From Acidimicrobium ferrooxidans (GTDB taxonomy: Bacteria; Actinomycetota; Geothermincolia; Fen-727; Anoxymicrobiaceae), in NCBI GenBank assembly GCA_020723485.1, contig DYIU01000002.1, positions 653,543 to 717,542 of the forward strand: 64,000 nucleotides of DNA. Reading direction: 5' to 3'. Positions 1-64,000 of this stretch are shown in pieces. Each line of letters starts with the position of its first letter. The stretch's first letter is position 1. The notes under the pieces were generated by a model. That model made no database searches. It saw only the letters and a list, made by a program, of their open reading frames with translations, and was not told where the DNA came from. A program made the position numbers and the translations under genes.

Positions 1-67
1 CGAAGACAATCATCCGGTTCAATCTGTAGCGGGGAATGTACCCTCCGTATGAGCGGATCCCAACCAT
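1..67 (-). CDS. HMG-CoA synthase-like protein, N-terminal fragment
   Basis: The first 22 codons of a leftward gene cut by the window edge. The translation begins MVGIRSYGGYIPRYRLNR, which matches the opening strand of the thiolase-fold hydroxymethylglutaryl-CoA synthase family, whose proteins often start with a similar GIxSYGxYIPRYR stretch. A good ribosome binding site (AAGGGAGTG on the minus strand) lies just upstream of the ATG at 67. The family condenses acyl-CoA units and is often found with thiolases and DUF35 zinc-ribbon partners, but none of that is visible here. The call rests on a short stretch only. Confidence 0.55.
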   Translation of the reverse strand, partial: MVGIRSYGGYIPRYRLNRMIVF

Positions 68-189
68 TTGATCACTCCCTTTCTGCGAAATCTCCTGCCG
101 AAACCGTAATCTATCGTCCGATTCGTACTTGGTCCCATGTCCCGTTTCCGGCCACCCGCGCCGGAGCCGCCTAAAGTCTTTATGAACCA

Positions 190-519
190 CTAGTCGAAGT
201 CAAATACTTCAATATAGGGGAACATCTGCTTGAGGAGCGCCTTGATGCGCTTCCTTTCTTCGGTGTTGGTGACGTGCTTGACCTCTGTTACCGGGCGGCC
301 TTCCTCGTTCTTGGAGGACTTCCAGGAGGTGACGTACCCCGCGATCGCGACCATCCCCACGCCGCGGACGGTGCAGCAGGACGTATCGAAGTGCGCTCCC
401 TTCAGCGCGTACAGGACCTTCTTGCCCTCGAAGTCGACCACGCCCTCGTCGAGCACCTTGTAATACCCACCGATTCCCCTTATCTCCTCGTTGAGAGGGT
501 AGTGGGTGTAACTGGGCAT
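190..519 (-). CDS. Conserved-looking hypothetical protein, 109 aa
   Basis: A small soluble protein with no signal peptide or membrane segment. It has a Gly-rich, Tyr-rich N-terminal part (RGIGGYYKV), a central SCCTVRGVG stretch with adjacent cysteines, and a basic amphipathic C-terminal helix ending in acidic residues. The start ATG has GGGAGTG a few bases upstream. It lies between two other leftward genes and could be co-transcribed with the HMG-CoA-synthase-like gene. I do not recognise the family; a small metabolic accessory protein is possible but unsupported. Confidence 0.6.
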   Translation of the reverse strand: MPSYTHYPLNEEIRGIGGYYKVLDEGVVDFEGKKVLYALKGAHFDTSCCTVRGVGMVAIAGYVTSWKSSKNEEGRPVTEVKHVTNTEERKRIKALLKQMFPYIEVFDFD

Positions 520-707
520 TCACACACTCCCGTTGGCTCTCGCCCGACACTTTTCCGGCGCAATTATAACCCCCACGGGCGCCCGACTACCATCGTGTCA
601 AGTGGAGTTCGACCGCCGGTAGAAAACCGGTGCCGCGGGCGGGGCCTCGAGAGGCGGCGGGGAGGAGAAGCCTTCAGAAACCCAGGCCGGAGGTCGTCAG
701 TCCGGGT

Positions 708-1040
708 TTACGAATGTCCCATGGAGACCGGGTTATCCCACCATGCGCTCTCGAGGCTGGCCCGACAGTAAGGGCAGCTTGTAGCCCTTGCGCCTACTTC
801 CCGCCGGCATTCGGGGCAAGGCTGCCCCTTGACGAACCTGATGGGCTTGTTCGCCACTTCGGACTTCCTGTCGAAGCCGCCGGGGAGCGGCGTGAGGATC
901 ATGAGAATGGCCAACGGCCCGAGGATGAGCCCGGTGACCAGGTAGAAGTATTCATCCCTGCCACGCTTCTTCGCGAGCTCGCGGCAGAGCACGGAGCTTG
1001 ATATGAAAACCACTGCTGTTGCGCACCAACTTGTTATCAC
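708..1040 (-). CDS. Small membrane protein with C-terminal zinc ribbon
   Basis: A 110-residue protein with two hydrophobic segments (about residues 3-20 and 33-52) and a C-terminal zinc ribbon of the form CPEC-x10-CPYC (about residues 76-92). The GTG start at 1040 is chosen because an AGGGAGG ribosome binding site sits 6 bases upstream; a longer reading from 1082 has no such site. The architecture is typical of small membrane proteins with a cytoplasmic metal-binding knuckle, whose function is generally unknown. It follows the 3-hydroxyacyl-CoA dehydrogenase on the same strand, about 180 bp away. Confidence 0.6.
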   Translation of the reverse strand: MITSWCATAVVFISSSVLCRELAKKRGRDEYFYLVTGLILGPLAILMILTPLPGGFDRKSEVANKPIRFVKGQPCPECRREVGARATSCPYCRASLESAWWDNPVSMGHS

Positions 1041-1192
1041 GAATCGACCTCCCTTGGCACTGGTTGAATCGACCCGCCTCACTATTAAGTTAAGATTGAA
1101 TTATTAAGTGGGTAGAACAGGTGAGCGCGCCCCCGCGAATAGTATGGCTTGTGCCGGGCATGAGGGTGAGAAAGCAATCGTGCCTTTCGCGT

Positions 1193-1244
1193 CCTGTTGA
1201 AGATGTTGAATATGTTGCTCACGCAACGAAAGTGGTCTGACCCC
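1193..1244 (-). repeat. GGGGTCAG palindromic repeat over the 3' end of the dehydrogenase gene
   Basis: Read on the minus strand, this 52-base element begins GGGGTCAGACCACTTTCG and contains the hairpin GTTGC-TCAC-GCAAC (plus-strand 1214-1227). The stop codon of the dehydrogenase gene (1219-1221) lies in the hairpin loop, so the last residues of the protein (GQTTFVA) are encoded by the repeat. It aligns base for base with the element at 49727-49778 (42 of 52 identical), with four of the ten differences in the hairpin loop. This is the pattern expected of REP-type dispersed palindromes. Confidence 0.7.
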
Positions 1245-2421
1245 GATTGACCATGTCGCGGAGGAGGCCGGGGGCGAAGAAGTTGTGGTTGCCGGTCCGG
1301 GCGAACAGCTCATCGGCCGATTCGAGCACCGAGCCGAGCCCCATGCTGCACGCGAGCTCCAGCGGCCCCATCGGGAAGTTGAAGCCGAGCCGCGCGGCCT
1401 TGTCGATATCGGCCGGCTGCGCCACCCCGGACTCCACGAGCCGGACGGACTCGAGCATCATCGGCAGCATCACCCTTCTCATGATGACGCCGGACCTCTC
1501 GTCCGTACGCTCTTCGGCCGCATCCGTCCCGCCTGCTCCGGCGACGTCGTAAGGGGCCCTCTTGCCCGTCGAGTAATCGTAGAAGCCTCGGCCCGATTTT
1601 CTCCCCAGCAGGTTCGCGGAGATGAGTCGTCGCATGATGGGTGGCGGAAAGAACCTCGGCTCCCCGGTGTCCTCGTATATGGCCATGGAAGCGCTGTATG
1701 AGACTTCGATCCCTGCGTTGTCTATTATCTGCAGCGGCCCGGGGACCCCCTGGACGCCGAATGTCGCGGCCCGGTCGATCTCTTCAGGGGAAGCGAATCC
1801 CTGGTCTACCATCCGGACCGCTTCGAGCGACCCCGGGATGGTGACGCGGTTCGCGATGAAACCGGCGATGTCCCTTCTGACCGGGACGGTCTCCTTGCCG
1901 ATGCCCCGCGCCCATTCGTCGGTCGCACGGAACGTCTCTTCCGAGGTCAGCACGCCCCTGATTATCTCGCAGAGCCTCATCAGGGGGACCGGGCCGAAGA
2001 AGTGCGCTCCAACGACCTTCTCGGGACGGCCCGTAGCTGAAGCTATGGCCGATATCGAGATGGCTGAAGTGTTGGTCGCGAGGATGGTGTGCCCCGGGCA
2101 TGCGTCGTCCAGCCTCCCGAGAAGCTCCTTCTTGAGCTGGAGGTTCTCGGGCACCGCTTCGACAACGAGGTCGGCGTCCGAGGCGTCCCCGATGTCAGTG
2201 GTGGTGGAGAGATTGGCGAAGGCTTCGGCCCTCTGCTCCTCGCTTATCCTCCCTTTTGCGAGAAGCCTGCCGAGGGACCTCTCTATCTCGGCCATCCCGG
2301 CCTCTAGCCTGGAGGGCTCGATGTCGCTCATCTTCACCCTGTAACCGGCCATCGCCGCCACCTGGGCGATGCCGTTCCCCATGTAGCCCGCACCCACGAC
2401 GAACACATTCTGAATAGCCAC
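1219..2421 (-). CDS. 3-hydroxyacyl-CoA dehydrogenase
   Basis: A 400-residue NAD-dependent 3-hydroxyacyl-CoA dehydrogenase that oxidises 3-hydroxyacyl-CoA to 3-ketoacyl-CoA in beta-oxidation or butanoate-type pathways. The N-terminal Rossmann fold carries VGAGYMGNGIAQ (residues 9-20), a VVEAVPE stretch and the NTSAIS and GAHFFGPVPLM motifs. Two copies of the C-terminal 3HCDH domain follow (about 187-283 and 315-398), so it is longer than the single-domain 280-residue enzymes. There is no enoyl-CoA hydratase domain. The last seven residues come from a GGGGTCAG repeat, suggesting the original C-terminus was overwritten. The divergent neighbour is a sensor kinase. Confidence 0.9.
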   Translation of the reverse strand: MAIQNVFVVGAGYMGNGIAQVAAMAGYRVKMSDIEPSRLEAGMAEIERSLGRLLAKGRISEEQRAEAFANLSTTTDIGDASDADLVVEAVPENLQLKKELLGRLDDACPGHTILATNTSAISISAIASATGRPEKVVGAHFFGPVPLMRLCEIIRGVLTSEETFRATDEWARGIGKETVPVRRDIAGFIANRVTIPGSLEAVRMVDQGFASPEEIDRAATFGVQGVPGPLQIIDNAGIEVSYSASMAIYEDTGEPRFFPPPIMRRLISANLLGRKSGRGFYDYSTGKRAPYDVAGAGGTDAAEERTDERSGVIMRRVMLPMMLESVRLVESGVAQPADIDKAARLGFNFPMGPLELACSMGLGSVLESADELFARTGNHNFFAPGLLRDMVNRGQTTFVA

Positions 2422-2588
2422 CGAGACCTCCCGATAAGTCCGTGTGCATAACTCTAACCCAACGGGCTCTATTGCACGATGCCTGCGTCGTCCCCCGGCA
2501 GGAAAGAGAGTCTCTTTGAAGAATTGATATTCCTCAAGACCCTGGATGACCTGCGCTGTGATAATCTGGGAGGAGAAGCCTTACAGAG

Positions 2589-4310
2589 ATGAGCGGCTAC
2601 CGAGGGATCTCATTGGACAACAATCTCAGAGTGAGCGGCCTGGACTTGATCGGCGACGTCCCCTGGGGAACGCACCTCTGCCAGTTCTACAGGACCAGGG
2701 ACGACATGCTCCAGCTGCTCCTGCCGTACTTCAAGGCTGGGCTGGAGAACAACGAGTTCTGCATGTGGGTGACCTCAGACCCCCTCACGGTCGAGGATGC
2801 CGAGAACGCCCTGCGTGACGTGGTGCCCGACTTCGACCTGAAAAAACAGAACGGACAGGTCGAGGTCGTCCCTCACACCGAGTGGTACATGCTAGGCGGT
2901 TACTTCGACCTGGACAGGGTCTTCGACGGTTGGAAAGCCAAGCTGGCGGGGGCTCTCGAAAAGGGGTTCGAAGGTCTCAGGGCCACCGGCAACACCGCCT
3001 GGCTCGAGGAGAACGACTGGGTGAGCTTCACCGAGTACGAGGAGGAGTTGGAACGCATCATCGGCGACTACCAGATGATGGCCATCTGCACGTATGCGGT
3101 CGACAAATGCAGCGCCACCGAGGTCATCGATGTCGTCAGCAACCACCAGTTCGCCGTCATAGAGCGTGACGGCAAACTGGAGATCATCCAGAGCACGGAG
3201 CGCAAGAAGGCCCGGGAAGCAATAAAGCGGACGGAAGAGCGCTACCGGAGGCTCATCGAGAACATACACGACGCCGTGATTGTCACCGATGCCGACTTCA
3301 GCATTACGGGATGGAACAACGCCGCTGAGAGCATCTATGGGTATTCCGCCGAGGAGGCCCAGGGCTGGTATGTCGGTGAACTGCTCCAGACAACTTTCCC
3401 AAACGGAGACACGCGTGAGTCGACCAGGGAATCCCTCTCCAGGGACGGCCACCTCCGTGTCGAGGTCGGGCAGCGCCGCAAGAACGGCACGGTGGTCCCG
3501 ATTGACGCGATAGTCATCGAGCTCAAGGACCCCGGAGGGGCGCTCGAGGGCTACGTGTCAGTGAACCGCGACATCACCGCCCGCAAGGAGGCGGAAGAGT
3601 CCATGCGGAAGCTCTCGGATGAGCTCCTGAGAGCCAACAGTGAGCTCGACGGCTACGCGAGAGCCGTCTCTCACGACCTGAGGGGACCGCTGTCCGCTGC
3701 CGCCCTTGCGAACGAGATGCTGCGCGACGAGCTCTCCAACCCCGACCTCGAGAAGCTGCGCAAGGAGGTCGACGAAGCTACCGGCGTCGTCAATCGCAAC
3801 ATCGAGAGGTGCGACAACCTCGTAGGCGACCTCCTTACTCTGGCGGAAGCCGGCCAATCGCCTGTGAAGGTCAGCGACGTCAACGTCACGGAAGTGGTGC
3901 AGGACATATTGACGGAAAAGTGTGCCCTCCTCCAGGAATCGGGCTGCCGGGTGCTTTTCGACGACGACCTGGGCCGCGTCCGCGCGAACGCCATACAGAT
4001 ATACCAGCTCTTCAGCAACCTGATGAGCAATGCCATCAGGCACAACGATTCGAGCGAGCCGGTGGTCGAGGTCAGGCTGCTCGGAGCCGGGGAAAGCGGC
4101 CCGCTGCGCTACCTGGTCCGCGACAACGGCAGCGGCATCCCGGAAGAGTACCTGGACGACATCTTCAGGCCGTTCTTCAAGCGGGGGGACAGCTCCGATA
4201 CCGGGATGGGCCTCCCCATTGCGAAGAAGGTGGTCGAGACCTACGGGGGCGAGATCAGGGTATTCAACGACGGCGGCGCCTGCTTCGAGTTCACCATCTT
4301 CGACGCCTGA
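2589..4310 (+). CDS. MEDS-PAS sensor histidine kinase
   Basis: A 573-residue soluble sensor kinase with no membrane segment. Residues about 13-200 form a MEDS domain (PWGTHLCQFY at the start, then TEWYMLGGYFD and CTYAVDKC), a sensory module known from DcmR-type regulators of methylotrophs and methanogens. A PAS domain follows (about 215-335), then a HisKA domain with the phospho-acceptor in SHDLRGPL (His362) and an HATPase domain (NAIRHND, DNGSGIPEEY, GMGLPIAKK). No response regulator is adjacent, so the partner is elsewhere. It is a paralogue of the kinase at 41.8 kb, sharing the H-box and the NDGGACFEF C-terminus. It precedes the glycosyltransferase region by about 95 bp. Confidence 0.88.
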   Translation: MSGYRGISLDNNLRVSGLDLIGDVPWGTHLCQFYRTRDDMLQLLLPYFKAGLENNEFCMWVTSDPLTVEDAENALRDVVPDFDLKKQNGQVEVVPHTEWYMLGGYFDLDRVFDGWKAKLAGALEKGFEGLRATGNTAWLEENDWVSFTEYEEELERIIGDYQMMAICTYAVDKCSATEVIDVVSNHQFAVIERDGKLEIIQSTERKKAREAIKRTEERYRRLIENIHDAVIVTDADFSITGWNNAAESIYGYSAEEAQGWYVGELLQTTFPNGDTRESTRESLSRDGHLRVEVGQRRKNGTVVPIDAIVIELKDPGGALEGYVSVNRDITARKEAEESMRKLSDELLRANSELDGYARAVSHDLRGPLSAAALANEMLRDELSNPDLEKLRKEVDEATGVVNRNIERCDNLVGDLLTLAEAGQSPVKVSDVNVTEVVQDILTEKCALLQESGCRVLFDDDLGRVRANAIQIYQLFSNLMSNAIRHNDSSEPVVEVRLLGAGESGPLRYLVRDNGSGIPEEYLDDIFRPFFKRGDSSDTGMGLPIAKKVVETYGGEIRVFNDGGACFEFTIFDA

Positions 4311-4360
4311 GCGCGGGGGACACCGCCCGACCTAGTTCGCACTCCTCTGCCCTTTCCAAA

Positions 4361-4369
4361 TGATACAAT
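4361..4369 (+). promoter_or_regulatory. Extended -10 promoter element, candidate
   Basis: TGATACAAT gives an extended -10 (TG-N-TACAAT) 37 bases upstream of the TTG start at 4406. No convincing -35 is seen, as expected for extended -10 promoters. It would let the glycosyltransferase be transcribed independently of the kinase gene. Confidence 0.3.
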
Positions 4370-4405
4370 TCCTTGAGTCGGCGGCGGTGTCTTGGAGCTG
4401 ATATC

Positions 4406-5527
4406 TTGAACAGAGTCGAACGCTTCAGGGGCAAAGTCCCCATAGTGGTCATCCTCTATCACAGGGAGGAGGACACGCGAGAAGTCCTCAGCCAGCTGGC
4501 GAAGGTAACTACCGACTACGAACTCATCTTCATCGACAACGGGTTCGATGACGCGGATTACATCCTGGGGCTGAATCCCGCCTCGCACGTCAGAAACGAC
4601 GAGAACGTGGGCATCACCAGGGCCGTCAACCAGGGCCTGGAGATTGCCGATGGACCATACGTCGCAGTCCTGCACAGCGACCTGCTCATCTACGAAGAGG
4701 GGTGGCTCGAGCACATAATCGAGTTCATGGAGCGCCGTCCGAATGTCGGCCTCGTAAGCCTGATCGGGCGGCACTGCATCAAGGAGGACGGCAGCCTGGA
4801 CGAGGAGACCCTGGTGTGCAACCTGCCCGAGTACCAGGATGCTTTTCAGCCGTCCTGGCGCTTCACCGAGATCGCGGCCGCAGACGGCACAGCGCTGGTG
4901 ATGCGCAATCTCGGTTTCCGCGTGGACGAATCCCTGAGCTCTCTCCACTATTACGACATCGACATGTCGATGCAGTACATCTCCGCCGGGTACCGCGTCT
5001 ATAACGCAAACGTCGAGTTGTACCACCTGCGTGAGGAGTACTTCAGGCAGGGAGAGGATTCCGGCGCCGCCAGGACCTCGGGGCGCGAGGAGGACGAGGA
5101 CTACATCGAGGCGCGCTCGAGGTTCCGGGACAAGTGGAGCCACATGCTGCCGATATGCAGGGGATTTATGGACGAGCAGTATTACTACCACAGGGTGGAA
5201 TGGCTGAAGGACCACGCGGCGCGACTCGAGCTGGAATACTCGAAGAGGGGCGAGGAGATAGAACGCGCCAAGGAGTACGTTGGCAGGTTGACGGCCGAGC
5301 TCGACAGGGTCTCCGCCGAGAATCAGCAGAGGGCCGCGGAGATAGACCAGGCGAGGGACAGCATCCGAGGACTCAACGATGAGCTCGCCCTGGCAAGGAG
5401 TCCGTTACCTGATTCACCGCCCGCAGGTGCCTCCATTCTGGAAAGAATTGGATTCTCCCTGCGCACCCGGGGAGTCCGCGCCACCCTGGCGAGCGTGTTA
5501 GGCAGGCTCAAGCCGCGAGTAAAATAG
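4406..5527 (+). CDS. Family 2 glycosyltransferase with coiled-coil tail
   Basis: A 373-residue protein. Residues about 12-210 form a GT-A fold family 2 glycosyltransferase: VVILYHREE, then FIDNGFDD, then VLHSDLLIYEEGW (the metal and nucleotide site region), then ADGTALVMR and HYYDIDMS. Residues about 265-325 are a heptad coiled coil, and the end is a short basic amphipathic tail. The TTG at 4406 is preferred because GGAG lies 8 bases upstream; a TTG at 4373 is possible. It belongs with three related glycosyltransferases in the next 6 kb. The sugar and acceptor are unknown. It converges on the leftward CmcI-like gene with an 18-bp gap. Confidence 0.82.
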   Translation: MNRVERFRGKVPIVVILYHREEDTREVLSQLAKVTTDYELIFIDNGFDDADYILGLNPASHVRNDENVGITRAVNQGLEIADGPYVAVLHSDLLIYEEGWLEHIIEFMERRPNVGLVSLIGRHCIKEDGSLDEETLVCNLPEYQDAFQPSWRFTEIAAADGTALVMRNLGFRVDESLSSLHYYDIDMSMQYISAGYRVYNANVELYHLREEYFRQGEDSGAARTSGREEDEDYIEARSRFRDKWSHMLPICRGFMDEQYYYHRVEWLKDHAARLELEYSKRGEEIERAKEYVGRLTAELDRVSAENQQRAAEIDQARDSIRGLNDELALARSPLPDSPPAGASILERIGFSLRTRGVRATLASVLGRLKPRVK

Positions 5528-5545
5528 TCGTTTGCGGGCGGGAGC

Positions 5546-6250
5546 TCAACGTATCCGTTTCAGAAAGCCTTCTGGGTTGTAAGTGATGATGTAGCGCTCA
5601 CGGGAGCGGTCAACTTCGAAGTCGCTGTTCTCCGCCAGGAATTCCCTTATCGCGGGCAACGGTCCGCCGTCCTGGAAGTCGCCGAACATGCCTTCGCCGG
5701 AATCCGGATGCAGCTCATCGATTATTCCGTCCTCTACGATCGCGTAGCTCCCCACGCTCACGAGCGGTGAATATGCGCGGAGATCTTTCAGGACCTGCGC
5801 CTTGTTGTGGTCGCCGTCGTGAATCAGAAGCACCTTCTTGCCCCTGCATAGTTCCTCGACTCTCTTCACTATCGGCTCCGCCGAGCTGTCTCCCGTGACT
5901 GTCACTATCCTGTCGTGCGCGGCGACGAATGAAGAGCGGTCGGGGTCAATGGTCACCACTATCCCGTTGCCGATGATCTCGAGCATGTCCGCCAGGAACA
6001 GCGCGCTTCCCCCCGTAGCGCTCCCGATCTCGACTACAACATCGGGTCGGACCTCGTGCAGTACCTCCTGGTATATCCACATGTCGAGCGGATTCTTCAG
6101 TGCCATCACGCCCATCCAGGAACAGGTCCCGGACAGCACAATCCTCTGGTGATAGAGTATCCACCGCGCGAGGGTCATCTGGAACTTCTTACTGAATTCA
6201 GCCCTGAAAGGCCGCCTGGAACATGTCAGACGCCTGTAAACACCAGCCAA
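5546..6250 (-). CDS. CmcI-like SAM-dependent methyltransferase/hydroxylase-family protein
   Basis: A 234-residue protein of the CmcI (cephalosporin hydroxylase) family, a Rossmann-fold group that includes sugar O-methyltransferases such as rhamnosyl O-methyltransferase. Diagnostic stretches are VVVEIGSATGGSALFLADML (SAM site), VTIDPD and LLIHDGDHNKAQV (metal/catalytic region), and YAIVEDGIID. The TTG start has AGGAGG about 11 bases upstream. It sits 27 bp behind the methyltransferase-glycosyltransferase fusion on the same strand, so the two are probably one operon. In such loci members methylate sugar hydroxyls; that is the likely role here, by inference. Confidence 0.78.
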   Translation of the reverse strand: MAGVYRRLTCSRRPFRAEFSKKFQMTLARWILYHQRIVLSGTCSWMGVMALKNPLDMWIYQEVLHEVRPDVVVEIGSATGGSALFLADMLEIIGNGIVVTIDPDRSSFVAAHDRIVTVTGDSSAEPIVKRVEELCRGKKVLLIHDGDHNKAQVLKDLRAYSPLVSVGSYAIVEDGIIDELHPDSGEGMFGDFQDGGPLPAIREFLAENSDFEVDRSRERYIITYNPEGFLKRIR

Positions 6251-6277
6251 CAGTCAGTTCACCTCCTGGCGCACCGA

Positions 6278-7999
6278 TCATTTCTTCTTGATGCGCTGAG
6301 CCACACGCCTCGCGGTCGCTGACGCTCCCTCTGTTGCAAGGTGATAAAGGAACTTGCGAACAGGGCCGTCAGGGACGTCAGTGGTTCCCTTCTCACCTTC
6401 ATCCCACGGCGCCGCGGCACTTTGGGCGGAACTCAGCCGGCGTTCAAGCTCCTTGTTCCGCAGTTCGAGTTCTCCCAGGACGCCTTCGACACGTTCGATG
6501 TGAGCCGCCGCTTTGTAGATCTCTTCGGTCTTGGCGTTCGCGTCAGCTTCGACGGCTCGATTGTGAGACTTAAGTTCAGAGTTCTCCTCTGTGAGCTCTT
6601 CAATCCGGCTCCAGGCATATGCTTCGTCCCTGTAGCCGCGGACAATCGGGAGCATGTGTTGCCACTTCCGCCTGAATCTCTCCCTGACAGCCTCGAAGTA
6701 ATCGTCATCATCACCGCCTACAAGCGCAAGGTAACCCTGGTCCGTCCTAGAGCTGTAGTCGACGGTAGCGATGTGCTCGCAGTCGATGCCGACGGCATAT
6801 GCTCTATACCCGGCCTCTATGTACTGCATCGACAGATCGATGTCATAGTAGTGCATTATCCCGAGGGACTCGTCGAGCTGAAGCCCTATGTTTCTCATCA
6901 CGAAAGCAAAGCCGTCGATCGCGGCCACCTCGGTGAAACGCCAGGTTGGCTTGAAACTGCGAGGGAACTTCTCCTGGAGGAACACCGTTGTCTCGAGGTC
7001 CAGGCTGCCGTCCTGCCTGATGCCGTGCCGTCCGCACAGAGAAACCACGCCCACGTCGGGACGGCTCTCCATGAAATCCACCACGTGGTCGAGCCATCCC
7101 TCCTCGAAGACCATTGTGTCATTGTGCAGTACCGCGATATAGGGAGAATCTCCACATTCCGCCAGGCCCTGGTTAACGGCTTTTGTTATCCCCTGGTTGG
7201 TCTCGTTCTTTATCAGCACACGCGGGCTCAGGCTTTCTACGAGCCCCTCGTCTTCAAATCCGTTGTCGACAAGCACCAGGAAGTAGCCGTCTGTCACCCG
7301 CCCGAGCTGCTCGAACATCGCGCGCGTGTGTCCTTCTCGCCCGTACAGGACAACGATTATCGGCACGTCCGCGCGCTCTGACGTCTTCAGGACCGAGTGC
7401 CTTTCCCGGGTGATAGCCGAACTCCGGTAGCCGTCCATCGGCTCGATCACAAAAGAGCCCGCAACCGGAGCCCTTCCACTATCATCAGCATGCTTTCTCG
7501 CCACGCCGAACGAGCTGAGCGGGAACGGGATGTCGTCGACGAGCTCTTCTCCCCCGTCCCAGGTCTCGATGTCCTCGAAACCAGCCTGCCGCATCAGCGC
7601 CTCTAGACCGCTCGGCGTTATCCTCCAGTAGTCGTCCGGGAAATTATGGATATGCATCCTGAACGGTATGCTCACGATGAGCGCCCCGCCGGGTTTGAGA
7701 ATCCGATAAGCTTCCTGGAGCGCCAGCCACGGTTGTCGCACGTGCTCCAGCGTCTCGAGGCAGACCACCGTCCCCACCGATGCCGCGGGAAAATGGCTGT
7801 GTTCCATGTCGTCAACGAGGTCCACACCCGTCCCGGGTCGCAGGTCGCAGCCGATGAATTCGAGCCCGGCGAAATACTCCCTTATGTCTGCGAGCTCCTC
7901 CTGGCCGGGCACCCGGTACGAGCCGAACTCCACAACGGGGCCTTCCAACTCGAACCTCGCAACCTGGTCGCGCAGGAACTTGAGTACTCTCTTCGTCAT
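6278..7999 (-). CDS. Methyltransferase-glycosyltransferase fusion protein
   Basis: A 573-residue two-enzyme protein. Residues about 1-160 are a class I SAM methyltransferase (VVEFGSYRVPGQE, FIGCDLRPG, VVCLETLEHV, RILKPGGALIVSIPF, then HNFPDDYWRITPSG). Residues about 212-420 are a family 2 glycosyltransferase (IIVVLYGREGHTR, VDNGFEDE, VLHNDTMVFEEGW, AIDGFAFVMRN, HYYDIDLSMQY). A coiled coil (about 455-535) and a basic tail (ARRVAQRIKKK) close it. The C-terminal part is a paralogue of the genes at 4406, 8216 and 10506. The fusion suggests that transfer and modification of a glycan are coupled. It is divergent from the radical SAM fusion gene. Confidence 0.85.
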   Translation of the reverse strand: MTKRVLKFLRDQVARFELEGPVVEFGSYRVPGQEELADIREYFAGLEFIGCDLRPGTGVDLVDDMEHSHFPAASVGTVVCLETLEHVRQPWLALQEAYRILKPGGALIVSIPFRMHIHNFPDDYWRITPSGLEALMRQAGFEDIETWDGGEELVDDIPFPLSSFGVARKHADDSGRAPVAGSFVIEPMDGYRSSAITRERHSVLKTSERADVPIIVVLYGREGHTRAMFEQLGRVTDGYFLVLVDNGFEDEGLVESLSPRVLIKNETNQGITKAVNQGLAECGDSPYIAVLHNDTMVFEEGWLDHVVDFMESRPDVGVVSLCGRHGIRQDGSLDLETTVFLQEKFPRSFKPTWRFTEVAAIDGFAFVMRNIGLQLDESLGIMHYYDIDLSMQYIEAGYRAYAVGIDCEHIATVDYSSRTDQGYLALVGGDDDDYFEAVRERFRRKWQHMLPIVRGYRDEAYAWSRIEELTEENSELKSHNRAVEADANAKTEEIYKAAAHIERVEGVLGELELRNKELERRLSSAQSAAAPWDEGEKGTTDVPDGPVRKFLYHLATEGASATARRVAQRIKKK

Positions 8000-8215
8000 T
8001 CGTCTCTACCTCGTCCGGTGTATGTATCCGCCTTCATCGGTCTGGTGGATTAATCCGCAGTCTGCCGTGAAGCCCCTTGGACTCCAAGTGCCTAGGGGAG
8101 TATTGTACCCAACTGGCCCTCGAACTTCGAGGAGCTTATTCGAATCGGCGTCGCGGCGCCTCGCGCCATCAGATGTTCTGCAATAATATTGGCAGACATC
8201 ATCCGAGGCGAGCAT

Positions 8216-10504
8216 ATGAGTGAAACAGTCAAACCCAGGTATCTCAACATGGACATCTCAACACGTTGCCAGCTTTCATGTCCCGCATGCCCGAACGGGC
8301 GAGGCACGCTGGCCGGGCCCGATGTGGGAATCGGGGACATGGAGTTCTCTGATTTCAAGGCTCTGTTAGAGAATAATCCGAACCTCGCCGGAATCGAGAT
8401 CGGCAACTGGGGAGAACCTCTACTCAATCCCGAGCTGGGCAGCTTCCTCGAATTCGCTGACTGTTGCGGCGTCGGCATAATCCTCAATACGAACCTGAAC
8501 CAGAGAAGGAACGGACTGATGGGGTCCATAGTGAAAAACCGGGTACGAGCGATGGTTTGTTCGCTGGACGGCGCCACACAGGAGTCATACGAGACCTACC
8601 GTGTCGGCGGAAACCTCGAGGCGGCGGTGGAGAATGCGGCGGAGATCACGAAGCTCAAGATGGAGATCGGCTCCCCCTTCCCCAGGCTCATCTGGAAGTT
8701 CATCGTCTTCGGACACAACGAGCATGAGATAACTTTGGCCAGGAAGATGGCGAAAGGCCTGGGGATGGAGTTCCAGCTCGCCCTCCCCATCGATCTTGAC
8801 ATCGGTGTAGGTGCGGACATCGAATGCGCATTCTCCCCTCCCCGGAACACCGAACAGCTTAGGAATGAACTGGGTTACACAACATATGAGGAATTCGGAG
8901 AGGTTCTCGGCTTCTATCCGTGGCACGGAGCATGCATACAGCTGTGGGAACAGCCGGTCGTCAACTGGAACGGCGACATGCTGGGGTGCTGCAACTCACA
9001 GAACTCAACAGGAGGCAACGCTTTCAGGGACGGACTGCAGCTGAGTGTCAACACGACCGTAATGCGTCACGCCAGGGCTATGGTCTCCGGTCGCGAGCCG
9101 GACAGAGGGGGAGTCTTCTGCTCACGTTGCACTGTATACAGCCGCATGAACCGAACTGGCAACTGGCTGAAGCTCTCGTGGACGAACCGTACTGCGAACT
9201 TCTTCATCAGGCACTTGGCCACCCCCCATCTGTCCGAGCGATTGGACGCTTTCGTCTGCTCGCACCTGCAGAGAAGGCTGGAGCTCTGGCATTACTGGTA
9301 CATACCGGGCAAATTCTCCCTCGCCGACCTGGGACTCAGGGTGACCAGCGCGGAAGGACCGGATCTCGAGGAAAGTTGCGCATTCAGAACTCCCGAGATG
9401 AAGGAGTCGGACACGCCGCGAACGGAGCGTCATCGTGCGGATATCCCCATCGTAGTCGTGCTCTACCACCGCGAGGAAGAGACGCGCATGATGTTCGAGC
9501 AGCTTGCCCGGGTGACCGACGGCTACTCGTTGATAATTGTCAACAACGGTTTCGACGACTCCGACTTCATCAGGGGACTCAACCCCCTCCATTACATCGA
9601 GAACGAGGAGAACACCGGTGCCATCCGGGGTATCAACCAGGGCCTGGAGCTCGCAGAAGAAGAGTATGCGGCGGTACTGCACAATGACATCCTCATATAC
9701 GAGGAAGGCTGGCTCGACCACATCATCGAGTTCATGGAAAGAAGGGAGGATGTGGGGCTGGTGGGACTGGGGGGCTGGCATTCAGTATCAGCAGGCGGTC
9801 TTCCAACTGGCCACGTGGCGGACGTCGACAGGGAGGGCTGGCGGCCTGGTCAGCCGGTATGGAGGTTTACCGAGGTCGCGGCCATCGATGGGACAGGGTG
9901 GGTGACGCGGAGCGGCGCCGCGGGTCTCGATACGCGATTCGGAGACGACATCCGAACTGCTGCGCTCGATATCTCCCTTCACTGTCGCGAAGAGGGCATG
10001 AAGGTCCACTGTGTGGCGCTCGAGACGAGTCCACTACCGGGCCGCGATGACCCCGTCTCCATGGAAGCCGGGAAGGCCCTGGCCGAGAAATGGAAGCGGC
10101 TCCTGCCCGTTTGCAGAGAGTATGTCGATGAGAAACGGTCACTGGAGGAAATAGAGCGCCTGAGCAAGAGCCGGCGCTACCCGTCCCTGCAAGAGGAGAG
10201 GGCACGGCTGGGAGTGGAGCTCGAGGAGATCGCGATCCGTGCACGACGGCTGGAAACCGAGATTGGTGACAATGCGCCGGAGCTTTCAAGGCTCTCCAGT
10301 ATCGTGGAACAAAGGCGGGCTAGGCCCGCGGGCGGCGCGACAGACGCGAGCGCGGCGCGAGATGAATGCGACTACGATTCGGCGGAAGCCGCGTCTCCTT
10401 CAGGTCTTGCGAGCAGGTTCATCCATCTCGCCAGGACTCATGGTCTTTACTCAGCCGTCAAGAGATCCTTGACCTATGCCAGGAGGAAGGCGGGCAGCCA
10501 GTGA
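8216..10504 (+). CDS. Radical SAM-glycosyltransferase fusion protein
   Basis: A 762-residue fusion. The N-terminal radical SAM domain carries CQLSCPAC (Cys18, Cys22, Cys25) for the [4Fe-4S] cluster, followed by an EIGNWGEPLLNPE stretch. A cysteine-containing segment at about 235-320 (HGACIQLWE, NGDMLGCCNSQ, FCSRC) resembles a SPASM auxiliary-cluster domain. Residues about 410-600 are a family 2 glycosyltransferase with the LHNDILIYEEGW motif, then a coiled coil and basic tail. The ATG at 8216 is chosen for GAGG 7 bases upstream. The glycosyltransferase half contains a perfect copy of 325 bp found in the next gene. The reaction is unknown; radical sugar or peptide modification coupled to glycosyl transfer is an inference. 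Confidence 0.85.
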   Translation: MSETVKPRYLNMDISTRCQLSCPACPNGRGTLAGPDVGIGDMEFSDFKALLENNPNLAGIEIGNWGEPLLNPELGSFLEFADCCGVGIILNTNLNQRRNGLMGSIVKNRVRAMVCSLDGATQESYETYRVGGNLEAAVENAAEITKLKMEIGSPFPRLIWKFIVFGHNEHEITLARKMAKGLGMEFQLALPIDLDIGVGADIECAFSPPRNTEQLRNELGYTTYEEFGEVLGFYPWHGACIQLWEQPVVNWNGDMLGCCNSQNSTGGNAFRDGLQLSVNTTVMRHARAMVSGREPDRGGVFCSRCTVYSRMNRTGNWLKLSWTNRTANFFIRHLATPHLSERLDAFVCSHLQRRLELWHYWYIPGKFSLADLGLRVTSAEGPDLEESCAFRTPEMKESDTPRTERHRADIPIVVVLYHREEETRMMFEQLARVTDGYSLIIVNNGFDDSDFIRGLNPLHYIENEENTGAIRGINQGLELAEEEYAAVLHNDILIYEEGWLDHIIEFMERREDVGLVGLGGWHSVSAGGLPTGHVADVDREGWRPGQPVWRFTEVAAIDGTGWVTRSGAAGLDTRFGDDIRTAALDISLHCREEGMKVHCVALETSPLPGRDDPVSMEAGKALAEKWKRLLPVCREYVDEKRSLEEIERLSKSRRYPSLQEERARLGVELEEIAIRARRLETEIGDNAPELSRLSSIVEQRRARPAGGATDASAARDECDYDSAEAASPSGLASRFIHLARTHGLYSAVKRSLTYARRKAGSQ
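9444..9768 (+). repeat. 325-bp perfect direct repeat, copy 1
   Basis: This stretch is identical, base for base by reading, to 10528-10852, offset 1084 bp. It covers the catalytic N-terminal half of the glycosyltransferase domain in the radical SAM fusion gene. Outside it the two genes diverge at once at both ends. Confidence 0.95.
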
Positions 10505-10505
10505 G

Positions 10506-11507
10506 ATGAGTGCAAGAGATCTGATGGTCCCCATCGTAGTCGTGCTCTACCACCGCGAGGAAGAGACGCGCATGATGTTCGAGCAGCTTGCCCGGGTGAC
10601 CGACGGCTACTCGTTGATAATTGTCAACAACGGTTTCGACGACTCCGACTTCATCAGGGGACTCAACCCCCTCCATTACATCGAGAACGAGGAGAACACC
10701 GGTGCCATCCGGGGTATCAACCAGGGCCTGGAGCTCGCAGAAGAAGAGTATGCGGCGGTACTGCACAATGACATCCTCATATACGAGGAAGGCTGGCTCG
10801 ACCACATCATCGAGTTCATGGAAAGAAGGGAGGATGTGGGGCTGGTGGGACTTCAGGGTTCTCATACCATCAACGATGACGGGCATTTCGACTACGAATC
10901 GAACGTCGCACCCTGCAGAGGTCGGTGCCCGGACAGCCTGAGGCCCACCTGGCGATTTTCGGAAGTTGCGATGATAGACGGCATCGGCTGGGTGATGCGG
11001 AACGCGGGCATCTTCCTCGAGGAAAGTTACGGGATGATGCATTGCTATGACCTGGACTTGTCACTGCGGTACATATCCGCCGGATTCCGTGTCTATGTGA
11101 TGCCGGTCGATTTCGGGCATCTCATCCATGGCTCAAGCGGCGATATCGAACTCGAGAGGTCCTCCCGAGGTCGACAGGACTACCTGGAACGAATAGGCGG
11201 CGATGACGACAGGTATTTCGACAAGGTGACCGAGCAGTTCAAGAGCATCTGGCATGAGATGCTCCCGATTACACGTGGCTTCAGGGACGAGGCTTATGGA
11301 TACCTGAGAGCGGAAGAACTGCGCCGCGAAAGCAGGGCTCTCGAACAAGAGTTGTGTGACGAGATCGCTCGTCAGAAGACGGAAATCGGCAGAGCAACCT
11401 CGTACATCAGTGATCTCAGCAGGGAAGCGAAGCGGCAGCGCGACGAAATCGAGCGTCTTCGCTTCCTTCTAGGGAATGCGTGTGAACCCGGCGACGGACC
11501 GGGCTAG
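10506..11507 (+). CDS. Family 2 glycosyltransferase with coiled-coil tail
   Basis: A 333-residue protein with the same plan as the gene at 4406: family 2 glycosyltransferase (about residues 7-210; VVVLYHREE, VNNGFDD, VLHNDILIYEEGW, MIDGIGWVMRN, CYDLDLSLRY), a LLPI-TRGFRDE motif shared with its paralogues, and a coiled coil (about 270-325). It lacks the basic tail of the others. Its ATG starts one base after the stop of the radical SAM fusion gene, with AGGAGG about 19 bases upstream inside that gene, so translation is probably coupled. The first half is identical to the upstream gene while the second half is quite different, pointing to recent conversion or duplication. Confidence 0.83.
   Translation: MSARDLMVPIVVVLYHREEETRMMFEQLARVTDGYSLIIVNNGFDDSDFIRGLNPLHYIENEENTGAIRGINQGLELAEEEYAAVLHNDILIYEEGWLDHIIEFMERREDVGLVGLQGSHTINDDGHFDYESNVAPCRGRCPDSLRPTWRFSEVAMIDGIGWVMRNAGIFLEESYGMMHCYDLDLSLRYISAGFRVYVMPVDFGHLIHGSSGDIELERSSRGRQDYLERIGGDDDRYFDKVTEQFKSIWHEMLPITRGFRDEAYGYLRAEELRRESRALEQELCDEIARQKTEIGRATSYISDLSREAKRQRDEIERLRFLLGNACEPGDGPG
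10528..10852 (+). repeat. 325-bp perfect direct repeat, copy 2
   Basis: Second copy of the repeat at 9444-9768. It is in the same codon phase in both genes, so recombination between copies would delete 1084 bp and leave an in-frame radical SAM-glycosyltransferase fusion with a different acceptor half. Confidence 0.95.
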
Positions 11508-11527
11508 AACCTGAAGGGCCGGAGTGT

Positions 11528-12340
11528 TCATCGGCCGGTCTTAACCAACTCCACCAGGCGCGGCAGGACCTCCCCGGTCTTGCCCACTATCCCGACGTCG
11601 ATGATGTCGGCGAAGCAGCACTCGGTAGCGTTCACCTCGACGAGCCTGGCGCCGGCCCGCTTGGCTCTCACCGGGAGAGAAGCCGCCGGCCAGACCACGC
11701 CCGAGGTCCCGAGGATGAGCATCACGTCGCAGTTCTCGGACTCGTGGGACGCCTGCGGCATCTGCTGGACGGGCTCGCCGAATCCGACCACGTCGAGCAT
11801 GCAGGCTCCCCCGCACGAGCACCTCGAGATGAGCCTCATCAGGCCGGCCAGGTCGCCCGCACCCAGCAGGTCCAGCAGTTCGTGGCCCATGGCTACGAGC
11901 TCTTCTCTCTCGAGACGGACCTTCGCGCCGCAGGACATGCAGGAGAGCCTGCAGACGTTGCCGTGCACTTCAAGGACGTCGGTGTTGCCCGCCTCTCGGT
12001 GGAAGTTGTCGATGTTCTGGGTGATGACCGCCCTGAGGATTCCCATCCTCTCGAGCTCCGCGAGGGCGTCGTGCCCCGGGTTGGGCCGGGCGTCTTCGTA
12101 GCAGGCGAGGAACTCCGATATGAACTGGAACGTGGTGTCCGGGACCGCCGAGCCGCTGAGCAGCCCGGAGAAGAGGTCGCCCCCTCCCAACTCGTCGGGG
12201 TCGTAGCGGTCCCAGAGCCCCCCCGGGTCCCTGAAAGTCGGGATGCCGCTCTCCTCGGACATGCCGGCGCCTGTGAACGCCACCAGCCGTTTCGCGCCGC
12301 CGACGAGCCGCACCGCTTCGACTAACCGCTCTTCATCCAT
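11528..12340 (-). CDS. Sir2-family NAD-dependent protein deacylase
   Basis: A 270-residue sirtuin that removes acyl groups from lysines, consuming NAD. Visible motifs are FTGAGMSEESGIPTFRD (NAD pocket), TQNIDNFH with the conserved Asn and Asp, the catalytic His in EVHGN, and zinc cysteines in SCMSCG and CSCGGAC. The ATG at 12340 has GGGGTG 6 bases upstream; a GTG at 12349 is less likely. A known target of bacterial sirtuins is acetyl-CoA synthetase, whose gene is in this window at 59.3-61.3 kb, but no acetyltransferase partner is adjacent. It converges with the glycosyltransferase gene at its 3' end. Confidence 0.92.
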   Translation of the reverse strand: MDEERLVEAVRLVGGAKRLVAFTGAGMSEESGIPTFRDPGGLWDRYDPDELGGGDLFSGLLSGSAVPDTTFQFISEFLACYEDARPNPGHDALAELERMGILRAVITQNIDNFHREAGNTDVLEVHGNVCRLSCMSCGAKVRLEREELVAMGHELLDLLGAGDLAGLMRLISRCSCGGACMLDVVGFGEPVQQMPQASHESENCDVMLILGTSGVVWPAASLPVRAKRAGARLVEVNATECCFADIIDVGIVGKTGEVLPRLVELVKTGR

Positions 12341-12471
12341 GCTCTTCACCCCGCGTCGTCCATTCTAATCCTGGAGCGGCAGCCGCGGTAGTCGCAACTT
12401 GATGGCGGCTTGCTCTGTATGTTAGCTTGCCCATGGAAGCGCTCGTCATGCGCGGAAGGGGGATACCTCCA

Positions 12472-12858
12472 ATGAAGAAGCTCACTTCGGTCGCGGTCCT
12501 CTCATTGCTGGTCGTGGTCTGCATCGCGTGCCTTGGCTGCGGTGGCAGCGGGACTACCACGGATGACACCGACGACGGAACCGTGACCCCGCCTTCCGGC
12601 GGCATCGATGTGCTGGGCACTTACACGGTCAGGGGGACGTCGGCCGACACCTATCACATCACGCCGTACCCGGACAACACCTACGTGATGACCTACAAGG
12701 GGACTCCGTCCCGGGGAACATACACCGTCTCCGGCACGACGATGGTCCTCAAGCCCGAGACGGGGAGCAGCATTACCCTCGAGATCAAAGACGGGGGCGA
12801 CGTGCTCGAGCAGGCGTCCCCCGACGTCATCACCTGGAAGAAGATAACCGCCGAGTAA
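12472..12858 (+). CDS. Lipocalin-like lipoprotein, 128 aa
   Basis: An exported small protein. A positively charged start (MKKL), a hydrophobic stretch and ACLGCGG make a lipoprotein signal peptide, though the residue three before the cysteine is itself Cys rather than Leu. An Asp/Thr linker follows, then about 80 residues of beta-strand-rich sequence (GTYTVRG, TYVMTYKG, RGTYTVSGTTMVLKP) like small lipocalin or DUF5640-type domains that often follow GTYT strands. AAGGGGG lies 9-10 bases before the ATG. Its stop codon overlaps the arm of a hairpin carrying GGGGTCAGGTC. Function unknown. Confidence 0.75.
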   Translation: MKKLTSVAVLSLLVVVCIACLGCGGSGTTTDDTDDGTVTPPSGGIDVLGTYTVRGTSADTYHITPYPDNTYVMTYKGTPSRGTYTVSGTTMVLKPETGSSITLEIKDGGDVLEQASPDVITWKKITAE

Positions 12859-12893
12859 ACGCAACAATGGGGTCAGGTCAATTTGTTGCGTTT
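12857..12893. repeat. GGGGTCAG hairpin between convergent genes
   Basis: AAACGCAACA (12857-12866) and TGTTGCGTTT (12884-12893) form a perfect 10-bp stem around a loop with GGGGTCAGGTC (12869-12879). The TAA stops of both convergent genes overlap the outer ends of the stem. It may serve as a shared transcription end. Confidence 0.75.
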
Positions 12894-13957
12894 TAGGGTC
12901 CAGGAAGCGTGTTCCTTCCTTTCTTGCGTTTCCGGTCTGGCTTGAGACCCAGGAACACCGCCCCGGTGACCCACCACTGCCGCAGCAACAGGAACGATAG
13001 GGCAAGCGGCAGCGTCACGCCGGTTATGAACGACACCAGCACCTCCAGCCACCCGCTTCCGAACGTGAGCTGAAGCATCAGGAAATGTGAGACGTAGATG
13101 TCCATGGTCACAAGGCCGAACCAGGCCAAAGTCTCCCTACCCCGTCCCTGCTTCAAGGCCCTGATGACGCCGACGCACAGCAGGATGCCGAGGATGGCCA
13201 TCGAGTATCGGATAACATACGCTGCGGGCGTCTTAAAGAGGTCCACCAGTGAGAATGGGAACTTGTAAGGGTCGATGCGCTCGTAGTAGTAGAGGAGCGT
13301 GAACAGGAGCAGGAAGACCGCCGAAGGCCCCGCCAGTACGGTGTTGACCTTCTCGCGGCCGAACGCCTCGAGCCGCGACCTGTGCTTGTGCGCGAGGTAA
13401 CCCAGGGCGAAGAAAGCGAAGAAGTACTTGACCTGCATAACCCCGAGGTCGTCAAACGGCACGAAGTTCACTGCCACGAAGATAGCCCCGAGCGAGATCT
13501 CCCCCATCCAGCTGTGTCTCCTCTCCAGGTATGCCGCCGGGATGAGGAGCAGGGAGCAGAGGAACAGCGTCGGCAGGAACCACAGCCCTATCGCGGGATG
13601 CAGGATGTTGTCCTTGAGCGACGACAGGAACGTCGCCGGCCAGTGGTGTACGTAACGGTTCACCAGGTAGTAGACGGGTATCCACGCGAAGAACGGCGGG
13701 AGGAGTCGCAGGGCGCGGTCGCGCACTCTGACGCGCTTCCCGAAGAGCACGTACCCGCTGATGAGGAAGAACAGCGGCATGTGGAAAGAGTATATGAACT
13801 TGCTCACGTAGAGCTCGAGGTTGTAAGCGGGAGCGACCAGAAGGTTCTCGGCGTTGGCGATGGCGTGACCGAGCACGACGAGCAGAATAGAAAATCCCCT
13901 GAGCGCGTCGACAGCGGTGTCCCTGCCGGGCGGGACTCCCACCCTGGGGACCTTCAA
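12893..13957 (-). CDS. Membrane acyltransferase, acyltransferase-3 family
   Basis: A 354-residue integral membrane protein with about ten hydrophobic segments. The signature VDALRGFSILLVVLGHA (catalytic His) and the FIYSFHMPLFFLISGYVLF stretch identify the acyltransferase-3 (OafA/WecH-like) family, which moves acetyl or succinyl groups onto cell-surface sugars. The basic C-terminal tail is cytoplasmic. The start is uncertain: TTG at 13957 is listed, with a GTG five codons later as an alternative. It may decorate the glycan made by the glycosyltransferase region, but there is no direct linkage. Confidence 0.85.
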   Translation of the reverse strand: MKVPRVGVPPGRDTAVDALRGFSILLVVLGHAIANAENLLVAPAYNLELYVSKFIYSFHMPLFFLISGYVLFGKRVRVRDRALRLLPPFFAWIPVYYLVNRYVHHWPATFLSSLKDNILHPAIGLWFLPTLFLCSLLLIPAAYLERRHSWMGEISLGAIFVAVNFVPFDDLGVMQVKYFFAFFALGYLAHKHRSRLEAFGREKVNTVLAGPSAVFLLLFTLLYYYERIDPYKFPFSLVDLFKTPAAYVIRYSMAILGILLCVGVIRALKQGRGRETLAWFGLVTMDIYVSHFLMLQLTFGSGWLEVLVSFITGVTLPLALSFLLLRQWWVTGAVFLGLKPDRKRKKGRNTLPGP

Positions 13958-14100
13958 CAGCCCGAGCGCCCTGTTCCACTTCGGCCGCGCGGCTCCCCTC
14001 CGGCGGGCGTCGCCGCCGACGGTATCACTCCGGGTGGGAGAAGTGCCGGGCTCAACGGGGCTTATCTTCCGGGTCTCCTTTCCAGGCGGCGATGGCGAAC

Positions 14101-14109
14101 TGCTATATT
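14101..14109 (+). promoter_or_regulatory. Extended -10 promoter element, candidate
   Basis: TGCTATATT (TG-N-TATATT) lies about 65 bases upstream of the flavoprotein ATG at 14174, in the divergent spacer. No clear -35 hexamer is seen. Confidence 0.35.
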
Positions 14110-14173
14110 ATATCCCGGCCGCTCGAGCGGGGCCGTCCCGCCCCGCGAGGCCGCGCCTTGAAAGGGGTTCAAG

Positions 14174-15511
14174 ATGAAGGTTGCTGTCGTAGGCGCCGGA
14201 GCCGCCGGCCTTGCGGCCACATATGCGCTGAAGAAGCAGGGCGTCGACGTCACCTGCTTTGAGGCGTCAGGCGCGGTGGGAGGGCGCGCCAGGTGCTACG
14301 AGAAGAACGGTTTCATCTTCGACACGGGCGCCCAGTTCATGGTCAGCATGTGCGAGGCACAGACCAGGCTCGCCCGCGAGCTGGGGCTTGCCGACCAGAT
14401 ACTGCCTTTCGACCTCAAGGTCTCCCTCTGGAGGGACGGCAGCATATACCCGCTGCCGGCGACCGGCAGCTTCGCCAACCTGGTAAACGGCATCCCGGAC
14501 CTCCTCAGGTTCCGCGGCCTCCCGTTCAGGGTCTACCCCCAGATGGCGAGAGTCGGGCTGGCGATGCTCAAGCGCTACATGAACGTCGAATTCGGGAAGA
14601 TGAGCCAGCCGTGCCTGCTCGACCTGGGTGATACCAGCGTCGCCGATTTCGTCCTCGAGCACGGGGGTCCCGAAGCCCTCGACTGGGCGATGGCCCCGAT
14701 GACCGCCAGCCTCACACTGGGAGAAGCGGACGAGGTAGGGATTGCCCACCTCATATGCCTGCTGGGGTTCTACTCTGGCCTGCTCCTCATGGAGAAGGGC
14801 ATCGGGTCGCTGCCGTCGGCGCTCCATGACGCGTTGAAAGACGAGGTAAGGTTATCGACCCCCGTCAGGGAAGTGGTGATCGACGGTGGAGCCGTCAGGG
14901 GCGTCGAGGTCGACGACGGGTTCTTCGAAGCGGACCACGTCATCTGCGCGACGACCGCTTCCGCAGCACTTAAAATAGCGCCCGACCTGCCGGACTCCAT
15001 CGCCGGGCCGCTCGAGAAGGTACGCTACAGCTCCACAATCCACGTGATGCTCGCCATGGAGAGGCGGCTGCTGCCCGCGGGGCTGTACGCGGTGTCGCTC
15101 CCCAGGGGGGCGGGAAGCTTCCTTCCGGCACTCAACGAGTGCAGTGACAAATCTCCGTACCTGGCGCCGCCGGGCTCGGGGCTCTCTCACTGCGTCACTT
15201 ACGGCCGGCGCGCCCGGGGGCTGTTCGAGCTCGATGACGACGAGGTGGTCGAGCGTGTGCTCCAGGAGGTAAGGCGCTTCATCCCGTCGGCCACCGGGCA
15301 GCCCCTGATGGCGGAGGTGGTCCGCTGGGACGAGGCCATATGCCTGGAATCCCCAGGGCAGTTCCCCGCGATATACTGCCTGAAGCGGAACGCCATGGAC
15401 GACGTCCGGGGTCTGCACCTGGCGGGCGAGTACATGTACCTGATATCTTCAGTGGAGGGAGCACTGCGGAGCGGTGAGGACGCCGCGGCCGCCGTGCTCG
15501 CTTCGTCCTGA
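14174..15511 (+). CDS. FAD-dependent amine-oxidase-fold oxidoreductase (protoporphyrinogen oxidase/CrtI-like)
   Basis: A 445-residue flavoprotein. The dinucleotide-binding GAGAAGLAATYALKKQG (residues 7-23), the EASGAVGGRARCYEK segment and the C-terminal GLHLAGEY FAD site define the amine-oxidase/phytoene-desaturase superfamily. The substrate is not evident. The overall length and DTGAQFM stretch are compatible with protoporphyrinogen oxidase-like enzymes. It is followed after 16 bp by an iron-sulfur CCG protein, so the pair probably forms an electron-transfer operon; no other haem or carotenoid genes are nearby. AAAGGGG sits upstream of the ATG. Confidence 0.8.
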   Translation: MKVAVVGAGAAGLAATYALKKQGVDVTCFEASGAVGGRARCYEKNGFIFDTGAQFMVSMCEAQTRLARELGLADQILPFDLKVSLWRDGSIYPLPATGSFANLVNGIPDLLRFRGLPFRVYPQMARVGLAMLKRYMNVEFGKMSQPCLLDLGDTSVADFVLEHGGPEALDWAMAPMTASLTLGEADEVGIAHLICLLGFYSGLLLMEKGIGSLPSALHDALKDEVRLSTPVREVVIDGGAVRGVEVDDGFFEADHVICATTASAALKIAPDLPDSIAGPLEKVRYSSTIHVMLAMERRLLPAGLYAVSLPRGAGSFLPALNECSDKSPYLAPPGSGLSHCVTYGRRARGLFELDDDEVVERVLQEVRRFIPSATGQPLMAEVVRWDEAICLESPGQFPAIYCLKRNAMDDVRGLHLAGEYMYLISSVEGALRSGEDAAAAVLASS

Positions 15512-15527
15512 GACAAAGGAGCAGGTG

Positions 15528-16508
15528 ATGTTCGACGAGAGCAAATGCGACCTCTGCGGTGACTGCTTCGCACTGTGCCCTTACCTGCGGTACGACCGCG
15601 ATGAAGCGGTGTCGCAGTTCAAGCAGCTGATGGATGGCGGAACGCCCCCGGCTGTCGGCGAGTGCGTCACATGCGTGGCGTGCAACCAGTTCTGCGAGAA
15701 GGGAGCCCGGCCTTTCGACCTCATCCTGGCCCGCCAGGAGGAGACAGGCGTACTTAACGTCCCCGAGCAGAACACCACCCTCTTCCGCAACCTGCCGAAC
15801 GCCCCGAGCGAGGTCGTCGAGGGAGATGCCGGGAAGCCGGCCCTGTCGTTGTGCAGCGTCGGCGAGATGCTCCCGGGCCTCTTCGAGGGCCCGCTCTTCG
15901 AGGGTCTCACCGTCCTGAAGGGAGGGGATTACTTCTGCAGTGTGGGGTGGGTCCATCTCGGGTACGAGACCCCGGTCCGCGAGAACGCCCCCCGTGTCAT
16001 CAAGAACCTCGCCGCCACAGGCGCGGAGGAGATAATCTTCTACCACGACGACTGCTACGCTCTGGCCGCGTCTATGGCACCCGACTACGGCATCGACGTG
16101 CCGTTCCGCCCTGTGCACATCATCGAGTACCTGCTGGAACGTGTTAGGGAGAGGGAGGGCGACGTGAAGCCGCTCGGCCTCAAGGTCGCGTACCAGCAGC
16201 CGTGCGCCTCCCGCTACACGCCGTGGAAAGACGAGCAGCTTGACGAGCTGTTCGCGCTCATCGGCGTCGAGCGAGTGGAAAGGGAGCACGATCGCGTCAA
16301 CGCCCTCTGCTGCGGCTCGCCGGTGATGCCGCGAGACCGCGAGCGCGCGATGGGGATAAAACAGATGAACATCAGCGACGCGGTCGCTCACGGAGCGCAG
16401 GCGATGGCCTACCTCTGCCCGCTGTGCGTCCTCAACCTGCGCAAGGTCGCCGACGCCGCGGGGCTGGACAACCATCACATCATCGAGCTGGTCAAGCAGG
16501 CCCTGTAG
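15528..16508 (+). CDS. Iron-sulfur CCG-domain protein, HdrD-like
   Basis: A 326-residue cytoplasmic redox protein. The N-terminus has two classical [4Fe-4S] motifs, CDLCGDCFALCP and CVTCVACNQFCEKG. The C-terminal half has two CCG-type segments (QQPCASRY with ALCCGSP, and YLCPLC), as in the D/B subunits of heterodisulfide reductase and in glycolate oxidase GlcF-type proteins. AAGGAG lies 6 bases before the ATG. Paired with the upstream flavoprotein, it probably shuttles electrons between a flavin and a thiol or quinone partner. The exact substrate cannot be told from sequence. Confidence 0.82.
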   Translation: MFDESKCDLCGDCFALCPYLRYDRDEAVSQFKQLMDGGTPPAVGECVTCVACNQFCEKGARPFDLILARQEETGVLNVPEQNTTLFRNLPNAPSEVVEGDAGKPALSLCSVGEMLPGLFEGPLFEGLTVLKGGDYFCSVGWVHLGYETPVRENAPRVIKNLAATGAEEIIFYHDDCYALAASMAPDYGIDVPFRPVHIIEYLLERVREREGDVKPLGLKVAYQQPCASRYTPWKDEQLDELFALIGVERVEREHDRVNALCCGSPVMPRDRERAMGIKQMNISDAVAHGAQAMAYLCPLCVLNLRKVADAAGLDNHHIIELVKQAL

Positions 16509-16521
16509 ATCTGGTGTGATG

Positions 16522-16680
16522 CCGCAGGTTTGAATAACTCTGACAACAATTGTTGACAGGAGCATTCACACACAACGGAAATCAATCAAACTCGGGCACC
16601 AAAGTCGCAGCGGGCGTTACTACTGTTGTCACGAACAACAGATGATAAATACAGTTAACCGTTGAGATTCAAACCTGCGG
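16522..16680. mobile_element. MITE-like element with 14-bp perfect terminal inverted repeats
   Basis: CCGCAGGTTTGAAT (16522-16535) is exactly inverted as ATTCAAACCTGCGG (16667-16680). The 159-bp interior is lower in GC than the surroundings, carries no gene, and holds two further palindromes: one centred on CAACAATTGTTG (near 16549) and the hairpin CTGTTGT-CACGA-ACAACAG (16623-16641). It lies between convergent genes. No clear target-site duplication was found, so mobility is inferred from structure only. Confidence 0.5.
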
Positions 16681-16735
16681 GGTCATATAACATGTCGAAA
16701 GGATTCCGGTTAATTAGAATAAGAAGTACCCCTGT

Positions 16736-17974
16736 TTATGAGCGGGCGAGCAGCATCTCCATGAACGCGTCGATGCGCGTCTGGAACTGGGCCATCGAGA
16801 ACTTGCCGCCGTCCATGTGGTCACCGTCGAACATCACGCTCGGCACGTCGAGCTCGTCGCGCAGGACCCTCTGTATGTCCATCTGCCCCATGGATATCGG
16901 CTTGCAGCTCATGTTCGAGTGGAGCACCGCCCCGTCTATCCGGTAATCGCGGACCGCGTTCCTGATGAGCTCGATACGCTTGTTGAGCGAGACGCACGAG
17001 ACGAGCGGGTAAGACACCAGCGTCTTGTAGGCTATGCTCTCCAGCGGCTTCTCCGGGTCCATCCTCATGGTCCACGCGCTGGTGTATGTCTCGGCCACCA
17101 CGACAGCGTCCCATTTCTCGAAGTAGTTGAACAGCTTCATGTTGTACCACAGCGGGATGTTGTCCCAGAACAGCCTGATGCGCTCGTTCGGAATGACTCC
17201 CTCGCCCCGCTCCACCTTACCCCGCACCTCCGAGAGCACGTCGTTCAGGAAGTCCACCGCTACGCGCGTCCCGTGCCGCGTGACCATCACGAACATGATG
17301 CCGATCTCGGCGGCGGAGAACGGCGCGGGGACGTTCCGCCTGGTCTCCATTATCTCGTCCCAGATGCGGCACGCCTCGTCGGTGTAGGCTACCGCCTGGC
17401 TGAGCCTGTCCATGTCGAGCTTCTTCCCAGTGAGTCCCTCCAGGAAGGCGATGAGCCGCTTCATCTGGGTGACGCCGTACTCGATATGGTGCTCCCGTAT
17501 GTCCTCCATCGCCACCTGCGGGAGGTCTGCCCTGAGGACCGGGACGTCGAAGCGGTCGCACAATACCTGGAACGTCTTCATCGTCGGCACGCATCCCGCG
17601 CCGAAGGAGATGAGGAAGTCAGGCTCGGGGAGCCCCCCGAGCGGCTGGTTCTCCTCGGAGATGCCGTCGAGCGCGTACCCAATGTTGTTCCTGAAGTAAC
17701 CGCACAGGTCGGGCGAGTACCCTCGCCTCTCGGCGAACGAGAAGTTGGCCGCGTTGGTCCCCATCGCCGCGCACAGGGGCGCCCAGTTCTCCGGGAAAAT
17801 CGGGTGGACGTCCATCGCGTAGAACAGCTCGATGAGCCCGTTCATCGGCGGTATCCATCCAACCGGCCGGCCTTCCGCCTTCGCACGGTGGCCGTCGGCG
17901 TAGAACTCCGCGATTATCTCTCGCAGGGCGGTGTTGGCCTGCAGCCGCTTCCTGGTCTTCTTCTCCTCTGTCAT
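16736..17974 (-). CDS. 2-hydroxyacyl-CoA dehydratase D-component subunit
   Basis: A 412-residue subunit of the 2-hydroxyacyl-CoA dehydratase / benzoyl-CoA reductase family (HgdB/FldC-type). These oxygen-sensitive [4Fe-4S] enzymes remove water from 2-hydroxyacyl-CoAs after activation by an ATP-driven electron donor. Recognisable features are GWIPPMNGLIELFYA, SPDLCGYFRNNIG with a candidate cluster cysteine, SFGAGCVPTMK, and a C-terminal HSNMSCKPISMGQ with another. The ATG overlaps the upstream subunit's TGA by one base (TGATG), indicating translational coupling. The activator protein (HgdC type) is not in this window. Confidence 0.85.
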   Translation of the reverse strand: MTEEKKTRKRLQANTALREIIAEFYADGHRAKAEGRPVGWIPPMNGLIELFYAMDVHPIFPENWAPLCAAMGTNAANFSFAERRGYSPDLCGYFRNNIGYALDGISEENQPLGGLPEPDFLISFGAGCVPTMKTFQVLCDRFDVPVLRADLPQVAMEDIREHHIEYGVTQMKRLIAFLEGLTGKKLDMDRLSQAVAYTDEACRIWDEIMETRRNVPAPFSAAEIGIMFVMVTRHGTRVAVDFLNDVLSEVRGKVERGEGVIPNERIRLFWDNIPLWYNMKLFNYFEKWDAVVVAETYTSAWTMRMDPEKPLESIAYKTLVSYPLVSCVSLNKRIELIRNAVRDYRIDGAVLHSNMSCKPISMGQMDIQRVLRDELDVPSVMFDGDHMDGGKFSMAQFQTRIDAFMEMLLARS

Positions 17975-19086
17975 CAGGTCTCCAGCATTTCGAAGAAGCC
18001 CTCTATCCGGGTGCGGACCTGGCCGGTGAAGCCCTCGCCCTCCAGCTCGACCTGCAGGCTCGGCACACCCCTCGCCTCGAGCGCCTCTTTGAGGAACGGG
18101 TGGTCCGAGAGGTGCGGGTCGCAGAACTTCTGGTGCACGAAGATGACGGCGTCGATGCCGTGGCTTTCCAGGGTCTCCTCGAGAATCCGCCTGCGTGACG
18201 GGAAGTCCGCGCGGCTCGCGCAGGGAGGTCTCGAGAGGTAGTACTCGACGAGCGATTCAAGCGGCGGGCCGTCCGGTATCCTGGACTCGAGCAATCGATG
18301 GCCTAAGCACGTGTCGTCTGCAACGATGGCCGCGCCCGTGCTCTCGATGAACTCGAGGAGGGGCAGGTCCGTCACGACGCTTCCGCTGAGGAGTATCCTC
18401 CTGCCATCCGGCCCAGGCGTCATCTTCCTCGTTCGCTCGAGGTACTCTCTCAGCTCGGCCGCCACGAGCCCTACGGGAAGCACCTGGCTGCACACGTTCA
18501 TCGAATAGATGTCAGCGTACTCTATCGGGCAGCCGGCGGCCTTGAGCTCATAGACCTCCCGCATCAGCTCGCGCTGGGCGTTATAAAGCGAGATCGATTC
18601 CGCCAGGCTGTCTGTTGAGAACGCGTCGCCGGTCAGGGATTCGAGCTTCCCGATGAGAACCTCGAACTCGGCCGTCGCGTACCGGCGCGACTCGTCGGTG
18701 TCGACGTACGGGAGGCTTATCATGTGGGAGAATCGGGGCTCGATGTTTCTCACCCATACGTTGTAGAGCCCGCAGGTCGCGTCGCACGTGTAGCAGTGCA
18801 GGATGCCGTCGAGAAAGTCATAGCGGCCTTCGAGTCCCATCGCCAGCAGGTTGCGGACAGGTGGGCAGATGTAGCTCTGGAGCAGGCCGTCCGCATGGTG
18901 CATGTCATCAGCCTGCCCCCAGATCCTCACGGGCACGATGCCGAAAGAATGCAGCAGTTCCACAGGTACGTAGGAGCACAGCGTCCCCAGCACCGGGGCG
19001 CCGGTCCGTCGCTTCTCCGCATCGATGATATCCGTCTGTTCATCGAGCAGGCCCCTGAAATCCAATCCTGGCCTCCAATCGTGCAT
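17974..19086 (-). CDS. 2-hydroxyacyl-CoA dehydratase D-component, second subunit
   Basis: A 370-residue homologue of the downstream subunit and its probable heterodimer partner. Family features include GTLCSYVPVELLHSFGIVPV, SYICPPVRNLL, CYTCDATCGLYN (cluster-cysteine candidates), GSVVTDLPLLEFIE and the C-terminal VHQKFCDPH. AGGTG lies close before the ATG at 19086. In fermenters such pairs dehydrate 2-hydroxyglutaryl-, lactoyl- or phenyllactyl-CoA, and in aromatic degraders they reduce benzoyl-CoA; the substrate here cannot be assigned. The two genes make a tight two-gene operon facing away from the zinc-finger gene. Confidence 0.85.
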   Translation of the reverse strand: MHDWRPGLDFRGLLDEQTDIIDAEKRRTGAPVLGTLCSYVPVELLHSFGIVPVRIWGQADDMHHADGLLQSYICPPVRNLLAMGLEGRYDFLDGILHCYTCDATCGLYNVWVRNIEPRFSHMISLPYVDTDESRRYATAEFEVLIGKLESLTGDAFSTDSLAESISLYNAQRELMREVYELKAAGCPIEYADIYSMNVCSQVLPVGLVAAELREYLERTRKMTPGPDGRRILLSGSVVTDLPLLEFIESTGAAIVADDTCLGHRLLESRIPDGPPLESLVEYYLSRPPCASRADFPSRRRILEETLESHGIDAVIFVHQKFCDPHLSDHPFLKEALEARGVPSLQVELEGEGFTGQVRTRIEGFFEMLET

Positions 19087-19132
19087 TTCGCACCTAGCCT
19101 ATCGCTCACTGAACCTGGTTTCCAGTGGCGTT

Positions 19133-19141
19133 TGATATAAT
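19133..19141 (+). promoter_or_regulatory. Extended -10 promoter (TGATATAAT)
   Basis: TG-A-TATAAT is a consensus -10 hexamer (19136-19141) with the extended TG, in the divergent spacer upstream of the zinc-finger protein at 19260. No good -35 is visible. Confidence 0.4.
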
Positions 19142-19259
19142 CCATTCAACGCAGGGAAGTTCCTGTTTGCGGCATCATACTCGGATTGACCTGGCAGCTT
19201 TGGTAGTGCTGCGAGTAACAGTTTCTCTTGAACCGGGTCGCGGATCGGGAGGAGTGGAG

Positions 19260-19829
19260 ATGGTTGAACAAGGTGGCGCGGGTTCGGTCCAAAGCGGCGG
19301 AGGGAAATCATTCATGACGGTCGCGGCCGCGTTCCTCATAGCCGTTTTCATCGCGGCGACCGTTGGGATATCCGCTTGGAGCCTCTCAGCTGGTGACCCG
19401 TGGTCCGGGAGTGACATCCAGGGCAACGCTGAGCCGCAGTATGAAGTGCAGGACCTGGATGTGATGGCAAGCGCAGTTGTGACTGTTGCGACCGGCATCG
19501 GCTCTGCAAGCGGTCCGGCGGAGAATGCAGGCCCGTCGCAGTCACAGTCGCCCTCAGTATCTCCCTCCTCTTCTTCGCAGGGCGGGCCAACCGGGTCCAC
19601 GTCCTCTGCCACGTGCTCGAGGTGCGGGGGAAGCGGCACTATATCCGTCCCGATTTACACACCCAAGTGGGTTTCCTGTTCCAACTGCGGGGGCATCGGA
19701 ATGATCCAAGGCTTTGACGGTTGGATGACGTGCCCAGTCTGCGGTGGGGCACGAGGGACCACCACCGAGGTCGTATCGGAGAGTAGAGTGACCTGCCCTG
19801 ACTGCGGCGGGACCGGGCACGTCAACTGA
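19260..19829 (+). CDS. Membrane-anchored DnaJ-type cysteine-rich zinc-finger protein
   Basis: A 189-residue protein with one membrane segment (about residues 20-43), a Ser/Gln/Pro-rich linker (about 85-115), and a C-terminal domain of four CxxCxGxG-type repeats: CSRCGGSG, CSNCGGIG, CPVCGGARG and CPDCGGTG. This is the zinc-binding central domain of DnaJ, without the J domain and without the peptide-binding domains. GGAGGAG sits 5 bases before the ATG at 19260; an upstream extension has no ribosome site. By topology the zinc domain may lie outside the membrane, since a low-complexity linker follows the single segment. Function unknown; a thiol or protein-folding role is possible. Confidence 0.78.
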   Translation: MVEQGGAGSVQSGGGKSFMTVAAAFLIAVFIAATVGISAWSLSAGDPWSGSDIQGNAEPQYEVQDLDVMASAVVTVATGIGSASGPAENAGPSQSQSPSVSPSSSSQGGPTGSTSSATCSRCGGSGTISVPIYTPKWVSCSNCGGIGMIQGFDGWMTCPVCGGARGTTTEVVSESRVTCPDCGGTGHVN

Positions 19830-19851
19830 GAGCGCTACAGGATACTGTCTG

Positions 19852-20364
19852 CTATCGCTTCCTGTTCTTGAAGCCCGGGTTGTTGAAGCAGACGTCGATC
19901 GGGCACTTGCTGCATGCGAGCTGCCTCATCCCTGCCGAACTCGCCAGCAGCACAAGGAGATACAGCGCGAGGTAGCGCCCGCCCATCTTCCTGACCTGTG
20001 GGAGCGGGAACAGTATGCTCGCGCCGATGAGGGCGAAATCGACGTAGAACGCCTCCGCAGTGAGCGGGTGCTCCTCGTCCTTCTCGAACAGCATGGCGGT
20101 CCACTTGCCCATGAGCGTCGAGCACTCGGTCCCGTAGTATTCGCAGCGGCAGCACACAATCTTACGCACCGCGGTGGTTATCGCGACCCACAGCGCGGCG
20201 AACACAGGCAGGCGCAGCGGCGCCTTTCTGAGAAGGGCCCACATGCCCAGCAACCCCGGCGCGGCGAAGAGCGCCGTGGTTATGTATGCGGTGCCCGGCG
20301 TCCACGGGGACGCCTCCGGCGCGCACTCCGCTTGCGAGCAACACGTGTCACAGCAGTCTGCCAT
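19852..20364 (-). CDS. Cysteine-rich integral membrane protein, 170 aa
   Basis: A hypothetical protein with four hydrophobic segments and three cysteine clusters: ADCCDTCCSQAEC at the N-terminus, VCCRCEYYGTEC in the middle, and LACSKCPIDVCFNN near the C-terminus. The spacing suggests metal or Fe-S binding, or disulfides, at membrane faces. The ATG at 20364 is preceded by AAGGAG at 6 bases. I do not recognise the family. It converges with the zinc-finger gene with a 22-bp gap. Confidence 0.65.
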   Translation of the reverse strand: MADCCDTCCSQAECAPEASPWTPGTAYITTALFAAPGLLGMWALLRKAPLRLPVFAALWVAITTAVRKIVCCRCEYYGTECSTLMGKWTAMLFEKDEEHPLTAEAFYVDFALIGASILFPLPQVRKMGGRYLALYLLVLLASSAGMRQLACSKCPIDVCFNNPGFKNRKR

Positions 20365-20478
20365 ATCTCTCTCCTTACACTCGAAGCATGAGGCCCGGTC
20401 CAGTCCTATTCTAGTATCGAGGACGCTTGCGCAAAACCGCACCGCCCAAGACAGCTCCCGTCCAATATATGTTCCAGT

Positions 20479-20973
20479 TCAGTGGATGACTGCCTCCAGG
20501 AGGATGATGACCATGCCCAGGGCGGCGTTGGCGAACGCGGCCAGGAGCATCCCCGGCAGGCTCGCCTCCTCCATCCGCGCATATACCAGCCCCCAGACGA
20601 AGAGCGCAACCACCCCCAGCCACATCGCGACGGCAAACGCTGCGTTGCGGCTGTAGAGCCCCGCAGCTCCAATGAGGAGGACGGCGGCGGGGACGATGCC
20701 GGCTTCCACCAGCGGCCATTCCTCGCCCGCCAGGTGCCGTGCCTGCGCCCAGGAAGGCCTCGCGTGCTGCTTCAGGCGAAGGGCGAGCAGGTTAGCGTAA
20801 GTATGGGCGAGCCAGAACACAAGAGCCGTGACCGCTACTATCAAAGCGCCGGAGAGCGCAGAAACCTCCTCGTCGGCGGCGGTAACGGCCAGCACCGCCG
20901 TCACCAGGATTGTCCCGTATATGCCGCTTGCGATGTCCGCGAAATGCGGCATCTCCGGCCTGTCAGCTCTCAT
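20479..20973 (-). CDS. Hypothetical integral membrane protein, 164 aa
   Basis: A four- to five-segment membrane protein. An N-terminal MRADRPEMPHFADIASG leads into hydrophobic helices, with a conserved-looking WLAHTYANLLA stretch and a WPLVEAGIVP segment. The ATG at 20973 has AGGAGG 5 bases upstream. Some actinobacterial membrane proteins of this size have the same helix pattern, but no named family is recognised. It is divergent from the amidohydrolase gene. Confidence 0.65.
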   Translation of the reverse strand: MRADRPEMPHFADIASGIYGTILVTAVLAVTAADEEVSALSGALIVAVTALVFWLAHTYANLLALRLKQHARPSWAQARHLAGEEWPLVEAGIVPAAVLLIGAAGLYSRNAAFAVAMWLGVVALFVWGLVYARMEEASLPGMLLAAFANAALGMVIILLEAVIH

Positions 20974-21056
20974 CTGCACCTCCTGCGATACCGTTTGATT
21001 ATAGCCCGGGAATAAGGGAAACTAGCAAAATCGGCGCTGACACAGGGGGTAAAGTC

Positions 21057-21932
21057 ATGGTGATCGACTGCCACATGCACTACGAGCCGGAGCTCTTCAG
21101 CCTTGACAGGATGCTCGACGCCATGGACAGACACGGCGTCGAGAGGACGGCGCTCATCGCCACGATGGTGGAGCCGTTCTCGCTGGTGGGCAGGCCTAAA
21201 ACCACGGCGGGCAACCTGATGCGGGCCTCGCTGCTCCATGCGAACGCGCTCGGCCAGGTCTTTTACCAGTCGACCTTGAGCAGCAAGGGGTACTTCATCC
21301 TGCTCGGCCAGAAGTACAGTATCTATAACGAGCCCGACAACGCATCAGTGGCCGGTGCAATGGAGCAGCACCCGGACAGGTTTCTCGGCTGGATATTCGT
21401 GAACCCCGCCTCGAGCACCGAGCCGCTCTCCGAGATAGAGCGCTGGAGCTCCAACCCCGGGATGATAGGGGTCAAGGCACACCCGTTCTGGCACAGGTAC
21501 CCGGTAGAGATGCTCGACGGCACTGCCCGGTGGTGCTCGGAGAACGACTACCCGCTGCTCATGCACCTGGGGTGTCGCGGCGGGAGCGGCGACTACAGGT
21601 TACTCCCGGAGAAGTACCCGGACCTGAAGGTCCTCTTCGCTCACGCCGGCATCCCGTACTACAAAGCCCTCTGGGACTACATAAAGGACAGGAAGAACGT
21701 CTTCGTAGACCTATCGAGCCCCTATCTCGACAGGAGGCTCGCGGCGGCGGCGGTCGAGTTCCTCGGCCCGGACAAGTGCCTGTACGGCACCGACGGGCCG
21801 TACGGCGGGCAGGCGGAAGGCGAAGACTACGATTACGGCCTGATAAAAGGCTGGATAGAAGGCCTTCCGCTCACCTCGGCGGCCCGGGGTAAGATATTCG
21901 CGGACAACTTCGAGTCGATCAGGGGAGGATGA
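21057..21932 (+). CDS. Amidohydrolase-2 family metal-dependent hydrolase
   Basis: A 291-residue TIM-barrel protein of the amidohydrolase-2 (ACMSD-like) family. Metal ligands are visible in IDCHMHYEPE at the start, VKAHPFWHRYP and LLMHLGCRGG in the middle, LFAHAGIP, and the late YGTDGPYGG aspartate. Family members hydrolyse or decarboxylate small aromatic or cyclic substrates; the substrate here is not known. The ATG at 21057 has GGGGG 8 bases upstream. Four bases separate it from the chagasin-like lipoprotein gene, so they are likely co-transcribed. Confidence 0.82.
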   Translation: MVIDCHMHYEPELFSLDRMLDAMDRHGVERTALIATMVEPFSLVGRPKTTAGNLMRASLLHANALGQVFYQSTLSSKGYFILLGQKYSIYNEPDNASVAGAMEQHPDRFLGWIFVNPASSTEPLSEIERWSSNPGMIGVKAHPFWHRYPVEMLDGTARWCSENDYPLLMHLGCRGGSGDYRLLPEKYPDLKVLFAHAGIPYYKALWDYIKDRKNVFVDLSSPYLDRRLAAAAVEFLGPDKCLYGTDGPYGGQAEGEDYDYGLIKGWIEGLPLTSAARGKIFADNFESIRGG

Positions 21933-21936
21933 TCTC

Positions 21937-22362
21937 GTGAAAAGGAAATTCACCGCCCTCGTTCTTCTGGTGACCATCCTGGTGACCGCGGGTCTCGTCT
22001 TGGGATGTGGGAAGAGCGACAAGGACAACGGCACCTCGGGAAAAGACCACGACAAGGGGACCGTGACCAGCCAGTCCGAGGAGTTGGGCGTAGGCGAGGA
22101 GTTCAAGGTGGAGCTGGAATCGAATCCCACCACCGGCTATGACTGGAAAATGACGACCACGCCGGACCCGGACATTCTCGGCCTCACCCAGGACAGCTAC
22201 GACCCGCCCGAGTCCTCCGCCATGGGGGCTCCGGGCACCAGGGTATGGCGGTTTCAGGCCCTCAATGCGGGAAGCACCACGATAGTCTTCGAATACGCGA
22301 GGTCGTGGGAGTCGGACACTCCACCCGCGCAGACCCATAACGTGTCTGTGGTCGTGCGCTAG
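21937..22362 (+). CDS. Chagasin-like (I42 family) protease inhibitor lipoprotein
   Basis: A 141-residue exported lipoprotein: signal peptide ending VLGCG, then a charged linker, then a chagasin-type immunoglobulin-like domain. The three inhibitor loops of family I42 are visible: NPTTGYDW (residues about 65-72), GAPGTRVWRF, and YARSWE where the family has YxRPW. Family members are tight inhibitors of papain-like cysteine proteases. The GTG start has GGAGG about 8 bases upstream, overlapping the end of the amidohydrolase gene. Anchoring on the cell surface suggests protection against external or own secreted proteases. Confidence 0.85.
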   Translation: MKRKFTALVLLVTILVTAGLVLGCGKSDKDNGTSGKDHDKGTVTSQSEELGVGEEFKVELESNPTTGYDWKMTTTPDPDILGLTQDSYDPPESSAMGAPGTRVWRFQALNAGSTTIVFEYARSWESDTPPAQTHNVSVVVR

Positions 22363-22375
22363 CCCAATGCAAAAA

Positions 22376-22433
22376 GGGGTCAGGTCCCGTGTTGCATTCC
22401 ACCATCTGGGATGCATCAACGGGACCTGACCCC
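22376..22433. repeat. GGGGTCAG palindrome between convergent genes
   Basis: GGGGTCAGGTCCCGT (22376-22390) pairs perfectly with ACGGGACCTGACCCC (22419-22433), with a further inner TGCAT/ATGCA stem. It occupies the whole spacer between the lipoprotein stop at 22362 and the acyl-CoA ligase stop at 22443. A bidirectional transcription end is plausible. Confidence 0.8.
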
Positions 22434-22442
22434 CATTACGGT

Positions 22443-24224
22443 CTACTTGTAAGCGCCCTCTATCTCTTCGCCGAATTTGTCGACGACCGCCCTGCGCTTG
22501 AGCTTCAACGTCTGGGTGAGCATGCCGTTCTCGAGGGTGAAGTCCTCGGTGATGAACACGAACTGCTTGGGTATCTCGTAGCTTCCGTAGGTGCCCTTGA
22601 GGGCTTCGACGATGCGGTCCTCGATGAGCCTGGTGACAGCCTCGTCCGCGAGCATTGCCGCCGGGTCGCCGCTCTTTCCCGTCACCTTCGCGCAGACTTC
22701 GAAATCGGGGACCACCAGGCAGATGTTGAAGTCCCTGCCCTCGCCGTAGATCATCGCGTTGGCCACCACGGGCAGCAGCTTGATGTCCTCCTCGATGCTG
22801 GCAGGGAAGACGTACTTGCCGTTGAGCAGCTTGAACTGCTCCTTAATCCTTCCGGTTATCTTCAGGAAGCCGTCCTCGTCCAGCCTTCCGCGGTCGCCCG
22901 TTCGGAAGCCTCCGTCGGGTGTCATCACTGCGGCTGTCTCCTCCGGCTTGTTCCAGTAGCCCTTCATGACCATCGGCCCGTAGACGATTATCTCGCCGTC
23001 CTCTGCCCCCGGCTCGACCACGGAGGTGTCTATATCTATCCGGCAGTTAGGAATGGGCGAGCCGACGGTCCCGATCTTTAGCTTGCCGGGGCGGTTCATG
23101 GTTGCCGCCGGCGACGTCTCGGTCAGCCCGTAGCAGTCGTAAGTGGGGATGCCCAGGTCTATGAAGAACTGGGCGATCTCCGGGTTCATCATTGCGCTCC
23201 CGGTGATGGCCCCCTTCAGCCTGCCTCCGAACCTCTCGCGTATCTTCTTGAACACGATGGCGTCGGCTATCTTGTACTTGAGGTTGACGCCGAAGCTGCT
23301 CTTGCCCTGCGCGGCGAGCTCGCGCTTTTTCTTGGCGGACTCGACACCCATCACGAACAGCTTGCGGGGAAGGCCTCCCTCTTCGTCCATCTTCGCCCAT
23401 AGCCCGTCGTACACCCTGTTGAAGATGCGCGGCACCGCGATGAGGAACGTTGGCTGGGCCTTCCCAAGGTCCTCCACGATGGTCTCGATGCTCCTGATGA
23501 AGGCAACGGAGCCGCCGATGTTGATGAAGTTGTTGAGGTCGGCCGTCTGCCCGTAGGAGTGAGCCCACGGCAGGATGGCAAGGCTTCGGTCCTCGTCCGA
23601 GAGGTCCGGGAAGCAGCTGCCGGCATCGACGACGTTCGAAGTGAGGTTGCCGTGTGACAGGAGTACGCCCTTCGGCTCCCCGGTGGTACCGGACGTGTAG
23701 ATGAGTACCGCGATCTCGTCCGGCGTCTCGGGCCTGACCGACGGCACCGGGTTCTCCCGGCCTTTCGCCTCGAGCGCGGCCATTGAGTCTGGGCCTTCCC
23801 CGTCGATGACGTAGACCTTCTCGAGCCCCGGCACCCTGTCGCGGAAGGTATTGACCTTCTCGACTATCTCGGGCTTGGATACGAACAGCGCTTTGACGCC
23901 GCTGTCCTTGATTATGTACTCCCAGGTGGTCACCAGCTCGGCCTCGTACATCGGCACGAAGCGCGCGCCGAGGCTGTAGGTGGCATAAGCGGCGACTGCC
24001 CACTCTGTTCGGTTGTTGGCGATAAGGCCTATCGTGTCACCCTTCTTGAGGCCGTCCGCCGCCAGGCCTGCCCTGAGGTCGTCGACCCTCTTGCCGACTT
24101 CCTTGTAGGTGACCCACTCGTATTCACCTGCAGCGTTCTGCGACCCGAACAGCTTGTTATTGCCGAAACGGGCGACGCTGCCTTCGAACATCTCAACCAG
24201 GTTTTCAGGCTTGCCGTCCTTCAT
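22443..24224 (-). CDS. Long-chain acyl-CoA synthetase (AMP-forming)
   Basis: A 593-residue ANL-superfamily ligase that activates fatty acids with ATP and CoA. The P-loop-like YTSGTTGEPKGVLLSH (about residues 180-195), YGLTETSPA, TGDRGRLDEDGFLKITGR and the near-C-terminal FTLENGMLTQTLKLKRR are diagnostic of the FadD15/FAA-type long-chain group. The start at 24224 has GAGGAGG 6 bases upstream. It may work with the 3-hydroxyacyl-CoA dehydrogenase at the start of the window. It has its own promoter region, including the minus-strand TATAGAATATATTC near 24262-24275. Confidence 0.9.
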   Translation of the reverse strand: MKDGKPENLVEMFEGSVARFGNNKLFGSQNAAGEYEWVTYKEVGKRVDDLRAGLAADGLKKGDTIGLIANNRTEWAVAAYATYSLGARFVPMYEAELVTTWEYIIKDSGVKALFVSKPEIVEKVNTFRDRVPGLEKVYVIDGEGPDSMAALEAKGRENPVPSVRPETPDEIAVLIYTSGTTGEPKGVLLSHGNLTSNVVDAGSCFPDLSDEDRSLAILPWAHSYGQTADLNNFINIGGSVAFIRSIETIVEDLGKAQPTFLIAVPRIFNRVYDGLWAKMDEEGGLPRKLFVMGVESAKKKRELAAQGKSSFGVNLKYKIADAIVFKKIRERFGGRLKGAITGSAMMNPEIAQFFIDLGIPTYDCYGLTETSPAATMNRPGKLKIGTVGSPIPNCRIDIDTSVVEPGAEDGEIIVYGPMVMKGYWNKPEETAAVMTPDGGFRTGDRGRLDEDGFLKITGRIKEQFKLLNGKYVFPASIEEDIKLLPVVANAMIYGEGRDFNICLVVPDFEVCAKVTGKSGDPAAMLADEAVTRLIEDRIVEALKGTYGSYEIPKQFVFITEDFTLENGMLTQTLKLKRRAVVDKFGEEIEGAYK

Positions 24225-24429
24225 GGTACGCCTCCTCATCCAGTCCGACTCATAAGCGAATATATTCTATACGCTCTGAAACACAAGTGAACAGTGCACC
24301 GGAGCCCTAATTGTGCCGTGATACTTCATTAACGAGTCATCGGAGAAAACGTGTGAAGGGCGCTTCCTACTGCTGTCACACCTCTCTGCTAGCATTGCTT
24401 AAGTAGAATCCGTTCATAAGGAGAGTGCA

Positions 24430-25107
24430 ACGAGACGCTACGACTGCCTCCGGATCAAAGCAGTAAAACTGAGGGAAGGTGGGCACACCCTTACAGAGAT
24501 CTGCAATCGTCTGCACATCTGCAAATCCACCGCTTGGTATTGGATCAAAGATGTCGAGATGAAGAAACCAATTGCCTTTCTACTAAAGACCTCTCGCAGC
24601 AATAAGAATGCGGCTCTCAAAGCAGCTCAAGCGCATAGAAGGAAGAGCCTTGCCGTTCATAACGAATTCGCAGACAGCGCAAGGTCACAATGGAGCGAGG
24701 AATTGAAGGACGACCACGTCTTCCGGTTATTCCTCATGCTCTATGTTGCGGAGGGAATAAGAAAGGACAGGGGCAGCTTTGGAATTACCAACTCTGACCC
24801 AGATATCGTCCTGTTCGCGTTTAGAATGATGAAACGTATCAATATCCACCATAAGCCCGTGAGAATCGACCTGAATCTGACAGAGACGTTTGATGCTGAT
24901 GACGCTCGTCGCTTCTGGACTAAAACATTGAGGGCGAACGAAGATATTCATGTTCACTTAAGAAAGGAATACGGAAGCCTTAAGGGGAGAAACTGGGTAT
25001 CAAGGTACGGCATTGTACGCCTTCGCATCTACGATACATATGTAAAGACAATGGTCGATGTTTGGATTGACCTCTTCAAGCAAGACATTCTGGCAAAAAC
25101 AGCTTGA
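24430..25107 (+). CDS. HTH plus LAGLIDADG-like protein, start codon lost or ACG
   Basis: A 225-codon frame. Codons 5-45 encode a helix-turn-helix (KAVKLREGGHTLTEICNRL then KSTAWYWIKDVEM); residues about 95-215 resemble a LAGLIDADG-type domain (MLYVAEGIRKDRGSFGITNSD then FAFRMMKRI). Similar HTH-LAGLIDADG proteins occur singly in many bacteria with unknown role, possibly as degenerate homing endonucleases. AAGGAG at 24418-24423 is spaced 6 bases from ACG at 24430, where ATG is expected; the first internal ATG at 24559 would cut off the HTH. GC content is visibly lower than its neighbours. It ends 22 bp from the 3' end of a tRNA gene. Confidence 0.6.
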   Translation, partial: TRRYDCLRIKAVKLREGGHTLTEICNRLHICKSTAWYWIKDVEMKKPIAFLLKTSRSNKNAALKAAQAHRRKSLAVHNEFADSARSQWSEELKDDHVFRLFLMLYVAEGIRKDRGSFGITNSDPDIVLFAFRMMKRINIHHKPVRIDLNLTETFDADDARRFWTKTLRANEDIHVHLRKEYGSLKGRNWVSRYGIVRLRIYDTYVKTMVDVWIDLFKQDILAKTA

Positions 25108-25129
25108 CGCGCTGAACGCCAGAAAGAAT

Positions 25130-25205
25130 TGGTGGGCCCAGCAGGACTCGAACCTGCGACACGAAGATTATGAGTCTTCTGCTCTGCCAACTGAGCTATG
25201 GGCCC
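25130..25205 (-). tRNA. tRNA-Met (anticodon CAT)
   Basis: A 76-base cloverleaf with encoded CCA. The acceptor GGGCCCA pairs with TGGGCCC, the D-stem is GCTC/GAGC, the anticodon stem GAAGA/TCTTC encloses CTCATAA, and the T-arm is GCAGG-TTCGAGT-CCTGC. It looks like elongator methionine tRNA; an isoleucine tRNA with modified CAT cannot be excluded from sequence alone. Confidence 0.95.
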
Positions 25206-25534
25206 ATCGAGCGTCAAGTGTAATTTTAACATCGGGCATTGTAAAGCTGCCGGCCGCGGGGAAGGCTTTTTGACAGTCGCGTTCAGTACCTGCTGCCAGC
25301 AGTCCAACCTTAAGCAAGCAAACCGTCACTCTTTGGTTGTACCAGAGCAGACTCCCTCGATTACAGCGGTTTACTGCAGTTCACTATCGTCTTAAGTAAG
25401 TGAACTTAACCCGAGCTTTTTTACTTCAGTTAACAATATTGACTCTTTTTAACAATAACCTTAAAATTTAAACCCCTGTCTCTCCGACGGGGGGTACGCA
25501 GGCGCAGGCGCAATTAAACATGGGGTGGGTGGCG
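25206..25534. other. Intergenic region between tRNA and decarboxylase
   Basis: About 330 bp without a gene. It holds the upstream flank of the leftward tRNA and an AT-rich stretch (25395-25470) with a strong sigma-70-type promoter for the decarboxylase, followed by a GC-rich leader (25483-25515) with repeated GGCGCA words. No riboswitch or second RNA gene was recognised. Confidence 0.6.
25440..25468 (+). promoter_or_regulatory. Sigma-70-type promoter of the decarboxylase gene
   Basis: TTGACT (25440-25445), a 17-base spacer, and TAAAAT (25463-25468) match the consensus -35/-10 at 5 of 6 positions each. The start codon is 67 bases downstream. Confidence 0.65.
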
Positions 25535-27316
25535 ATGTCTGATTACCAGACTCCGTTTTTCCTGTTCGACCTCGCGAAGGTGCGGGCGCGGTACGAGAGG
25601 ATGTCCGCTGCGTTTCTAGGCGCACCGCTCTTTTATGCAGTAAAGGCGAACAATCATGAGCAAGTCCTTAACACTCTTGTATCAGTAGGTTCGAAATTCG
25701 ACATCGGCTCGAAGCATGAAGCCGAGCTCATGCTGGCACTCGGGGTCGACCCCAAAGACCTCATTTTCTCAGCCCCGGTAAAGCTCCAGTCACATATCAG
25801 GGACACCTATCACATGGGCGTGGACCTCTTCGTGTTCGACTCCGAGGACGAGCTCGCCAAGATTGCTCTCCTCGCCCCGGGCAGCCGCGTCATGGCGCGC
25901 CTGGCGGTGAAGAACCAGGGCAGCTTCTTCCCGCTCAGCATGAAGTTCGGGGCACCCGTGGAGCAGGCGGCATCGCTTCTCAGCGACGCGTTGGAACTTG
26001 GACTCTCGCCTTACGGCGTCGCCTTCCACGTCGGCTCCCAGTGCACCCGCAAGGAGACCTGGCGCGAGGCGATGGAGGCATCGGCGGAAGTCATCGACGC
26101 GCTCGCGGATAAGGGCATAATCTGTGAAGCTCTCGATATCGGCGGCGGCTTCCCCATCAAGTACGATGAGGATGTGCCCTCCATCGAGGAGATAGCCGAG
26201 GAAGTGCTTGATGTCTTCGCCGCCAGGTTCGCCCCGGAGATGCAGCTCATACTCGAGCCCGGCCGCTACCTGGTGGGTGAGTCCGCGGTGCTGGCCTCGA
26301 CCATCATCGGCCGCGCAAAGCGGGGCAGCGAGGACTGGCTGTTCCTCGACGCGAGCGCGTTCCACGGGCTCCTCGAGGCCCAGCAGGTTAAGGGGCGCTT
26401 CCCCTACCCGGTCAGGACCTCGCACAACGGCGACAAGAAGAAGAGCTTCGTCCTCTCCGGGCCCACGTGCGACCCCGATGACACCATCCTCGCGGAGGTC
26501 CTCCTTCCTGATATGAAAGTTGGCGAGAGGCTCTATATCCAGAACACAGGCGCGTACTCCTTCGTCTACGCAACGAACTTCCACGGATTCGCTCCCCCGG
26601 AGATCCACTTCATCGACGACGGCCAGCAGCTCGAGTCGCTCTGGGGAGAGACGCGCGTGCCGGAGGCGTTTGTTCCCGAATACGGCGAGGAAAAGAGGTA
26701 TTCGGTCGAGCACGCGGGAGAAACAGCTGTAGTCTACTTCGGCATAACGAATCTGCCGGAACCATGGACCGAGATACTCTGGGATCTGTACAAAGCTAGT
26801 CTGACCATTGACGAAGCGATACAGGACCAACAGTGTTTTGACCGAGATGGATTTGTTTCAGCTCTGAACGACTCCGACTATGTAAAAGCCGTAATGACAG
26901 TAAATAGCAATCCTGCAGCATTCATCATGGGTACCAATAACCTCGAAAAGGCCTCGGTCGGATACATCAACCCGTCGTTTGTCCAGAAGCGCTTTCCTGA
27001 TGCAGCGCGCGAAGGTCGTTTCTTCTATATGCCATGTGTCTTCACGTCGCCAGAAATACGAAATGCCGGCTTCCTCAGGCAGTTTGTCGTCGCCCTTATT
27101 GATGCCATCCGCGAAAAGAACTGGGTACTCTCTCTTGACACTTCTGACAGCCGTCTGTTCCTTCCCGATGTCCTGATTAGGATCGGTGAGGAGGAAGGCC
27201 TGCCTATTGAGAAGCACCTGCTTGGGACGCAGTCCTACTTTGCGTTCACATGCAAGCAAGGTCTTTCGGGAGAGAAGCAGGAAGCGCGCACTGGGGTTAC
27301 TCCAGTGCAAAGCTGA
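25535..27316 (+). CDS. PLP-dependent ornithine/arginine-type decarboxylase with extra C-terminal domain
   Basis: A 593-residue protein. Residues 1 to about 375 are a fold-III PLP decarboxylase (Orn/DAP/Arg group 2): PLP lysine in FYAVKANN (Lys37), FHVGSQC, IGGGFP, EPGRYLV, and the substrate cysteine in GPTCDPDD. Polyamine synthesis is the likely role. Residues about 400-590 form a separate domain (MGTNNLEKASVGYINPSF, RFFYMPCVFTSPEIRNAG, LLGTQSYFAF) that looks like a GNAT-type acyltransferase fold, by pattern only. Base composition drops clearly near 26730 where this domain starts, suggesting a recent fusion. ATG at 25535 is preferred over 25520 for a GGGTGG site. The 3' end overlaps the convergent kinase gene by 20 bp. 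Confidence 0.85.
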   Translation: MSDYQTPFFLFDLAKVRARYERMSAAFLGAPLFYAVKANNHEQVLNTLVSVGSKFDIGSKHEAELMLALGVDPKDLIFSAPVKLQSHIRDTYHMGVDLFVFDSEDELAKIALLAPGSRVMARLAVKNQGSFFPLSMKFGAPVEQAASLLSDALELGLSPYGVAFHVGSQCTRKETWREAMEASAEVIDALADKGIICEALDIGGGFPIKYDEDVPSIEEIAEEVLDVFAARFAPEMQLILEPGRYLVGESAVLASTIIGRAKRGSEDWLFLDASAFHGLLEAQQVKGRFPYPVRTSHNGDKKKSFVLSGPTCDPDDTILAEVLLPDMKVGERLYIQNTGAYSFVYATNFHGFAPPEIHFIDDGQQLESLWGETRVPEAFVPEYGEEKRYSVEHAGETAVVYFGITNLPEPWTEILWDLYKASLTIDEAIQDQQCFDRDGFVSALNDSDYVKAVMTVNSNPAAFIMGTNNLEKASVGYINPSFVQKRFPDAAREGRFFYMPCVFTSPEIRNAGFLRQFVVALIDAIREKNWVLSLDTSDSRLFLPDVLIRIGEEEGLPIEKHLLGTQSYFAFTCKQGLSGEKQEARTGVTPVQS

Positions 27317-29438
27317 GGGTGACGGTAGTCCCGCTCTTGCCGCCGCTCTCGATTTCGACCTCGATGCCCAGCCTGCTGGAGAGAAGCCTCACTATGTGAA
27401 GACCCAATCCCATCCCCTTTGAATGGTGCGAGAGCGACTCAAGCCTCACGAAGGGCTCGAACACCTTCTCCCTCTCCTCGACTGGTATGCCCTTGCCGAA
27501 GTCCTGAACCTGGATGTAGTTCGTGGTGCTGTCCCTCCACACTCTCAGGATCACAGGCGCGTCGGCCGGGCTGAACCTGAAGGCGTTTTCCACGAGATTC
27601 TTCAGCATTACCTGCAGGTGGTTCGGATCGCAGACCACGTACAGTTCGGGGTTCCCCTCGATTATCAGGCGCTGCATGTCCTCGTCGCGGAGGCTCGAGC
27701 ACAGGTCCCGTACGATGCTGCTCAGCTTCGTGGGAACTTTGACAAAGCTGATGTCCCCACCCTCCAGCTTCGAGATGTTCAAGAACTTGTCCGTGAGGTT
27801 CATGAGCCTCTTACTCGCGTTCGTGACACTGGCCATGTACTCCACCTTCTCCTCGTCCGTGAACTCGTCCCAGTTGGCCATCAATGTCTGCATAAAACCA
27901 TCGATGACGGTTATCGGCGTCCTGAACTCATGAGATGCAACCTGAATGATCTCCGATTTGAAGTCGTATGCCTTGTGAAGGTCGCTGTAAACCTTTTGCA
28001 GCTCGTCCAGCTGGAAGGCCAGTTTCGTTGAGAGGGCGTAGTTGTCGATGTAGAGGCCGAATAGCTCCGCAGCCTTCTCGAGGAAACTGATATCCGTGCT
28101 CGAAAGAGCCTTCTTTGCCACCTTTTGGCCGACCAGTAGGTACCCGATCCTCTCCTGAGAAACCTTCATGGGTAAGCATGCCGAGCAGCCGGTGCTCTCG
28201 AGGTCGCTCCCCATCTTGTGTTCTCCATCATTCTTTGGCCAACGTAGCAACTCTTCCGTAACCACAGTTGTCGCAATGTTGTCCAGCCAGGGCATGAAGT
28301 GGCAGTTATCGTTGATGTGATGGCTGATCGAACCGTCGGACTCCTGCCTGCAATCGAAGTCCCAGCACGTTTCGTTCACAACTCCGGGAGGGATCACGAT
28401 GCTGATCTCTTCAAGGCCGAGCGGTGTCACCACGTGAGCAAGCGCTGCCAGCAATCCTGCGTTTGGGTCGGTCTGGGCAGCTAGCTTGGAAGAAACGTCT
28501 TCGAGCAGTCCCGGCTCGTCATAGAGCTCGGAGAAAAACAGGCGAGATGAAAGCCTGTGGATATGCTTCCATACATCCTGTGCGAAATAGATGATTACCA
28601 TGAATACAAGAAGGAGAGAGGCATACTGAGCCGTAGCGCTGAGGTTTATTGCCTGGAAAAGTATTGCCAGTAATACAATCGGCAGTGAGAGGAGCAGTGT
28701 GCCGATAACAAAGACACTTGTCTTGCGAAGTATGATCCGCGTATCCAGCAGGCGGAGTCTCACAACCGAATATGTTGTGAATCCCACAGGGATCAAGCCA
28801 GCCAGGAAGACATAGTTCGTGGAGATATCGTTTCCCAGAACTGCGGGGAGGACAAAGGCGGACAGGACGAGTACAGGAACAAATATAACTATCCCATAAA
28901 GCACGACGCTTGTTCTAGCACGGTCGATTCCCGTGGACCGCGACCACTTCTTGGTGATGAGATAGATACTGACAACGCTTGACAGGACAATGACCGCAGC
29001 GGCAACTGGGAACAAGAAGGCGGTCTTCGATTCCAGAATTCCCTCGAAGTATCTTGCGGACTTGAAGACCATGGGTGTCAGTGATAAGAGCGCGACACAC
29101 GACCCTACCATTAATATCGACCAATGAACCGGCTTTGGAGGGGCATGGTCCAGGTACAGTCCGATTGAGAACAGCAAGAAGAATACCGCTGTCATCACTC
29201 CTGAAGCGTACGCCCAGCGGAAGGTCCAGAGCGTGAAGACGTTGTTAGGTGTGGGCAGTATCTTCTCGGCAAATCCGGAGAGGAACCACATGCCCATGAA
29301 TATCATTGTGAAGGCGAGCATGCGGTGCAGGTAGTCCTTGCGGTTGTTGCGGAATACGAAATAGGCGAGTCCCCACAGCACGCATGCGGCGATAACCGTC
29401 AAAAGGAACCCTATGAAATACCAGTCCTCGTGAGACAA
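27297..29438 (-). CDS. Membrane histidine kinase with 7TM and GAF-like regions
   Basis: A 713-residue sensor. Residues about 1-250 contain seven to eight hydrophobic helices typical of the N-terminal 7TM region of bacterial kinases, then about 300-470 a GAF-like domain with several cysteines (CWDFDC, CHFMPW, TGCSACLP), a short coiled coil, a HisKA domain with the phospho-acceptor His503 in SHEFRTPI, and an HATPase domain (NLVENAFRFSPAD, DFGKGIPVEE, GMGLGLHIV). The TTG start has a GGGGGG stretch just upstream. The cysteines in the GAF-like part could bind a metal or haem-like ligand. No response regulator is nearby. Confidence 0.87.
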   Translation of the reverse strand: MSHEDWYFIGFLLTVIAACVLWGLAYFVFRNNRKDYLHRMLAFTMIFMGMWFLSGFAEKILPTPNNVFTLWTFRWAYASGVMTAVFFLLFSIGLYLDHAPPKPVHWSILMVGSCVALLSLTPMVFKSARYFEGILESKTAFLFPVAAAVIVLSSVVSIYLITKKWSRSTGIDRARTSVVLYGIVIFVPVLVLSAFVLPAVLGNDISTNYVFLAGLIPVGFTTYSVVRLRLLDTRIILRKTSVFVIGTLLLSLPIVLLAILFQAINLSATAQYASLLLVFMVIIYFAQDVWKHIHRLSSRLFFSELYDEPGLLEDVSSKLAAQTDPNAGLLAALAHVVTPLGLEEISIVIPPGVVNETCWDFDCRQESDGSISHHINDNCHFMPWLDNIATTVVTEELLRWPKNDGEHKMGSDLESTGCSACLPMKVSQERIGYLLVGQKVAKKALSSTDISFLEKAAELFGLYIDNYALSTKLAFQLDELQKVYSDLHKAYDFKSEIIQVASHEFRTPITVIDGFMQTLMANWDEFTDEEKVEYMASVTNASKRLMNLTDKFLNISKLEGGDISFVKVPTKLSSIVRDLCSSLRDEDMQRLIIEGNPELYVVCDPNHLQVMLKNLVENAFRFSPADAPVILRVWRDSTTNYIQVQDFGKGIPVEEREKVFEPFVRLESLSHHSKGMGLGLHIVRLLSSRLGIEVEIESGGKSGTTVTLSFALE

Positions 29439-29542
29439 AGCGCCCCCCTAAGACCTGCGTCGTAAGTATAAAATCGACACGCGGGAGCTAAAACTTTAGC
29501 TTTTTCCAAACAATTTTTTCGCCCGCCGAGGGACAAAATCCT

Positions 29543-31066
29543 CTACGTGCCAGGGAGTGATGACCGGTCTGGCGGCCCGCCGGAGGTCTCAGCCGGTCCG
29601 GAGCGCGGGATTCTGAACGTGATGGTAGTGCCTTTTCCCTCTTCGCTTTCCACCCCGATGGTCCCGCCGTGAGCTTCGATAAGTCCCTTGCATATCGCGA
29701 GTCCCAGGCCCGCCCCTCGCTCGCGGGAGTCCGTGGTCAGGTGCAGGCGAGAGAACTTCTCGAACACCTCGCCTTTGAACCGCTCGGGGATGCCCCTGCC
29801 CGTATCGCTCACGGCGAAGTCGAGCTCATCCTCTGAAGCCTTCACCTCAACTGAGACCACTCCCGAGTCGGTGTACTTGATTGCGTTTGCGATGAGGTTC
29901 TCGAGGACCCTCTGGAGCGCTTCCCCATCGACGTAGGCTTCAATGTCTTCACGGGAGAACGAGGTCTCGAGCTCCAGGCCTTTCTCGTTTGCCACCGCGC
30001 CGAACAGCTTCGCGGTCCTTTCGACGAGCCGCCGGATGTCGGTCTTCTCTCGCCTGATAGCGACCCCGCCCGCTTCGATGATCGTGATGTCAAGAAGGTT
30101 GTTGACCAGGCCGACCAGGCGCTCCGTCCCTGTCTTGGCGATGTCCATGAGCTTTTCCCCGTCCTCGTCCAGCCCCCCGGCCAGGTGCTGGTCCAGGACC
30201 TGCATCGCCCCGTTGACCGCCGTGACAGGTCCCCTCAGCTCGTGGGAGACCGACTCGATGAACTCCGTCTTGAGCCGGTCCGTCTCGAGCAGTTGCTGGT
30301 TGAGCTCGAGCATCGACTCCTCCATCGCGAGGCGCGCGGCAAGCCGCCTGTCCTTGTTGTGGCTCCACAAGATCCACTGGAAGAGGACCAGGGCCAGCAG
30401 GATGCTCCCCACGACGGTGAAGACGATGCCTATCTCTTTGATCTGGTTGAACGACGAGAGGGCCCGGTTCACCCCGACGTCCGTGCCGAGCAGCGCTACG
30501 GGCAGCCCGCCTTCGCCGACGACGTAGGCGTTGGCGCTGATCCACGTGCCCCACCTGTCCGTTATCGGGCCGAGTATCCAGGGATCAGGGCTCTTCTCTC
30601 CCTCGAATGGCTTGAACTCCTCAGGCTTAGCCTCGAAGTAGACCTGCCCGGGCGGTGAGTAGTCCGGTGAGTCAGGGTTTTCCGCGTCGACCAGGAAGAT
30701 CATCCTGCCGTCCTGCGGCCTCATGAGGTAGACGAAGCGTATGCGGGAGTCGGAGTTCTTGATGCGGACGAGCTGCTGCCGCAGCCTGTCGAATTCCGGC
30801 GTGCCGATGTCGCTTTCCGTACCGGAGAGAGCCTCGACGTCGGAGGCCTCGATACTGGCGGCGGCCGCGGCGGCCTGGAACTTCCGAACCTCGAAGTACT
30901 GCTCACGCTGGAAATCGGCGACTGCGAATGTGACCAGGAAGCCCGCGACGAAGAATGCCGCCACAAGCGCGAACGCGAGCAGGCCCCTGATGACCGTCGC
31001 CTTGTTGCTGGACATCCACCTCTTTTCGGGAGCGAATTCAGGTACGCTCTCTATGAGCATGCTCAT
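29543..31066 (-). CDS. Membrane sensor histidine kinase with extracytoplasmic domain
   Basis: A 507-residue kinase with two membrane segments (about 24-48 and 205-228) bracketing a roughly 155-residue extracytoplasmic sensor domain (FVYLMRPQDGRMIFLVD, GTWISANAYVV), like PAS-type double-Cache sensors. The cytoplasmic part has HisKA (SHELRGPV, His275) and HATPase (NLIANAIKYTD, DTGRGIPERF, GAGLGLAICKGL). The ATG at 31066 is chosen for GGAGG 4-5 bases upstream; a longer reading to 31159 crosses a GGGGTCAGGCC word and lacks a site. It lies 104 bp upstream of the 7TM kinase on the same strand; the two may be co-regulated. Confidence 0.87.
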   Translation of the reverse strand: MSMLIESVPEFAPEKRWMSSNKATVIRGLLAFALVAAFFVAGFLVTFAVADFQREQYFEVRKFQAAAAAASIEASDVEALSGTESDIGTPEFDRLRQQLVRIKNSDSRIRFVYLMRPQDGRMIFLVDAENPDSPDYSPPGQVYFEAKPEEFKPFEGEKSPDPWILGPITDRWGTWISANAYVVGEGGLPVALLGTDVGVNRALSSFNQIKEIGIVFTVVGSILLALVLFQWILWSHNKDRRLAARLAMEESMLELNQQLLETDRLKTEFIESVSHELRGPVTAVNGAMQVLDQHLAGGLDEDGEKLMDIAKTGTERLVGLVNNLLDITIIEAGGVAIRREKTDIRRLVERTAKLFGAVANEKGLELETSFSREDIEAYVDGEALQRVLENLIANAIKYTDSGVVSVEVKASEDELDFAVSDTGRGIPERFKGEVFEKFSRLHLTTDSRERGAGLGLAICKGLIEAHGGTIGVESEEGKGTTITFRIPRSGPAETSGGPPDRSSLPGT

Positions 31067-31237
31067 GCGGCCTCCGATTACCGGGGTCAGGCCTTCTTCA
31101 GACTTATCGGGCTTACAAGGGGACGGGTTAAGCCGCCCGGTCGGGAGCCCCGGTTCCATTCTTGTAGACGCTCGCGGCCCCCGATCCGTTACAGGTCCGG
31201 AGAAGGTCGCGCCCGGGCGGCGGGGCCGTCCAGGCGG

Positions 31238-32452
31238 TCAGGCCCGGTCCGTGACCACACAATCCTCGCAGAACCGCCAGAGGAGTAACGCGGCAGCCAG
31301 GGCCATGACGGCACCGAAGAAAAAGGCGAGCCCCGGCCCCCGGGCGGCGGAGCTCTGCCAGATAACGCCGAAGATAATGCTGGCGAAGAACTTCGAGATG
31401 CCGTCGGTCATGTGATAGACGCCGAAGGCCGTGCCCTTCATCTCCGGTGGGGCGAAATCAGCGACGTACGCGCTCAGGCAGCCCTGCGTCAGTCCATAGA
31501 ACACACCGTAGGCCGCGATCAGCAGCCACGTGTAGACGAGGCTGTCGGCCAGCCCGAATCCCAGGTAGATGAGCCCGTAGAGCACGAAGCCGATGAGCAG
31601 TGTCTTTTTTCGCCCGATGCGGTCCGAGAGCATTCCTCCCGGGGTCGATACAGCGCTGTAGACCACGTTGAACACCATCCACAGCAGTGGGATCAGGTAC
31701 GGCTGCATGCCGAGGTCCTGGGCCCGCAGCAGCAGGAACGCGTCGCTCGAGTTTCCCAGGGTGAATACCGCCACTACGACCAGGAGCATCTTGTACCCGC
31801 GCGGGAAGCCCGCGAGGCTCAATTTCGGCAGGCGCGCCTCGGCTTCGAACTTCTTCTCCCGCAAGGCGAAGACGATGAGACCCACCGCGATGAGCCCGGG
31901 CAGGAACGCGGCAAAGAACACCCAGCGGTACGCGCTGTCCCCCTGGTCCCTGAGCAGCCACATCATGAGGAACGCTATTGCCGGGCCTATGACCGCTCCC
32001 AGCGTGTCCATGGCCCGGTGGAAGCCGTAGGCTTTGCCTCGTATCGAGGGATCGGTGGTCTCAGAGATGAGAGCGTCGCGGGGAGCCGTCCTGATGCCCT
32101 TGCCGACCCTGTCGACAAAACGTATCGCCAGGACCTGCCAGACGGCGTCCGCCGCGGCGAAGAACGGCTTGGCGAAAGCGGAGAGCCCGTAACCCGCCAG
32201 GATGAGGGCTTTTCGCTTCTCGAGCCTGTCCGAGATGTAACCCGAGAAACCCTTCAGGATGCTCGCCGTCCCTTCGGCGATGCCTTCTATCACTCCCAGG
32301 AACGCCGCGCCGGCGCCCAGCACGCTGGTGAGGAACACGGGCAGCAGCGGGTAGATCATCTCGGAGGAAGCGTCCGTGAACAGGCTTACAAGCCCGAGTA
32401 CCTTGACTGTCCTGGAAAGCCTAGCCTGCCCCATAGCGCCGCCGTCGTTCAT
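31238..32452 (-). CDS. MFS transporter
   Basis: A 404-residue, 12-helix major facilitator. The loop signature GYISDRLEKRKALILAGY (after helix 2), DRVGKGIRTAPRDALI and GMLSDRIGRKKTLLIG (after helix 8) are typical of MFS-1 drug or metabolite exporters. The ATG overlaps the TGA of the PadR gene (ATGA), so the regulator and transporter are translationally coupled, the usual layout for a PadR-controlled efflux pump. Substrate unknown. The C-terminal tail contains WRFCEDC. Confidence 0.88.
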   Translation of the reverse strand: MNDGGAMGQARLSRTVKVLGLVSLFTDASSEMIYPLLPVFLTSVLGAGAAFLGVIEGIAEGTASILKGFSGYISDRLEKRKALILAGYGLSAFAKPFFAAADAVWQVLAIRFVDRVGKGIRTAPRDALISETTDPSIRGKAYGFHRAMDTLGAVIGPAIAFLMMWLLRDQGDSAYRWVFFAAFLPGLIAVGLIVFALREKKFEAEARLPKLSLAGFPRGYKMLLVVVAVFTLGNSSDAFLLLRAQDLGMQPYLIPLLWMVFNVVYSAVSTPGGMLSDRIGRKKTLLIGFVLYGLIYLGFGLADSLVYTWLLIAAYGVFYGLTQGCLSAYVADFAPPEMKGTAFGVYHMTDGISKFFASIIFGVIWQSSAARGPGLAFFFGAVMALAAALLLWRFCEDCVVTDRA

Positions 32453-32760
32453 CGTCGTTTCTCCTCGACAACTTCTTCAACGAGTTCGCGTATCTTCTCC
32501 CGCGCCTCGGCCAGGGCCTTCTTGCCAGCAGGGGTAGCGCTATAGCACCTGCGCATGCGGCCTTCTACGACGCGCTGCCTGCTCTTGAGGTAGCCGCGCT
32601 CCTCCAGCCCGTGCAGCGTGGGGTAGAGCGTGCCGGGGCTGACCTGGTATCCGTGTGTCGCAAGCTCCCTCGCTATCTCGACCCCGCAGATCTCCCCGTC
32701 GTGGACTGCGTGGTACAGGATGTGGATCTTGATGAAGCCCGCAAAGAATTCCCTCTCCAT
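32449..32760 (-). CDS. PadR-family transcriptional regulator
   Basis: A 103-residue winged-helix repressor of the PadR family: FIKIHILYHAVHDGEICGVEI, then GYQVSPGTLYPTLHGLEERGYL (recognition helix) and RRCYSATPAGKKAL (wing), ending in a charged helix for dimerisation. The ATG at 32760 has GAGGTG a few bases upstream; a longer reading to 32874 would run through the promoter/operator. It controls, by inference, itself and the overlapping MFS gene in response to a phenolic or drug-like ligand. Confidence 0.9.
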   Translation of the reverse strand: MEREFFAGFIKIHILYHAVHDGEICGVEIARELATHGYQVSPGTLYPTLHGLEERGYLKSRQRVVEGRMRRCYSATPAGKKALAEAREKIRELVEEVVEEKRR

Positions 32761-32820
32761 TTCTCCACCTCGCAGTCGTGCAAGCATGCCGGGCGCCGCC
32801 GGCCGCACGCGCCACTTAAA

Positions 32821-32848
32821 TATCGTATACCGATATCGGTTATCGATA
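32821..32848. promoter_or_regulatory. Palindromic operator candidate for the PadR regulator
   Basis: A 28-bp imperfect palindrome with core ACCGATATCGGT (32829-32840, perfect) and outer TATCG/CGATA arms lies 61 bp upstream of the PadR start, in the only AT-rich patch nearby. Position and symmetry fit an autoregulatory operator. Confidence 0.5.
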
Positions 32849-33287
32849 CTATCAGCCCGGTTTGACCGGGTCAAGCCCGAAGGTTCCTCATGACTATCGG
32901 CAAGGATTCACCCTACGGCGGCCACCCCGGAAGACGCCCGGTCTGCAATTGTCGGCGACGTGTATGTCCAGGCGATTGCAGGTTCAAATCCGCGGGGATA
33001 GAATTATGGTTGCTTCATTCCTTAACGAGTTCGACCGGGGGGAGGGTCCGTTTGGCATCTATACCCGGAAGCTGGTGCCCCATCCGCCAGCCCCAGATAC
33101 CCGGCGCCAAGATATCCTGCGAGGATTCGTGCGCGCTCTATATAGCTTCTTCCAAGCTTCCCCCTACGCACAGCTGCGCGATAACCGCCCTCGGGATATA
33201 CGCCCTGCAGCGCATTGTAGTACCCAAGCAGGGCGGGGGTCCCGGCGAGGGTGAGGCAACCGGGGAAGACCTCTAGACGGAGGCACC
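32849..33287. other. Intergenic region upstream of the small hypothetical gene
   Basis: About 440 bp with no convincing gene. It contains TAGAAT (32998-33003), and a perfect 8-bp hairpin CGCCCTGC/GCAGGGCG (33201-33208 and 33228-33235) in the leader of the downstream gene. An open frame at 32890-33276 has no ribosome site and atypical composition, so I do not call it. The CGAGGGTGAGGC-like leader sequence did not match a riboswitch I know. Confidence 0.5.
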
Positions 33288-33587
33288 ATGGCCAAGCGCC
33301 AGAAGCAGGAGCGCAAACCGGGGGCTGCTGGAACCGAGGACAAAGACGAGCTCGGTTATCTCGCCAGCGACTATTACAAGGCCAGGTTGACCAAGGGGCT
33401 GCTGGGCGTGGAGCTCGGCGAAGGCTATATCGTAGAGATCCTGAACTACCGCACCAAGAGGGTCCTGCGCCGCGAGCTCTTCGATCATCCCGACGACGCC
33501 AGGAACGAGCTGAACCGTATCCGGGCAGACATCGATTCCTTCACCACCGAGGACTTCCGCCGGAAGTACCTCCAGCCCCCGGCCTGA
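33288..33587 (+). CDS. Hypothetical protein, 99 aa
   Basis: A small soluble charged protein with a basic start (MAKRQKQERK), a GYLASDYYKARLTKGLLGVEL segment, a beta-like GYIVEILNYRTKRV and an acidic amphipathic C-terminal helix. GGAGG sits 4 bases before the ATG. No family recognised and no membrane segment. It converges with the CrtI-like gene with a 32-bp gap. Confidence 0.65.
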   Translation: MAKRQKQERKPGAAGTEDKDELGYLASDYYKARLTKGLLGVELGEGYIVEILNYRTKRVLRRELFDHPDDARNELNRIRADIDSFTTEDFRRKYLQPPA

Positions 33588-33619
33588 GCCGGCACGGCCC
33601 GCCTGTTCTCACCAGCCCC

Positions 33620-35005
33620 TCATGCCAGGTCTTCAGCTATCATCTCGCTCACGTTCAACGCGCTCTCTGCCGCCATCTCGGTCCCTATTCCGCGACCGCC
33701 CGCGTCCGCGCCCACGATGTACAGGCCCGGGACGGGCAACCGCGGCTCGGGCCTGTTCTTCCCTATCTGCTTTACGTCCTGTGAAAGGCCGATCACCTCT
33801 CCCAGGTCACGACCGGAGATGTTTGCCGTGTAGGCTACGTCGGTGCGCAGCTTCCAGATCACGTGGTCGTCGATGCCCGGGTGCAGCATCGACATGGTGG
33901 CCTCGATCCGGTCGAGCACCGCGTTGTTCAGGTCCTTCTTCTTCGGGTCGGGGGACAGCACGGCGCCGGCCAGCACGAGCTGGCATCCCTCGGGAGCCAG
34001 GTCCGGGTCCGGTATGCTCGGGACCGGGTACATGATTCCAACGTACTTCTCCAGCGATTCCTGGTCGTTGATGTCCGGCATCCACAGGGTCATCGGGTAC
34101 GGGACCACTTCGGCGTCCAGCGCGTACTTGACGCTCACCGCGCCGTATGAGGACCTGAGCGATATGGCCCACTCGAGGTAATCCGCTGGCAGGTGGTCCG
34201 AGACCATCCTCACCGTGGGCTGCAGACCCATGTTGGATACGACCACGTCCGCTTCGACCCGGCCGCACGCCTCGACACCGACGGCGCGACCGCCCTCCAC
34301 GATTATCCCTTCGACCGGCCGGCTGTACTCGACGACGCCCCCCATGCGCTCGAGCGCGTCGAGGTAAGCCCTGGCCATCGCGCCCATTCCTCCCCTGGGG
34401 TAGGAGAGGTTCGCCTTTTCGGCCATCCCCGCGAAGCAGTAGATGAACTCGCTGGTCGACCCTGTGAAATAGGTGACCACGATAAGCATCCCGCAGGTGG
34501 CGTTGACCATCTGGTGGAACATGGGGTCGTCGGTAAATTTGTCCACGTACTCCTTGAGCGGGACCGTCTCGAGTGCTTCCATCTCGGCTTCAGGCTTCAT
34601 GGTCGCCAGGTCCTTGAAGCACAGGAAGCAGTCATCGCGGTTCTCGGGCAGCACCCCTACGCCATCGAGGATGCCGTATATCGACTCGTCGGAGCCGTAG
34701 TCCAGCGGGTAGCGGGCCACCCTGTTCCCGAGCGCGATGCGGTTCCCCTGAATCTGGGCCCATTTGAGGTCTCCGCCCACAATCCGGTTTATCTCCCCGA
34801 GCGGGCCCAGTTCGCCGCTGCCCACCGCGTGAACGCCGGTATCGTAGGTGAAGCCGTCCTTCTCGAAGCTGGCCGCCTTACCCCCGCTGTAGCTGTTGCG
34901 CTCGAGGACTGTGACCTCGAATCCCTTTTCCGACAGCAACGCCGCGCAGCCGGCCCCGCCGATACCCGTACCGATTACCACCGCTTTCCTGCCGCCTGAT
35001 GCCAT
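33620..35005 (-). CDS. CrtI-like phytoene-desaturase-family oxidoreductase
   Basis: A 461-residue FAD protein. The N-terminal VIGTGIGGAGCAALLSEKG (dinucleotide site) with ERNSYSGGKAASFEKDGF, YDTGVHAVG, SYPRGGMGAM and the C-terminal GLYIVGADAGGRGIGTEMA place it in the phytoene desaturase/retinol saturase family. No carotenoid synthesis genes are nearby, so the substrate may be another polyene or isoprenoid. GGGGAG lies 9 bases before the ATG at 35005. It is a distant relative of the flavoprotein at 14.2 kb. Confidence 0.85.
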   Translation of the reverse strand: MASGGRKAVVIGTGIGGAGCAALLSEKGFEVTVLERNSYSGGKAASFEKDGFTYDTGVHAVGSGELGPLGEINRIVGGDLKWAQIQGNRIALGNRVARYPLDYGSDESIYGILDGVGVLPENRDDCFLCFKDLATMKPEAEMEALETVPLKEYVDKFTDDPMFHQMVNATCGMLIVVTYFTGSTSEFIYCFAGMAEKANLSYPRGGMGAMARAYLDALERMGGVVEYSRPVEGIIVEGGRAVGVEACGRVEADVVVSNMGLQPTVRMVSDHLPADYLEWAISLRSSYGAVSVKYALDAEVVPYPMTLWMPDINDQESLEKYVGIMYPVPSIPDPDLAPEGCQLVLAGAVLSPDPKKKDLNNAVLDRIEATMSMLHPGIDDHVIWKLRTDVAYTANISGRDLGEVIGLSQDVKQIGKNRPEPRLPVPGLYIVGADAGGRGIGTEMAAESALNVSEMIAEDLA

Positions 35006-35237
35006 TTACCGTACTCCCCTCTCAGATAGGCCTCCCATACTATACAGAAACGCGTCCCAATAATCAGCAGCATCAGGTCCGCAGGAATGCCCTTCGAAAG
35101 CGCACGGTTCGACCACGCGGCGCGGTTCATCATCACCCCCCGTTGGAGGTTTGGTAGAATTACCGGCAGGTCAACCCGGCAGTCGAACGGCCAGGTATGC
35201 GGTCTCCTTGCACCTGGAGAAGGGGGAGCCGGAACGC

Positions 35238-36248
35238 ATGAAAAGCCCCGGCGAGTGGTGGCGAGCCGTCAAGCGGCAGAGGTCAAACCTGGTGCTCGTG
35301 GTCGCCGGATGCGTCCTCGTCCTCCTTTCGCCTGTCTGGCGTTTCGCGGTGGCGCCGGCCCTCAAGGTCGAGCCAACCGACCTGGAGCAGATACTCTACT
35401 ACGACGGCTCGCTGACGGACTATGTGAATCCTCCGGGCCGACCGGTCCTGGGGACCGAACCTTCGGTCACGCCTTTGAGAATCGACAGGACTATCCTGAG
35501 CAAGCCGCTCCTCAGCACGTCCGGCGTGTCCATCGTAGAAGTGGAGACCTTGCTCGTGGCCCCGGGGCAGGAATTATCCGACGTCGTTCACACGTACGCG
35601 CTGGACAGGCAGACCGGGGAGATGGTGCGCAGCCCGAAGGCGGACCGCACGCGGACCGGCTACTACATAGTGTTCCCCTTCGACTCGCCCAGGAGCGAGG
35701 TGCCGTTCTGGAATGAGCTCACGGGTAAGACGCACCCTGCGGAATTCGAGAAAGAAGACGTCGTCGATGGGCTCCCGGTACATGTTTACTCATTCGCCTT
35801 CGGAAACCAGCCGACCCTGGAGGCCCCTGCAGGATTTCCCGCGTCAATGGATGGGGCGGGACTAAAAGATGTCCTCTCCATGCCTGACCTTTCGGTGTCG
35901 GATACCGAGGCGGTCGCACTGTCGTACACGGCCAGTTCGGCTGCCGAGCTAAAGGTGGAACCGCGCATGGGGATCATCGTCGAAACGCGGGGCGAGGAGT
36001 CAGTATCCCTGTCGGCGCGAGATCCCGGCGGCCGGCTTATCGTGACCAGGCTGCTCCACAAGCTCGAGTTCAAGCAGAACAAGGTCAGCGTGAAAGCCGC
36101 CGTGCAGTTCGCTCGAGAAGAGGTCTCCAAGCTCAACCTGCAGTTCGTGTACCTGCCGCTCGGCCTGCTGGTCCTGGGGCTTGGGGTCCTGGTTGTGGGC
36201 CTCTTCGCCGGCGTGCACTTAGTAAACGGGGTCAGGCCGGAGAATTAA
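35238..36248 (+). CDS. PorA-family protein (DUF3068)
   Basis: A 336-residue membrane protein with an N-terminal hydrophobic segment (about 18-40), a large extracytoplasmic beta-rich domain and a C-terminal membrane helix (about 300-326). Sequence landmarks such as LVLVVAGCVLVLLSPVWRF, QTGEMVRSPKADR, GYYIVFPF and YSFAFGNQ fit the DUF3068/PorA group seen mainly in Actinobacteria. ATG at 35238 follows GGGGGAG. The last residues (GVRPEN) and stop are encoded by a GGGGTCAG palindrome. Function unknown; an envelope role is likely. Confidence 0.75.
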   Translation: MKSPGEWWRAVKRQRSNLVLVVAGCVLVLLSPVWRFAVAPALKVEPTDLEQILYYDGSLTDYVNPPGRPVLGTEPSVTPLRIDRTILSKPLLSTSGVSIVEVETLLVAPGQELSDVVHTYALDRQTGEMVRSPKADRTRTGYYIVFPFDSPRSEVPFWNELTGKTHPAEFEKEDVVDGLPVHVYSFAFGNQPTLEAPAGFPASMDGAGLKDVLSMPDLSVSDTEAVALSYTASSAAELKVEPRMGIIVETRGEESVSLSARDPGGRLIVTRLLHKLEFKQNKVSVKAAVQFAREEVSKLNLQFVYLPLGLLVLGLGVLVVGLFAGVHLVNGVRPEN

Positions 36249-36299
36249 GGTCGAGACTGCCAGACCTACCTGTTGCATAAATTCTCCGGCCTGACCCCG
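36227..36299. repeat. GGGGTCAG palindrome overlapping the PorA-like stop codon
   Basis: CGGGGTCAGGCCGGAGAATT (36227-36246) pairs perfectly with its inverse at 36280-36299, a 20-bp stem around a 33-base loop. The TAA of the PorA-like gene (36246-36248) lies at the stem end. The convergent PlsC stop is 13 bp away. A shared transcription end is plausible. Confidence 0.85.
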
Positions 36300-36311
36300 G
36301 AAGTTAAGCTG

Positions 36312-37076
36312 CTACACGCGGTCGGTGTAGATGTCGAACGGCAACCCGCCGGTCATGAACCTCTCCAGGTCCTCGCCGTCGTAAAGCTTCATCACGACCC
36401 GGCGCAGCTTACCGCTGAGAGTGTCAATGGCCGCCTTGGTGAGGGGCCCGTCCTTGAAGCCCGAGAGGTCGATCGGCGTGCCGATGCGGACCAGAACCCT
36501 CTTGTAGAGCATGAACCTCAGCGGGCCCTCGTCGGCGGCGGGATGCTTCACGTAGGTCTTCACTACCTGGCCGGGCACCGGGGGCAGTTCCACCTCGGCG
36601 CCGGGTATTACGGCCGCGGGGATAACTGGGACCCCGGCCTCGAGGGCGATACGGGCGAAGCCGGTGCGGAAGTAGCTTATCTTGCTCACCCTGTCCGGCC
36701 TCATGAACGACTCTATGCCCTCGGGGAATATGCCCACGATCTCGCCTTCCTTCAACAGTTCGACCGCCTCATCGAGTCCGAGGCTGCTGCTGTCTCCCCC
36801 TTTGAGTGACAGGCGCACCATCCCGGTCATCCGATAGAACGTCTTGACCATCGGCACCACGAAGCCGTGGGAGCCCGCCACGAAATGTATGTGGCGGTCC
36901 ACCTCGTTCATCAGCGCGAGGGGGTCCAGCACAGAGCGGTGATTGCAGATGAGGAGAGCGCCTCCATCGTGCGGCATGTTATACGTGCCCTCCGAGCGTA
37001 TGCGGAACGCGAGCTCGAGCCATGGCCCGAACACCGTCCTCATGGTCTCATACGCCAGCATCTGATATACGTTCAT
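36312..37076 (-). CDS. 1-acyl-sn-glycerol-3-phosphate acyltransferase-like protein
   Basis: A 254-residue PlsC-family acyltransferase for phospholipid synthesis. The catalytic NHRSVLD (H-x4-D) at about residues 49-55, the FPEGIESF motif and a GVPVIPAAV stretch are diagnostic. The short N-terminal helix is likely membrane-associated. It is divergent from the radical SAM gene and converges with the PorA-like gene. Fatty acid substrate unknown. Confidence 0.88.
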   Translation of the reverse strand: MNVYQMLAYETMRTVFGPWLELAFRIRSEGTYNMPHDGGALLICNHRSVLDPLALMNEVDRHIHFVAGSHGFVVPMVKTFYRMTGMVRLSLKGGDSSSLGLDEAVELLKEGEIVGIFPEGIESFMRPDRVSKISYFRTGFARIALEAGVPVIPAAVIPGAEVELPPVPGQVVKTYVKHPAADEGPLRFMLYKRVLVRIGTPIDLSGFKDGPLTKAAIDTLSGKLRRVVMKLYDGEDLERFMTGGLPFDIYTDRV

Positions 37077-37210
37077 GGCGTCACCGTCTGAAGCCGGTTG
37101 AAGATGACGAGGAGCAGCCGTGAATGACGGCCGCCCTCAGCCCTAAAGGATACGTCCTGTGCCGGGGCGCCGCAAGCGCGCCGCGCCTTTGTCGGCCGGC
37201 CGCGGTCATG

Positions 37211-37216
37211 TAGAAT
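37211..37216 (+). promoter_or_regulatory. -10 element TAGAAT, candidate
   Basis: TAGAAT lies 36 bases before the TTG start at 37252, with a weak TTGTCG -35 at 16 bp. Similar TAGAAT words stand upstream of several rightward genes in the window. Confidence 0.3.
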
Positions 37217-37251
37217 TGGCTGGCCGGCCGCGCGACGGAGGAGATGCCGCT

Positions 37252-38709
37252 TTGAGAGTCACTTTCATATACCCCGATTATTTCGAGACCCAGGACATAC
37301 ACATCGAGCCCCAGGGGCGCATGTACCTTGGCATCGGCTACCTGTCCGCGTTCCTCAAGCGCGCCGGGCACCAGACCGAGCTGGTCCACCTCGTGAGGCC
37401 GGAGGGGCGCGAAGGCCTGGTCGAGAGCGTTTCACGGAGCAGGCCGGACCTCGTTGCGCTCAGCGCGACCACTCTCCAGTTCGGCAAGGTCCGCCAACTG
37501 GCCTCCTGGGTAAAGGATGAGCTCGGGCTCCCGGTGGTATGCGGCGGGGTACACCCCACGACCGCACCCGAGGAAGTCATGGGAGAGCCCGCGATTGACT
37601 ACGTCTGCGTCGGTGAAGGCGAGGAATCCCTGCTCGAGCTCTGCAACGCCCTCCAGTCTGGAGAACCGACAGAAGGCATCGCGGGCATATGGAGCAAGAG
37701 CGGCGCATCTGTTGCAAGAAACCCCGCGCGGCCCCTGGTCGAGGACCTTGATTCCCTCCCCTTTCCGGACCGGGAGGTATTCGACACCTCGAAATTCGCC
37801 AGAAACCAGAAGAACAGGCTCTCTATAATGGCTTCGCGTGGCTGCCCTTTCCACTGCAGCTACTGCTGTAACCATGTGCTCAGGAGCGTCTACCCGAACC
37901 CGGAGAGCTACGTCAGGTTCCGCAGCCCGGAAAACGTCATGGCGGAGATCGACGAAGCGTTGTCCCGGGACCCCGGCCTGGAGCAGGTGCGTTTCGAAGA
38001 CGATATCCTCACGCTCGACCGTCGGTGGTTCAGGCGTTTCGCGGCACTGTACACAGACAGGGTCCGACTCCCGTTCATCTGCAACGCCAGGGTCGACCTG
38101 CTCGACGAGGAGATGGTCAGCCTGCTTGCCGGAGCGGGCTGCAGCGCGGTAGCGATGGGCATCGAGAGCGGAAACGCCTGGCTGCGCAGGAACGTCCTGA
38201 AGAGGAACATGACCGACGAGAAGATATGCCGGGCTTTTGACCTGTGCCGCCGGTACGGCATAGACACGGTCTCACTAAACATGACCGGCTTCCCCCGTGA
38301 GACCATCGGGATGGCGCTGGACACCATCAAGATGAACTCGAGGGTGGAGCCCGGACTCGCCCAGGTAACGGCGCTCGTGCCTTTCCCGAATACCAGGATA
38401 TTCGAAGTCTGTGCCGACGGCGGCATGCTCGGCGCCGAAGACCTCGATACCCTGTTCTCCGGGCGCTCCGGCCTGCAGCTGGACGGCATGTCCCGCGAGC
38501 AGGTGAACATGGTCTGCGAGAACTTCGTGCTCCTGATGGTCTGGTACAGGAAGCTCTCCGCGATGAAGAGTCCGCTGGGCGCGGCGGCGGTGAGACTGCT
38601 CGACTGGTTCCTCTCGAGCCGGGCGGTGCCTGGCGCGTTGCGCGAGATGGTCTTGGAAAAGGGCCGTTACAGGTTGGACTGGAAATACTACATCGGTATC
38701 GACTACTAG
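37252..38709 (+). CDS. B12-binding-domain radical SAM protein
   Basis: A 485-residue protein. Residues about 1-140 are a cobalamin-binding-type Rossmann domain (VTFIYPDYFE, YLGIGYLSAFLKRAGH, VVCGGVHPTTAPEE, VCVGEGEESLLEL), then a radical SAM domain with CPFHCSYCC for the [4Fe-4S] cluster (about 203-211) and FNARVDL-like strands. This class includes methylases and HpnJ/BchE-type enzymes. The TTG start is chosen for GGAGGAG 8 bases upstream. It is followed after 8 bp by a methyltransferase, forming a small operon. Substrate unknown. Confidence 0.87.
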   Translation: MRVTFIYPDYFETQDIHIEPQGRMYLGIGYLSAFLKRAGHQTELVHLVRPEGREGLVESVSRSRPDLVALSATTLQFGKVRQLASWVKDELGLPVVCGGVHPTTAPEEVMGEPAIDYVCVGEGEESLLELCNALQSGEPTEGIAGIWSKSGASVARNPARPLVEDLDSLPFPDREVFDTSKFARNQKNRLSIMASRGCPFHCSYCCNHVLRSVYPNPESYVRFRSPENVMAEIDEALSRDPGLEQVRFEDDILTLDRRWFRRFAALYTDRVRLPFICNARVDLLDEEMVSLLAGAGCSAVAMGIESGNAWLRRNVLKRNMTDEKICRAFDLCRRYGIDTVSLNMTGFPRETIGMALDTIKMNSRVEPGLAQVTALVPFPNTRIFEVCADGGMLGAEDLDTLFSGRSGLQLDGMSREQVNMVCENFVLLMVWYRKLSAMKSPLGAAAVRLLDWFLSSRAVPGALREMVLEKGRYRLDWKYYIGIDY

Positions 38710-38717
38710 AGGTGCTG

Positions 38718-39362
38718 ATGGGACGGGGGCAGAAGCCGCAGGGGGCGATAGAGAGGTTTGACGCGTGGGCCTCCTCATACGAGAAGTCGTTTCTCTGGAA
38801 GCACTTCTTCGAGCCGGTACACCTGGTGATGATGGCGGAGTCCGGGGACGTGACCGGGCTGAGCATCCTGGATCTCGGCTGCGGCACCGGGGACATGCTC
38901 CGCAGATTCTCGATGGCGGGGGGCCGGCGAGTGGTGGGCATCGATGCGAGCGCCGGCATGCTCCAGGTCGCCGCAGACCTGTGCGGGGATTACGCCAACA
39001 TAGAGCTGGTAGCCGGCTCCGCCGAGGCCCTCCCCTTTCAGGAAGGCGAGTTCGACCTGGTGACGTCGTGCATCGCCTTCCACCACTTTCCAGATCCGGG
39101 GGGCACGCTCAGGGAGATACGCAGGGTCCTCGGGCCCGGCGGACGCCTGTGCGTCTGCGACCTCGACGGAGAAGGGCTCGCAGGGCGGTTGATGCTCGCG
39201 TACGGACGCTTGAAGAAAGACGACCGCTACTTCGACCGCCCCACCATGCTGGAGATGGCGAGGGAGGCGGGCCTGGAGACCCACGGCGCAAGGAAGGTCC
39301 GCGCTTTTCCCCCGGTCATGATGGTGAACGCCTGCAGGCCGGATGGGCCGGGAACCGGTTGA
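38718..39362 (+). CDS. Class I SAM-dependent methyltransferase
   Basis: A 214-residue methyltransferase of the Methyltransf_11/UbiE-like type: ILDLGCGTGDMLRRF (motif I), VVGIDASAGML, SAEALPFQEGEFDLVTSCIAFHHF and RVLGPGGRLCVCDLDG. Its start 8 bp after the radical SAM stop, with GAGG 5 bases upstream, indicates co-transcription. It probably acts on the same product as the radical SAM enzyme, which I infer from context. No product class can be named. Confidence 0.85.
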   Translation: MGRGQKPQGAIERFDAWASSYEKSFLWKHFFEPVHLVMMAESGDVTGLSILDLGCGTGDMLRRFSMAGGRRVVGIDASAGMLQVAADLCGDYANIELVAGSAEALPFQEGEFDLVTSCIAFHHFPDPGGTLREIRRVLGPGGRLCVCDLDGEGLAGRLMLAYGRLKKDDRYFDRPTMLEMAREAGLETHGARKVRAFPPVMMVNACRPDGPGTG

Positions 39363-39418
39363 ATGGCGGGCAACGGTGAAGTCGTCCAGGCTCAATCCCG
39401 CGTGGGGGTCATGTCGCC

Positions 39419-39991
39419 ATGATATGGAAAGCATTCGGCTCGGCTTTCGGGCTGACCTTCATCGCTGAACTTGGGGACAAGACGCAGATAGCCATCCTGG
39501 CGCTCTCGGCCAGGTACGGCTGGCTTCCCGTTTTCCTCGGGGCGTCTGCCGCTTTCGTTGTGCTCAACGCGCTCGCCGTCACGGTGGGAGCGGTAGTTGC
39601 GAGGTTCGTTCCGGAAGAGGTAATACGATACGTCTCCGCCGCGGTCTTCATCGTCTTCGGGCTGCTCGCGTTCAAGCCCGAGAATGAAGAGGCGGAGGAG
39701 CCGGACGAGAAAGAGGCCGGGGCGCGAGGTCCGTTCCTGACCTCGCTGGCTGTGGTGGCCCTGATGGAGCTCGGCGACAAGACCCAGCTCTCGCTGGTCG
39801 CGCTGACCTCCAAGTACAACGCGCCGTTCTTCATCTTCCTGGGGGGCACGCTCGCTCTCTTGGCAACGTCCCTCATAGGCGCGCTCCTGGGTAAGTGGCT
39901 GTCACGGTTGATACCCTTCAAGTACATCAAATGGCTTTCCGGCGCGGTGTTCATAATCTTCGGGGTCCTCATAGGGCTCGACGTTCTCTAG
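39419..39991 (+). CDS. GDT1/TMEM165 (UPF0016) family divalent cation transporter
   Basis: A 190-residue membrane protein with two homologous three-helix halves, each bearing the family signature: AELGDKTQIAILALSARY (about 13-30) and MELGDKTQLSLVALTSKY (about 118-135). Family members move Mn2+ or Ca2+ out of the cytoplasm, and bacterial MneA/MntX-like members export manganese. An acidic loop (ENEEAEEPDEKE) lies between halves. The ATG has GGGGG about 11 bases upstream. No riboswitch-like leader was seen. Confidence 0.9.
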   Translation: MIWKAFGSAFGLTFIAELGDKTQIAILALSARYGWLPVFLGASAAFVVLNALAVTVGAVVARFVPEEVIRYVSAAVFIVFGLLAFKPENEEAEEPDEKEAGARGPFLTSLAVVALMELGDKTQLSLVALTSKYNAPFFIFLGGTLALLATSLIGALLGKWLSRLIPFKYIKWLSGAVFIIFGVLIGLDVL

Positions 39992-40113
39992 AGCCGTCCT
40001 TCCGATGCGGACATCCGTTCTTCTGCTGAATGCGGCGTGACCTGATGGTAGAATTGCTGCAGGAGCGTGCCTTTCGAACGGGTCGGTCAATTCGACCTCC
40101 TGGGGGGATCCAG

Positions 40114-41685
40114 ATGGAGTTCAAACGGCAGTTCAACAGGCGGGACCTCGAGAACCTCTTCGATGAAGACTTCAGACTGCCCGATGATTTCATGTTCGGG
40201 GTCGCCAACGCGGCGTACCAGGTGGAGGGCGGGTACAACGGGCCCGGCGAGCCGCTCAACAACTGGGTCGAGCTCGAGCGTGCCGGGAAGGCCGAGCCGG
40301 CCGGTGAGGCCGTGCGCTTCTGGACCGACTACCCGGAACACATAGAGCTCGCCAACAGCATGGGCTTGAACGGGTTCCGGATGAGCCTCGAGTGGGCCCG
40401 GGTCCAGCCCGGGACGGGCCCCGGCACCGGGGAAGTCCCCCCGTACGACGAGGCGGCTATCGAAGCTTATTCCGACATGCTGGCCGCGCTGATGGAAGCC
40501 GGGCTCGAGCCCGTGGTGACGCTGCACCACTTCACGCACCCCTACTGGCTGGGGATCGACCTGTGGCTCGACCGGGGGAAGCTGGCGCTGTTCCGCGCAT
40601 ACTGCGAAAAGATGGCCCAGTCCCTCAACGCCTTCCTCGTCGAGAAGCACTCACTGCGCCCCGTCAAGTACTGGGTGACTATCAACGAGCCCAACGTATA
40701 CGCGCTCCTCACCTATACGCTTCCCTTCTTCCCGCACGGGACGGCCGGGCTCTCTAAGGCCGCGCAGTGCTGGAGTAATATGATCGACGCGCACTGCAGG
40801 GCTTACGACGCGGTCCACCAGGTCTATCAGTCGCACGGGTGGGAGGACCCGCTCGTCAGCTGCAATAACTTCCACTTCTCCACGTACTACCTGGACAAGG
40901 TGATGACCGACCTCATGCTCGCCCGCCGCAACGGAGTGGAGCGCGGCGACCTGCCCGCGTATATCGAAAGGAGCAAGGCCGCCTGGGACGCTGAGATAGC
41001 GAAGAGCCCGCACCCCGTCAAGTCACACTGGTTGAACGTCAAACTCGAACAGCTGGTCGACCGGCTGACGCCGAGGACGTTCTCACTCGAGCGACTCTCA
41101 GACGGCATAGACGCGATATACTCCTCCCCGCTCAGCGACAAGCTCGATTACCTCTCGACCGATTACTACGACGCGTTCCTCCGCTATCACGCGAAGCTTC
41201 CCTCCTTCAGTGACATTCGGGAAGGCCGTTTCACCCCCAGCGCCGAGCTCTGGGAGCAGGTCCTCAACCCCGCCGCGCTCTACCACTTCCTCAAGGGCGA
41301 GATGATCAACGGGGACGGCCTGTCGATGATACTGCTGGAGAGCGGCATGTGCTACCGGGTCCACAACGGGATGGTCGAGCCGAGGCGAGACGGCGCGACC
41401 CGAGACAGGTTCCTGCAGGGCTACATCTACGAGGTGCTCCGTGCGCTGAAAGACGGAGTCCCGGTGAAGGGATACTTCCACTGGACCATGGTCGACAACT
41501 ACGAGTGGGGCTCATACGAACCCCGATTCGGGCTGTTCACGGTCGACAGGTCGCGTACGCCGGCCAGGATAAGCTCAGTCGATGCCTGGGGAGTGAACGC
41601 CGGGAAGGTATACGGAGACATTATCGCCGCCCTGGGCGCGGGAGACAGGGAGAGGATACTGGACGCCTTCTCCCACGACGACTGA
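40114..41685 (+). CDS. Glycoside hydrolase family 1 enzyme
   Basis: A 523-residue beta-glycosidase-fold protein. GH1 features: FMFGVANAAYQVEGGYNG near the N-terminus, SLEWARVQPG, LHHFTHP, acid/base in TINEPN, and late YFHWTMVDNYEWGSYEPRFGLF. The nucleophile region reads LLESGMCYR where typical members have (I/V)TENG, an unusual variant that keeps the glutamate. No signal peptide, so it acts in the cytoplasm on an imported glycoside. The ATG at 40114 follows GGGGGG at 6 bases. It is somewhat longer than the usual 450 residues because of a helical insert (about 260-330). Confidence 0.85.
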   Translation: MEFKRQFNRRDLENLFDEDFRLPDDFMFGVANAAYQVEGGYNGPGEPLNNWVELERAGKAEPAGEAVRFWTDYPEHIELANSMGLNGFRMSLEWARVQPGTGPGTGEVPPYDEAAIEAYSDMLAALMEAGLEPVVTLHHFTHPYWLGIDLWLDRGKLALFRAYCEKMAQSLNAFLVEKHSLRPVKYWVTINEPNVYALLTYTLPFFPHGTAGLSKAAQCWSNMIDAHCRAYDAVHQVYQSHGWEDPLVSCNNFHFSTYYLDKVMTDLMLARRNGVERGDLPAYIERSKAAWDAEIAKSPHPVKSHWLNVKLEQLVDRLTPRTFSLERLSDGIDAIYSSPLSDKLDYLSTDYYDAFLRYHAKLPSFSDIREGRFTPSAELWEQVLNPAALYHFLKGEMINGDGLSMILLESGMCYRVHNGMVEPRRDGATRDRFLQGYIYEVLRALKDGVPVKGYFHWTMVDNYEWGSYEPRFGLFTVDRSRTPARISSVDAWGVNAGKVYGDIIAALGAGDRERILDAFSHDD

Positions 41686-41712
41686 CACCGGGCCTCCGGC
41701 CCTGAGGTGTTA

Positions 41713-41721
41713 TGCTATCAT
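41713..41721 (+). promoter_or_regulatory. Extended -10 promoter element, candidate
   Basis: TGCTATCAT (TG-N-TATCAT) follows the GH1 gene and precedes the hybrid kinase. Its position argues against a kinase start upstream of it. Confidence 0.3.
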
Positions 41722-41841
41722 TCTTGCAGGGTCCCGGGCCGGCGGCCGGCCTGGACCCGCGGCAAGCGGTGCCACAAGAACGCTATGGATTCCACTTCGG
41801 ACGGGTTGTGCGCGGCATTCACAGCGCCGGCCGGTGGGGCG

Positions 41842-44800
41842 GTGAACTTGGAACCTGACAGAACCCCGAGGATACTGGTGGTCGAGGATGAGCCCGAGAC
41901 CGCGGAGGTCCTGAAGGGACTGCTCGAGCTGAAGAACTCCGCTGAGGTGGAGACCACGGGGAGCATCCGGGGAGCGCGGGAGCGCATCGCCTCTTCGGGC
42001 TTCGACCTCGTCACCGTCGACCACAAGCTGCCTGACGGCTCCGGGCTCGACCTCCTGTCCGAACTGACCTCCAGCGGGAGCCGCCTCCCGGTCATCGTGG
42101 TGACGGGCCGCGGAGACGAGGAGGTCGCAGCGGCAGCGTTTCAGCGCGGTGCCTCGGGGTACGTGGTCAAGAACGACAGGCTCGCGACGGCGCTCCCGGA
42201 AGCCGTCGAGAGAGCGTTGAGGGATTTCGTCCTGATGAAGGCTGTCGAAGCGGTCCGGGAGAGCGAATCCTTCTACCACACACTGTTCAACGAAGCTACC
42301 GACCCCTTGTTCATCGAGACTCCGGACGGCGAGATAGAAGAGGTGAACCTCGCCGCCACCCTGATGCTCGGATACACACACGATGAACTCGTCGGCAAGT
42401 CTGCCCTCGACCTGATCCCGCCCGCCAGGCGCAGGGAGTTCGAGGACGCGGTCGCGACCCTCGTGGCGGGCGAGGCGATTGAGTTCGAGAACATCACCAA
42501 GAGCGGGGCCCTGATACCTGTCGAGGTCATCGCCAAGGAGGTCATGACACGGCGTGGCACGCGGTACGTCATTGTGGCAAGGGACCTGACCGAGCGCAAG
42601 CGGACCAGGAAGGCGCTCGAGAATGAGCGCGCCTTCAAGGAGGACGCCCTCAACGTGATCCCCGACATCTTCGTGGTGGCCAACCTGGAGGGCAGCTTCT
42701 ACAAGTGGAACGAGAGCTTCCGCGAGGTCACTGGATACTCCGACGAGGAGATCGACGCGATGCGGACTTTCGAGTTCTTCTCCCCCGAGGACTACATGCA
42801 GATGATGGCAGCGGTGGAAGGCGTCGCCCAGACCGGGCTTTCGCAGACGATCGAGCTCTCCCTGGTCGCCAAGGACGGCCGGAGGCTGCCCTACGAGTTC
42901 ACCGGCTCTCTGATGCGCGACTCGGACGGAAACCCCCTGGGTATCGCCGGCACCGGCCGTAACATAACCGACAGGAAGCGCGCGGAAGAGGCGCTCAGGA
43001 ACGTTATTAAGGAGACCAACGAGCGCAGGGAGGAGATAACGGCGCTGCTCGAGAGCACCCGGCTGGTCCTCGAGCACAAGGAGTTCAGGAAGGCCGCCAG
43101 GGAGATTTTCGACCTCTGCTGGAAACTCGTCGGCGCGGAGGCGGGCTTCGTCGCGGTCCTCGAGGAAGGAGGGGGCGGCCTCATCCTCGTCGAGCCCGAG
43201 GAACTGCGCGAGAGGTTCGAGGAGGCCGTTAGCATGCCGATAAGCCGAATCGGGACCCCGGCGTTCAAATCCGGCAAGGCCTTCTACGAGAACGATTTCC
43301 GTACCAGTGAGCTTGCCGACATGATCACGTCGGAGCAGCACCTGGCCATAGAAAGCATCCTGATAGCGCCCCTCCTTGTCGAGGGCGAGCCCGCAGGCAT
43401 GATGGGCCTGGCGAACAAGCCCGGCGGCTTCACGGGCAGGGACGCGCTCATGGCGTCGGCGTTCGGCGAAGTTGCCTCAGTGGCATACCGGGACAGCAAG
43501 ACGATGCAGCTGCTGCGGAGCAGCGAGGAGCGCTTCCGCTCTGTGGCCGAAACCGCCATGGAGGCAATAATCTGCGCCGACAGCGACGTGAACATCGACT
43601 TCTGGAACAGGGGAGCGGAGAACATATTCGGCTACAAGGCCGAGGAGATGCTCGGCAGGCCCCTCACCTCGATACTGCCGGAGCGAGAGCGCAAGGCGCG
43701 CCTTGAATCGATGATGAGGGAGCTCTCCGGGGGAAGCGCGGGTGGCCGGATATTCGAGCTGCCGGGGTTGAAGAAGGACGGCACCGAGTTCTCGATGGAG
43801 CTGTCGAGGTCTACCTGGAAATCCGCCACGGGCGAGCCGAACTTCGCGCTGATAGTACGTGATGTCACGGTGAGGAAGCAGGCAGAGGCGATCCTCAAGG
43901 ACTCGGAGGAGCTCTATCGCACCCTCCTTCACACCTCCCCGGATGCTGTCGTCATCTTCGACCTGAAAGGGAAGCTGGTTGACCTGTCGCAGAGAGCCGT
44001 GGAGCTGTACGGTTTTAGCGAAGCATCGGAAGCGCAGGGAGCCGACGCCCTCGACTACATAGCCCAATCCGACAGGGCGAAGGCGGTCGAAGCGATCGAG
44101 AGGGAGCTCAAGGGCGAGGTGCCCAGGAACCTCGAGCTCAACATGGTCCGCTCAGACGGGGTCGAGTTCGTGGCCGAGGTGAGCGGTTCCTGCATCCGCG
44201 ACGGGGAAGGGAGGCCGTGGGGATTCATCAACATCATCAGGGACATCACCGAGCGAAAGAGGGCCGAGCACGAGCTCCTGGTGCTCAACCAGGAACTCGA
44301 GGGGTACGCCCACCTTGTTTCCCATGACCTCAAGGGGCCGCTCGGCTCGATGATGGCTGCCAGCCTGGCCTTGCGAGGCCTCTTGAAAAGCGAGTGGGAC
44401 GACCAGACAGTCGAGGGCGCGCTGGACCTCGTCAACATCATGGAATCCAGTGTCAGGAAATCGACCGTGCTCATAGACGACCTGCTCGAGCTCGCAGAGG
44501 CCGGGCAGAAGCCCTACGACGTAAATGCTGTGGATATAACCGCTCTGGTCGCACGTATCCTCGGCGACAAAGAGGGGGACCCACGAGCCGCGCGCCTGAA
44601 GGTCCGCCTTGACCCGGACCTGGGTAGCGTCGTAGCGAATGAAACCCATATGTACCTTCTCTTCAGCAACCTGATAACCAACGCGATAAAGCACAACAAG
44701 GCAAGGAAGCCCGAGCTGGCGATCGGGTACTCCGAGCGCGGTGAGGACGGCCTGCATCGGTTCCTGGTCAGGGATAACGGGCCCGGGATCGATCCCGCGG

Positions 44801-44961
44801 ACATCGAGAAGATATTCCTTCCCTTTTTCACCGGCGAGACAGGCGAGACCGGCATCGGCCTTGCAACCGTAGCCAAGATAATCGAGCTTTACGGCGGGAC
44901 CATTCGCGCCTATAACGACGGCGGCGCCTGCTTCGAGTTCACCCTCCGCGACTACTCCTGA
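41842..44961 (+). CDS. Hybrid receiver-PAS-GAF-PAS histidine kinase
   Basis: A soluble kinase of about 1039 residues. An N-terminal receiver domain (ILVVEDEPE, phospho-acceptor Asp60 in VTVDHKLPDG) precedes two PAS domains (about 135-250 and 258-385), a GAF domain (about 410-550), two more PAS domains (about 560-680 and 690-810), then HisKA (His828 in SHDLKGPL) and HATPase (NAIKHNK, DNGPGIDPAD, GIGLATVAK). The start is uncertain: GTG 41842 or TTG 41848 lie just before the receiver domain, with GGTGGGGC nearby; ATG 41785 is an alternative. It is a paralogue of the MEDS kinase. The output partner is not nearby. Confidence 0.85.
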   Translation: MNLEPDRTPRILVVEDEPETAEVLKGLLELKNSAEVETTGSIRGARERIASSGFDLVTVDHKLPDGSGLDLLSELTSSGSRLPVIVVTGRGDEEVAAAAFQRGASGYVVKNDRLATALPEAVERALRDFVLMKAVEAVRESESFYHTLFNEATDPLFIETPDGEIEEVNLAATLMLGYTHDELVGKSALDLIPPARRREFEDAVATLVAGEAIEFENITKSGALIPVEVIAKEVMTRRGTRYVIVARDLTERKRTRKALENERAFKEDALNVIPDIFVVANLEGSFYKWNESFREVTGYSDEEIDAMRTFEFFSPEDYMQMMAAVEGVAQTGLSQTIELSLVAKDGRRLPYEFTGSLMRDSDGNPLGIAGTGRNITDRKRAEEALRNVIKETNERREEITALLESTRLVLEHKEFRKAAREIFDLCWKLVGAEAGFVAVLEEGGGGLILVEPEELRERFEEAVSMPISRIGTPAFKSGKAFYENDFRTSELADMITSEQHLAIESILIAPLLVEGEPAGMMGLANKPGGFTGRDALMASAFGEVASVAYRDSKTMQLLRSSEERFRSVAETAMEAIICADSDVNIDFWNRGAENIFGYKAEEMLGRPLTSILPERERKARLESMMRELSGGSAGGRIFELPGLKKDGTEFSMELSRSTWKSATGEPNFALIVRDVTVRKQAEAILKDSEELYRTLLHTSPDAVVIFDLKGKLVDLSQRAVELYGFSEASEAQGADALDYIAQSDRAKAVEAIERELKGEVPRNLELNMVRSDGVEFVAEVSGSCIRDGEGRPWGFINIIRDITERKRAEHELLVLNQELEGYAHLVSHDLKGPLGSMMAASLALRGLLKSEWDDQTVEGALDLVNIMESSVRKSTVLIDDLLELAEAGQKPYDVNAVDITALVARILGDKEGDPRAARLKVRLDPDLGSVVANETHMYLLFSNLITNAIKHNKARKPELAIGYSERGEDGLHRFLVRDNGPGIDPADIEKIFLPFFTGETGETGIGLATVAKIIELYGGTIRAYNDGGACFEFTLRDYS

Positions 44962-45048
44962 TAGCAGGTTGCTCTCCCTTTGTGGTAGGATTCTTCCTGT
45001 TGTGTTAACAGCCTGACGCCTGGAGGGAGGTACTGAAACCCCCGGCTT

Positions 45049-45138
45049 ATGAGTTCGGTCATCAAGAAACGGCGCAAGAAGATGCGCAAGAAGAAGCATA
45101 AGAAGCAGCTCAAAAAGAACCGCCACAAGAACAAGTAG
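45049..45138 (+). CDS. bS22/AURKAIP1-COX24-type ribosomal peptide, 29 aa
   Basis: A tiny gene for MSSVIKKRRKKMRKKKHKKQ plus nine basic residues, about two-thirds Lys and Arg. The SVIKKRRKKMRKKKHKK pattern is that of the AURKAIP1/COX24 domain, which in mycobacteria is ribosomal protein bS22 of the small subunit and in mitochondria mS38. GGAGGGAGG lies about 18 bases upstream, farther than usual. It stands alone between the hybrid kinase and a convergent operon. It is strong, though not decisive, evidence for an actinobacterial host. Confidence 0.8.
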   Translation: MSSVIKKRRKKMRKKKHKKQLKKNRHKNK

Positions 45139-45170
45139 TAGTTCCTGAAGCTCTTCCCCGCCTGGAGAGC

Positions 45171-47654
45171 CTAGAGCAGAACCCTGAAATCTCCGTTCGG
45201 GGTCCTCCTGGCGGGGGCCCCGTTCACGTCCAGGGTGTACTCCCGCGATGGGCCTGAGAGCTTTATCTCCATCTCGACGGGAGCATCAACGTGCTTCTCC
45301 ACCTCCAGGTAGAGCTTCGAGCCATCAACCTCCAGGCCGTCGACCCGGCAGCCGTTGATCCCGAAGGCCCTCTGCCTCTCAAGGTCCACGTGTATGTCCC
45401 CGTAGTGCTTCTGAGCGTAGGCCGCCGCCTGGCACGCGCTGCCGGCGCCCCAGTCTGAATCCAGGAACCCCGGGACCCGGTAGTCGTAGCCGAAGTGCCC
45501 GTAGTTCTCGTTGACGGATCCGGTCTCCTCCGGCGGTGCAGCCCGCATATTGCCTATCGCAACCAGCCTGTTCTCTTCGATGTACATGAGCGTGAAAGCC
45601 GCCCTCAAGGCGGCGATACCCCTCTCCATGTGCTCCGGAAGGCCGGTTATGCGGTAGTAGTCCATCAACAGCGGTGCCATGAGGGCGGTCCGCGAGTCGT
45701 TCCACTCACCGTCGGTGTTCATCGCGCCGAATCCCCCGAACGCGTCGATAGAGAGGAAGGGCGGATCCCAGACCTGCTGCAGCAGGCACAGGTGGTTGAG
45801 CACCTCGAGCCCGAGTGACAGGTAGTCCGGGTCGAGCGTCGACAGGTATGCGAGCCTCAGGGCTTCAGCAGCCCAGTACATGCTCATCGCGTTCTGAGGA
45901 AACGAACCGGTGTAAGTGTCGAAGAAGCCGAGCTTCTTGTGGGAACAGGAGTAGAACGTCTCGTAATCGAACCACTTCTGCTGTGGGATGACTTCCGTGG
46001 CCAGGAAATCGCAGGCCTTGATGGCGGCCTCGAGATAGCGCGCGTCGCTCTCGACGGCGAAGAGGCGCGCCAGGAACATCGCCGGGCAGGCCGTGGTGGC
46101 GCTCTCCCTGAGCTCGGGCTCCGAGGTCACGGTGTCGCCGGAGGGTCGGACCCACGAGGGAAACGCGCCTGAAGGCAGCTGCGCCTTCAGAAAGAACCCC
46201 GCGAGCTCGTGGCACCTCGCCAGGAGCCTCGGGTCTCCTTCGTGGTCCGTGAACCACATCGTCATATAGTAACCAGTCGTGGCGCAGTCGGCAGTGTGGT
46301 ACCAGTCGACGTGCTTGAAGCCGCGGGTCCCCTTTGACCAGAACAGGCCCTCGTCGGTCGCGTAGCACACCGCCGGGACCGCTCCCTCCTCGCGGGGTGC
46401 CAGGATGGCCAGGTTCTTGACCGCCAGCGACCGCTCGAGCAGCTCGTGGTCTCTCCACTTGCGCGCGAACCAGTAAGCCCCGTAAGCGCTCCTCAGGTTG
46501 TTGAACCACGACTGGAACATAATCTGGGGAGGCACCGTCGGCCCGGAGCGGTAGAGCGCCGATTCGATGAAGCGACCCCACTGCCTCTCGGAGGCAGCCT
46601 GTATGACCGTGCGGTTCACCCAGAGCACCAGGTCCTGGTACCGCAGGTACCGCCTGAGCTCACCGAGGCCCATCAGCCGCACGCCCCGGCGGGTCGCGAA
46701 ATGCATGGCGACCGTCCCCCCGCACGGCTGTCCCTCGATGCTGAACCTCCTGAACAGGTCGGGGCGCTTGAACATCCGGTTGAGGCCCGCCGACGCGTAG
46801 CGGTCCAGGCTTGCCGCCTGCGGCGCGCCCGATTCAAGGTGCTTCCGCGCGTAGCTGTCCCAGAGGAAAGCCGTGGCGTCCCTGCGCCCGAAGCCGCCCC
46901 TGTCGAGCGCAAGGTGGTACGCGAGGACCAACGGCGTTCCCGGCGCGTACTCGGTCTCCCTCTGAAAGTCGTTTTCGAAGTACACATGCCCCTTGACCCG
47001 GCTGCGGCCCAGCCCGAAGCACGCGGCCGGCGCGCGGTTCTCGCCTCCGGAGACGAGGAAATCCATGTAGTAACGCGCGCCGCTCTCGATGTAGGCGGGC
47101 TCGAGGAGCTCCAGGTCGGGAATAACGGCAAAGAACACGTCGCCGCTCTGCATCATCACCACCGGCGAGCGGAAGACGTGGTCGCCTATCACCATGTCGG
47201 AGCGGGGCCTCAGGTGCGGCGTATACCAGTAGTCGAGCGACCCGCCGGCCTCGGTCCCGCGTGCTCTGATGAAATCGTAACGGTCGAAGACGCGGTTGAG
47301 CTTGACTTCCACCCCGGGGGTCAGGGTGTGGACCACGTGGACCATGGGCAGGTCCGGGGACAGTGTCACCGTCGTCTCTACCGCGAGCCCGCCCCGGTTG
47401 TCTGAAAACCTCAGCCCGCGGCCGTCCCCGGCCGTCTCCGTGACCGGGGCGGCCTGGGACACCTCGTTTCCGCCCACCACCAGCCGCGGGAAAGCGGCGC
47501 CCTCGTGATAATAGCGGACCTGCCTCGCCCCGAGCAGCACCGCCGGAAGCCACTCACCGTGTCCGTCCGGCACGAGCAGCGTGATGAAAGGGTGCACCCC
47601 TGGCTCGTTGAGCTCGACCCTGACGCGGTCGTTTTCGATGCTCGCAGCCGGCAC
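45171..47654 (-). CDS. Large toroid-fold protein, probable glycan-active enzyme
   Basis: An 827-residue protein without signal peptide. The first 250 residues look like a beta-sandwich (VRVELNEPGVHPFITLLVPDG, VVHTLTPGVEV), followed by a helical part with repeated alpha-hairpins rich in aromatic and acidic residues (FQSWFNNLRSAYGAYWFAR, DWYHTADCATTGYYMTMWF, NTDGEWNDSRTALMAPLL), and a short C-terminal beta domain. This layout is that of (alpha/alpha)6-barrel glycoside hydrolases and polysaccharide lyases, but I cannot place it in a named family. The GTG at 47654 has GGGGAG 5 bases upstream and lies 14 bp after the K+ channel stop; any upstream extension overlaps that gene. Confidence 0.7.
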   Translation of the reverse strand: MPAASIENDRVRVELNEPGVHPFITLLVPDGHGEWLPAVLLGARQVRYYHEGAAFPRLVVGGNEVSQAAPVTETAGDGRGLRFSDNRGGLAVETTVTLSPDLPMVHVVHTLTPGVEVKLNRVFDRYDFIRARGTEAGGSLDYWYTPHLRPRSDMVIGDHVFRSPVVMMQSGDVFFAVIPDLELLEPAYIESGARYYMDFLVSGGENRAPAACFGLGRSRVKGHVYFENDFQRETEYAPGTPLVLAYHLALDRGGFGRRDATAFLWDSYARKHLESGAPQAASLDRYASAGLNRMFKRPDLFRRFSIEGQPCGGTVAMHFATRRGVRLMGLGELRRYLRYQDLVLWVNRTVIQAASERQWGRFIESALYRSGPTVPPQIMFQSWFNNLRSAYGAYWFARKWRDHELLERSLAVKNLAILAPREEGAVPAVCYATDEGLFWSKGTRGFKHVDWYHTADCATTGYYMTMWFTDHEGDPRLLARCHELAGFFLKAQLPSGAFPSWVRPSGDTVTSEPELRESATTACPAMFLARLFAVESDARYLEAAIKACDFLATEVIPQQKWFDYETFYSCSHKKLGFFDTYTGSFPQNAMSMYWAAEALRLAYLSTLDPDYLSLGLEVLNHLCLLQQVWDPPFLSIDAFGGFGAMNTDGEWNDSRTALMAPLLMDYYRITGLPEHMERGIAALRAAFTLMYIEENRLVAIGNMRAAPPEETGSVNENYGHFGYDYRVPGFLDSDWGAGSACQAAAYAQKHYGDIHVDLERQRAFGINGCRVDGLEVDGSKLYLEVEKHVDAPVEMEIKLSGPSREYTLDVNGAPARRTPNGDFRVLL

Positions 47655-47668
47655 TGCCGCTCCCCGTC

Positions 47669-48709
47669 TCAGCGTCTCTTCGGCGCGTTCTCCGCCTCCA
47701 TGAGGGCCATCTGCTCGGGAGTGCCGATGAGCACCAGGAGGTCGTCCTCTTCGATATGGGTATCGACAGATGGATTCGGGTTGAACACCTTCTCCCCTGC
47801 TTTCCTCACCGCCAGTATCGTCACCCCTGTTCGCTCCCTCAGCCTGGTCTGGCTTATACTCTGCCCCAGCAGGCCGGAACCCGGGCCCACCTTCATCTCG
47901 CTCAAGAAATACTCGGGCAGGTTGGTCACCATCGCGATATCGAGGAATTCGCAGGTCCCGGGCCTGACGAGCAGGTTGGCCATCCGCTTGCCCGCGATCT
48001 TGTGCGGGGATATCACCCTGTCGGCGCCCACCATCTCCAGCTTCTGCTCGGACTCGGGCTGGTCCGCGCGGGCGATCAGCAGGATGTTCTGGTTCATCGT
48101 CCTTGCCGTCAACACGACGAAGAGGTTGTCGGCGTCTGAACGAAGGGCGCTCACCAGGCCAACCGCCCGCTCGATTCCCGCGTCGAGCAGGCTCTCGTTC
48201 TCCGTGGCGCTGCCGTGCACGGCGAGGTGTCCTTCCGCCACGCACTCCTTGTAGGTCTCTTCGTCGGTCTCGATGACGACGAACCGTTTGCCCTGGTCCG
48301 AGAGCTCCTCCGCCACACTGCGCCCGACCCTGCCGTACCCGCAGATGATGTGGTGGTTCGAAAGCCCAGCGATGTTGTTCATCATTCTCCTTCGCCCCCA
48401 TACGTCGCCGAGCGCTTCGCTCAGCAGGTACTCGAAGAGCCCCGCGAGGAAGAAGAGCACCGCGCTCACGCCGATCGCTATCAGGAATATCGTGAAGTAC
48501 ATCCCGCCGGTATCGAGATGCCTGACCTCTTTGAATCCGACGGTCGAGATGGTTATTACAGTCATATAGAGGGCCTCGGTGAATGTCATCCTCTCTATCA
48601 GGATGTAACCGACCACACCGATGACCATCACCCCGAGCAGTACACAGACCGAGATGAACACGTGGCGCGCTATCTGCGACCTCTTGACGAGCATCCTCAG
48701 CCGTCTCAA
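47669..48709 (-). CDS. Potassium channel with RCK (TrkA-N and TrkA-C) domains
   Basis: A 346-residue two-helix K+ channel. Two membrane segments (about 18-42 and 68-92) flank the pore loop with filter TVGF (MTVITISTVGFKE). The cytoplasmic part is an RCK/TrkA-N domain (IICGYGRVGRSVAEEL, VVIETDEE) and a TrkA-C domain ending LLVLIGTPEQ. Such channels are gated by Ca2+ or nucleotides and control membrane potential. TTG 48709 follows AGGAGG at about 10 bases, 4 bases after the ribokinase stop; ATG 48694 is an alternative. It is the middle gene of a three-gene operon. Confidence 0.88.
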   Translation of the reverse strand: MRRLRMLVKRSQIARHVFISVCVLLGVMVIGVVGYILIERMTFTEALYMTVITISTVGFKEVRHLDTGGMYFTIFLIAIGVSAVLFFLAGLFEYLLSEALGDVWGRRRMMNNIAGLSNHHIICGYGRVGRSVAEELSDQGKRFVVIETDEETYKECVAEGHLAVHGSATENESLLDAGIERAVGLVSALRSDADNLFVVLTARTMNQNILLIARADQPESEQKLEMVGADRVISPHKIAGKRMANLLVRPGTCEFLDIAMVTNLPEYFLSEMKVGPGSGLLGQSISQTRLRERTGVTILAVRKAGEKVFNPNPSVDTHIEEDDLLVLIGTPEQMALMEAENAPKRR

Positions 48710-48713
48710 ACTC

Positions 48714-49655
48714 TCATATCCTCCTCCTGGAAGGGGCCTGCGCGTGCCTCAGCCCCTCGACCGTCGCACGGTCCGGCATCGATGGCTGTGCCCCCACGAC
48801 GGTAACGGCAGCGGCGCCGGCCGCGTTCGCGAAATCGACAGCGTCGCCTGGGTGCGCCCCTTCGGCCAGCGCCACGGCGAGGCCGGCGGTGAAGGCGTCA
48901 CCGGCGCCGGTAGTGTCCACGGCCTTCACCTGGTACGGCGGGAAATGCCAGGCTTCACCGCCGTCCACGAGCACGGCTCCCGAGCCGCCCATTTTCACCA
49001 CCACTGTGGCACCGGCACGGGTGATGTCCCGGGCCGCCGCCGCCGCGGATTCGACGCCATCGATTACCTTTCCCGTAAGGGCTTCGAGTTCCTTCTCGTT
49101 CGGTGACACCACGTCGAAATGCTCGATGAGCGAGGCATTCACCTGCCTCGGAGGGCCGGCGTCGAGTAATGTGACCAGCCCCCTGCCGCGGGCGCGTCGA
49201 GCCCCTTCGCGCACGACCTCCAGTGGTATCTCCAGCTGAAAGAGCGCCGCGCAGGCGACGTCGTAGCATCCGTCCAGGGGGTCCAGGTCAGCGACGGTCA
49301 TCGCCATATTGGCGCCGGGGTCTACCACTATGGTGTTCGTTCCCGTGTCTTCCTCGACGACGATGAGCGCCACGCCGGTCGCCGAACCGGGCTTCCTGGA
49401 TACGAGAGAAGCGGATACCCCGTATTCCTCGAGCTTGCCGCTGAGGAAATCCCCGAAGTAGTCGTCCCCCGTGCTCGCCAGCAGAGAGGTCGCGGTTCCG
49501 AGCCTGTGGCAGGCCACCGCCTGGTTCGCTCCCTTGCCCCCCGCCACCATACGGAAGCCGTGGGCGTGGACGTTCTCCCCGGGACCGGGGATGCGCGGAG
49601 ATATCACGACCATGTCGAGGTTGATGCTGCCGACTACCAGGATGCCCTTCGACAC
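48714..49655 (-). CDS. Ribokinase-like PfkB-family sugar kinase
   Basis: A 313-residue PfkB carbohydrate kinase closest to ribokinase: VVGSINLDMVV, MVAGGKGANQAVACHRLG (PfkB signature 1), SPNEKELEALTG, and AVDTTGAGDAFTAGLAVALA (signature 2 with the catalytic Asp). It likely phosphorylates ribose or a related sugar. GTG 49655 is chosen for AAAGGGGG just upstream; GTG 49670 lacks a site. Downstream in the same operon are the channel and toroid protein. Together with the aldolase and xylulokinase nearby it suggests pentose use. Confidence 0.88.
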   Translation of the reverse strand: MSKGILVVGSINLDMVVISPRIPGPGENVHAHGFRMVAGGKGANQAVACHRLGTATSLLASTGDDYFGDFLSGKLEEYGVSASLVSRKPGSATGVALIVVEEDTGTNTIVVDPGANMAMTVADLDPLDGCYDVACAALFQLEIPLEVVREGARRARGRGLVTLLDAGPPRQVNASLIEHFDVVSPNEKELEALTGKVIDGVESAAAAARDITRAGATVVVKMGGSGAVLVDGGEAWHFPPYQVKAVDTTGAGDAFTAGLAVALAEGAHPGDAVDFANAAGAAAVTVVGAQPSMPDRATVEGLRHAQAPSRRRI

Positions 49656-49715
49656 GAAGCCCCCTTTCACGGCATGAATCGTAACACAACGTCCCCGGGG
49701 GAACGCCCCGCCCGA

Positions 49716-49778
49716 TGTTGAAGAATGGGGTCAGACCATTTTCGTTGCACTGGCAACATCTTCAACAACAGCAACAGC
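49716..49778 (+). repeat. GGGGTCAG palindromic repeat in a divergent spacer
   Basis: GGGGTCAGACC starts at 49727, followed by the hairpin GTTGC-ACTG-GCAAC (49744-49757). TGTTGAAGA (49716-49724) pairs with TCTTCAACA (49759-49767). It is the sibling of the element at 1193-1244. Unlike the others, it is not at a stop codon but between two divergent genes. Confidence 0.75.
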
Positions 49779-49816
49779 TTGTCCGCTGGACCGCTCAGCG
49801 GACTGGAGGGCTAAAT

Positions 49817-50563
49817 ATGGCAAGGCTCCTGGTCGGCACCTCGGGGTGGGTGTACCCTCACTGGAGAGGGACCTTCTACCCGGGGGACCTGGACGAGCGC
49901 GAGTGGTTCAACCACTATTCACACCGGTTCGACACGGTGGAGATAAACAGCACTTTCTACCGGCTCCCGCCGAGGAGCACTTTCGAAAGCTGGAGCCGCA
50001 ACGCCCCTCCCGGATTCCTGTTCTCCGTCAAGGCCAGCCGCTACATGACCCACGTGAAGAAGCTGAAGGACCCCGAACAGGGAGTCGAGCGATTCTACGG
50101 AAGCCTCGCCGGCATGGGAGACCTCTGCGCCGCCGTACTCTTACAGCTCCCGCCCAGTTGGCGGGCGAACCCCGAGCGCCTGAACGAGTTCCTGGACATC
50201 GTGCCGCGCGAGTACAGGAGCGTCCTCGAGCCGCGGGACCGGTCCTGGCTCCGCGAAGAGGTGTACGAGGTCTTGAGGCGGCACGGCGCGGCGCTCTGCT
50301 TCGCGGACAGCCCGTTCTACCCGGCGCCTGAGACCAGGACGGCGGATTTCTCCTACTACCGGATGCACGGCGGGCGTGGTTCAAGCCGGCCGGGATACAG
50401 CACAAAGGAGCTCGAGGAGCTGGCGGTACGCCTTGGCGGCGAACTGGCGGACCGCCGGGACTGTTTCGTATATTTTAACAACGACTACCGCGCGTATGCC
50501 GTCGCGAACGCGCTCGAGCTGAAGGGCATGCTCGAGGGAAAGGATGGTGTCCAAGATGCCTGA
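49817..50563 (+). CDS. DUF72 (YecE-type) family protein
   Basis: A 248-residue TIM-barrel protein of the DUF72 family: LLVGTSGWVYPHWRGTFYP, WFNHYSHRFDTVEINSTFYRLP, FLFSVKASRYMTHVKKL, VLLQLPPSW, and YYRMHGGRG near the end. Its biochemical role is not established. ATG 49817 has GGAGGG 6 bases upstream; an upstream extension would run through the palindromic repeat. Its stop overlaps the start of the MutM gene, so it may be linked to DNA repair by co-expression. Confidence 0.9.
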   Translation: MARLLVGTSGWVYPHWRGTFYPGDLDEREWFNHYSHRFDTVEINSTFYRLPPRSTFESWSRNAPPGFLFSVKASRYMTHVKKLKDPEQGVERFYGSLAGMGDLCAAVLLQLPPSWRANPERLNEFLDIVPREYRSVLEPRDRSWLREEVYEVLRRHGAALCFADSPFYPAPETRTADFSYYRMHGGRGSSRPGYSTKELEELAVRLGGELADRRDCFVYFNNDYRAYAVANALELKGMLEGKDGVQDA

Positions 50564-51350
50564 GCTGCCGGACGTCGAGGCCAGGAGGCGCTACTTCGAG
50601 GAGGCAACCGCGGGAAAGAAGGTCGAGAAGGTCTCCGTCTCCGACGCCAGGATACTGGACAGGACGACCCCCGCGGCCCTTGCCAGGGGGCTCAAGGGCG
50701 CTCGTTTCACCGACACCAACAGGCGCGGCAAGTACCTGCTGGCCCACACCGACAAACCTGTGACCCTGCTGCTCCACTTCGGCATGACCGGTGACCTCGT
50801 GTATCGTGAGAAAGGTAAGCAGAGGCCGCGGTATGACCGTGCCGCCTTCTGCTTCGAAGGCGGCTCCTGCCTCCACTTCACCGACCAGCGCCTCTTCGGG
50901 AAGGTCGCGCTGTACCGTGAAACGGCCGACGAGGACATACCGGATATCGCGAAACTGGGTCCGGAACCGCTCGGCAGGAGCTTCACCCTCCGCAGGTTCG
51001 CTTCTATCGTCAAGGGCCACCGGACAACGATTCACCAGCTGCTGATGGACCAGGAGCTCATAGCGGGAATCGGCAACATCTTCTCGGACGAGATCACCTA
51101 CCAGGCGGGCGTGCGCCCCGACCGCCTGACGACCAGCCTGTCAGACGAGGAGATAAGGCGCCTGTTCGACAGGACCAAATGGGTATTGAAGCGCGCGATA
51201 CAGCTGAACGCCGACCTCGACGGCCACGCGGACACTTTCATCATACCGAACAGGGGAAAAGACGGGGAGTGCCCCGGCTCTCACGAAAAACTGGCGAGGA
51301 AGACCATCGGGGGACGGACCAGTTACTACTGCCCCTCCTGCCAGAAGTAA
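50556..51350 (+). CDS. mutM: Formamidopyrimidine-DNA glycosylase family protein
   Basis: A 264-residue Fpg/Nei repair glycosylase/AP lyase. The catalytic N-terminal Pro-Glu in MPELPDVE, the NRRGKYLL lysine, LLLHFGMTGD, and the H2TH signature LIAGIGNIFSDEI are all present. The C-terminal zinc finger is unusual: the first pair reads CPGSH instead of CPxC, so His may replace a cysteine, and the second pair is normal (CPSCQK). The start at 50556 overlaps the DUF72 stop by 8 bases and puts proline at position 2, as required. The TAA stop lies in the arm of a palindrome. Confidence 0.9.
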   Translation: MPELPDVEARRRYFEEATAGKKVEKVSVSDARILDRTTPAALARGLKGARFTDTNRRGKYLLAHTDKPVTLLLHFGMTGDLVYREKGKQRPRYDRAAFCFEGGSCLHFTDQRLFGKVALYRETADEDIPDIAKLGPEPLGRSFTLRRFASIVKGHRTTIHQLLMDQELIAGIGNIFSDEITYQAGVRPDRLTTSLSDEEIRRLFDRTKWVLKRAIQLNADLDGHADTFIIPNRGKDGECPGSHEKLARKTIGGRTSYYCPSCQK

Positions 51351-51438
51351 TATCCGGGGTCACGTCTTGTTTGTTCATGTCCAGGATCTCATCGGCTGAA
51401 TGAAGGGCGAATAGAATAAGACGTGCCCCCGGATATTA
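51348..51438. repeat. Palindrome sharing both convergent stop codons
   Basis: The 21-bp arms 51348-51368 and 51418-51438 are inverted copies with one mismatch (T at 51360 against C at 51426). The left arm starts with the TAA stop of mutM and the right arm ends with the TAA (plus-strand TTA) of the aldolase gene. The GGGGTCA of the left arm links it to the other palindromes in the window. Confidence 0.85.
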
Positions 51439-52059
51439 CGCTTCGTACTCCGCGGCCATGAACGGCACGATCTTCGGGCCGCCGAGGACGTTCGACATGA
51501 TGTAGATCGAGGCCGCCCTCTCGACTATCTCAGCGTGGAGAAGGGCGTCCCTGATCTTCTGTCCGACGGCGACCACACCGTGGTGAGCCAGGAGACAGGC
51601 GTTCCTGTTCCCCAGGGCGGCGACCGCGTTCTGCGCCAGGTCCTTCGTCCCGGGCATGGCATACTCGCCGAGTTCCACGGCGCCCAGCAGGGTAAACACC
51701 TGCTCCTCGAGGATGGGTGGTATGCTCTTTCCGGCGATGGCCACCGCGGTGCCCATGGTCTGGTGGGTGTGAACGATGCCCCCGACCTCCGGCCGCGCTT
51801 CGTAGATCGCCAGGTGCATGTTTATCTCGATGGACGGCTTATGCCTGCCTTCCACCTGCTCGCCGGCCATGTTCATCACGCAGATGTCCTCGTGCAGCAT
51901 CAGCTCGTACTCGAGGGACGTGGGGGTGATCACGATGTAGTTTGTATTCGGTACCCTCACCGAGCAGTTGCCGGATGTCCCCGCCACCAGCCCTCGACGC
52001 GCCATCTCCTGGCCGGTGGTCAGGACTTCCTTCATAGCCTCGAGAACCATCTCGTCCAT
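51436..52059 (-). CDS. Class II aldolase/adducin-family protein
   Basis: A 207-residue zinc aldolase or epimerase related to L-fuculose-1-phosphate aldolase and ribulose-phosphate epimerase. Features are VAGTSGNCSVRV, the zinc histidines in VHTHQTMGTAVA and LLAHHGVVAVG, and the acidic residue in PSIEINMHLAIY. ATG 52059 follows AAGGGAG at 6 bases; a longer reading to 52257 overlaps the divergent kinase region. With xylulokinase and ribokinase nearby it probably acts in deoxy-sugar or pentose-phosphate breakdown. Confidence 0.87.
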   Translation of the reverse strand: MDEMVLEAMKEVLTTGQEMARRGLVAGTSGNCSVRVPNTNYIVITPTSLEYELMLHEDICVMNMAGEQVEGRHKPSIEINMHLAIYEARPEVGGIVHTHQTMGTAVAIAGKSIPPILEEQVFTLLGAVELGEYAMPGTKDLAQNAVAALGNRNACLLAHHGVVAVGQKIRDALLHAEIVERAASIYIMSNVLGGPKIVPFMAAEYEA

Positions 52060-52222
52060 GCCGTTCTCCCTTCGAATGGAACGGGTCAGCCCGTTTGAGT
52101 GTCTTGTCGCGGAGCTCCGGGCCCATGCGGGCCCTTCCACGCCGTGGTTAATGTTACCATAGTCCCCTCGGAGAACTGACACCGTGGAGACACTCATGGC
52201 CGTGCCGCACGGAGGCCCTTTC

Positions 52223-53725
52223 ATGGCGGGTCTCGACCTGGGAACGACCGGCGCCAAGGCGGGGATCGTCGACGCCGGGGGCTCGATCGTGTCAGCCGCC
52301 TCGGCGGCCTACAACACGTCCACCCCGCGGCCCGGCTGGGCCGAGCAGGACCCCTCGGACTGGTGGACGGCCGCCTGCACCGCGCTGAGACGGGCCCTCT
52401 CCGCTGTGTCACTGGACGCCGGTGAGATTGCGGGTATGGGGCTGTCCGGACAGATGCACGGCTCTGTCTTCCTTGACGAGCGCGGAGATGTCATAAGGCC
52501 GTGCATCCTCTGGTGCGACCAGCGCACCTCCAGGCAGTGCACCTGGATAACCTCCGAAGTCGGGACCGGCAACCTGGCAGCCTGGGTCCAGAACCCGGCC
52601 CTTGAGGGGTTCACCGCCCCCAAGGTCCTGTGGCTGCGCGAGAACGAGCCCGAGGCCTACCGTCAGGTGCGCCGGCTCCTGCTCCCCAAAGACTACGTCA
52701 ACCTGCTCCTCACCGGCGCCGCCGCCACCGAGGTATCAGACGCCTCCGGCACCCTCCTCTTCGACGTTGCGCGCCGGGAATGGTCGGGCCCTATGCTGGA
52801 GAAGCTCGGCATACCCTCCGAGTGGCTGCCGCCTGTATTCGAGTCCGGCGAGCCCGTGGGAACCGTATCCGCCCGGGCCGCCGGGGAGACCGGCCTCAAG
52901 GCCGGAACGCCGGTCGCGGCGGGCGGGGCCGACAACGCGTGCGGCGCGCTCGGGATGGGGGTGCTCGCCTCGGGGAGGGCGGCAGTGAGCATCGGCTCTT
53001 CCGGTACGGTGCTGGCCCCAACGGCTTCGCCGAGCGTCGACCCGGGTATGAGGCTCCACACCTTCTGTCATGCGGTACCCGGGACGTGGTACATGATGGG
53101 TGTGATGCTCTCGGCGGGTCTCGCCCTGCGGTGGTTCCGCGACGAGCTGGGTGAACCGGAGAAGAGCGCGGCCGCGCTGAAGGACGCGGACGCGTATGAC
53201 CTGCTGGTGCAGACCGCCTCACTCGCCCCTGCAGGCAGCGGGGGCCTGCTCTTCCTCCCGTATCTCACCGGTGAGAGGACCCCACACTCCGACCCGCACG
53301 CGAGAGGTGTTCTCTTCGGCCTCGACCTGACCAAGACGCGCTCCCACGTCATCCGCTCGGTCCTCGAGGGCATCACCTTCGGTCTGAAAGATTCACTCAC
53401 CATCATGACAGACCTGGAACTGCCGCTCTCGTCGGTAGTCTCAGGCGGAGGTGGCTCGAGGTCGCGGTTCTGGAGGCAGATGCAGTCGGACGTCTTCGAG
53501 ATGCCGCTCGAAGCTGCCGGAACAAGCGACGCCGCGATGCTCGGGGCCGCCATGCTGGGCGGGGTCGCCGGCGGTGTCTTCCCGTCGGTCGCCGAGGCAT
53601 GCGACGCCGCAGTGGCCTTCGGAGAGCACCACGAGCCGGACCCCGGTTCGTTCGAGGTTTACCGGCTCGCGTACTCCCGCTTCAAGGCCCTCTACCCTGC
53701 GGTCAGAGGGCTGTTCGGGGACTAG
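52223..53725 (+). CDS. xylB: Xylulokinase (FGGY family)
   Basis: A 500-residue FGGY carbohydrate kinase. MAGLDLGTTGAKAGI (phosphate loop), GLSGQMHGSVFLD, WCDQRT, GGADNACGALGMG, FLPYLTGERTP and SGGGGSRSRFWRQMQSDVF are typical of XylB, which phosphorylates D-xylulose. The ATG at 52223 has GGAGG 7 bases upstream and gives the normal family N-terminus; starts at 52184 and 52196 are alternatives. It is divergent from the aldolase. The stop overlaps the convergent lipoprotein gene by 4 bases. Confidence 0.88.
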   Translation: MAGLDLGTTGAKAGIVDAGGSIVSAASAAYNTSTPRPGWAEQDPSDWWTAACTALRRALSAVSLDAGEIAGMGLSGQMHGSVFLDERGDVIRPCILWCDQRTSRQCTWITSEVGTGNLAAWVQNPALEGFTAPKVLWLRENEPEAYRQVRRLLLPKDYVNLLLTGAAATEVSDASGTLLFDVARREWSGPMLEKLGIPSEWLPPVFESGEPVGTVSARAAGETGLKAGTPVAAGGADNACGALGMGVLASGRAAVSIGSSGTVLAPTASPSVDPGMRLHTFCHAVPGTWYMMGVMLSAGLALRWFRDELGEPEKSAAALKDADAYDLLVQTASLAPAGSGGLLFLPYLTGERTPHSDPHARGVLFGLDLTKTRSHVIRSVLEGITFGLKDSLTIMTDLELPLSSVVSGGGGSRSRFWRQMQSDVFEMPLEAAGTSDAAMLGAAMLGGVAGGVFPSVAEACDAAVAFGEHHEPDPGSFEVYRLAYSRFKALYPAVRGLFGD

Positions 53726-54285
53726 TATTCCAGGTTGTTTTCCTTCTTTATCTGCTGGGCTTCGTTGTACGCCTTCTCGAGCTCGGACTGCAGCTCCTGC
53801 AGCTGCACCACCGTGGCCGAGTTCGCCTGGAACCACTGGGCGATGGCGGCCTGGTTGCCGGACTGGACCACCGGCATCAACGAATCAAGCAGGCTCTTTA
53901 TGCCCTTCAGGGCGGCAGTGTCCGCGTCCACTGTCTTAACCATTGCGTCCGCGTACTGCTTGTAGTCCTCCACCCCGTTCAGGCTGTCGACCTTGACGTA
54001 CTGCTCCCTTATGCCAGGCAGGTCCGCGAGACCCTTCTGGATGATCGCGTCGGCCTGCTGGAGGCCCGCCACGGTGAGAACCGCGTAATTCCCGGCCATC
54101 GCCCCCGCGAGCATCGGGGTCAGGATGGACTCCAGCTCCTGCGTGTTCTTCTGCGATGCCGCATAGTCGGCGTCAGCCGCCTTGAGATAATCCTGGGCCT
54201 GTTGCGTATCTCCCCCGCACCCGACCACCGCGAGGGCGGCAAGCCCCAGCACGACCACCAACACCAACGCGAGCAACTTCTTCAC
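53722..54285 (-). CDS. Helical lipoprotein, 187 aa
   Basis: An exported lipoprotein: MKKLLALVLVVVLGLAALAVVGCGG gives a classical signal with VVGC lipobox. The mature part is almost entirely amphipathic helix (QDYLKAADADYAASQKNTQELE, LQELQSELEKAYNEAQQIKKE) and probably forms a helical bundle. The GTG start has AAAGGGGG upstream. No family recognised. It overlaps the end of xylB by 4 bases. Confidence 0.8.
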   Translation of the reverse strand: MKKLLALVLVVVLGLAALAVVGCGGDTQQAQDYLKAADADYAASQKNTQELESILTPMLAGAMAGNYAVLTVAGLQQADAIIQKGLADLPGIREQYVKVDSLNGVEDYKQYADAMVKTVDADTAALKGIKSLLDSLMPVVQSGNQAAIAQWFQANSATVVQLQELQSELEKAYNEAQQIKKENNLEY

Positions 54286-54483
54286 GGCGCCCCCTTTCCT
54301 CTCCTGCCAGATAAAACGCCGGCGCCCTCGCCGGCGGTAACAACTGTATCATTAATTCGACAAACACAAATCATGACCTACGTCGCGCGGGCTCCGGGCT
54401 CCCGCGTACCCCCGTTAGCCTTGCCGCACGCATGCCAATACCGCATAATTGCACTTATTCTTCAGGCACTTCGGAGGGGAGCC

Positions 54484-54969
54484 GTGAGAAACGATAAGTA
54501 CCCGGACGTGGTGGATGTCCTGGTGGAGGTCCCGAAGGGCAGCCGCAACAAGTACGAGTTCGACCATGACAGCGGGCGCATAAAGCTCAACCGGGTCCTG
54601 TACAGCGCGGTGCATTACCCGGCGGACTACGGGTTCATCCAGGGCACTCTCGCGGAGGACGGGGACGAGGTGGACATCCTGGTGCTGCTGGAGGAGCCCA
54701 CGTTCTCCGGCTGCCTGATGGACGCCAAGCCAATAGGGATGCTCGTCATGAGGGATGACAAGGGCGCGGACAACAAGGTACTCGGCGTGGCCGTAAACGA
54801 CCCGCGTTGGAGGTACGTGAACGACATCCACGACCTCCCCCCGCACCTGCTGAACGAGATCGAGAACTTCTTCCTGACCTACAAGAGGCTCGAGGCGAAG
54901 GTCGTCACGAGCGAGGGCTGGCAGGACGCCTCGAAGACCAAGGCGTACCTCAACGCGTCAGTGGTCTGA
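54484..54969 (+). CDS. ppa: Inorganic pyrophosphatase
   Basis: A 161-residue class I soluble pyrophosphatase that hydrolyses PPi and pulls biosynthetic reactions forward. VEVPKGSRNKYEFD (substrate Lys/Arg), HYPADYGFIQGTLAEDGDEVDILVL (metal-binding aspartates) and DDKGADNKVLGVAVNDPRW are characteristic. The GTG at 54484 has GGAGGGG close upstream; any longer frame would run back through the lipoprotein and xylB. It is monocistronic by spacing. Confidence 0.93.
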   Translation: MRNDKYPDVVDVLVEVPKGSRNKYEFDHDSGRIKLNRVLYSAVHYPADYGFIQGTLAEDGDEVDILVLLEEPTFSGCLMDAKPIGMLVMRDDKGADNKVLGVAVNDPRWRYVNDIHDLPPHLLNEIENFFLTYKRLEAKVVTSEGWQDASKTKAYLNASVV

Positions 54970-54980
54970 GACGCCACACG

Positions 54981-55475
54981 TCACTCATTGCCATCACTGA
55001 GGGTATGACCCCGGGCGGCGAGCTCCTCATCCCCGTACAGCCTTCCAGCATGCCGGAGCTCCTCGCAGCCTGAGGGCTCATCGCATTTCCGCCATTTGCG
55101 CCTCTCCACGGGAGCGCGCCTCACATAGATTACAGACAGCACGGTGATCGGCAGAAGGCTCGCGAGCATTATGGCGAACCCGGCCGTCATCCCCCAGTCC
55201 CCCGTCAATGCCCTGTATACGAGGAAGCCCGTGATCATCGTGCACGATATTAGAAGCTGTGCCATGCCTTTCTTGCGCTTCTCCCCGATATCCCGGGCAT
55301 CCGCCTGGTCCACCTCTTTCGGCCTGAGGAGGACCACGACGATGAGTATCACCGAGCCCACAAAGGGAAGCGATACGAACACGCGGTTGTGCGTGAAGTT
55401 ATATCCCATGACCGCTAAGAACGTGGCGGTAACCAGGGCCACCCTGGCGGTGACCTGCCTGGCCCTCTCGAGCAT
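54981..55475 (-). CDS. Hypothetical membrane protein, 164 aa
   Basis: A protein with about four hydrophobic segments (ALVTATFLAVMGYNF, FVGSVILIVVVLL, LISCTMITGFLVY, FAIMLASLLPITVLSVIYV), a charged loop (RPKEVDQADARDIGEKRKKG) and a long polar C-terminal tail with cysteines. ATG 55475 has AAAGG 7 bases upstream; a longer frame would overlap pabA. No family recognised. It converges with the pyrophosphatase gene. Confidence 0.65.
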   Translation of the reverse strand: MLERARQVTARVALVTATFLAVMGYNFTHNRVFVSLPFVGSVILIVVVLLRPKEVDQADARDIGEKRKKGMAQLLISCTMITGFLVYRALTGDWGMTAGFAIMLASLLPITVLSVIYVRRAPVERRKWRKCDEPSGCEELRHAGRLYGDEELAARGHTLSDGNE

Positions 55476-55573
55476 GCCTGAGCCTTTCCGTGAAACGCAC
55501 TGGAATTTGCGTCCCGTCTCGATTACAATACTCGCCTGAATCATATAACCGATAAAGAAACGGTATGTAAAGG

Positions 55574-55616
55574 CGCCAGCGATGGCGGCACCCAGCCGGA
55601 GAGGCTGGGTTTTTTT
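55574..55616 (+). terminator. Leader hairpin and intrinsic terminator before the pab operon
   Basis: A small hairpin with a GNRA loop (CGCCA-GCGA-TGGCG, 55574-55587) is followed by CCCAGCC-GGAGA-GGCTGGG (55591-55609) and seven T (55610-55616). This is a textbook intrinsic terminator in the plus direction, yet it ends only 12 bases before the pabA start, inside its leader and abutting its ribosome site. That position suggests attenuation of the operon, unless transcription starts downstream of it. Confidence 0.65.
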
Positions 55617-55628
55617 CTTGGAGGTGGG

Positions 55629-56200
<572 letters not shown>

Positions 56201-56204
<4 letters not shown>

Positions 56205-57658
56205 TGTCGACCGAAGGCGCTGCGAGGACGGTAGAGCGGTCTGTGGAGCTGGACGTGGTCGCGGTCGAGCTCGACGACGGCCGTGAGATGGTGGAGCTCT
56301 TTGACGAGGTGGCGCACCTCCCATATTCCTGTTTCCTGGATTCGAGCCTCCCCATGGAGAGGTTCGGCAACCACTCTTTCATCGGGTTCGACCCTTATCT
56401 CGTGCTGACCACACAGGGCCGCACGGCGACCTTCGACTACCGGGACGCGGGTGCGGTCTCGAGGGAGATGGACCCGTTCGACGCCTTGAGAGCCGCGGCA
56501 AGAGAGAGGGTGGTATGTCCCGGTGAGCGGCCTGCCGACCTGCCCCCATTCGCCGCCGGCGGCATCGGGTACCTCTCCTATGAGCTCGGACGTTACATAG
56601 AGAGGCTCCCGGCGAGCGTCGAGGACGACCTGCTGCTCCCGGAGCTCGGCTTCTGTTTCTTCGACACCGTGATAGCCGCCGACCTGCGGTCCGGCAGAAA
56701 ATGGCTCGTGGCCTCGGCGCCGCGGGGGGGGAATCCGCTTCAGCTGGTAGAGAGGGCGCTCGAGCGGATCGCTCCGGGCGCGGGCCGGGGACGGGCGGGG
56801 GGCCCTCCCCAGGCAGCCGAGGACACAGACCTCGAGTTCGAATCAGGGTTCTCCAGGGATGAGTACCTCGATTCCGTCCGGGCGGTCAAGGAGTACATCC
56901 TCGCGGGGGACATCTACCAGGCGAACCTTTCCCAGCGGTTCAGCGCCCCCCTGCTGGAGCCGGCCTGGAGCCTGTATCGACGCTTGAGAGTCCTCAACGC
57001 CGCCCCGTTCAGCGCTTACCTCAACTTCGGCGGCTTCGCGGTGGCCTCCTCTTCCCCGGAGAGGTTCATGAAAGTGGACGGGCGCCTTGTGGAAACCCGG
57101 CCGATCAAGGGGACTACGCGCAGAAGCGACGACCCGGCCGAGGACGAGGGTTACCGGCAGCAGCTGCTCTCGAGCGCGAAGGACCGCGCCGAGCTGTCCA
57201 TGATAGTGGACCTCGAGCGCAACGACCTGGGCCGTGTCTGCGACTACGGCAGCGTCGAGGTCGCGGAGCACGCCGTGCTCGAGTCCTACGCGACGGTCCA
57301 CCACCTGGTCTCGACGGTGACAGGAAACCTGCACGAGGGAAAGGACCTCGTAGACCTGCTCAGGGCATCCTGGCCGGGCGGCTCGATAACCGGAGCCCCC
57401 AAGATACGCTCGATGGAGATAATCGACGAGCTCGAGCCCACCGCCAGGAGCGTGTACACCGGCGGTATCGGTTACCTGGGTTTCGACGGCACCCACGATA
57501 TCAACATCGCTATCAGGACCATGATAATCACCGGAGGGCGTGTCTTCTTCCAGGTCGGCGGCGGTATAGTCGCGGACAGCGACCCCGAGTCCGAGTTCCA
57601 GGAGACCCTTGACAAGGGCAAGGCGCTGTTCGCGGCGGTGACCGGCCAGAAAGCCTGA
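56201..57658 (+). CDS. pabB: Aminodeoxychorismate synthase component I
   Basis: A 485-residue chorismate-utilising enzyme making 4-amino-4-deoxychorismate from chorismate and ammonia. The PIKGT motif with Lys303 separates PabB from TrpE (PLAGT). Other family marks are SFIGFDPYLVL, GDIYQANLSQRF, SSSPERFM, MIVDLERNDLGRVC, and PGGSITGAPKIRSMEIIDELE. It is coupled to pabA by overlapping codons. A 41-bp gap with a TAGAAT word precedes pabC. Confidence 0.92.
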
Positions 57659-57698
57659 TAGAATCAGGAAGTAGGTGCCGAACTGACAGGTGGTGGGA

Positions 57699-58574
57699 TT
57701 GAACGAGGAACAGGTATTCATCAACGGAGAGATGGTCCCGCTGGCGGAGGCGCTGCTCCCGGTCGACGACCGCGCGTCGCTTTTCGGCGACTCGGCCTTC
57801 GAGACCGTTCGCGCATACGACGGCCAGCCGTTCCGCCTGTGGCGCCACCTGGAGAGGCTCGCCGAGACCTGCAGGCTGCTCCGCATCGAGCTGCCGCTCT
57901 CTTCGATGGAGCTGACTGCTACAGTCGCCCTCATCCTGGGCGAGAACGGGCTGGATTCCATCGGGAACGCAAGGGTCCGCATTACGGTGACAGGTGGGGT
58001 CTCGCACGGACCGAAAGGCCTGGATCGCGGGGGCCGGCCTTCGGTCGTCATCACCGCGCGTCACTACGAGCCTCCCACCTCGGAGCAGTACGAGCGCGGG
58101 CTGTCGCTGGCCATCTCCGGTATAAAGCGCAACACGTCCTCGCCTCTCTCGCAGATCAAGACAGGCAATTACATGGACTCGATGTTCGCCCGCCAGGAGG
58201 CCCTCGACCGGGGGCATGACGACGCCGTCATGCTGACCACAGCGGGCAACCTTGCAGAGGCGACGTCTTCCAACCTGTTCATGGTCAAGGACGGTGAGGT
58301 GCTGACCCCCAACATGGGCTGCGCTTTCCTTCCGGGCATCACCAGGGAGGCGCTCATCGAGATATGTCTCGACCAGGGGATTCCCTGCAGGGAGATAATG
58401 GAGGGACCGGAGACGCTCACGAGCGCAGACGAGGTGTTCCTCACCAACAGCATGTTCGAGCTGATGCCGGCATGCAGAGTCGGGACCAACGACGTCCCGT
58501 CCTGTCCCGGGCCCGTCACATTGCGGCTCCACGCCGCGTTCCGGGAACTTGTCGGGCGCGAAGCCCCCTGCTAA
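57699..58574 (+). CDS. pabC: Aminodeoxychorismate lyase-like class IV aminotransferase
   Basis: A 291-residue PLP enzyme of fold IV that releases p-aminobenzoate and pyruvate from aminodeoxychorismate. VFINGEMVPLAEALLPVDDRA and FGDSAFETVRAY open the protein, the PLP lysine is Lys154 in SQIKTGNYMDSM, and EATSSNLFMVKDGEVLTP and FLPGITREAL follow. Branched-chain or D-amino acid aminotransferase activity cannot be excluded, but the operon position supports PabC. The TTG at 57699 is preferred for AGGTGG 5 bases upstream; GTG 57690 is an alternative. Confidence 0.85.
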   Translation: MNEEQVFINGEMVPLAEALLPVDDRASLFGDSAFETVRAYDGQPFRLWRHLERLAETCRLLRIELPLSSMELTATVALILGENGLDSIGNARVRITVTGGVSHGPKGLDRGGRPSVVITARHYEPPTSEQYERGLSLAISGIKRNTSSPLSQIKTGNYMDSMFARQEALDRGHDDAVMLTTAGNLAEATSSNLFMVKDGEVLTPNMGCAFLPGITREALIEICLDQGIPCREIMEGPETLTSADEVFLTNSMFELMPACRVGTNDVPSCPGPVTLRLHAAFRELVGREAPC

Positions 58575-58581
58575 AAAGGAG

Positions 58582-58607
58582 AAAGCCCGGGCGCGAACCC
58601 GGGCTTT
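58582..58607. terminator. Bidirectional intrinsic terminator
   Basis: AAAGCCCGGG-CGCGAA-CCCGGGCTTT is a perfect 10-bp stem with A/T ends between convergent pabC and satP. It can terminate both. Confidence 0.8.
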
Positions 58608-58637
58608 CAGTGACTTCTGATCTCGTGAAACCGAGGC

Positions 58638-59240
58638 TTACAGGTCCTCGGGGTTCTTGTACTCGACGTTCATCGGCCAGATGGGGAGAAGCGTCTTTCC
58701 GTATATCTCGTTGATGTTCTCAGCCATCGCGAGGTACAGGGCGCCTGCGCCGGTGAAGAGCCCGACGATGCCGGCTGCCTTCACTACGCCGGTCAGCTCC
58801 CAGCCTATACCTATCGCCAGCATGAAGAACAGCACCACCAGGGTGATGAAGACGAACTGCAGTACCCTGTTTATCTTGAAGGTTCCGACCGTCATGAAAA
58901 TGGTGAACACGCCCCACAGGACCAGGAACCACGCCAGTCCCTTGCCGGACGCCTCCAGCCCGACCCTGGTGAGCAGCAGCGGTTTGTAGATAACCGTAAA
59001 CGCAAGGGCAATCCAGAAGGTGCCGTAAGCGGTGAACGCAGTCATCCCGAACGTGTTGCCTTTCCTGAACTCCAGGATGCCCGCGATGACCTGCGCCAGC
59101 CCGCCGACGAAGAATCCCATCCCTAGAATCGTCGCGTCCATCTTGAACAACCCGGCGTTGTGCAGGTTCAGAAGCATCGTGGTGAGACCGAAACACGTCA
59201 ACCCGAGTACTGCCGGGTTTGCCAACTTATCCTCTGCCAT
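58638..59240 (-). CDS. satP: Acetate/succinate transporter, GPR1/FUN34/YaaH family
   Basis: A 200-residue six-helix membrane protein. NPAVLGLTCFGLTTMLLNL at the start is a variant of the family NPxPLGL signature, and FWIALAFTV and the AMAENINEIYGK C-terminal helix fit SatP. It carries acetate or succinate across the membrane with protons. ATAGGAG lies directly before the ATG. It is 51 bp behind acs on the same strand, so uptake and activation of acetate are probably one operon. Confidence 0.88.
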   Translation of the reverse strand: MAEDKLANPAVLGLTCFGLTTMLLNLHNAGLFKMDATILGMGFFVGGLAQVIAGILEFRKGNTFGMTAFTAYGTFWIALAFTVIYKPLLLTRVGLEASGKGLAWFLVLWGVFTIFMTVGTFKINRVLQFVFITLVVLFFMLAIGIGWELTGVVKAAGIVGLFTGAGALYLAMAENINEIYGKTLLPIWPMNVEYKNPEDL

Positions 59241-59291
59241 CTCCTATTTCCCTCCTAGAAACTCCGGTCCCGACGTCGAAACGCCGGATGG

Positions 59292-61280
59292 CTACTTGGA
59301 CAGCAGCTCCTTCGAGCCCGCTATCAACTGGTCGACCACTGCCGGCTCGGCCAGGGTGCTGGTGTCGCCCAGCGAATCCGCCGTGCCCTCTGCGATCTTC
59401 CTGAGAATCCTTCTCATGATCTTGCCGCTCCTGGTCTTCGGGAGCGCCGGGGTGAGCTGGATCACGTCCGGGGTGGCGATGGGGCCGATCTCCTTTCGCA
59501 CGTGAAGGACCAGCTTCTGCTTGACCTCATCCTCCTCTCTGGACTCGTACTCGCTCTTCAAGGTCACATAGGCGTAGATGCCCTGCCCCTTTATCTCGTG
59601 CGGCATCCCGACAACAGCCGCCTCGGATACGTACTCGTGGCTGACCAGCGCGCTCTCGACCTCGGCGGTCCCGATGCGGTGACCCGACACGTTGATGACG
59701 TCGTCGATGCGTCCCTGGAGCCAGTAGAAGCCATCCTCGTCCACCCTGCAACCGTCACCGGTCACATAGACGCCCGGGAACATCGAGTAGTAGGTGTTGA
59801 CGAAAAGCTCGTGGTTACCGTAGATGGTCCGCATCATGCCGGGCCACGGCCGCTTGATGCACAGGAAGCCGCTCTCGTTCACGTCGGCCTCTGAGCCGTC
59901 CTGGCGCAGGACGACCGGCATGACGCCGGGGAACGGGAAGCTGGCCGAGCCCGGCTTCATGGGCGTGGCGCCGGCGAGCGGCGTGATGAGGATGCCGCCG
60001 GTCTCCGTCTGCCACCAGGTGTCCATTATCGGGCAGTTGCCTTTTCCGATCTTCTCGTAGTACCAGAGCCAGACCTCGGGGTTGATCGGCTCTCCCACGG
60101 TACCGAGTATCCGCACGGACGAGAGATCGCGGGTCTCGGTCCACTTGTCGCCGAGCCTCATGAGCGAGCGGATGACGGTTGGGGCGGTGTAGAACTGGGT
60201 GACCTTGTCTTTCTCGCAGATCTCCCAGAACCTGTCCGGGTTCGGGTAGGTGGGCACACCCTCGAACATGACCTCGGTGAACCCGTTGCAGAGAGGCCCG
60301 TACACGATATAGCTGTGGCCGGTGACCCAGCCTATGTCCGCCGTGCACCACCAGACATCGTTTCCGTGGATGTCGAAAATCCATTTGAGTGAAAGCGCGA
60401 CGTGCAGGAGGTACCCGGCGGTGGTGTGAAGGACTCCCTTGGGCTTTCCGGTGCTGCCGGAGGTGTAAAGGATGAAAAGCGGGTCCTCCGCGTCCATCTG
60501 CTCCGGCTCGCAGGTCGCCTCGATATCGTCAGCGGCGAGCTCCTCGTGCCACCAGAGGTCGCGCCCTTCTTTCATATCGATCTCTATGCCGGCGTGCTTG
60601 ACGACCAGGACTGACTTGACGTTGGGGCATTCATCCAGCGCCCAGTCGGCGTTCTTCTTGAGCGGGATGACCTTGCCGCTGCGGTAGCTCGCGTCCGAGC
60701 AGATGAGCGTCTGGCAGTCACTGTCCAGTATGCGGTCGCGCAGCGCGTCGGAGCTGAATCCCCCGAACACTACGCTGTGTACGGCCCCGATCCTGGCGCA
60801 CGCGAGCATGGCGATGGGAAGCTCGGGAATCATGGGCAGGTATATGCAGACCCTGTCGCCCTTCTTCACGCCGTGCTTCTTCAAGGCGTTGGCCAGCCGG
60901 CAGACCTCGTCCAGGAGCTGCTGGTAGGTGAGCGTCCTGCTCTCTCCAGGCTCGTCGGGTTCCCAGATGATGGCCGCCTTGTCACCCTTCCCGTTTGAAC
61001 AGTGCCTGTCCAGGCAGTTATAGGACGCGTTCAGCTTCCCGCCGCCGAACCAGGTGAACCTGTGTTCCTTCTCGTCGTGAGTGTAGACGGTGTCCCACTT
61101 CTTGTACCAGTCGAGCGACTCGGCCATCTCGCCCCAGAAGTTGTCAACGTCGTTGATGGACCGGTCGTAGATATCCTTGTACTCGTCCATGCTCTTGATG
61201 TAAGCGCCCTTGCTGATCTCCTCCGGCGGGTAGATTATCTGACCCTCGCCCTCTGTTTTCTCTTTGTCCGCCCCGGCCAT
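59292..61280 (-). CDS. acs: Acetyl-coenzyme A synthetase (AMP-forming)
   Basis: A 662-residue acetate-CoA ligase of full family length. It has NASYNCLDRH, the ATP loop YTSGSTGKPKGVLHTT, WCTADIGWVTGHSYIVYGPL, WWQTETGGILITPLAG and TGDGCRVDEDGFYWLQGRIDDVIN, and the acetylation-controlled lysine (Lys620) in KTRSGKIMRR. Deacetylation by a sirtuin reactivates such enzymes; a sirtuin is encoded at 11.5 kb. The transporter satP follows on the same strand. The role is acetate assimilation. Confidence 0.94.
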   Translation of the reverse strand: MAGADKEKTEGEGQIIYPPEEISKGAYIKSMDEYKDIYDRSINDVDNFWGEMAESLDWYKKWDTVYTHDEKEHRFTWFGGGKLNASYNCLDRHCSNGKGDKAAIIWEPDEPGESRTLTYQQLLDEVCRLANALKKHGVKKGDRVCIYLPMIPELPIAMLACARIGAVHSVVFGGFSSDALRDRILDSDCQTLICSDASYRSGKVIPLKKNADWALDECPNVKSVLVVKHAGIEIDMKEGRDLWWHEELAADDIEATCEPEQMDAEDPLFILYTSGSTGKPKGVLHTTAGYLLHVALSLKWIFDIHGNDVWWCTADIGWVTGHSYIVYGPLCNGFTEVMFEGVPTYPNPDRFWEICEKDKVTQFYTAPTVIRSLMRLGDKWTETRDLSSVRILGTVGEPINPEVWLWYYEKIGKGNCPIMDTWWQTETGGILITPLAGATPMKPGSASFPFPGVMPVVLRQDGSEADVNESGFLCIKRPWPGMMRTIYGNHELFVNTYYSMFPGVYVTGDGCRVDEDGFYWLQGRIDDVINVSGHRIGTAEVESALVSHEYVSEAAVVGMPHEIKGQGIYAYVTLKSEYESREEDEVKQKLVLHVRKEIGPIATPDVIQLTPALPKTRSGKIMRRILRKIAEGTADSLGDTSTLAEPAVVDQLIAGSKELLSK

Positions 61281-61639
61281 TTGTGGTCTCCTTTCGCTTC
61301 TCCCGCATGGTCCGTCACTCGTTTCGGCGCAGCCTTAGCCAGGCAAAGGCCATTCCGATGTTTCCGACGACAGACCCAGGCGCCGCCGCGAGGCGGCAAA
61401 AAAAATCGCGGTTCTATTTACTTCGATAAGCCGGCCGCCGCTCTCACCGGACCGGCCGGCCCGAAATGGCAGTCCGGGCGGCGCCCCGCCCCAACCAAAA
61501 CGGGAAGTATATATGAAAGGAAGCAACTATGCAATCAATACAGGTTGGTCCGGTTTTACCGATGCCGCCGGGAACCTCGTCGGCAGACAGTACTACTGAC
61601 CCACCGGTCATTACCCGGGAACGAAAAGCGCCTGCGAAC
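61281..61639. other. Intergenic region upstream of acs
   Basis: About 360 bp without a gene, holding the acs promoter region (minus strand). A small perfect hairpin with a GNRA loop, GCCGCC-GCGA-GGCGGC, followed by eight A, lies near 61383-61406, and a GC-rich GGCCGGC inverted pair flanks 61432-61462. I see no clear terminator for the upstream dehydrogenase and no recognisable riboswitch. Confidence 0.5.
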
Positions 61640-62875
61640 TCAGGGCGCGGGGAACTTGAACGCCTGCTTGATACAGCCGGTTCCCCCCTTGCTGGTCGCG
61701 GTCAGGATCATGTCTTCGTATTCATGCAGCTCCCACAGGTGGGTCAGCAGGTGGCCGACCGGGACCGCGCCGCTCTCCACCAGGTCAGTCGCCCAGTCAA
61801 AGGTCTTCCTGGTCCTGCCATCCAGAGTGTCCGAGGCGCTGCACAGCGAGCCGCTGACCGACAGCTCCTTGAACCAGATTGGGGTCCAGTCCAGGTTCCT
61901 GGCGAAGTTCACCAGCCCTATCATGACCACCCGGCCCCCTGACCTCGTCATGCGGAGAGAATCATCGAGCGTCTCGCGGGTGCCCACGCAGTCGAGCACC
62001 ATGTCCGGGCCTCCGTTCAGGTGCCTGCCTCCTATCATGGGCTTCAGCACCTCGGCCCCGGACAGCGACGCGACCTCCCCGTACAGGTCCTTGACCTCCC
62101 TCTGCATGATGACCTCGTCCGCCCCGTATCCCCTGGCGATGTCCGCCTGGAAGCCGTAGCGGGCAATCACGATGACCCTGCACCCGGGGGCGAGCGCCTT
62201 CAATGATGCCACCGCCAGCATCCCAATCGCGCCGCACCCGTAGACCAGGGCTGTCTCACCCGGCCCCGGCATGTTGCGCATGACGGAGTGGAGGGGCACA
62301 GTGAAAGCCTCGAGCAGCAGGGCCTCCTCGTCGGTCATGGAGTCGGGGACCCTGTTCAGCTGGCTCTCGTGGGCCACGAAGTACTCGCTCCACGAGCCTC
62401 CGCACGGGCCGCAGAACCCCGCGTAGAATCCCGGCGCGAGGGATCCTTCGCGCATGTTCAGGCACTGTGAGAAATCACCGCGGCTGCACGGCTCGCATGG
62501 CGTATCAATGTCGCGCGCGGCGCAGGGGAGCATCGGGTCGCATACCACGCGGTCACCCGGAGAGAAGCCCCCGACGCTGCTGCCCACCTCCGCGACCCGG
62601 CCCACGTTCTCGTGGCCGATCGTGAACGGCATCGTTATGAACGGTTCGGTGTAAGGCGTGTCCTTGAGGAAGATGAGGTTGATGTCGCTGCCGCATACGC
62701 CGCCGTAAACGGTCCTCACCTTCACCCAGTTCTCATTGACGAGCTCGGGTTCGGGCACGTCCACCAGGCTGGTGGTAGCCAGGGGGCCGCGGTAGTAGGC
62801 ATCGCGCTTCAAGCGCCCTGAAGCCATAGTGAAGGCGTAGCGCGGGATGCTCGCGTTGAACTGGATCGCTTTCAT
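61640..62875 (-). CDS. Zinc-dependent alcohol dehydrogenase (MDR superfamily)
   Basis: A 411-residue medium-chain dehydrogenase. GGVCGSDINLIF (catalytic zinc Cys), GHENVGRVAEVG with the His-Glu zinc site, structural-zinc cysteines in DPMLPCAAR, TPCEPCSRGDFSQC, and the NAD fold VYGCGAIGMLAVASL are clear. An extra 40-residue N-terminal extension (MKAIQFNASIPRYAFTMASG) distinguishes it from standard ADHs. Substrate unknown; threonine or sorbitol dehydrogenase-like use is possible. It is a close paralogue of the next gene, 15 bp upstream, so they arose by tandem duplication. Confidence 0.88.
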   Translation of the reverse strand: MKAIQFNASIPRYAFTMASGRLKRDAYYRGPLATTSLVDVPEPELVNENWVKVRTVYGGVCGSDINLIFLKDTPYTEPFITMPFTIGHENVGRVAEVGSSVGGFSPGDRVVCDPMLPCAARDIDTPCEPCSRGDFSQCLNMREGSLAPGFYAGFCGPCGGSWSEYFVAHESQLNRVPDSMTDEEALLLEAFTVPLHSVMRNMPGPGETALVYGCGAIGMLAVASLKALAPGCRVIVIARYGFQADIARGYGADEVIMQREVKDLYGEVASLSGAEVLKPMIGGRHLNGGPDMVLDCVGTRETLDDSLRMTRSGGRVVMIGLVNFARNLDWTPIWFKELSVSGSLCSASDTLDGRTRKTFDWATDLVESGAVPVGHLLTHLWELHEYEDMILTATSKGGTGCIKQAFKFPAP

Positions 62876-62890
62876 CGCATCTCCCCCGTG

Positions 62891-64000
62891 CTAGAACTTG
62901 AAGGCCTGCTTGATACAGCGGTTGCTGCCCTTGCTGGCCGCCGTCTCGATCATCTGCTCGTACTGTTCCAGCCCCCAGGTGTGGGTCAGCAGGTGGTCCA
63001 CCTTTATGGTGCCGTCGGCCACCATGTCCCGGGCCCAGGCGTACGTCTTCTGCGTCTTGCCGCCGATGGTCTCCGCCGCGGAGCAGAGCGTCCCCCTTAT
63101 CGTGAGCTCCTTGAACCATACGGGCGTCCAGTCCAGCCTGCCCACTACCGACGCCAGGCCGACGACCACTATCCTGCCGCCGGACCTGGTCATGCGGAAC
63201 GCGTCGTCCAGCGTGTCGGTATGGCCGACGCAGTCAAAGACCGCGTGGGGGCCGCCGTTCAGGAACCTGCCCCCTATCATGGGCTTGAGCACCTGCGCGC
63301 CTGTCAGGTCCGCCACCGCCTCGTAGAGGTCCTTGACCTCCTTCTGCATGATTATCTCGTCCGCCCCGTACTCCCGCGCGACCTCCGCCTGGAACGGGTA
63401 GCGGGCCACCACGACGACCCTGCATCCCGGGGCCAGGGCTTTCAGCGAGGCAGTCGCGAGCATTCCTATGATGCCGCAGCCGTACACCAGCACCGTCTGG
63501 CCATCCTCGGGCAGGTTCCTCAGGACCGGGTGCATGGAGCTGGCGAGCGCGTCTATTATCACGGCCTCTTCGTCGCTCATAGAGTCGGGAATCTTGAGGA
63601 GTTGTGACTGGTGCGCCACGTAATACTCGCTCCAGGAGCCTCCGACCTTGTCGCTGTAGCCGAGGTTGATGGTCGGCGGAAGCGTTCCTTTCCGCATATT
63701 CAGGCACTGGGAGAAGTCACCCCTCGCGCACGGGGCGCAGGGAGGGTCGATATCCCGCGCCGCGCAGGGGAGCATCGGGTCCGCGACGACCCTGTCCCCG
63801 ACAGCGAAGCCTTCGACGGCATCCCCGACCTCCACGATGGTGCCCACGTTCTCGTGGCCGACCGTGTAGGGCATGTCGATGAAAGGCTCGGAGTAGGGCG
63901 AGTCGTGGAGGAATATCATGTTGAGGTCGCTGCCGCAGACGCCGCCGTACGAGGTCCTGACTTTGACCCAGTTCTCGTTGACCAGTTCGGGGGCCGGCAC
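62891..64000 (-). CDS. Zinc-dependent alcohol dehydrogenase paralogue, 5' end beyond window
   Basis: The C-terminal 369 residues of a second MDR dehydrogenase; the start lies past the window edge. It shares the same zinc and NAD motifs (GGVCGSDLNMIF, GHENVGTIVEVG, CAARDIDPPCAPCARGDFSQC, VYGCGIIGMLATASL) and the same C-terminus (CIKQAFKF) as its neighbour, with many substitutions elsewhere. The pair is transcribed leftward as one unit and probably oxidises related alcohols. Whether it shares the N-terminal extension cannot be seen. Confidence 0.87.
   Translation of the reverse strand: MPAPELVNENWVKVRTSYGGVCGSDLNMIFLHDSPYSEPFIDMPYTVGHENVGTIVEVGDAVEGFAVGDRVVADPMLPCAARDIDPPCAPCARGDFSQCLNMRKGTLPPTINLGYSDKVGGSWSEYYVAHQSQLLKIPDSMSDEEAVIIDALASSMHPVLRNLPEDGQTVLVYGCGIIGMLATASLKALAPGCRVVVVARYPFQAEVAREYGADEIIMQKEVKDLYEAVADLTGAQVLKPMIGGRFLNGGPHAVFDCVGHTDTLDDAFRMTRSGGRIVVVGLASVVGRLDWTPVWFKELTIRGTLCSAAETIGGKTQKTYAWARDMVADGTIKVDHLLTHTWGLEQYEQMIETAASKGSNRCIKQAFKF

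Follow-up and report, generated by a model that had tools for sequence, protein, structure and literature searches.

The window analysed in this study is a stretch of 64,000 nucleotides (G000:C5:653543-717542) from a 3.36-Mb actinobacterial source genome, hereafter G000, which consists of 11 contigs. Genes were called from open reading frames and Pfam matches. Four related family 2 glycosyltransferase (GT2) genes and one gene for a CmcI-like enzyme lie within 7.1 kb (Table 1), and all five could be confirmed in this manner, in agreement with the initial annotation of the sequence. The glycosyltransferase domains of GT1, MT-GT2 and radical SAM-GT2 share 51-62% identity with the domain of GT4, far above chance, and all four proteins match the GT2 models (PF00535/PF13712). 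The assignment of one methyltransferase (MT) fusion, one radical SAM/SPASM-like fusion and two unfused glycosyltransferases, made in the same annotation, is borne out by Pfam and by the cysteine pattern; as it had also stated, the cluster has no flippase, polymerase or S-layer gene next to it. In MT-GT2, an N-terminal class I SAM methyltransferase is followed by the GT2 domain, a predicted long helix or coiled coil and a basic tail. Unlike the other three glycosyltransferase proteins of the cluster, GT4 has no basic tail.

Table 1. Coordinates of the cluster genes and of associated features within the window.
Feature	Position	Strand	Evidence or remark
GT1, stand-alone GT2	4373-5527	+	PF00535 5e-16, PF13712 3e-13
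GT1 start	TTG 4373 or 4406	+	alternative starts
GT1 C-terminal basic tail	5429-5524	+	profile E=6e-12; preceded by predicted coiled coil
CmcI/rhamnosyl O-methyltransferase-like SAM methyltransferase	5546-6250	-	PF04989 4.5e-47
MT-GT2 fusion	6278-7999	-	PF08241 3.7e-10, PF13712 1.5e-10
MT-GT2 basic tail	6281-6367	-	profile E=7e-12
Radical SAM/twitch-GT2 fusion (radical SAM-GT2)	8189-10504	+	PF00535 1.9e-10; cysteine layout
Radical SAM-GT2 start	TTG 8189 or ATG 8216	+	alternative starts
GT domain of radical SAM-GT2	9443-10162	+	
First copy of 325-bp exact direct repeat (donor-binding half of GT domain)	9444-9768	+	
Ala592 codon of radical SAM-GT2	9962-9964	+	alignments; Asp in other window copies and most relatives
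Radical SAM-GT2 basic tail	10400-10495	+	profile E=3e-11
GT4, stand-alone GT2	10476-11507	+	PF13712 1e-14; predicted coiled coil
GT4 start	ATG 10476 or ATG 10506	+	10506 is one base past the stop of the preceding gene
Second copy of 325-bp exact direct repeat	10528-10852	+	offset 1084 bp
Membrane acyltransferase	12893-13957	-	PF01757; three genes past GT4

Third-position GC (GC3) is lower in the cluster (0.71-0.80) than in most of the large genes around it (0.82-0.91), a difference that agrees with a variable region. Elsewhere in the window, a GC3-poor open reading frame (0.53) at 24559-25205 adjoins the sole tRNA gene (Met) and may be an inserted element. The PF01757 acyltransferase is possibly an associated glycan O-acylation gene: its relatives flank the second CmcI gene of genome G001, on each side at a distance of about 10 kb, and the CmcI contig of genome G005 ends with the start of another one. 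Modelled with AlphaFold from alignments of six sequences, MT-GT2 and radical SAM-GT2 reached mean pLDDT values of 50 and 37; conclusions on domain contacts and on the active-site decay described below were therefore drawn from alignments only. The long helix of MT-GT2 (residues 452-527) is predicted in the low-confidence model only.

The glycosyltransferase subfamily and its methyltransferase partners

Of the motifs said by the initial annotation to unite the four glycosyltransferases, two, HYYD/CYDLDLS and LPIxRGFxDE, are broken in radical SAM-GT2, where AALDIS and LLPVCREYVDE are read in their place. The HxD (DxD-like) motif is kept in the four copies of the window. In GT2 enzymes generally, the Asp of YDxDxS is part of the 'ED' motif and serves as the catalytic base; it is present in GT1, MT-GT2 and GT4 and absent from radical SAM-GT2, and the alignment displays an altered residue at this position in the copies of genome G007 as well.

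The searches covered Actinomycetota, plasmids and phage-type contigs. Among 397 sampled Actinomycetota genomes, strong matches to the subfamily are confined to the source order, where 8 of the 13 genomes carry them, and the next matches (E about 1e-23) fall in one other family (f24). A contig scan performed with two very strict peptides returned as sole match a contig of the MAG fen_680 with the content of G003 contig C52, and none of the viral contigs matched. The G001 locus reads MT-GT2 with an extra C-terminal domain>, <CmcI, <MT-GT2, <MT, and a G001 protein of the former type contains the GT domain nearest to GT1 (61%); the match of a G001 fusion's C-terminal domain to sulfotransferase is sub-threshold (E 0.03). 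The G003 locus reads MT-GT2>, phosphoesterase>, <CmcI (with a coiled-coil-like extension), GT2>. In G007 there are two paralogous GT2-GT4-GT2-GT2 polyproteins (L054, L055), both about 1,300 residues long, and a DUF5719 surface protein follows each of them; G008 encodes one such polyprotein, also beside a DUF5719 protein. The copies of G005, G010 and G011 are partial or broken, the G011 remnant carrying an internal stop. Copies of the subfamily are located near a tRNA-Thr gene in G001 (L053:2247-2322) and near a tmRNA gene in G011 (L058:9865-10208), as at integration hotspots; no tRNA or tmRNA gene was found near the loci of G000 or G003.

The methyltransferase modules form one family (46-61% identity). 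Since MT-GT2 fusions are scattered over different branches of the GT tree, for several of which support is weak, the simplest history would start from an MT-GT ancestor whose N-terminal module was later lost or exchanged. MT-GT2 is 54% identical to its G001 counterpart over 517 aa. The order GT> <CmcI <MT-GT2 is common to G000 and G001, which belong to different genera, at protein identities of 54-63%, and MT-GT2, CmcI and another glycosyltransferase of the subfamily are adjacent in three genera (G000, G001 and G003). The neighbour tabulation suggested by the initial annotation succeeded for these three genes and failed for radical SAM-GT2, which was found in G000 only; the trio of radical SAM-GT2, MT-GT2 and CmcI is not a conserved system.

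The CmcI-like enzyme passes the gathering score of PF04989 (160.9 versus 23.2 bits) and matches PDB entry 2br3 (1.2e-9), its residues D145, E173 and D174 being aligned with D160, E186 and D187 of CmcI, the metal-binding residues of that enzyme. It scores 112.5 bits with the NCBIfam equivalog NF045824 (rhamnosyl O-methyltransferase), whose cut-off is 400, and was therefore not filed under that function. A literature search on CmcI in this connection yielded nothing pertinent. CmcI genes occur in 4 of the 13 genomes of the order, all among the 8 that carry the GT subfamily; this co-occurrence (4/8 versus 0/5) is statistically weak on its own over 13 genomes. Further CmcI genes (G001 C37 and G005 C115) have methyltransferases, acetyltransferase-like proteins and large membrane proteins as neighbours. 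By visual inspection, the CmcI genes of G005 and G001 C37 adjoin multi-spanning proteins of 1035-1106 aa resembling GT-C arabinofuranosyltransferases (L106, L107).

The radical SAM-GT2 fusion and the exact repeat

The pattern CxxxCxxC ... C-x12-G-x4-C ... CxxC is intact in radical SAM-GT2, with the radical SAM cysteines at 27/31/34 and the twitch cysteines at 249/267/311/314. Pfam scores are under the cut-offs for both Radical_SAM (0.012) and SPASM (0.003). The protein combines CxxxCxxC with one four-cysteine auxiliary-cluster set and has no full SPASM set, an arrangement of the twitch type as defined in PMC9012708. Relatives of the module sharing this cysteine layout were found in G107 (39%), G284 (30%) and G217 (31%) and in a second G000 protein on contig C3. 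Those of G107, G284 and G217 sit, largely as judged by eye, among glycosyltransferases, flippase-like proteins or flagellar genes. The second G000 protein (G000:C3:90020-90889; L079:10021-10890) lies in a GC3-poor patch together with GT2, TylF-like and other methyltransferase genes.

The complete fusion was found in G000 alone upon survey of 59 relatives, 297 phylum genomes (by module search) and 72,556 plasmid records. Plasmid-borne fusions of this kind were considered and rejected, as none of the 21 matching plasmid records covers 80% of the protein; among the plasmid matches listed, all fall on the radical SAM part. A PDB sequence search with the module gave no significant match, and a literature search for radical SAM-GT fusions in surface glycans gave nothing pertinent. 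The module was probably gained by lateral transfer. Because the twitch enzyme BtrN, which has a four-cysteine auxiliary cluster, oxidises a cyclitol (PMC9012708), oxidation of a sugar is a reasonable guess for its activity.

A further feature, absent from the initial annotation, is the direct repeat shared by radical SAM-GT2 and GT4. Identity is exact over 325 bp with sharp ends, and the repeated segment covers the part of the GT domain that binds the donor, its N-terminal half. In their C-terminal halves the two proteins are only 29% identical, and about 25 residues of GT4 have no counterpart in radical SAM-GT2. Ala592 likely represents the loss of the catalytic base, and with the Asp of the ED motif gone, the GT domain of the fusion has probably lost its transferase activity. 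A frameshift was rejected as the source of the divergent half, homology to WRFTEVAAIDG, LDIS and LLPVCREYVDE remaining in frame. A permutation introduced by assembly across the repeat was also dismissed, by the reasoning that two direct repeats permit only one order keeping all segments. Recombination between the two copies would remove 1084 bp and produce an in-frame radical SAM-GT4 fusion.

The basic tail and the ABC exporter locus

GT1, MT-GT2 and radical SAM-GT2 share a basic C-terminal tail of 33 residues (profile E 6e-12 to 3e-11). The seven tails from which the profile was built match it by construction, and the independent evidence resides in another protein family and in an empty outgroup. 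Outside the subfamily (E<=1e-3), the tail occurs on one orthologous family of about 460-530 aa (48-66% identity), present in seven genomes (G000, G001, G003, G004, G006, G010 and G011) and glycosyltransferase-like in view of weak GT-B matches (E 0.002-0.004). G005 yields one further match, an open frame of 94 aa (7e-4), and no match was obtained in the outgroup of 46 genomes outside the order.

In G000, G001, G003, G006 and G011, the tail-bearing glycosyltransferase-like protein is encoded on the contig that carries Wzt_C, at a distance of 5-22 kb. Wzt_C is found in 12 of the 13 genomes of the order. G000 encodes a Wzm/Wzt ABC exporter (Wzt_C plus ABC-2) far apart from the cluster, the exporter locus being on contig C11 and the cluster on C5; proteins resembling the Wzx flippase were also recognized by eye elsewhere in this genome. 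As the tail is common to the cluster proteins and to a protein of the Wzt locus, it ties the cluster to the ABC-export pathway. In G007, the subfamily member fused to GT2-GT4-GT2 adjoins DUF5719 and GT2 genes whose G000 counterparts are located about 15 kb from Wzt.

Interpretation and comparison with known systems

On balance, and with moderate confidence, the cluster is best explained as a set of accessory enzymes decorating or capping a methylated surface glycan exported by the ABC transporter. The initial annotation had proposed a dedicated locus that chemically edits a surface or protein-linked glycan. Editing of a surface glycan is still the best reading, given the recurrence of MT-GT2, CmcI and glycosyltransferase genes, the restriction of CmcI to genomes that carry the subfamily and the loci occupied by the relatives of the radical SAM module. 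The word dedicated is doubtful, since the tail connects the cluster proteins to the main ABC-exported glycan pathway, which is encoded elsewhere. In the scheme we propose, GT1, MT-GT2 and GT4 would be membrane-associated and would transfer sugars, in the cytoplasm, to a glycan carried on a lipid, and the methyltransferase module and the CmcI-like enzyme would place O-methyl groups on sugar hydroxyls located at the end of the chain or close to it. The basic tail may dock the proteins on the membrane complex of the exporter locus, with the coiled coil as a spacer. The radical SAM/twitch module would carry out the radical oxidation or epimerisation of a sugar, and the GT domain attached to it may have a positioning role. 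In the nearest systems whose working is understood, methylation forms a cap that marks the chain for Wzm/Wzt and is read by the carbohydrate-binding domain of Wzt (PMC9445017, PMC11231755). The combination of a methyltransferase fusion, a GT2 domain, a coiled coil and a tail shared with the Wzt locus would fit an analogous decorating or capping role. Counting against this explanation are the absence of a WbdD-type kinase, the short coiled coils, the tailless GT4 and the distant exporter.

Glycosylation of a surface protein, whereby a secreted protein of the S-layer or DUF5719 type would receive a short methylated glycan from the glycosyltransferases, appears unlikely. It draws on the 801-aa DUF5719 protein with weak S-layer matches that adjoins a subfamily member in G007 and G008, and on another protein with a similar-looking secreted repeat (by eye) near a member in G005. 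However, no gene for such a protein lies beside the cluster in G000, G001 C42 or G003, and the DUF5719 gene belongs to the ABC-export locus in G000 and G001. Flagellin (PF00669) is absent from G000, and flagellin glycosylation is excluded as far as this model detects. A different view holds the cluster to be a decaying expansion, in which one glycosyltransferase was repeatedly duplicated and converted in an uncoordinated manner with the radical SAM fusion as a by-product; the identical tract, the decayed half-domain of radical SAM-GT2, the changed ED motif of the G007 copies and the G011 remnant with its internal stop all speak for it. We nevertheless consider it distinctly unlikely in view of the order GT>, <CmcI, <MT-GT2 kept in another genus at 54-63% identity, of the long open reading frames with coding bias and of the conserved tail.

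Mycofactocin biosynthesis combines a radical SAM enzyme with a glycosyltransferase, and weak similarity to the MftF and MftC models could point to a small-molecule glycoside pathway of the mycofactocin or antibiotic type, acting on a peptide or an aminocyclitol. This would be very improbable: the two NCBIfam equivalog models score 27.8 of 280 bits and 20.6 of 265 bits, far under their cut-offs, so that a mycofactocin cluster was rejected, no precursor peptide or other pathway gene was recognised, and the relatives of the radical SAM module occupy surface-glycan loci. A more elaborate proposal, rather unlikely as a whole, regards radical SAM-GT2 as a two-module enzyme whose disabled glycosyltransferase, refreshed by gene conversion from its neighbour, would be a sugar-nucleotide or glycan-binding adaptor feeding the radical SAM/twitch site. 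The subfamily would then be a chassis composed of glycosyltransferase, coiled coil and tail, with an N-terminal slot swapped among methyltransferase, radical SAM and other glycosyltransferase modules.

The locus introduces an actinobacterial glycosyltransferase subfamily, so far found in a single order, whose N-terminal module is exchangeable and whose C-terminal tail recurs on a protein of the ABC-exporter locus. It would allow testing whether this lineage methyl-caps its ABC-exported glycans, and radical SAM-GT2, if active, would provide a handle on the radical chemistry of surface sugars, a poorly charted field.

Among known systems, the cluster is close to the coiled-coil chain-terminating methyltransferases of ABC-exported O-antigens, such as WbdD (E. 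coli O9a) and ORF6 (Klebsiella O7): a methyltransferase module lies on a protein for which a coiled coil is tentatively predicted, glycosyltransferase modules lie on that protein or on its partners, and the genome encodes an exporter of the Wzt_C type. It differs from them by its module order (MT-GT2-coiled coil-basic tail), its short coiled coil and its phylum, and MT-GT2 has no kinase match in Pfam. The CmcI-like enzyme shares with the CmcI/rhamnosyl O-methyltransferase family (PF04989) a full-length match and the metal-site residues, but is far under the equivalog cut-off. Radical SAM-GT2 is akin to BtrN, a twitch radical SAM cyclitol dehydrogenase, by its one radical SAM motif and one four-cysteine auxiliary-cluster motif, and differs by its GT2 fusion. 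The radical SAM/SPASM proteins of G107 C66 and G284 C33 (39% and 30% identity) are similar in cysteine layout and glycan-locus neighbours, yet stand alone, whereas the G000 protein is fused to a glycosyltransferase. The parts of the cluster are of known kinds; what is new is their arrangement, which is restricted to one order, and not the kind of system.
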